DNA of 14,006 bases from Desulfobacterales bacterium (GTDB taxonomy: Bacteria; Desulfobacterota; Desulfobacteria; Desulfobacterales; JAUCGF01): the NCBI GenBank assembly GCA_029940345.1, contig JAOZRC010000066.1:1-14006 (forward strand), in the 5' to 3' direction. This document shows positions 1 through 14,006 of this stretch, in pieces. The notes beneath the pieces were generated by a model. The model saw nothing but the letters and a program-made list of their open reading frames with translations. It ran no database searches and was not told where the DNA came from. Made by a program: the position numbers and the translations under genes. How positions within the stretch are numbered: the first letter of the stretch is position 1; every line of letters begins with the position of its first letter.

Positions 1-80
1 TCCTCAATCCAACCTACGACTACATTTAGTGTCCCAGCTTATGTTGGTAGCCCTACATTGCTATCATCGTAGGGCTTATT
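1..80. repeat. Palindromic repeat fragments at the window edge
   Basis: The minus strand of the first 18 bases reads CGTAGGTTGGATTGAGGA. This resembles one arm of the widespread GTAGGTTGGGTTGAG-type intergenic palindromes, with the other arm probably beyond the window. A separate hairpin occupies 49-76, with 8-bp perfect arms AGCCCTAC and GTAGGGCT and a 12-nt loop. It lies downstream of the last minus-strand gene but has no T-run on that strand, so I do not call it an intrinsic terminator. No gene is visible in positions 1-162. Confidence 0.35.
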
Positions 81-162
81 TGCAATTTGCCCATTGAAAT
101 TATTTAGCCGAAGTGGGGGACGAACTTCCGAGTTGTAGTAGTAGTCATCAAGCAGCTATTTT

Positions 163-1482
163 CTACATTTCCGTTTCAGGATGAAACACCCAGACATCTT
201 TTAAGTCATCTCCCAGGTATGCTCTCTCGTTGGGCCCGAGGATTCCGAGGGAGAGCGCAAGCAAAGACCAGAAATGGACAACCTGATAGTGACTTTCGTA
301 AACATCGCTCAACTCGTGTATCTGGGCATGGCAGTTGTGGCAGGCCGCAATGACATAAGTGGCGCCCGTATCCTTGATTTGCTGGTCTTTGATTTTGCCA
401 TATTCGAGACGCTCTTTTTTAAATCCTGATTGCAGAAAACCGCCGCCGCCCCCGCAACAGTAATTGTTCGATTTGTTCGGATACATGTCGACAAAATTCT
501 CTTCACCGATCACTGCCTTTACGGCATAACGCAGGTCTTCGGCAATGGCGTCTCCGAAGCTCTTGCGCACGATCTGGCAGGGGTCCTGTAGAGTGAACTT
601 GATTTTAAGGTCTTTGTTCCAATCGGGATTTGGTTTCAGCTTGCCTTCCCTGATCCATTTTGCGTAATATTCGTAGATGCTTTTTACTTCAAAGTTGTGG
701 GGAATGTCGAATTTTTTCAGTCCGGCCCGGACTGCATAAGTGACGTGCCCTCATTCAGTACTCAGGTAGGTCTTGACGCCCAAATCATCTGCCTGCTTGG
801 CCTTAACTCTTACGATTTTTTCCCAGCTTTCGTCGTCGGAGATGAACATGCAGTAATTTTCTCCGCCCCATCCTTTGCTGCCGTAAGTCCAATCGACACC
901 GGCCGTATGAAGAATCTTCCATAGCGGAACCATTTCATCCGGTTCTGTCACAGGCTCCCTTGAGTTCTGGTTTAGAAAAAACTCGGCCCCTTGTTTGTCA
1001 ATGGGCGCCTTCATATCGCTAAATTCCGGCTGGGCCTCTACATATTCTTCCAGGACGTCTTCCACAACAAATGTAAAATCATCCGGTGTTGTCCCCATTG
1101 CGCTGCAACTTTCGTTTCGAAGCGCCATATCGCAGGAACCGATAATTCCCTTGGGCCTTTCTTCCCTGGGCCGCATTGCCCGGACAGAGAATACAAGCTG
1201 CGGTATGTCTATTTTCATGGGACAGACATAGATGCACCTCTGGCACATTGTGCACATCCAGGGCCAGTCAGATGCCAGGATTTGTTCGTCCATGCCGAGG
1301 GCCGCCATGCGCAAAAATTTTCTCGGGTCCATGTCGTCGAGACCTGTGGCGGGACATCCCGAAGAACACGCCCCGCATGTGAGACAAAGGTTAAGATTGC
1401 CCCCTTGCGGAAGAATCTCCTTTACCTTATCCATGATTTTGCTCTTTTGTTTTCCAAATAGCTTCATCACACTTTCAGCCAT
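163..1482 (-). CDS. HdrD-like (HdrC+HdrB) iron-sulfur protein with in-frame UGA, probable selenoprotein
   Basis: This is one 439-residue protein read through a single in-frame UGA (751-753), predicted as Sec244. The N-terminal HdrC-like part has two [4Fe-4S] motifs, C33-x2-C36-x2-C39-x3-C43-P and C77-x2-C80-x2-C83-x3-C87-P. The C-terminal HdrB-like part carries CCG domains. The second is complete (C302, C342-C343 followed by a Gly run, C381-x2-C384), as needed for a noncubane [4Fe-4S] cluster. The first is degenerate: C211, then T-E-U-G-H, where DsrK/TmcB/HmcF-type relatives have E-C-G-H. The start at 1482 was chosen because GGAGGT lies 7 nt upstream; an ATG at 1506 lacks a good ribosome site. 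It has no membrane segment, unlike HdrE-linked systems, and is the last gene of the operon. Its likely role is the thiol/disulfide or electron-accepting end of the HdrA-MvhD-MetFV complex (inference). The alternative is a nonsense-mutated pseudogene. Confidence 0.85.
718..734 (-). promoter_or_regulatory. Candidate bacterial SECIS hairpin
   Basis: Downstream of the UGA (751-753) the mRNA has 16 nt and then CAGUCCG-GGC-CGGACUG: a perfect 7-bp stem closing a GGC triloop, or a 6-bp stem with a GGGCC loop. The loop starts about 24 nt after the UGA and opens with G. Both agree with the usual bacterial SECIS rules (loop about 16-37 nt downstream, G in the first two loop positions). The stem is GC-rich and lies inside the coding sequence, where a bacterial SECIS belongs. 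SelB binding is inferred, not shown. Confidence 0.75.
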
Positions 1483-1523
1483 ACAAATTACCTCCGTTTT
1501 AACCATTATCTTTTTTTAAGGCT

Positions 1524-2993
1524 CTAATCATGAATCGGAAGATAGACGTGAAACGTACTGCCCTTATCCGGTTCACTTTCCAATCGGATCATCCCGTTAT
1601 GGGATTCAATGATATTTTTTACTATGGACAGACCGAGTCCGGTGCCTGTTATCATGCGCCTTTTTGCATCTTTTATCCTGAAAAAGCGTTCAAAGACGCG
1701 ATCCTGATCCTCCCGGCTCATGCCGAAGCCCTCATCGGCAACACTGATAAGAAGATAATTCTTCTCTTTTTTCGCGGTTAGGGTTATGCGGGTTCCTTCC
1801 CGGGAATATTTAATCGCATTGGTGATCAGGTTGGAAAAGACTTCTTCCATGTTCACTTTGTTGGAAAGCACCGGGTCAAGTCCCGATGCGGTTTCCAATT
1901 TCAGGGATATGTTTTTCTCTTCCGCTCCCGGCCGGTGAAACGAAACCAGATCATCCAAAAGCGCCTTCATATCCACCTGCTCTTTCTCCATGACCAAAAG
2001 GCCCGACTCGATTTTTGCAAGATCAAGAAGATCCGTTGTCAATTCCGCTAGCGCATTAAGCCGTAAGGATGCCCTTTGGATGGTCTCTTTTTGCCTGGCA
2101 TTGATCTCCCCAAGCAGTTCATCCGAAAGGATTTTCAGTTGGGCCATGACCGCGCCGAGGGGGTTTCGTATCTCGTGGGAAACCATGGAAACGAAATCTG
2201 ACTTTTCACGATTTATCCGGTTCGCCGCCGTAATGTCCCTTAACATGGTTATGGTTCCGATATTTCGTCCGGTTCGATCCCGGAATGGAAGTGCTTTTGC
2301 CCCGATCACCATCTCTACTTTCTTTTTTTCATTCAGATCATCAATCTCTTCAGTCAACTCTGCGAATTCTCCATCCGGTATGGAGAGGCACGCATCAATA
2401 AGATCGTGCAACTTTTTGTTGCCGGTCAGTTGGCTGACGGATTTTCCTATGGCACTTATGCTCCCGCAATCCAGCATGGATAAAAAGGCCGGGTTGGCAA
2501 GAACCACATTTTTTTCCGTGTCCGTGGTCAAAACCCCGTCCGTAAGATGATTGATCAACATCCTCATCCTTGATTTTTCTGTTGCAATGTCCTGCAAGGC
2601 ATAAGTAAAATCAATGGCCTTTGACACTGTCACCCGAAGTTGATCCGGTGAAAAGGGCTTGGGAATAAAGTCAAAAGCCCCTTTTTTCATGGCTTTAATC
2701 GAATGTTCCAAAGTAGCGTAACCGGAAATAACGATCAGAACCGTCTCGGGATGGATCGACTTTACATGTCCCAAAACGTCAAAACCGGAAAGCCCCGGCA
2801 TCATAAGATCCAAAAGAACAATGTCGTAATGGGACGCTTCGATCATTTTAATGCCCTCTTGGCCGTTTTGGGCGGAAAAAACAGAGTATCCCTCGGCTGT
2901 CAGCACCTTTGTGCATCCGTCACGAACCCTTTTCTCATCATCAATAATTAGAATTCGCGGGTCAAAATTCTGTTTTTGTGAATAATCACTCAT
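1524..2993 (-). CDS. Hybrid receiver-PAS-histidine kinase
   Basis: The protein is 489 residues, cytoplasmic, with no transmembrane segment. An N-terminal receiver (about residues 12-125) has the acidic pair D18-D19, phosphoacceptor D62 (LLDLMMP), S90 and K112. A PAS domain follows (about 145-258). The HisKA domain contains H273 in S-H-E-I-R-N-P. The HATPase domain shows an N-box around N392, the G1 box DEGFGM near 420 and the G2 box GTGLGLS near 450. Having the receiver at the N-terminus suggests it takes phosphate from, or is modulated by, the upstream kinase of the same operon. No DNA-binding domain is present. AAAGGT lies 7 nt before the ATG. The gene is separated from the upstream kinase by 59 bp and from the downstream selenoprotein gene by about 40 bp. 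Its signal and partner are unknown. Confidence 0.9.
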   Translation of the reverse strand: MSDYSQKQNFDPRILIIDDEKRVRDGCTKVLTAEGYSVFSAQNGQEGIKMIEASHYDIVLLDLMMPGLSGFDVLGHVKSIHPETVLIVISGYATLEHSIKAMKKGAFDFIPKPFSPDQLRVTVSKAIDFTYALQDIATEKSRMRMLINHLTDGVLTTDTEKNVVLANPAFLSMLDCGSISAIGKSVSQLTGNKKLHDLIDACLSIPDGEFAELTEEIDDLNEKKKVEMVIGAKALPFRDRTGRNIGTITMLRDITAANRINREKSDFVSMVSHEIRNPLGAVMAQLKILSDELLGEINARQKETIQRASLRLNALAELTTDLLDLAKIESGLLVMEKEQVDMKALLDDLVSFHRPGAEEKNISLKLETASGLDPVLSNKVNMEEVFSNLITNAIKYSREGTRITLTAKKEKNYLLISVADEGFGMSREDQDRVFERFFRIKDAKRRMITGTGLGLSIVKNIIESHNGMIRLESEPDKGSTFHVYLPIHD

Positions 2994-3052
2994 AATGCAT
3001 ACCTTTAAAATATTCCTTAAAAGAGTAGATAGCCAAACAGCAAATTCAAATC

Positions 3053-4582
3053 TTAAAAACCTATGTCCTGGATCATCTCCTCATCCTTGCCTGGTATATA
3101 CAGGGGAAGCTCTATGAGAAAGGTTGTCCCATCACGACCTGTCTCCTTGACGGATATGTGTCCACCGTTCTCTTTTATAATCCCATAAGTGGTGCTAAGT
3201 CCCAGTCCTGTTCCCTTGCCCAGCTCCTTGGTTGTAAAAAAAGGGTCAAATACCTTGGAAATATTCTCCTTGTCAATGCCGCAGCCGGTGTCCGCTATTT
3301 CGAGAGATACCTTTCTCTTTTCTTTGTTTCTGTAAGTTCGGAAACTGAGACTTCCTTTTTTATCCATTGCATCGACCGCGTTGATGATAAGGTTGATAAT
3401 CACCTGATGTATCTGGTTTCTGTCTCCTTGTATCATCATCATCACTTGGGAGATCTCTTTTTTTATTTCAATGTTCATGAATATCTCCTGATCCCTGATC
3501 AGGGCAAGACTTTGATTTACGAGATCGTTTATCATGAGAATTTCTTTTTTCGGGTTTGTCTGGCGGCTGTAAACAAGGAGATTTTTAACGATTTCTTTGC
3601 ATCTGTCAGCGTCTTCGAGGATATATCCAAGGTCCTCTTTTCTTGCGTCGTTATCATCCATGTTCTCAAGGAGCATGTCAGCGTATAGCATGATACCGGT
3701 GAGCGGGTTGTTTATTTCATGGGCCACACCCGCCGCAAGCTGGCCGATGGAGGCCATTTTCTCCGAATGAAGCGCCCTTGTTTCCACATCTTTCAGTTTT
3801 TTTTCAACTTCCAGCCGTTCTCTTAAATCGTTATAAACGCCCATGCTGCCGGTTTCCTGTCCGTCCTCGTAAATGATTGCCGCGGTCATGCGAACCGGCA
3901 CCTCTTCTCCGGATGCGTTTAATATATTCACCTCAGTGCTGGACAACTTGCCCTTTCCCCCAAAAAGAGGGGACCTTAATTTTTTCATGATTTCCCGAGC
4001 CACTCCGGGAGGATAAATATTTACCGCTTCCTTTCCTTTCACCGCCGAAGAAATTTCTTCTGTCGTAAAGCCAAACAGCTCTTCGGCCGCTTTGTTCATG
4101 AGGATACCGTCTTTGGAGGCCGCCAAAATAGCGGAAACGGAACTATGGATGACACTCCGCATAAGATCCGTCATTCCCGTGAGTCGTTTCTCCAGATTTT
4201 TTATGCGTGTGGCGTCCCTGACACTCTCCATTATGTATGCAACATCACCCTCATCATCCAGTATGGGAGAAAAAACGCGCTCTTCCCATACCACCTTGTT
4301 TCCATCTTTCCTGACATCGTTTAAAATGGAGCAGCCGGTCTTACTCTCTATCATCTTTTGGATGGGGCATCCCTCCGGCGTGCAAGGGAAATCCGCTTCT
4401 CTGAAATAATCGGAGCATTTCTTGCCGATTACATCACTGTAAGATACTTCAAATTGTTCTAAAAATATTTTGTTAGCGGAAATGATTTCCTTGTTTGTTT
4501 TCAGAATAAGGGTGGGAAAAGAAAGTGAATCGAATACTCTGAAACGCCAGTCCGACTCTTCATGTGTTTTTTTATTATTCAT
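3053..4582 (-). CDS. PAS-PAS sensor histidine kinase with Cys-rich PAS motif
   Basis: The protein is a 509-residue soluble kinase. The first PAS domain (about 10-125) carries C56-x10-C67-x4-C72 plus C84. This resembles the C...PCxxCP signature seen in many PAS domains of anaerobic Deltaproteobacteria and may support redox or metal sensing (inference). A second PAS domain (about 140-255) and a short coiled linker lead to HisKA with H288 in G-V-A-H-E-I-N-N-P, the NtrB-like type. The HATPase domain has the N-box near 397-401, the G1 box DTGCGI near 431 and the G2 box GKGTGLGLS near 455. The start at 4582 overlaps the upstream stop by 8 nt (ATGAATAA), which implies translational coupling; an upstream ATG at 4690 would overlap that gene by 116 nt and precede the PAS domain with unrelated sequence. 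Its cognate receivers are probably the stand-alone receiver and the hybrid kinase in the same operon. Confidence 0.88.
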   Translation of the reverse strand: MNNKKTHEESDWRFRVFDSLSFPTLILKTNKEIISANKIFLEQFEVSYSDVIGKKCSDYFREADFPCTPEGCPIQKMIESKTGCSILNDVRKDGNKVVWEERVFSPILDDEGDVAYIMESVRDATRIKNLEKRLTGMTDLMRSVIHSSVSAILAASKDGILMNKAAEELFGFTTEEISSAVKGKEAVNIYPPGVAREIMKKLRSPLFGGKGKLSSTEVNILNASGEEVPVRMTAAIIYEDGQETGSMGVYNDLRERLEVEKKLKDVETRALHSEKMASIGQLAAGVAHEINNPLTGIMLYADMLLENMDDNDARKEDLGYILEDADRCKEIVKNLLVYSRQTNPKKEILMINDLVNQSLALIRDQEIFMNIEIKKEISQVMMMIQGDRNQIHQVIINLIINAVDAMDKKGSLSFRTYRNKEKRKVSLEIADTGCGIDKENISKVFDPFFTTKELGKGTGLGLSTTYGIIKENGGHISVKETGRDGTTFLIELPLYIPGKDEEMIQDIGF

Positions 4583-5093
4583 GGTAACTGTCGGGAGTCT
4601 CGAATGTTTGGGATAAAAGCGAGACAGCGGTTTTAACATCATCCATTGGAAAAACAAGATAAACCGCCGCCCCGGAAAAACCGGCCGCAATTATCTCAAC
4701 CTTGCCGTCCAGAGTTTTGAAAACCGTTTCGGCTATTCCGTACCGATCACCGTAATGAGGGCCGTGAAAATAGACGAGACCCACCGGGTAAGTCTCGCCA
4801 AGGAAATCAATATTTTCTGACAGGCATTTTTGCTTCAGCAGTTCAACTGCATGACGCCGGTCTTTCCCCGGCATCCCAAGGCAAATGCTCCTTGTGTCAT
4901 TTTGTGTATCATTTTGGGTGTCATTATAATTCCACAAAAGAGCGAATTCATTTTTTACCGGGTCAAGATCATGTATCAAGGCGCCGATTTTTGCCAAATC
5001 ATCCGATGCCATTCGGACAAGGCTCACATCGGATACCTCTTTAAACCCATAAGTCTTTATGGTCGGCTCCCAGTATACCGCTATTGTTTCCAT
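4575..5093 (-). CDS. ACT-like domain protein (second of a pair)
   Basis: The protein is 172 residues with no membrane segment. Its C-terminal half (about 100-168) contains alternating strand/helix segments ending in a Gly-rich strand (A-G-F-S-G-A-A-V-Y-L-V) and an amphipathic helix. This pattern is close to the tandem ACT domains of aspartate kinase regulatory regions. The N-terminal half looks like a more diverged copy of the fold. No catalytic domain is present, so a ligand-sensing or regulatory role is likely (inference). A three-unit N-D-T-Q repeat interrupts the middle of the protein. It lies 12 bp after the other ACT-like gene and overlaps the kinase start by 8 nt. An AGGA ribosome site precedes the ATG. 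The ligand is unknown. Confidence 0.65.
   Translation of the reverse strand: METIAVYWEPTIKTYGFKEVSDVSLVRMASDDLAKIGALIHDLDPVKNEFALLWNYNDTQNDTQNDTRSICLGMPGKDRRHAVELLKQKCLSENIDFLGETYPVGLVYFHGPHYGDRYGIAETVFKTLDGKVEIIAAGFSGAAVYLVFPMDDVKTAVSLLSQTFETPDSYHE
4894..4929 (-). repeat. Three tandem 12-bp units inside the ACT-like gene
   Basis: On the plus strand the units are GTGTCATTTTGT, GTATCATTTTGG and GTGTCATTATAA, each 12 bp. On the coding strand they encode N-D-T-Q repeats. Gain or loss of a unit would preserve the frame, so this is a possible slippage site of length variation in a linker. Confidence 0.7.
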
Positions 5094-5105
5094 GCTGTTT
5101 TAATC

Positions 5106-5645
5106 CTATTTATGAACATGCTTTATGCAAAACTGCTGTTGGAAAGGGGCATGATTTTGCGGGAGTTTGAAATTCTCCTTTAGCGCCTCTACGGCTTTTT
5201 CCAAACAGTCACACTCGGTCAGGAAGGTGAAAGAGGATATGGATGAAGTCATGTTGTAAACCGGTATCTTTTTTTTCCCAAAGGCGAAAAGAATTTTTCC
5301 CAGGAGCTTCATAAGGGATTTATGGGGATAAATGCTTATGGTGCCAAGGTTGTGCAAGACCTCCAGCCGTTCTTTTAATTCAGGAAAAGGGGCAATAATC
5401 TTATAAATCTTATGGAGATTATCCTCTGCAACGGAGCAATCGGTTCGTACGGTTTTAGCATCCCTGATCATGGAAAGCATGGAGATGTTAATCTCGTTTT
5501 CCGAAAGCAGGCTGAAAAAAAGCATGGCCGTATTTTTTTTAGAAATTTTCCCGGAAATCGGTTCTGTGATGCTTAAAAGGGCAATGTTTTCCGTGAATTT
5601 AACCCCGCCAATGTTTAATTTTTCTTCCGTCCGCATTCTGCTCAT
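5106..5645 (-). CDS. ACT-like domain protein (first of a pair)
   Basis: The protein is 179 residues. The C-terminal part (about 95-165) has the beta-alpha-beta-beta-alpha-beta run typical of ACT domains: a strand T-I-S-I-Y, a helix with G-K-I-L-F-A, a strand I-P-V-Y-N-M-T-S-S-I-S-S and a final helix E-K-A-V-E-A-L. The N-terminal part (about 10-85) looks like another ACT-like unit. It resembles aspartate-kinase ACT tandems without any kinase domain. Its neighbour is a similar-sized ACT-like protein, so the two may form a heteromeric ligand sensor (inference). The ATG at 5645 is preferred, with GGAAGG about 10 nt upstream; a GTG at 5663 would add six residues. It sits between the stand-alone receiver and the sensor kinase in the operon, which suggests a role in the same signalling path. 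Confidence 0.65.
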   Translation of the reverse strand: MSRMRTEEKLNIGGVKFTENIALLSITEPISGKISKKNTAMLFFSLLSENEINISMLSMIRDAKTVRTDCSVAEDNLHKIYKIIAPFPELKERLEVLHNLGTISIYPHKSLMKLLGKILFAFGKKKIPVYNMTSSISSFTFLTECDCLEKAVEALKENFKLPQNHAPFQQQFCIKHVHK

Positions 5646-5699
5646 ATTATTTTGCCTTCCCACCCCTTCGCTTTTTGGCTAGGGGCGGGATTTACGTTT

Positions 5700-6092
5700 T
5701 TAAGAAACATCAAGATTTTCTTTGACAATTTCCATGAGATTGTCAAGATCAATCGGCTTTGGAACAAAATCATCGGCCATGGTTGTTTTTCCGTCCATGT
5801 GGGTGTAACTTGTTGAGGTTACAGCATCGCCCACAGCGGTGAGAAGAACCACGGTGATATCCTTGTAATTGTCGTCCGCCTTTAACTCGTCACACAGTTC
5901 ATAGCCGTTTTTCCTCGGCATCATAACGTCCAGGATCACCAGGTCCGGCTTTTCGGCCTTGATTTTTTCCCATGCTTCGACGCCGTCATACGCTTTTTGA
6001 ACTTTGAAGTTTTCGCTTTCCAGCTTTATGGAAACGGATTCCACCAAATCGGGATCATCATCCACTACCAGTATTAATTTATCGTTGCTCAT
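5700..6092 (-). CDS. Stand-alone response regulator receiver
   Basis: The protein is a single CheY-like receiver of about 130 residues with no output domain. Counting from the alternative first ATG at 6095, it has the acidic cluster D12-D13-D14, phosphoacceptor D56 in I-L-D-V-M-M-P, a conserved T in L-L-T-A and K in P-K-P. An insertion after alpha-4 (T-S-T-S-Y-T-H-M-D-G region) makes it slightly longer than a minimal receiver. AAGGAG precedes two consecutive ATGs; the second (6092) has better spacing. It lies 31 bp after metF and 54 bp before the ACT-like pair. Without an output domain it probably acts by protein contact or as a phosphorelay intermediate between the operon's kinases (inference). 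Confidence 0.9.
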   Translation of the reverse strand: MSNDKLILVVDDDPDLVESVSIKLESENFKVQKAYDGVEAWEKIKAEKPDLVILDVMMPRKNGYELCDELKADDNYKDITVVLLTAVGDAVTSTSYTHMDGKTTMADDFVPKPIDLDNLMEIVKENLDVS

Positions 6093-6123
6093 CATAATCT
6101 CCTTTCAATTTTTGGTTTTGATA

Positions 6124-7050
6124 CTATTTTATTTCGGGCCTCGGATAGAGACCCGCTTTTTCCACTATTTCAGGAACTTTCTGTTCCCATTCAATGGCCA
6201 TTATATGAAAACCGTGAACCCCTGGCACCTCTTTCAGTCTTTGAATCTGTTCCACGGCGATTTTAATTCCCTCTTGGGGCTGCTCCTTTTTGGAGACACC
6301 GGCCAACCGTTTCACGATTTCATCCGGCACGTCCATTCCCGGCACCCTGTTTTTCATGTATCTGGCCATTCCGACTGATTTCATAGGGGTGATGCCGGCC
6401 ATGATGTGAACCTTCTTGTCGAGGCCGCGGTCACACACCCCTTGCATCCATGTCTCGAATTTGGCCATGTTGTAGATGCACTGGGTCTGGATAAAATCGA
6501 CGCCGGCGTTTATTTTTTTGGCAAGACGCGCCACCCGCAGTTCAAAAGGATCGGCAAAGGGATTGGCCGCCGCACCAATGAACATTTTAGGCGGATTCAA
6601 TATGTCGTCACCCCCCTGGAATTTCCCTTCGTCTCTCATTTTTCTCACGGTTTGAACAAGCTGCACGGAGTCCAGGTCATAAACGTTTGCGGCCATGGGG
6701 TGATCTCCGAAGTGCGGGTGGTCCCCGCTCAGGCATAGCATCGTGTTGATGCCGTGGGAATAGGCGCCGATGATATCACTTTGCATGGCAAGGCGGTTTC
6801 TATCCCGGGTCACCATCTGGAAGATCGGATCAAGGCCAATCTGTTTGATGAGGATGCACGCGGCCAAACTCGACATTCTAACCATAGCCGTCTGATTGTC
6901 GGTTACGTTTATGGCATCAACATAACCCTCCAGCATTTTTGCCTTTTCAATCACTTTTTCCGGAAGAGCGCCCCGCGGCGGGCCGCATTCGGAAGTTACG
7001 GCAAGTTGTCCCGAATTAAAAACTTTTTCCAATACGCTTTCAGTTTTCAT
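6124..7050 (-). CDS. metF: Methylenetetrahydrofolate reductase, MetFV type
   Basis: The protein is 308 residues, the usual length for the MetF TIM barrel. It interconverts methylene- and methyl-tetrahydrofolate at FAD. The catalytic Glu is E21 (S-E-C-G-P-P-R, matching the E-F-F-P-P-R element of E. coli MetF), and the conserved Asp is D110 in L-S-G-D. The R-D-R-N-R-L-A-M-Q segment is the flavin/folate region conserved in the family. The start ATG shares one base with the metV stop (TAATG), so the two are translationally coupled, as expected for subunits of one MetFV enzyme. In acetogens and sulfate reducers the electron path runs through MetV and, when hdrA/mvhD are linked, through an Hdr-type module. 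In this organism it could run in either direction. Confidence 0.94.
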   Translation of the reverse strand: MKTESVLEKVFNSGQLAVTSECGPPRGALPEKVIEKAKMLEGYVDAINVTDNQTAMVRMSSLAACILIKQIGLDPIFQMVTRDRNRLAMQSDIIGAYSHGINTMLCLSGDHPHFGDHPMAANVYDLDSVQLVQTVRKMRDEGKFQGGDDILNPPKMFIGAAANPFADPFELRVARLAKKINAGVDFIQTQCIYNMAKFETWMQGVCDRGLDKKVHIMAGITPMKSVGMARYMKNRVPGMDVPDEIVKRLAGVSKKEQPQEGIKIAVEQIQRLKEVPGVHGFHIMAIEWEQKVPEIVEKAGLYPRPEIK

Positions 7051-7715
7051 TATACCAAGTCCTCCCTGATAATTTTCCTGGGGCCGCCATCACGGCTTGT
7101 TCGCCAGTCCTTTGCCGTCATCACTTCTTCATAGCGGTTTTCTATGCCAAGGGCCTTCATCCTGTCCCAAATCAACTGCCAGACGCAGTCCACATCCTGG
7201 CTTATCTCGCATTTGCCGGCTGTTGAACCCCCGCAGGGACCGTTCAAAAGCCGCTTTGAGCATCTGGCAACCGGGCATATCCCCCCTGTCAATCCGAGGA
7301 TACAGTCTCCGCATCCCTGGCAGCGCTCGGCCCATACTCCCTGGCGCTCGGCCGCTCCCATGAACAGTGTGTTGAGGGCGGGATACACCGGTTTGTCTTT
7401 ATAACGCCGCGCCACTTCCTGAACCCCGCAACCGCAGGCCATGGAGAGAACCGCATCGGCCTGATCAATAACCGTTACCAATTCTTCCACGTACTCCGGA
7501 TCACACTGCCTCTCCAGGGTAAGCTCTTTTATATCAAGCGTTTTGCCCTCTTGCATAAATGCCATTTGAAGGGCTGAGGATAAAATTCCCACCTCTTTTC
7601 GACCTCCGGCCGCGCATACGGTTACGCACTCGTTGCAACCCACAAGAAGAATCCGATTATAGGGTCTTACCGACTCAATGATTTCTTCCATCGGTTTTCT
7701 TTCAGCGGTAATCAT
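7050..7715 (-). CDS. metV: MetV, iron-sulfur partner subunit of MetF
   Basis: The protein is 221 residues and Cys-rich. An N-terminal G-C27-N-E-C30-x3-C34 motif precedes a Rossmann-like segment with C71, C94 and C96. A C-terminal set follows: C132-x2-C135-x2-C138, C147, C152, N-G-P-C161-G-G, C169 and C177. This matches the MetF C-terminal-like/MetV family, which binds [4Fe-4S] clusters (and zinc in the Moorella enzyme) and passes electrons to the MetF flavin. AAAGGA stands 6 nt before the ATG. It overlaps metF by 1 bp. Upstream, a 182-bp gap holding a palindromic repeat separates it from mvhD, although the mvhD-metV-metF order is typical of the MetFV-HdrABC-MvhD gene set. Confidence 0.93.
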   Translation of the reverse strand: MITAERKPMEEIIESVRPYNRILLVGCNECVTVCAAGGRKEVGILSSALQMAFMQEGKTLDIKELTLERQCDPEYVEELVTVIDQADAVLSMACGCGVQEVARRYKDKPVYPALNTLFMGAAERQGVWAERCQGCGDCILGLTGGICPVARCSKRLLNGPCGGSTAGKCEISQDVDCVWQLIWDRMKALGIENRYEEVMTAKDWRTSRDGGPRKIIREDLV

Positions 7716-7761
7716 CTTATTTCCTTTCAGTATTTTTTATCTGTTTAACTCAATTTTATCG

Positions 7762-7842
7762 TAGGGTGGGTGAAGCTCGGCGTAACCCACCATCGTTTAA
7801 CCTGCAAAAAACGGTGGGTTTCGCTACGCCACACCCACCCTA
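7762..7842. repeat. REP/MITE-like palindrome between mvhD and metV
   Basis: The element is 81 bp. Its outer arms are perfect 11-bp inverted repeats, TAGGGTGGGTG (7762-7772) and CACCCACCCTA (7832-7842). Inside are imperfect arms, GGCGTAACCCACC on the left and GGTGGGTTTCGCTACGCC on the right, around an A-rich centre. It has no coding potential. The transcript would fold into a long hairpin inside the operon. No clear target duplication is visible. Confidence 0.85.
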
Positions 7843-7897
7843 AATGGCGCAATACACACAAAACAAACGCCTGAACATTGAGTTGTAAAGCAGCGGG

Positions 7898-8332
7898 TTA
7901 CGCCGCTTTTGCGTTCTCCATACCCGCTTTTAACGGATTCGGTCCGAGCTTGCGGATTTTATCGGTTATTTCAAAGGCAACTTCTGCAAAACGTTCTCCC
8001 ATGCCGGCGCTCATGGCAACCATTTCAACACGCTCTGGCTCAATTCCGATCTCTTCCAGAAGCGCCTGCACCTGTTTTACGCGCTGCAAAGCCCTGAGAT
8101 TGCCGTTTTTAAAATGGCAGTCACCCTCAAGGCATCCGGCTACATAGACACCGTCAGCGCCGTTTTCCAGGGCCTTCATTATATGAATCGTATCAACTTT
8201 TCCGCTGCATGGAACACGAATAATCTTCACATTGGCGGGATAAGCGATCCGCTTGCTTCCAGCCATATCGGCGGCCGTATAGGCGCAATAGTGACAGCAG
8301 AAAGCGACTATTACAGGTTCAAAATCTTTCAT
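7898..8332 (-). CDS. mvhD: MvhD-type [2Fe-2S] electron transfer subunit
   Basis: The protein is 144 residues, typical of the MvhD/FrhD-like family. The cluster-binding Cys set is C13-x2-C16 (F-C-C-H-Y-C), C42 (V-P-C-S-G-K), C67 and C72 (G-C-L-E-G-D-C-H). MvhD links an electron donor to HdrA; in methanogens this is the Mvh hydrogenase. Here no hydrogenase is next to it and MetFV follows, so it most likely joins MetFV to HdrA (known arrangement, role inferred). The ATG directly follows the hdrA stop (TAA-ATG), and AAAGGA lies in the hdrA 3' end, indicating coupled synthesis. All five Cys are encoded normally; no Sec is seen. Confidence 0.93.
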   Translation of the reverse strand: MKDFEPVIVAFCCHYCAYTAADMAGSKRIAYPANVKIIRVPCSGKVDTIHIMKALENGADGVYVAGCLEGDCHFKNGNLRALQRVKQVQALLEEIGIEPERVEMVAMSAGMGERFAEVAFEITDKIRKLGPNPLKAGMENAKAA

Positions 8333-11300
8333 TTAATTCATCCTTTCAAAAAGTCCGTCAAGCCTTGCCAGAATCTGATCGTCCTGGAATTGCATCAACT
8401 GGATCGCCTTAGCGGGACACTCAGCCGCGCAAATTCCACACCCGTGACATCTTGCCGGATCTATTTCGGAATACCCGTCCGCGTTTATAAACGGTATACT
8501 GTAGGGGCAAGCGCGAACACAAATCAGGCAGGCGGCGCACTTTTTACCGTCCACCTTGGCCACGGAAGCGCCCAGGTTGATTTCATCCTGGGAGAGAAGG
8601 GTCTGCGCCCTTCCTGCCGCGGCCTGAGCCTGGGCGATGCTTTCACGTATGTTTTTAGGTGAGTGGGCCGTGCCGGCAACAAAGAACCCGGGCACCGGAA
8701 GATCAACCGGTCTTAACTTGATATGGTCTTCCAAAAAATAGCCATCATCGGTTCTCTGGAGATGAAATATGAAGCCCAGGTCTTCCGTTGACTCGTCATC
8801 TGAAATAAAGCCGGTGCTGAGACATAGAATATCCGCCGTAACAGAGGCCTTAATTCCTAAGATCGGCTCGTTAAATGTCACAGTGACCTTATCCTCATCA
8901 GCCTCGACTGCGGGCTTAGTTTCGAGAGAATATCTTACGAATATAACCCCCTTCTCCCTGGCCTCCTTGTAGTAATCCTCCTGGAAGCCATACGTCCGCA
9001 TATCCCGATAAAGAACGATGATATTGGCATCAGGGTTAAGATCGATAATGCGCAAGGCGTTTTTAACGGCTGCCTGGCAGCACACACGCGAGCAGTTCGG
9101 GTTCTCCTTTGTCCTGGAACCGACGCACTGAATCATAACCACATTAGCGGCGTTTTTTACGGAATCCGGGTCATCTTCGATTCTTTCGTCGAGTTCCAAC
9201 TGGGTGACAACTGCGTCATGCTCATTTAAAAGATACTCGGAAGGCTTGTTCGGCAAGGCTCCGGTGGCAAGAATGGTGACACCGTGTTTTATGCTGGTGT
9301 AAAACATTTGGGGGCCGGACTGCACACCGGTGGTGAACATGCCGGGCATACCAGAGTGATCGACGATGATCGCCGGAGCCATGACCTGAATTTTTTCATG
9401 ATTCATTGTTCGCTCGATCATCTCTGCCACCTTGGAGCGAACATCTTCCCCTTCCAATGTTTTTCGAATATTTGCCGCCATTCCACCCAACCGGGGCGAA
9501 CGCTCGGCCAGAAACACCTTGAACCCCCTGTCCGCAAGGGCAAGGGCGCTTGTCATGCCGGCGACGCCGCCGCCCACCACCAGGATGTCCTTGTTCATGG
9601 GGAGGGTGTAATCAACAAGCGGTATGCTCAACTTAACGCGCGCCACGGCCATTCTTATCAGTTCCCTGGCCTTGTTCGCGGCGATTTCAGGCTGATCCCG
9701 ATGAACCCAGGTGTCCTGATCCCTGATATTGGCAATCTCCACGAGATACTTGTTCAATCCCGCCCGGCGAACCATGTCCTGAAACTTGGTCTCATGGGTT
9801 CGCGGTGAACACCCGCCGATTACAACCCTGTTAAGCTGATGCTCTTTTATATAGCTTTCTATATTTTTCTGGGATTCCCCTGAACAGCCGTGTCCCACCG
9901 CAATCGCCACCTCAACTCCCGCAATGGTTTTGCAGTAATCCACAAGCGCCGGAACATCTATAACGCCGCCTATGTTAAAGCCGCAATCGCAAACGAACAC
10001 GCCGGTTCGGGGTGTTTCATCGGTTACGTCTCGTTCCGGAGGAAACGCTTCATACCCATCGTAATCATCCCACTGATTTTCCACAGCGGAATCGGCCGGG
10101 GCCTTGGCTTGCTTTCCACGCGGGACAATGCCCAGCGCTTTACAGGCAGCAGCGCTTCCCTGCACCATGGTTTCCGGTATATCCTTGGGGCTTTCGAACA
10201 TTCCGCACACGAAAATCCCTGGCCTGGAAGTCTCAACCGGCTTGAATGAGGCAGTCTCCGCAAACCCGTGCGGATTCAACTTGATTCCCATGACTTCGGC
10301 CATTTCCCGGGTTTCTTCGGAAATCATAAATCCGGTGGACAAAACCACCATATCGAATTCTTCGGTTATGTTTTCCGATTTTTCATCCTGCGTGTAACAG
10401 ACCGCAAGGTTCATATCTTTCGGGTTTTGAACGACACTGTGAGGACGGCTCCTGACAAAACGGACACCGAATTCATCTTTGGCCCTCTGGTAGTACAGTT
10501 CGTAATCCTTTCCCGAAGTCCGCATGTCCATGTAGAAAATGACCGTTTCGATGTCATCTTTGAAACGCTCGCGGGTTACGATGGCCTCTTTGGTTGCGAA
10601 CATGCAACAGGCGCTTGAACAGTAGGAAGCGGCTCCTTTCTGGATTCCACGGGAGCCGACGCACTGTATCCATGCGATTCTTTTCGGCTGCTTGCCGTCC
10701 GATGGTCTTACAAGGATTCCTCCCGTAGGGCCTGACGCTGACAGGATTCTTTCGTACTCAAGACTTGTAAACACATTGTCGTAAAGCCCTTTTCCGAAGT
10801 GATCCAGATGAGACGGATCGAATATCGAAGCGCCGGGGGCCAGGATAACCGCACTGACCTCAATCAGGGTCTCTTTGGCCTCATCATCTGGCAGGATCGC
10901 TCCTATCTTACATGTCTTTTCCAGGGCCTCCGGGTCGTTGCATTTATCCATATCAACAGAATAGGACCAGGGGGTCGCCTGGGGATACCGCATACATGTG
11001 GGCGCCCTGTGATCAAGGCCCGGCGTAAACCGGATGCACTCCGGGAAGCTTTCGAGGCATTCTCCGCAGGCGGTGCATTTTTCAACATCTATGTATCGGG
11101 GCCAGGTTTTAAGGGTTACTTCAAAGGCTCCGGCCTCTCCTTGAATGCCTGTCACATCAGTCATGGTTTTAAGATCAATGTGCAGTTCACGGCCGCTTTC
11201 GGAAAGATGGGGGGATAATGTACACAGATCGCAATTATTCGTGGGAAAAGTACGATCAAGTTGGGTCATAAGACCCCCAATGGAATAGGCGTTGTCCACC

Positions 11301-11410
11301 AGCACCACATCGCCGCCGGATTCCGCAATATCCAGGGCGGCCCGGATTCCACCGACACCTCCTCCGACAACCAGCACTTTACCAGTCTGAACAGAGTTTT
11401 GATTTTGCAT
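8333..11410 (-). CDS. hdrA: HdrA-type flavoprotein, duplicated two-module form
   Basis: The protein is 1025 residues, longer than the roughly 650-residue methanogen HdrA. It contains module 1 (residues 1-430), with a GGGVGG dinucleotide site at 16-21 and C60/C63; a canonical HdrA N-terminal domain (about 468-570), with C474, C476, C509 and C534; a second FAD module with GGGVAG at 613-618; and two C-terminal [4Fe-4S] motifs (C958/C961/C964/C968 and C988/C991/C994/C998). HdrA carries the bifurcating FAD in Hdr complexes. The ferredoxin insert of module 1 is degenerate: C112-C115-C118 is followed by F122 instead of Cys, and the second motif keeps only C157 and C167. The start at 11410 was chosen because AAGGGAT lies just upstream; an ATG at 11434 overlaps the upstream gene by 14 nt. 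It is flanked by the MetF paralogue and mvhD. Confidence 0.93.
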   Translation of the reverse strand: MQNQNSVQTGKVLVVGGGVGGIRAALDIAESGGDVVLVDNAYSIGGLMTQLDRTFPTNNCDLCTLSPHLSESGRELHIDLKTMTDVTGIQGEAGAFEVTLKTWPRYIDVEKCTACGECLESFPECIRFTPGLDHRAPTCMRYPQATPWSYSVDMDKCNDPEALEKTCKIGAILPDDEAKETLIEVSAVILAPGASIFDPSHLDHFGKGLYDNVFTSLEYERILSASGPTGGILVRPSDGKQPKRIAWIQCVGSRGIQKGAASYCSSACCMFATKEAIVTRERFKDDIETVIFYMDMRTSGKDYELYYQRAKDEFGVRFVRSRPHSVVQNPKDMNLAVCYTQDEKSENITEEFDMVVLSTGFMISEETREMAEVMGIKLNPHGFAETASFKPVETSRPGIFVCGMFESPKDIPETMVQGSAAACKALGIVPRGKQAKAPADSAVENQWDDYDGYEAFPPERDVTDETPRTGVFVCDCGFNIGGVIDVPALVDYCKTIAGVEVAIAVGHGCSGESQKNIESYIKEHQLNRVVIGGCSPRTHETKFQDMVRRAGLNKYLVEIANIRDQDTWVHRDQPEIAANKARELIRMAVARVKLSIPLVDYTLPMNKDILVVGGGVAGMTSALALADRGFKVFLAERSPRLGGMAANIRKTLEGEDVRSKVAEMIERTMNHEKIQVMAPAIIVDHSGMPGMFTTGVQSGPQMFYTSIKHGVTILATGALPNKPSEYLLNEHDAVVTQLELDERIEDDPDSVKNAANVVMIQCVGSRTKENPNCSRVCCQAAVKNALRIIDLNPDANIIVLYRDMRTYGFQEDYYKEAREKGVIFVRYSLETKPAVEADEDKVTVTFNEPILGIKASVTADILCLSTGFISDDESTEDLGFIFHLQRTDDGYFLEDHIKLRPVDLPVPGFFVAGTAHSPKNIRESIAQAQAAAGRAQTLLSQDEINLGASVAKVDGKKCAACLICVRACPYSIPFINADGYSEIDPARCHGCGICAAECPAKAIQLMQFQDDQILARLDGLFERMN

Positions 11411-11420
11411 TTTTATCCCT

Positions 11421-12293
11421 TTATAGTTGAGCATAATCCAAAATAGTCGGCAGTCTGTGTTCCCATCCGAGAGTTACCACAAGGACGCCGTCAACTTTAT
11501 CTTTCAAAGCCTCTATGGACTCACCGGCAATCTTGAGGCACTCGGTCTCCCGATCCCGTGACTTTCTGATCCTTTTTATAAGGTCTTCCCCTACGCGGCT
11601 TTCAGGCTCGGTTACGGACATGTACCTTGCAATTCCCACCGATTTAATCAGAAAAACAGTTGCGATCACAGGCACATTCAAGGCTTTGATCTTGTCCGCC
11701 GCGGATGAGAAATAATCTATGTCAAATATGGGGGGTGTGATTATGAACTGTGCCCCGGCGTCTGCCTTTCGCTTTGCTATTTCCAGCTCCTTTTCAAGGG
11801 AAGCATCGTCAGCAAACTTTCCCAGGGTGCAGCCAAGGGTAAACTCAGGAGCGCCTGCAAGATCAAATCCGGCCATGTCAGAACCATCCTGAAGTCTGCG
11901 CACAACCTCCAAAAGCTGTATCTCATCCAGGTCATTCACTATCCTGGCATCCTTATGATCACAGCTTGCCATCTCTTCACCCTTGACAACGATCAGGTTC
12001 TGAATACCCAAAACATGCGCCGCCAGAATATCCCCCTGGAGGGCCATCCTGTTTCTGTCACGGCAGTAAACATTGATAACCGCTTCTAAACCCTGTTGAT
12101 GCATTAGGACTCCGCCAGCCAGTGCGCTCATTCGCATGACACCGTTGTCCATGTCCGGAACAACCACAGCATCAATACGCCCTTTGATACGGCGCGCATT
12201 GTTCACCAGCTCGGAAATATTCACCCCCTTGGGGGTGTGCATCTCGGCCAGAACAACAAACTCTTTCGATAATAACCTCTTTTTCAAGCTCAT
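11421..12293 (-). CDS. MetF-family paralogue, short form
   Basis: The protein is 290 residues with the MetF TIM-barrel pattern and shares the R-D-R-N-R-M-A-L-Q segment with the downstream MetF. The catalytic Glu position is kept (E17 in L-A-E-M-H-T-P), but the family's G-D is G-E (E106), and other folate-side positions differ (T-P-P-I-F-D against T-Q-C-I-Y-N). It has no C-terminal MetV-like extension. It immediately precedes hdrA, with 10 bp between stop and start, so it is probably a second C1-carrier-dependent module feeding the same HdrA, or a regulatory or specificity variant (inference). AAGGA lies about 7 nt before the ATG. It is confidently a MetF homologue; its substrate is uncertain. 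Confidence 0.85.
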   Translation of the reverse strand: MSLKKRLLSKEFVVLAEMHTPKGVNISELVNNARRIKGRIDAVVVPDMDNGVMRMSALAGGVLMHQQGLEAVINVYCRDRNRMALQGDILAAHVLGIQNLIVVKGEEMASCDHKDARIVNDLDEIQLLEVVRRLQDGSDMAGFDLAGAPEFTLGCTLGKFADDASLEKELEIAKRKADAGAQFIITPPIFDIDYFSSAADKIKALNVPVIATVFLIKSVGIARYMSVTEPESRVGEDLIKRIRKSRDRETECLKIAGESIEALKDKVDGVLVVTLGWEHRLPTILDYAQL

Positions 12294-12316
12294 ATCTGTT
12301 TCCTTGCCAATTTTTG

Positions 12317-12432
12317 TAGACTTTCAGATAATTATTTCACAAGACCAGAGGGAGGAGCTAATACGCCATAGTATATCTCCGACTGATAACGCGGTGCCAA
12401 ATTTTAAAATCAGGTGATTTTCTGAAAGTCTA
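12317..12432. repeat. MITE-like element in the leader before the metF paralogue
   Basis: Perfect 12-bp terminal inverted repeats, TAGACTTTCAGA (12317-12328) and TCTGAAAGTCTA (12421-12432), bound a 116-bp non-coding stretch. Inward similarity continues weakly (a CAC/GTG pair about 9 nt further in on the left arm). It has no reading frame and no obvious target duplication. It fills nearly all of the gap between the TusA-like gene and the metF paralogue, so it would be transcribed as part of the operon. Confidence 0.75.
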
Positions 12433-12451
12433 TCGTGTTAGAATTAAAGTA

Positions 12452-12703
12452 TTATTGAGGATTCACCTTTATAATACGAATCCGATAATACAACTGCTCA
12501 TCACATAAAACAGACTTCTCAACCAGTTTAAATGTTCCCTCCGGTAGTATTTTAAAGAGAAATGTCCGTGTTTCAGGGTCACGCCCAAGAATCTCAAGCA
12601 CTTCATCAGGCTTCATTTTTTTAAAAAGGCTGCTGACTTTTAATAATGTGACAGGGCTGATAATCCCCCTGACATCAAGAATATAATCGGCTTTTTCTTT
12701 CAA
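12452..12703 (-). CDS. TusA/SirA-fold protein lacking the catalytic Cys
   Basis: The protein is 83 residues with the TusA fold order: strand Y-I-L-D-V-R-G, then I-S-P-V, a long Lys-rich helix, strand E-V-L-E-I-L, and a terminal helix and strand. The C-P-x-P sulfur-carrying Cys of TusA is Ser16 here (I-I-S-P-V-T), so persulfide transfer at that site is not expected. A regulatory or scaffold role is possible. It would be the first gene behind the sigma-54 promoter, about 40 nt from the predicted transcript start. No ATG is available; the frame opens with TTG at 12703, with AGGA only 2 nt and CGGA about 12 nt upstream. The start is therefore uncertain. Confidence 0.7.
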   Translation of the reverse strand: MKEKADYILDVRGIISPVTLLKVSSLFKKMKPDEVLEILGRDPETRTFLFKILPEGTFKLVEKSVLCDEQLYYRIRIIKVNPQ

Positions 12704-12753
12704 TATCCTGTTTTTCCGTTTTTATCTGTTTTTATAAATTACTATACATCAAA

Positions 12754-12768
12754 GCAAAAAGTGTGCCA
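12754..12768 (-). promoter_or_regulatory. Sigma-54 (-24/-12) promoter
   Basis: On the minus strand the sequence is TGGCAC-ACTTT-TTGC, an exact match to the sigma-54 consensus with GG and GC 10 nt apart. Transcription should begin near 12743, about 40 nt before the TusA-like start codon, and would cover the metF-hdrA-mvhD-metV operon. Such promoters need an AAA+ activator bound upstream. The remnant of one lies divergently at 12925. Confidence 0.85.
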
Positions 12769-12867
12769 CTCATATCCATAATTTTTAATAATCAGATATA
12801 AAACTGTATTATCGGTGGGTTAATGACGTGCATTTTTTTAATAACACTTACCTGACACGTAAAAAGC

Positions 12868-12913
12868 GTTAAGATGCTAAGGAGAGGTTGTTTAACAGGT
12901 GTTAAGGTTTAAC
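12868..12913. promoter_or_regulatory. Cluster of GTTAA half-sites, likely activator binding region
   Basis: TTAACA-GG-TGTTAA (12892-12905) is a perfect two-fold site. It overlaps GTTAA-GGT-TTAAC (12901-12913), and another GTTAA lies at 12868-12872. The cluster is about 100-145 bp upstream of the minus-strand sigma-54 promoter, the usual enhancer distance, and just before the activator remnant, which would also fit autoregulation. The intervening DNA is AT-rich, as expected for a loop, but I see no clear IHF site. Confidence 0.55.
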
Positions 12914-12924
12914 GGGGGTGAGTA

Positions 12925-13071
12925 ATGTTTGGGCAAGAATTGAACATGGGCTGGGAAACGGTGGTGAACACCATGCGGGAATGGTTGATGATCGTTGATC
13001 CGGATGGAACTGTCGTATCGGTTAACAATGCCCTGGAAAAAATTACAGGTTTTTTGGGCATCCTTCATTAA
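12925..13071 (+). pseudogene. N-terminal PAS fragment of a sigma-54-dependent activator
   Basis: From ATG 12925, preceded by GGGGGTG, 44 or so native codons read as the start of a PAS domain (M-G-W-E-T-V-V-N-T-M, then W-L-M-I-V-D-P-D-G-T-V and N-N-A-L-E-K-I-T-G-F). This is typical of the N-terminus of NtrC-type activators with a PAS sensor. The frame then enters the inverted repeat of the adjacent MITE-like element and stops (TAA at 13069). The rest of the PAS domain and the whole AAA+ domain are missing. A matching Fis-type HTH occurs just beyond the element, which suggests both are ends of one gene with its middle lost. It is divergent to the operon. Confidence 0.75.
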
Positions 13072-13180
13072 TTATAAAATAAAATTTACACTTTTGGTAT
13101 TTACGTTTTCATATTTTTCGTGTAATTCGTGTATTTCGTGGCTAAAAAAATAAAAGTGTAAAGTAACAAATGAAGGATGC
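13058..13180. mobile_element. MITE-like element in the broken activator gene
   Basis: The element is 123 bp, bounded by perfect 12-bp inverted repeats GCATCCTTCATT (13058-13069) and AATGAAGGATGC (13169-13180). Inside are further perfect 11-bp arms, TTTACACTTTT (13085-13095) and AAAAGTGTAAA (13152-13162). The core has short CGTG-type repeats (TTCGTGTAATTCGTG). It is AT-rich with no reading frame. GTTTTTT occurs on both sides (13049-13055 and 13182-13188) and could be a 7-bp target duplication, although it is low in complexity. Confidence 0.8.
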
Positions 13181-13568
13181 TGTTTTTTACAAACAAAATT
13201 TCATAAATTTCCCGGAAAAGACCGGCGGAAACAGATCGGCTGCCGCAAGATTACTCGGCATCTCCCGTGTGCTTGTCTGGAATAGGATGTTCTTTCCCCA
13301 AACATTTTCAGAACACCGATGGGATGAGACAAAGCCGTTGCTGACAAAGCTGGTCGGAGACCATGCGGAATTTGTGAGAATCTGGTTCTCATGGCGTCCG
13401 GCCTCGCCGGATCCAGGTGATGACCACATCATTGACTGTGCGATGAACGCTCGTGCCTTGGTAGTCACCGCCAATGTGCGGGATTTTGAGGAGGCTGTGA
13501 GAACTCTGGGTCTGACAGTGATGACCCCTGTGAAATTCCTGGAATATCTTTCAGATCGGGAGAACTGA
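13170..13568 (+). pseudogene. Chimeric remnant: activator Fis-type HTH joined to C-terminal half of a PIN toxin
   Basis: The open frame encodes 132 residues. Residues 16-40 (E-K-T-G-G-N-R-S-A-A-A-R-L-L-G-I-S-R and V-W-N-R-M) are the Fis-type HTH that ends NtrC-family activators. From about residue 41 the sequence changes to the second half of a VapC-like PIN domain: D-P-G-D-D (81-85), I-D-C-A-M-N-A, V-V-T-A-N-V-R-D-F (98-106) and a final M-T-P-V-K-F-L-E-Y-L. The PIN N-terminus with its first catalytic Asp (usual D-T-N-V) is absent, so nuclease activity is unlikely. No ribosome site precedes the ATG, which lies inside the terminal repeat of the MITE-like element. The stop overlaps the next start (TGATG), preserving the usual toxin-antitoxin coupling. 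It is best read as two gene remnants fused by rearrangement. Confidence 0.7.
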
Positions 13569-13897
13569 TGAACGAAGTCACTTTGCAACTACCGAAAACC
13601 CTGTACCAAAATCTTGAAGTTCTGGCTAAGAGAGAGGCCGTTCCGCTGACTCAGTATATAATTTACATCCTGACCAGTCAGATGTCGGGAGGCTATACGG
13701 TGCGTGTCGTTTCGGATGAGAATGTCGTCAGGCAGAAGGCGTCTTTTGAAAGTCTGCTGAGGAAATGGGGCCGAATCACGCCTTCCGAGGCTGACAGAAT
13801 TCTGGACAGACGGGAGCCTGCGGAACCGGATCTGGCTCCCGAAGTTGTCAGCAGACTGAAAGCACGAATTGCCCGCAGCAAAAACAACCATATATAA
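13568..13897 (+). CDS. Ribbon-helix-helix antitoxin (HicB-family-like), probably orphaned
   Basis: The protein is 109 residues. The N-terminus (V-T-L-Q-L-P-K-T-L-Y-Q-N-L, then A-K-R-E and L-T-Q-Y-I-I-Y-I-L) fits a ribbon-helix-helix domain of the kind seen in HicB-family-like antitoxins next to PIN toxins. The C-terminal half (about 55-105) is charged and helical and would contact the toxin. The ATG shares one base with the preceding stop, the usual coupling of such pairs. Because the neighbouring PIN domain lacks its first half, the antitoxin is probably an orphan. Its domain structure is intact, so it may still be made if a promoter remains. Confidence 0.75.
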   Translation: MNEVTLQLPKTLYQNLEVLAKREAVPLTQYIIYILTSQMSGGYTVRVVSDENVVRQKASFESLLRKWGRITPSEADRILDRREPAEPDLAPEVVSRLKARIARSKNNHI

Positions 13898-14006
13898 CCG
13901 TGAAGGCTATGAAAAATATGACTTGTCAATTGAGCGGATAAAAAAGCTAAGTGTTGAGGCGCTATTTCTGGCTCTGGGCGCTGAACGAACGGAGCGGGCC
14001 GGATTA
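13898..14006 (+). other. Window-edge stretch with a possible partial reading frame
   Basis: A plus-strand frame is open from 13860 to the window end (about 49 codons, including Y-D-L-S-I-E-R-I-K-K-L and A-L-F-L-A-L-G-A-E-R). It overlaps the antitoxin's 3' end and has no ATG; the only candidate starts are TTG at 13869 and 13923. I do not recognise it. It may be a gene remnant or chance. Confidence 0.2.

Follow-up and report, generated by a model that had tools for sequence, protein, structure and literature searches.

A gene on the minus strand (163..1482) of the 14,006-nucleotide stretch of Desulfobacterales DNA analyzed here (the window) encodes, on comparative evidence, a selenoprotein: an HdrD-like HdrCB fusion in which the UGA at codon 244 is decoded as selenocysteine (Sec). 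We draw this conclusion because the TGA is conserved, a hairpin beside it is conserved, the genes required for decoding are present, and UGA acts as a stop codon elsewhere in the genome. Its sequence features place the protein in the known Fe–S oxidoreductase (GlpC/HdrD-like, U-G-H) family of selenoproteins. We hypothesize, with a probability of roughly 0.55, that the protein is part of an Hdr-type methylenetetrahydrofolate reductase module and that Sec244 serves its noncubane cluster as a ligand or close redox partner. The selenoprotein class is already known; the association with MetVF and the structural mapping of Sec244 are the parts worth pursuing.

Reading Frame and Domain Architecture

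The frame runs from an ATG (1480-1482), located 8 nt downstream of a Shine-Dalgarno-like GGAGG (1491..1495), to a TAG (163-165), and its sole in-frame break is the UGA at 751-753. With the UGA read as Sec, in the sequence T-E-U-G-H (residues 242-246), the product is 439 residues long, as supported by Pfam matches and full-length relatives; the original observation that HdrC-like and HdrB-like halves share one frame and are parted by the UGA alone is therefore confirmed. The HdrC-like part (residues 30-91; 1210..1395; Pfam: Fer4_8) contains two [4Fe-4S] motifs whose cysteines, C33/36/39/43 and C77/80/83/87, are invariant in a 50-sequence alignment. Downstream of the UGA, a complete second CCG domain (residues 297-388; 319..594) with C302/C342/C343/C381/C384 is predicted from a Pfam CCG match and from alignment with HdrB and EtfD to bind a noncubane cluster. 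In the same alignment C302, C342, C381, and C384 show no variation and C343 almost none, the full set of cysteines expected for this half. Pfam CCG matches the protein once, at 297-388, and the protein does not contain two complete CCG domains, in contrast to HdrD of the methanogen HdrDE complex, which has two. The best matches to named families are TmcB, HmcF, and DsrK; however, their scores of 177.6, 175.9, and 129.7 bits compare with curated equivalog cut-offs of 735, 750, and 400, and we reject these identities.

Conservation of the UGA and Alternation with Cysteine

A search of a genome collection returned 327 relatives; the 80 best loci, which a rough reading of record titles assigns to about 77 assemblies, were retained. 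They include loci of the culturable relatives Desulfonema magnum (L037) and Desulfocicer vacuolatum (L050). Codon 244 is TGA in all 80 of these loci, and standard-code ORF calling therefore cuts such genes in two, as had been anticipated for automatic annotation and as is the case for the frame in the window. The possibility that the TGA is a misassembled or misread TGC or TGT has in its favor only that the genome is a draft of 1024 contigs, and its probability is negligible given that the same codon occurs in the 80 loci from other assemblies and again in two additional copies in the same genome; recurrence in independent genomes refutes it.

Cysteine occupies the position in more distant relatives, so that the alternation of Sec and Cys that had been foreseen at residue 244 is found. 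Over all copies in the fetched loci, with some genomes repeated, codon 244 is TGA in 133, TGC in 20, and TGT in two. A paralog in Desulfocicer vacuolatum, recovered as an extra match, has TGC, and two Cys paralogs in the window's own genome carry E-C-G-H where the Sec protein has T-E-[UGA]-G-H, as had been proposed for relatives. In the protein database, Cys is at position 244 in the 120 proteins listed of 2444 matches; this set consists of full-length predictions and favors Cys because ORF callers split Sec genes, whose parts would rank low. The Sec and Cys sets were thus ascertained differently, the 80 loci being the nearest of 327 and the 120 proteins being full-length predictions. Among the matches listed from 116 genomes of the order, all those with more than 66% identity have the in-frame TGA, those without it have at most 66% identity, and some TGA forms also fall below 66%. 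TGA-G-H is present in distant relatives as well. On a 78-row tree built from clustered copies and 11 of the 120 database proteins, the Sec/Cys trait changes at least five times, only two changes being forced by the starred branches, and some Cys forms sit inside Sec clades.

A Conserved SECIS-Type Hairpin Downstream of the UGA

In bacteria, a UGA decoded as Sec is followed just downstream by a conserved stem-loop with a G at the start of its loop. Such a SECIS-type hairpin (718..734, minus strand; CAGUCCG-GGC-CGGACUG) has a perfect 7-bp stem and a GGC loop. Its first stem nucleotide is the 17th, and its first loop nucleotide the 24th, past the UGA; a perfect 7-bp hairpin with a G-starting loop had originally been placed about 24 nt after the UGA. 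With the U of the UGA as position 1, the hairpin occupies positions 20-36 (window 734-718). All stem pairs form in 97 of the 109 distinct TGA sequences and in none of the 20 distinct Cys sequences, a count that used 131 of the 133 TGA copies and 21 of the 22 Cys copies, with some loci repeating the same genome. Mean stem pairing in the 109 TGA sequences is 98.4%, compared with 58.1 ± 1.6% under random synonymous recoding, and over 1000 draws of random synonymous codons the number of perfect stems averaged 1.7 and never exceeded 7 of 109. The loop starts with G in 109/109.

Covariation was assessed in the window together with 30 sequences differing in the hairpin stretch (31 in total). In this set 97.2% of pair cells are intact, three pairs are altered on both sides, and the broken pairs are three at 22/34, two at 26/30, and one at 20/36. 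The covariation score is higher than that of all 500 shuffles and is lost when the partner is slid; the count of pairs changed on both sides was matched by 46 of the 500 shuffles and the count of pair types by 45. Pair 26/30 is instructive given that it links residue 252 to the last base of codon 253, which is A when residue 252 is Leu (35/35) and C when it is Arg (69/74). Because an amino acid change at residue 252 is matched by a mostly silent change in codon 253, it is the stem that is preserved. The stem is thus conserved beyond the amino acid sequence and with compensatory changes, the outcome sought in checking the hairpin. For more distant Sec relatives, RNAfold suggests different candidate hairpins in roughly this location. 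A scan of 163-1600 against Rfam gave two weak matches, SNORA21 and rpsB, far under their gathering scores, which is neutral with respect to SECIS elements.

These observations bear on whether the UGA is instead a true stop, so that the gene would give either two distinct proteins or a shortened HdrC-like product. ORF calling does split the frame, and termination at Sec codons is common under selenium shortage. However, the conservation of the hairpin past the amino acid sequence, the existence of full-length Cys relatives, and the constraint on the 3' half of the frame, which is about that on the 5' half (dN/dS, or pN/pS where saturated, <0.17 in six pairwise comparisons), make this explanation very improbable.

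Decoding Machinery and Genetic Code

The check for selA, selB, selC, and selD in the same genome found all four over their cut-offs: selA at 595 bits, selB at 366, tRNA-Sec at 73.9, and selD at 375.8. Together with the alternation of Cys and Sec and the conserved hairpin, these genes support the original prediction of Sec at codon 244, and none of the findings that had been named as contradicting it turned up. The selD gene (locus L207, contig C204:280-1203) has an in-frame TGA, and SelD of this genome is probably a selenoprotein itself; a script check for a hairpin in selD returned candidates only.

A variant code in which UGA is a sense codon throughout the genome would be consistent with the observation that TGA ends none of the 12 genes assigned in the window, but TGA terminates 34 of the 108 ORFs of at least 200 aa on 20 other contigs of the genome, and these ORFs refute this explanation.

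Across the order, 98 of 116 genomes have a SelB over cut-off. In twelve genomes that carry the TGA form, no SelB reaches the cut-off, even in a search at a loose threshold; given that selA is over cut-off in 12/12 of these and tRNA-Sec in 10/12, the absences look like gaps in draft assemblies. Separately, a second, divergent SelB-like GTPase is encoded near Cys-form HdrD/HdrA genes at four loci (L144:3111-5057(+), L149:624-2549(-), L142:9761-11647(-), and L141), and the three scanned (L144, L149, and L142) have weak matches to SelB wing or β-barrel domains. Ten genomes have two selB matches, and in five of them (G013, G016, G048, G049, and G096) the second neighbors a TGA-less HdrD copy on the same contig, at a distance of no more than about 9 kb.

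Predicted Position of Sec244 Relative to the Noncubane Cluster

In a profile alignment with a weak score (E 0.0097), Sec244 is aligned to a cluster-ligating Cys of mycobacterial EtfD. His246 (745..747), which is invariant in the 50-sequence alignment, aligns with EtfD His583, a residue described as a ligand of the noncubane cluster in that protein (PMC13083937). The residue-level mapping to EtfD comes from this one profile alignment, and the fold search contributes ranges only. In the predicted model Sec244 is at the start of a helix that follows a strand. Besides position 244, the first CCG domain has a conserved ligand Cys in the 50-sequence alignment only at C211. Together, the model and the modest-score EtfD alignment support the proposal that Sec244 lies in a degenerate first CCG domain, and the selenol of Sec244 would most likely face the noncubane cluster. 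The CCG domains of EtfD from Mycobacterium smegmatis (9ojn), as described, hold a linear [3Fe-4S] cluster, and the protein also has a membrane part (PMC13083937); in the protein studied here, by contrast, no other first-domain position apart from C211 has a conserved Cys.

Relationship to Known Selenoproteins and Hdr Systems

A “Fe-S oxidoreductase-like protein” (GlpC) with the motif UGH appears in the list of bacterial selenoproteins of a 2026 review, credited there to Kryukov and Gladyshev 2004 (PMC13188914), and an operon glpC-hdrA-frhD-frhG-frhA with a hydrogenase has been reported (PMC1794560). As far as these descriptions extend, GlpC resembles the present protein in its U-G-H motif, its nature as an Fe–S protein, its occurrence in Deltaproteobacteria, and the company of hdrA and frhD/mvhD (PMC13188914, PMC1794560). 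The protein shares with this family the Sec in U-G-H, the Fe–S/CCG architecture, and Cys homologs at the same position; clustering with hdrA and frhD/mvhD is also found, with HdrA at 24 of 37 well-flanked loci and missing from the others. The published operon includes a hydrogenase (PMC1794560), whereas MetF/MetV are among the partners in the window and at about half of the well-flanked related loci. The 2009 genome paper on Desulfobacterium autotrophicum HRM2 names a Sec-containing HdrD4 and HdrF2 (PMC2702500); by its description, HdrD4 is likewise a soluble, Sec-containing protein of HdrC-HdrB type from a sulfate reducer (PMC2702500). For Desulfococcus multivorans, the accessible text names five Sec genes, with no HdrD among them (PMC5109826).

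Two described systems resemble the gene set of the window. The HdrCBA-MvhD-MetVF system of Sporomusa and Moorella combines HdrA, MvhD, MetV, and MetF with HdrC and HdrB functions, but its HdrC and HdrB are separate proteins and the paper does not use the word selenocysteine, whereas here they form one Sec-containing chain (PMC9430772). In the deep-sea Chloroflexi DscP3, compared by description, an hdrABC-mvhD-metVF cluster has hdrC fused to hdrB beside mvhD and metVF, and an hdrC-hdrB fusion is also reported in some sulfate reducers (PMC5736913). In the accessible part of that report, Sec is named for formate dehydrogenases and not for the HdrCB fusion (PMC5736913). A fused HdrCB with MetVF is thus already on record, for Chloroflexi (PMC5736913). 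The open-licence literature, to the extent that its texts were available, yielded no description of a link between the Sec form and MetVF, nor of a cluster-facing position of its Sec. As far as these searches show, the association of the Sec form with Met genes and the mapping of Sec244 onto an EtfD cluster ligand are apparently new.

Gene Neighborhood and Association with MetF and MetV

All genes assigned upstream of the Sec gene, up to the TusA-like gene, are on the same strand. They encode, in order, a response regulator/PAS/histidine kinase (1524..2993; Pfam) and, from domain matches, a PAS-histidine kinase (3053..4690); two small ORFs; and, again from domain matches, a response regulator receiver (5700..6095). 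Next come metF, encoding methylenetetrahydrofolate reductase (6124..7050; PF02219), a metV-like gene for a protein with the MTHFR C-terminal domain (7050..7715; PF12225), a Cys-form mvhD-like (FlpD) gene (7898..8332; PF02662), and an hdrA-like gene encoding 1033 aa (8333..11434), which is supported by Pfam and scores 859.8 bits against NF040770, under the cut-off of 1100. A second metF-like gene (11421..12293; PF02219) and a gene for a TusA-like protein (12452..12703; PF01206) follow. The gene set of an Hdr-type MTHFR (MetV, MetF, HdrA, and MvhD plus HdrC/HdrB function) is complete in the window, with the Sec gene separated from the Met-Hdr block (6124-11434) by five genes, namely the two kinases, the two small ORFs, and the receiver.

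Met genes are present at 36 of the best 80 of 327 loci, HdrA at 47, both at 35, and neither at 32, the last count being due partly to contig ends. A further comparison took only loci flanked by 5 kb or more of sequence on either side and counted genes within 6 kb. With these equal flanks, Met genes are near 20/37 Sec loci, 5/11 more distant Sec loci, and 0/10 Cys loci (20/37 vs. 0/10: Fisher p 0.0025, kinship ignored). HdrA is near 24/37, 6/11, and 7/10, respectively. Neither Met genes nor HdrA occur within 6 kb at 13 of the 37 well-flanked Sec loci. The original suggestion of a MetFV-linked Hdr complex thus stands in that the link is real, at 20/37 well-flanked loci, but the link is far from universal.

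Several further features of these neighborhoods were recorded. The two adjacent small ORFs (4575-5663, minus strand) have ACT-like matches under cut-off, and similar ORFs lie beside the Met-Hdr block in several relatives. On the plus strand, a single ORF (13170-13568) combines a Fis-type HTH with a PIN_3 piece (under cut-off) and looks like a hybrid or remnant; the ORF at 13568-13897 has no Pfam match. By tblastn, 9 of the 80 loci have a CGGC-domain gene immediately before the Sec gene (L024, L029, L040, L051, L053, L058, L062, L070, and L087), with Pfam confirmation for L024 and L087.

Proposed Function of the Sec-Containing HdrCB Protein

On the comparative evidence, the UGA at codon 244 is read as Sec by SelB acting with the SECIS-type hairpin. 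We posit that the resulting chain would replace HdrC and HdrB in a HdrA-MvhD-MetVF assembly like that of acetogens. HdrA/MvhD would exchange electrons, in either direction, with the two cubane clusters of the Sec protein, which would pass them to the noncubane cluster in the second CCG domain and from there to MetVF, or the reverse. This route is proposed because of the gene clustering and the acetogen HdrCBA-MvhD-MetVF systems, in which HdrB and HdrA are reported to pull down MetF (PMC9430772). The first CCG domain may have lost its own cluster; Sec244, which occupies what would have been a ligand position there, would face the remaining noncubane cluster together with His246. As a ligand or close redox partner, Sec244 would permit faster electron or thiol exchange. 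It may also tune the potential of the cluster, as originally suggested. Given that 13 of the 37 well-flanked loci are without HdrA and Met genes, the protein presumably works elsewhere too.

A second reading, which we regard as possible though tentative, keeps the selenoprotein but gives Sec244 a catalytic part: as a nucleophile at the noncubane cluster it would reduce a disulfide or persulfide, and it would not serve as a ligand or as part of a relay to MetVF. Candidate substrates are a small dithiol, a DsrC-like protein, or TusA-bound sulfur. The placement of Sec244 at a helix start after a strand in the model would suit this role, as we take that setting to resemble a thiol-redox site. So would the TusA-like gene in the window, similar genes lying just upstream of the Sec gene at five loci (L021, L043, L057, L081, and L086), and the 13/37 loci without Met and HdrA genes. 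HdrB, moreover, holds paired noncubane clusters (PMC13083937), at which it is described as cleaving a disulfide (PMC13083937). Against a thiol role, the Sec form is near Met genes (20/37) and the Cys form is not (0/10). In the acetogen system, furthermore, tagged HdrB is reported to have pulled down MetF, and dihydrolipoate or glutathione to have given no speed-up of methyl-THF formation (PMC9430772).

If both the MetVF link and the cluster-facing position of Sec are true, selenium takes part in the electron circuitry by which these anaerobes interconvert methylene-THF and methyl-THF; the electron partner in this step is described as still debated (PMC9430772; PMC8760232). The protein would also provide a testable case of selenium on or adjoining a noncubane cluster.

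Host and Additional Copies in the Genome

Among the best 80 of 327 relatives, the closest locus, at 95% identity, is from Desulfococcaceae bacterium HSG9, and based on this relationship the host is probably a sulfate reducer. The two further copies in its genome have TGA at the same codon. The second copy, 79% identical, is in two parts on separate contigs, which we infer to be one gene, and lies between HdrA-MvhD and MetV-MetF. These contigs, C722 (start of L224) and C1009 (end of L225), both end at, and share, the UGA/hairpin stretch, and the assembly therefore broke there. The third Sec copy (L099:1411-2652(+)), 40% identical, is on contig C501 of this genome, where it follows an HdrA/MvhD-type ORF and is itself followed by an enoyl-CoA hydratase gene. 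By eye, a short stem closing an AGGUCU loop can be traced after its UGA; the best fold given by RNAfold differs.
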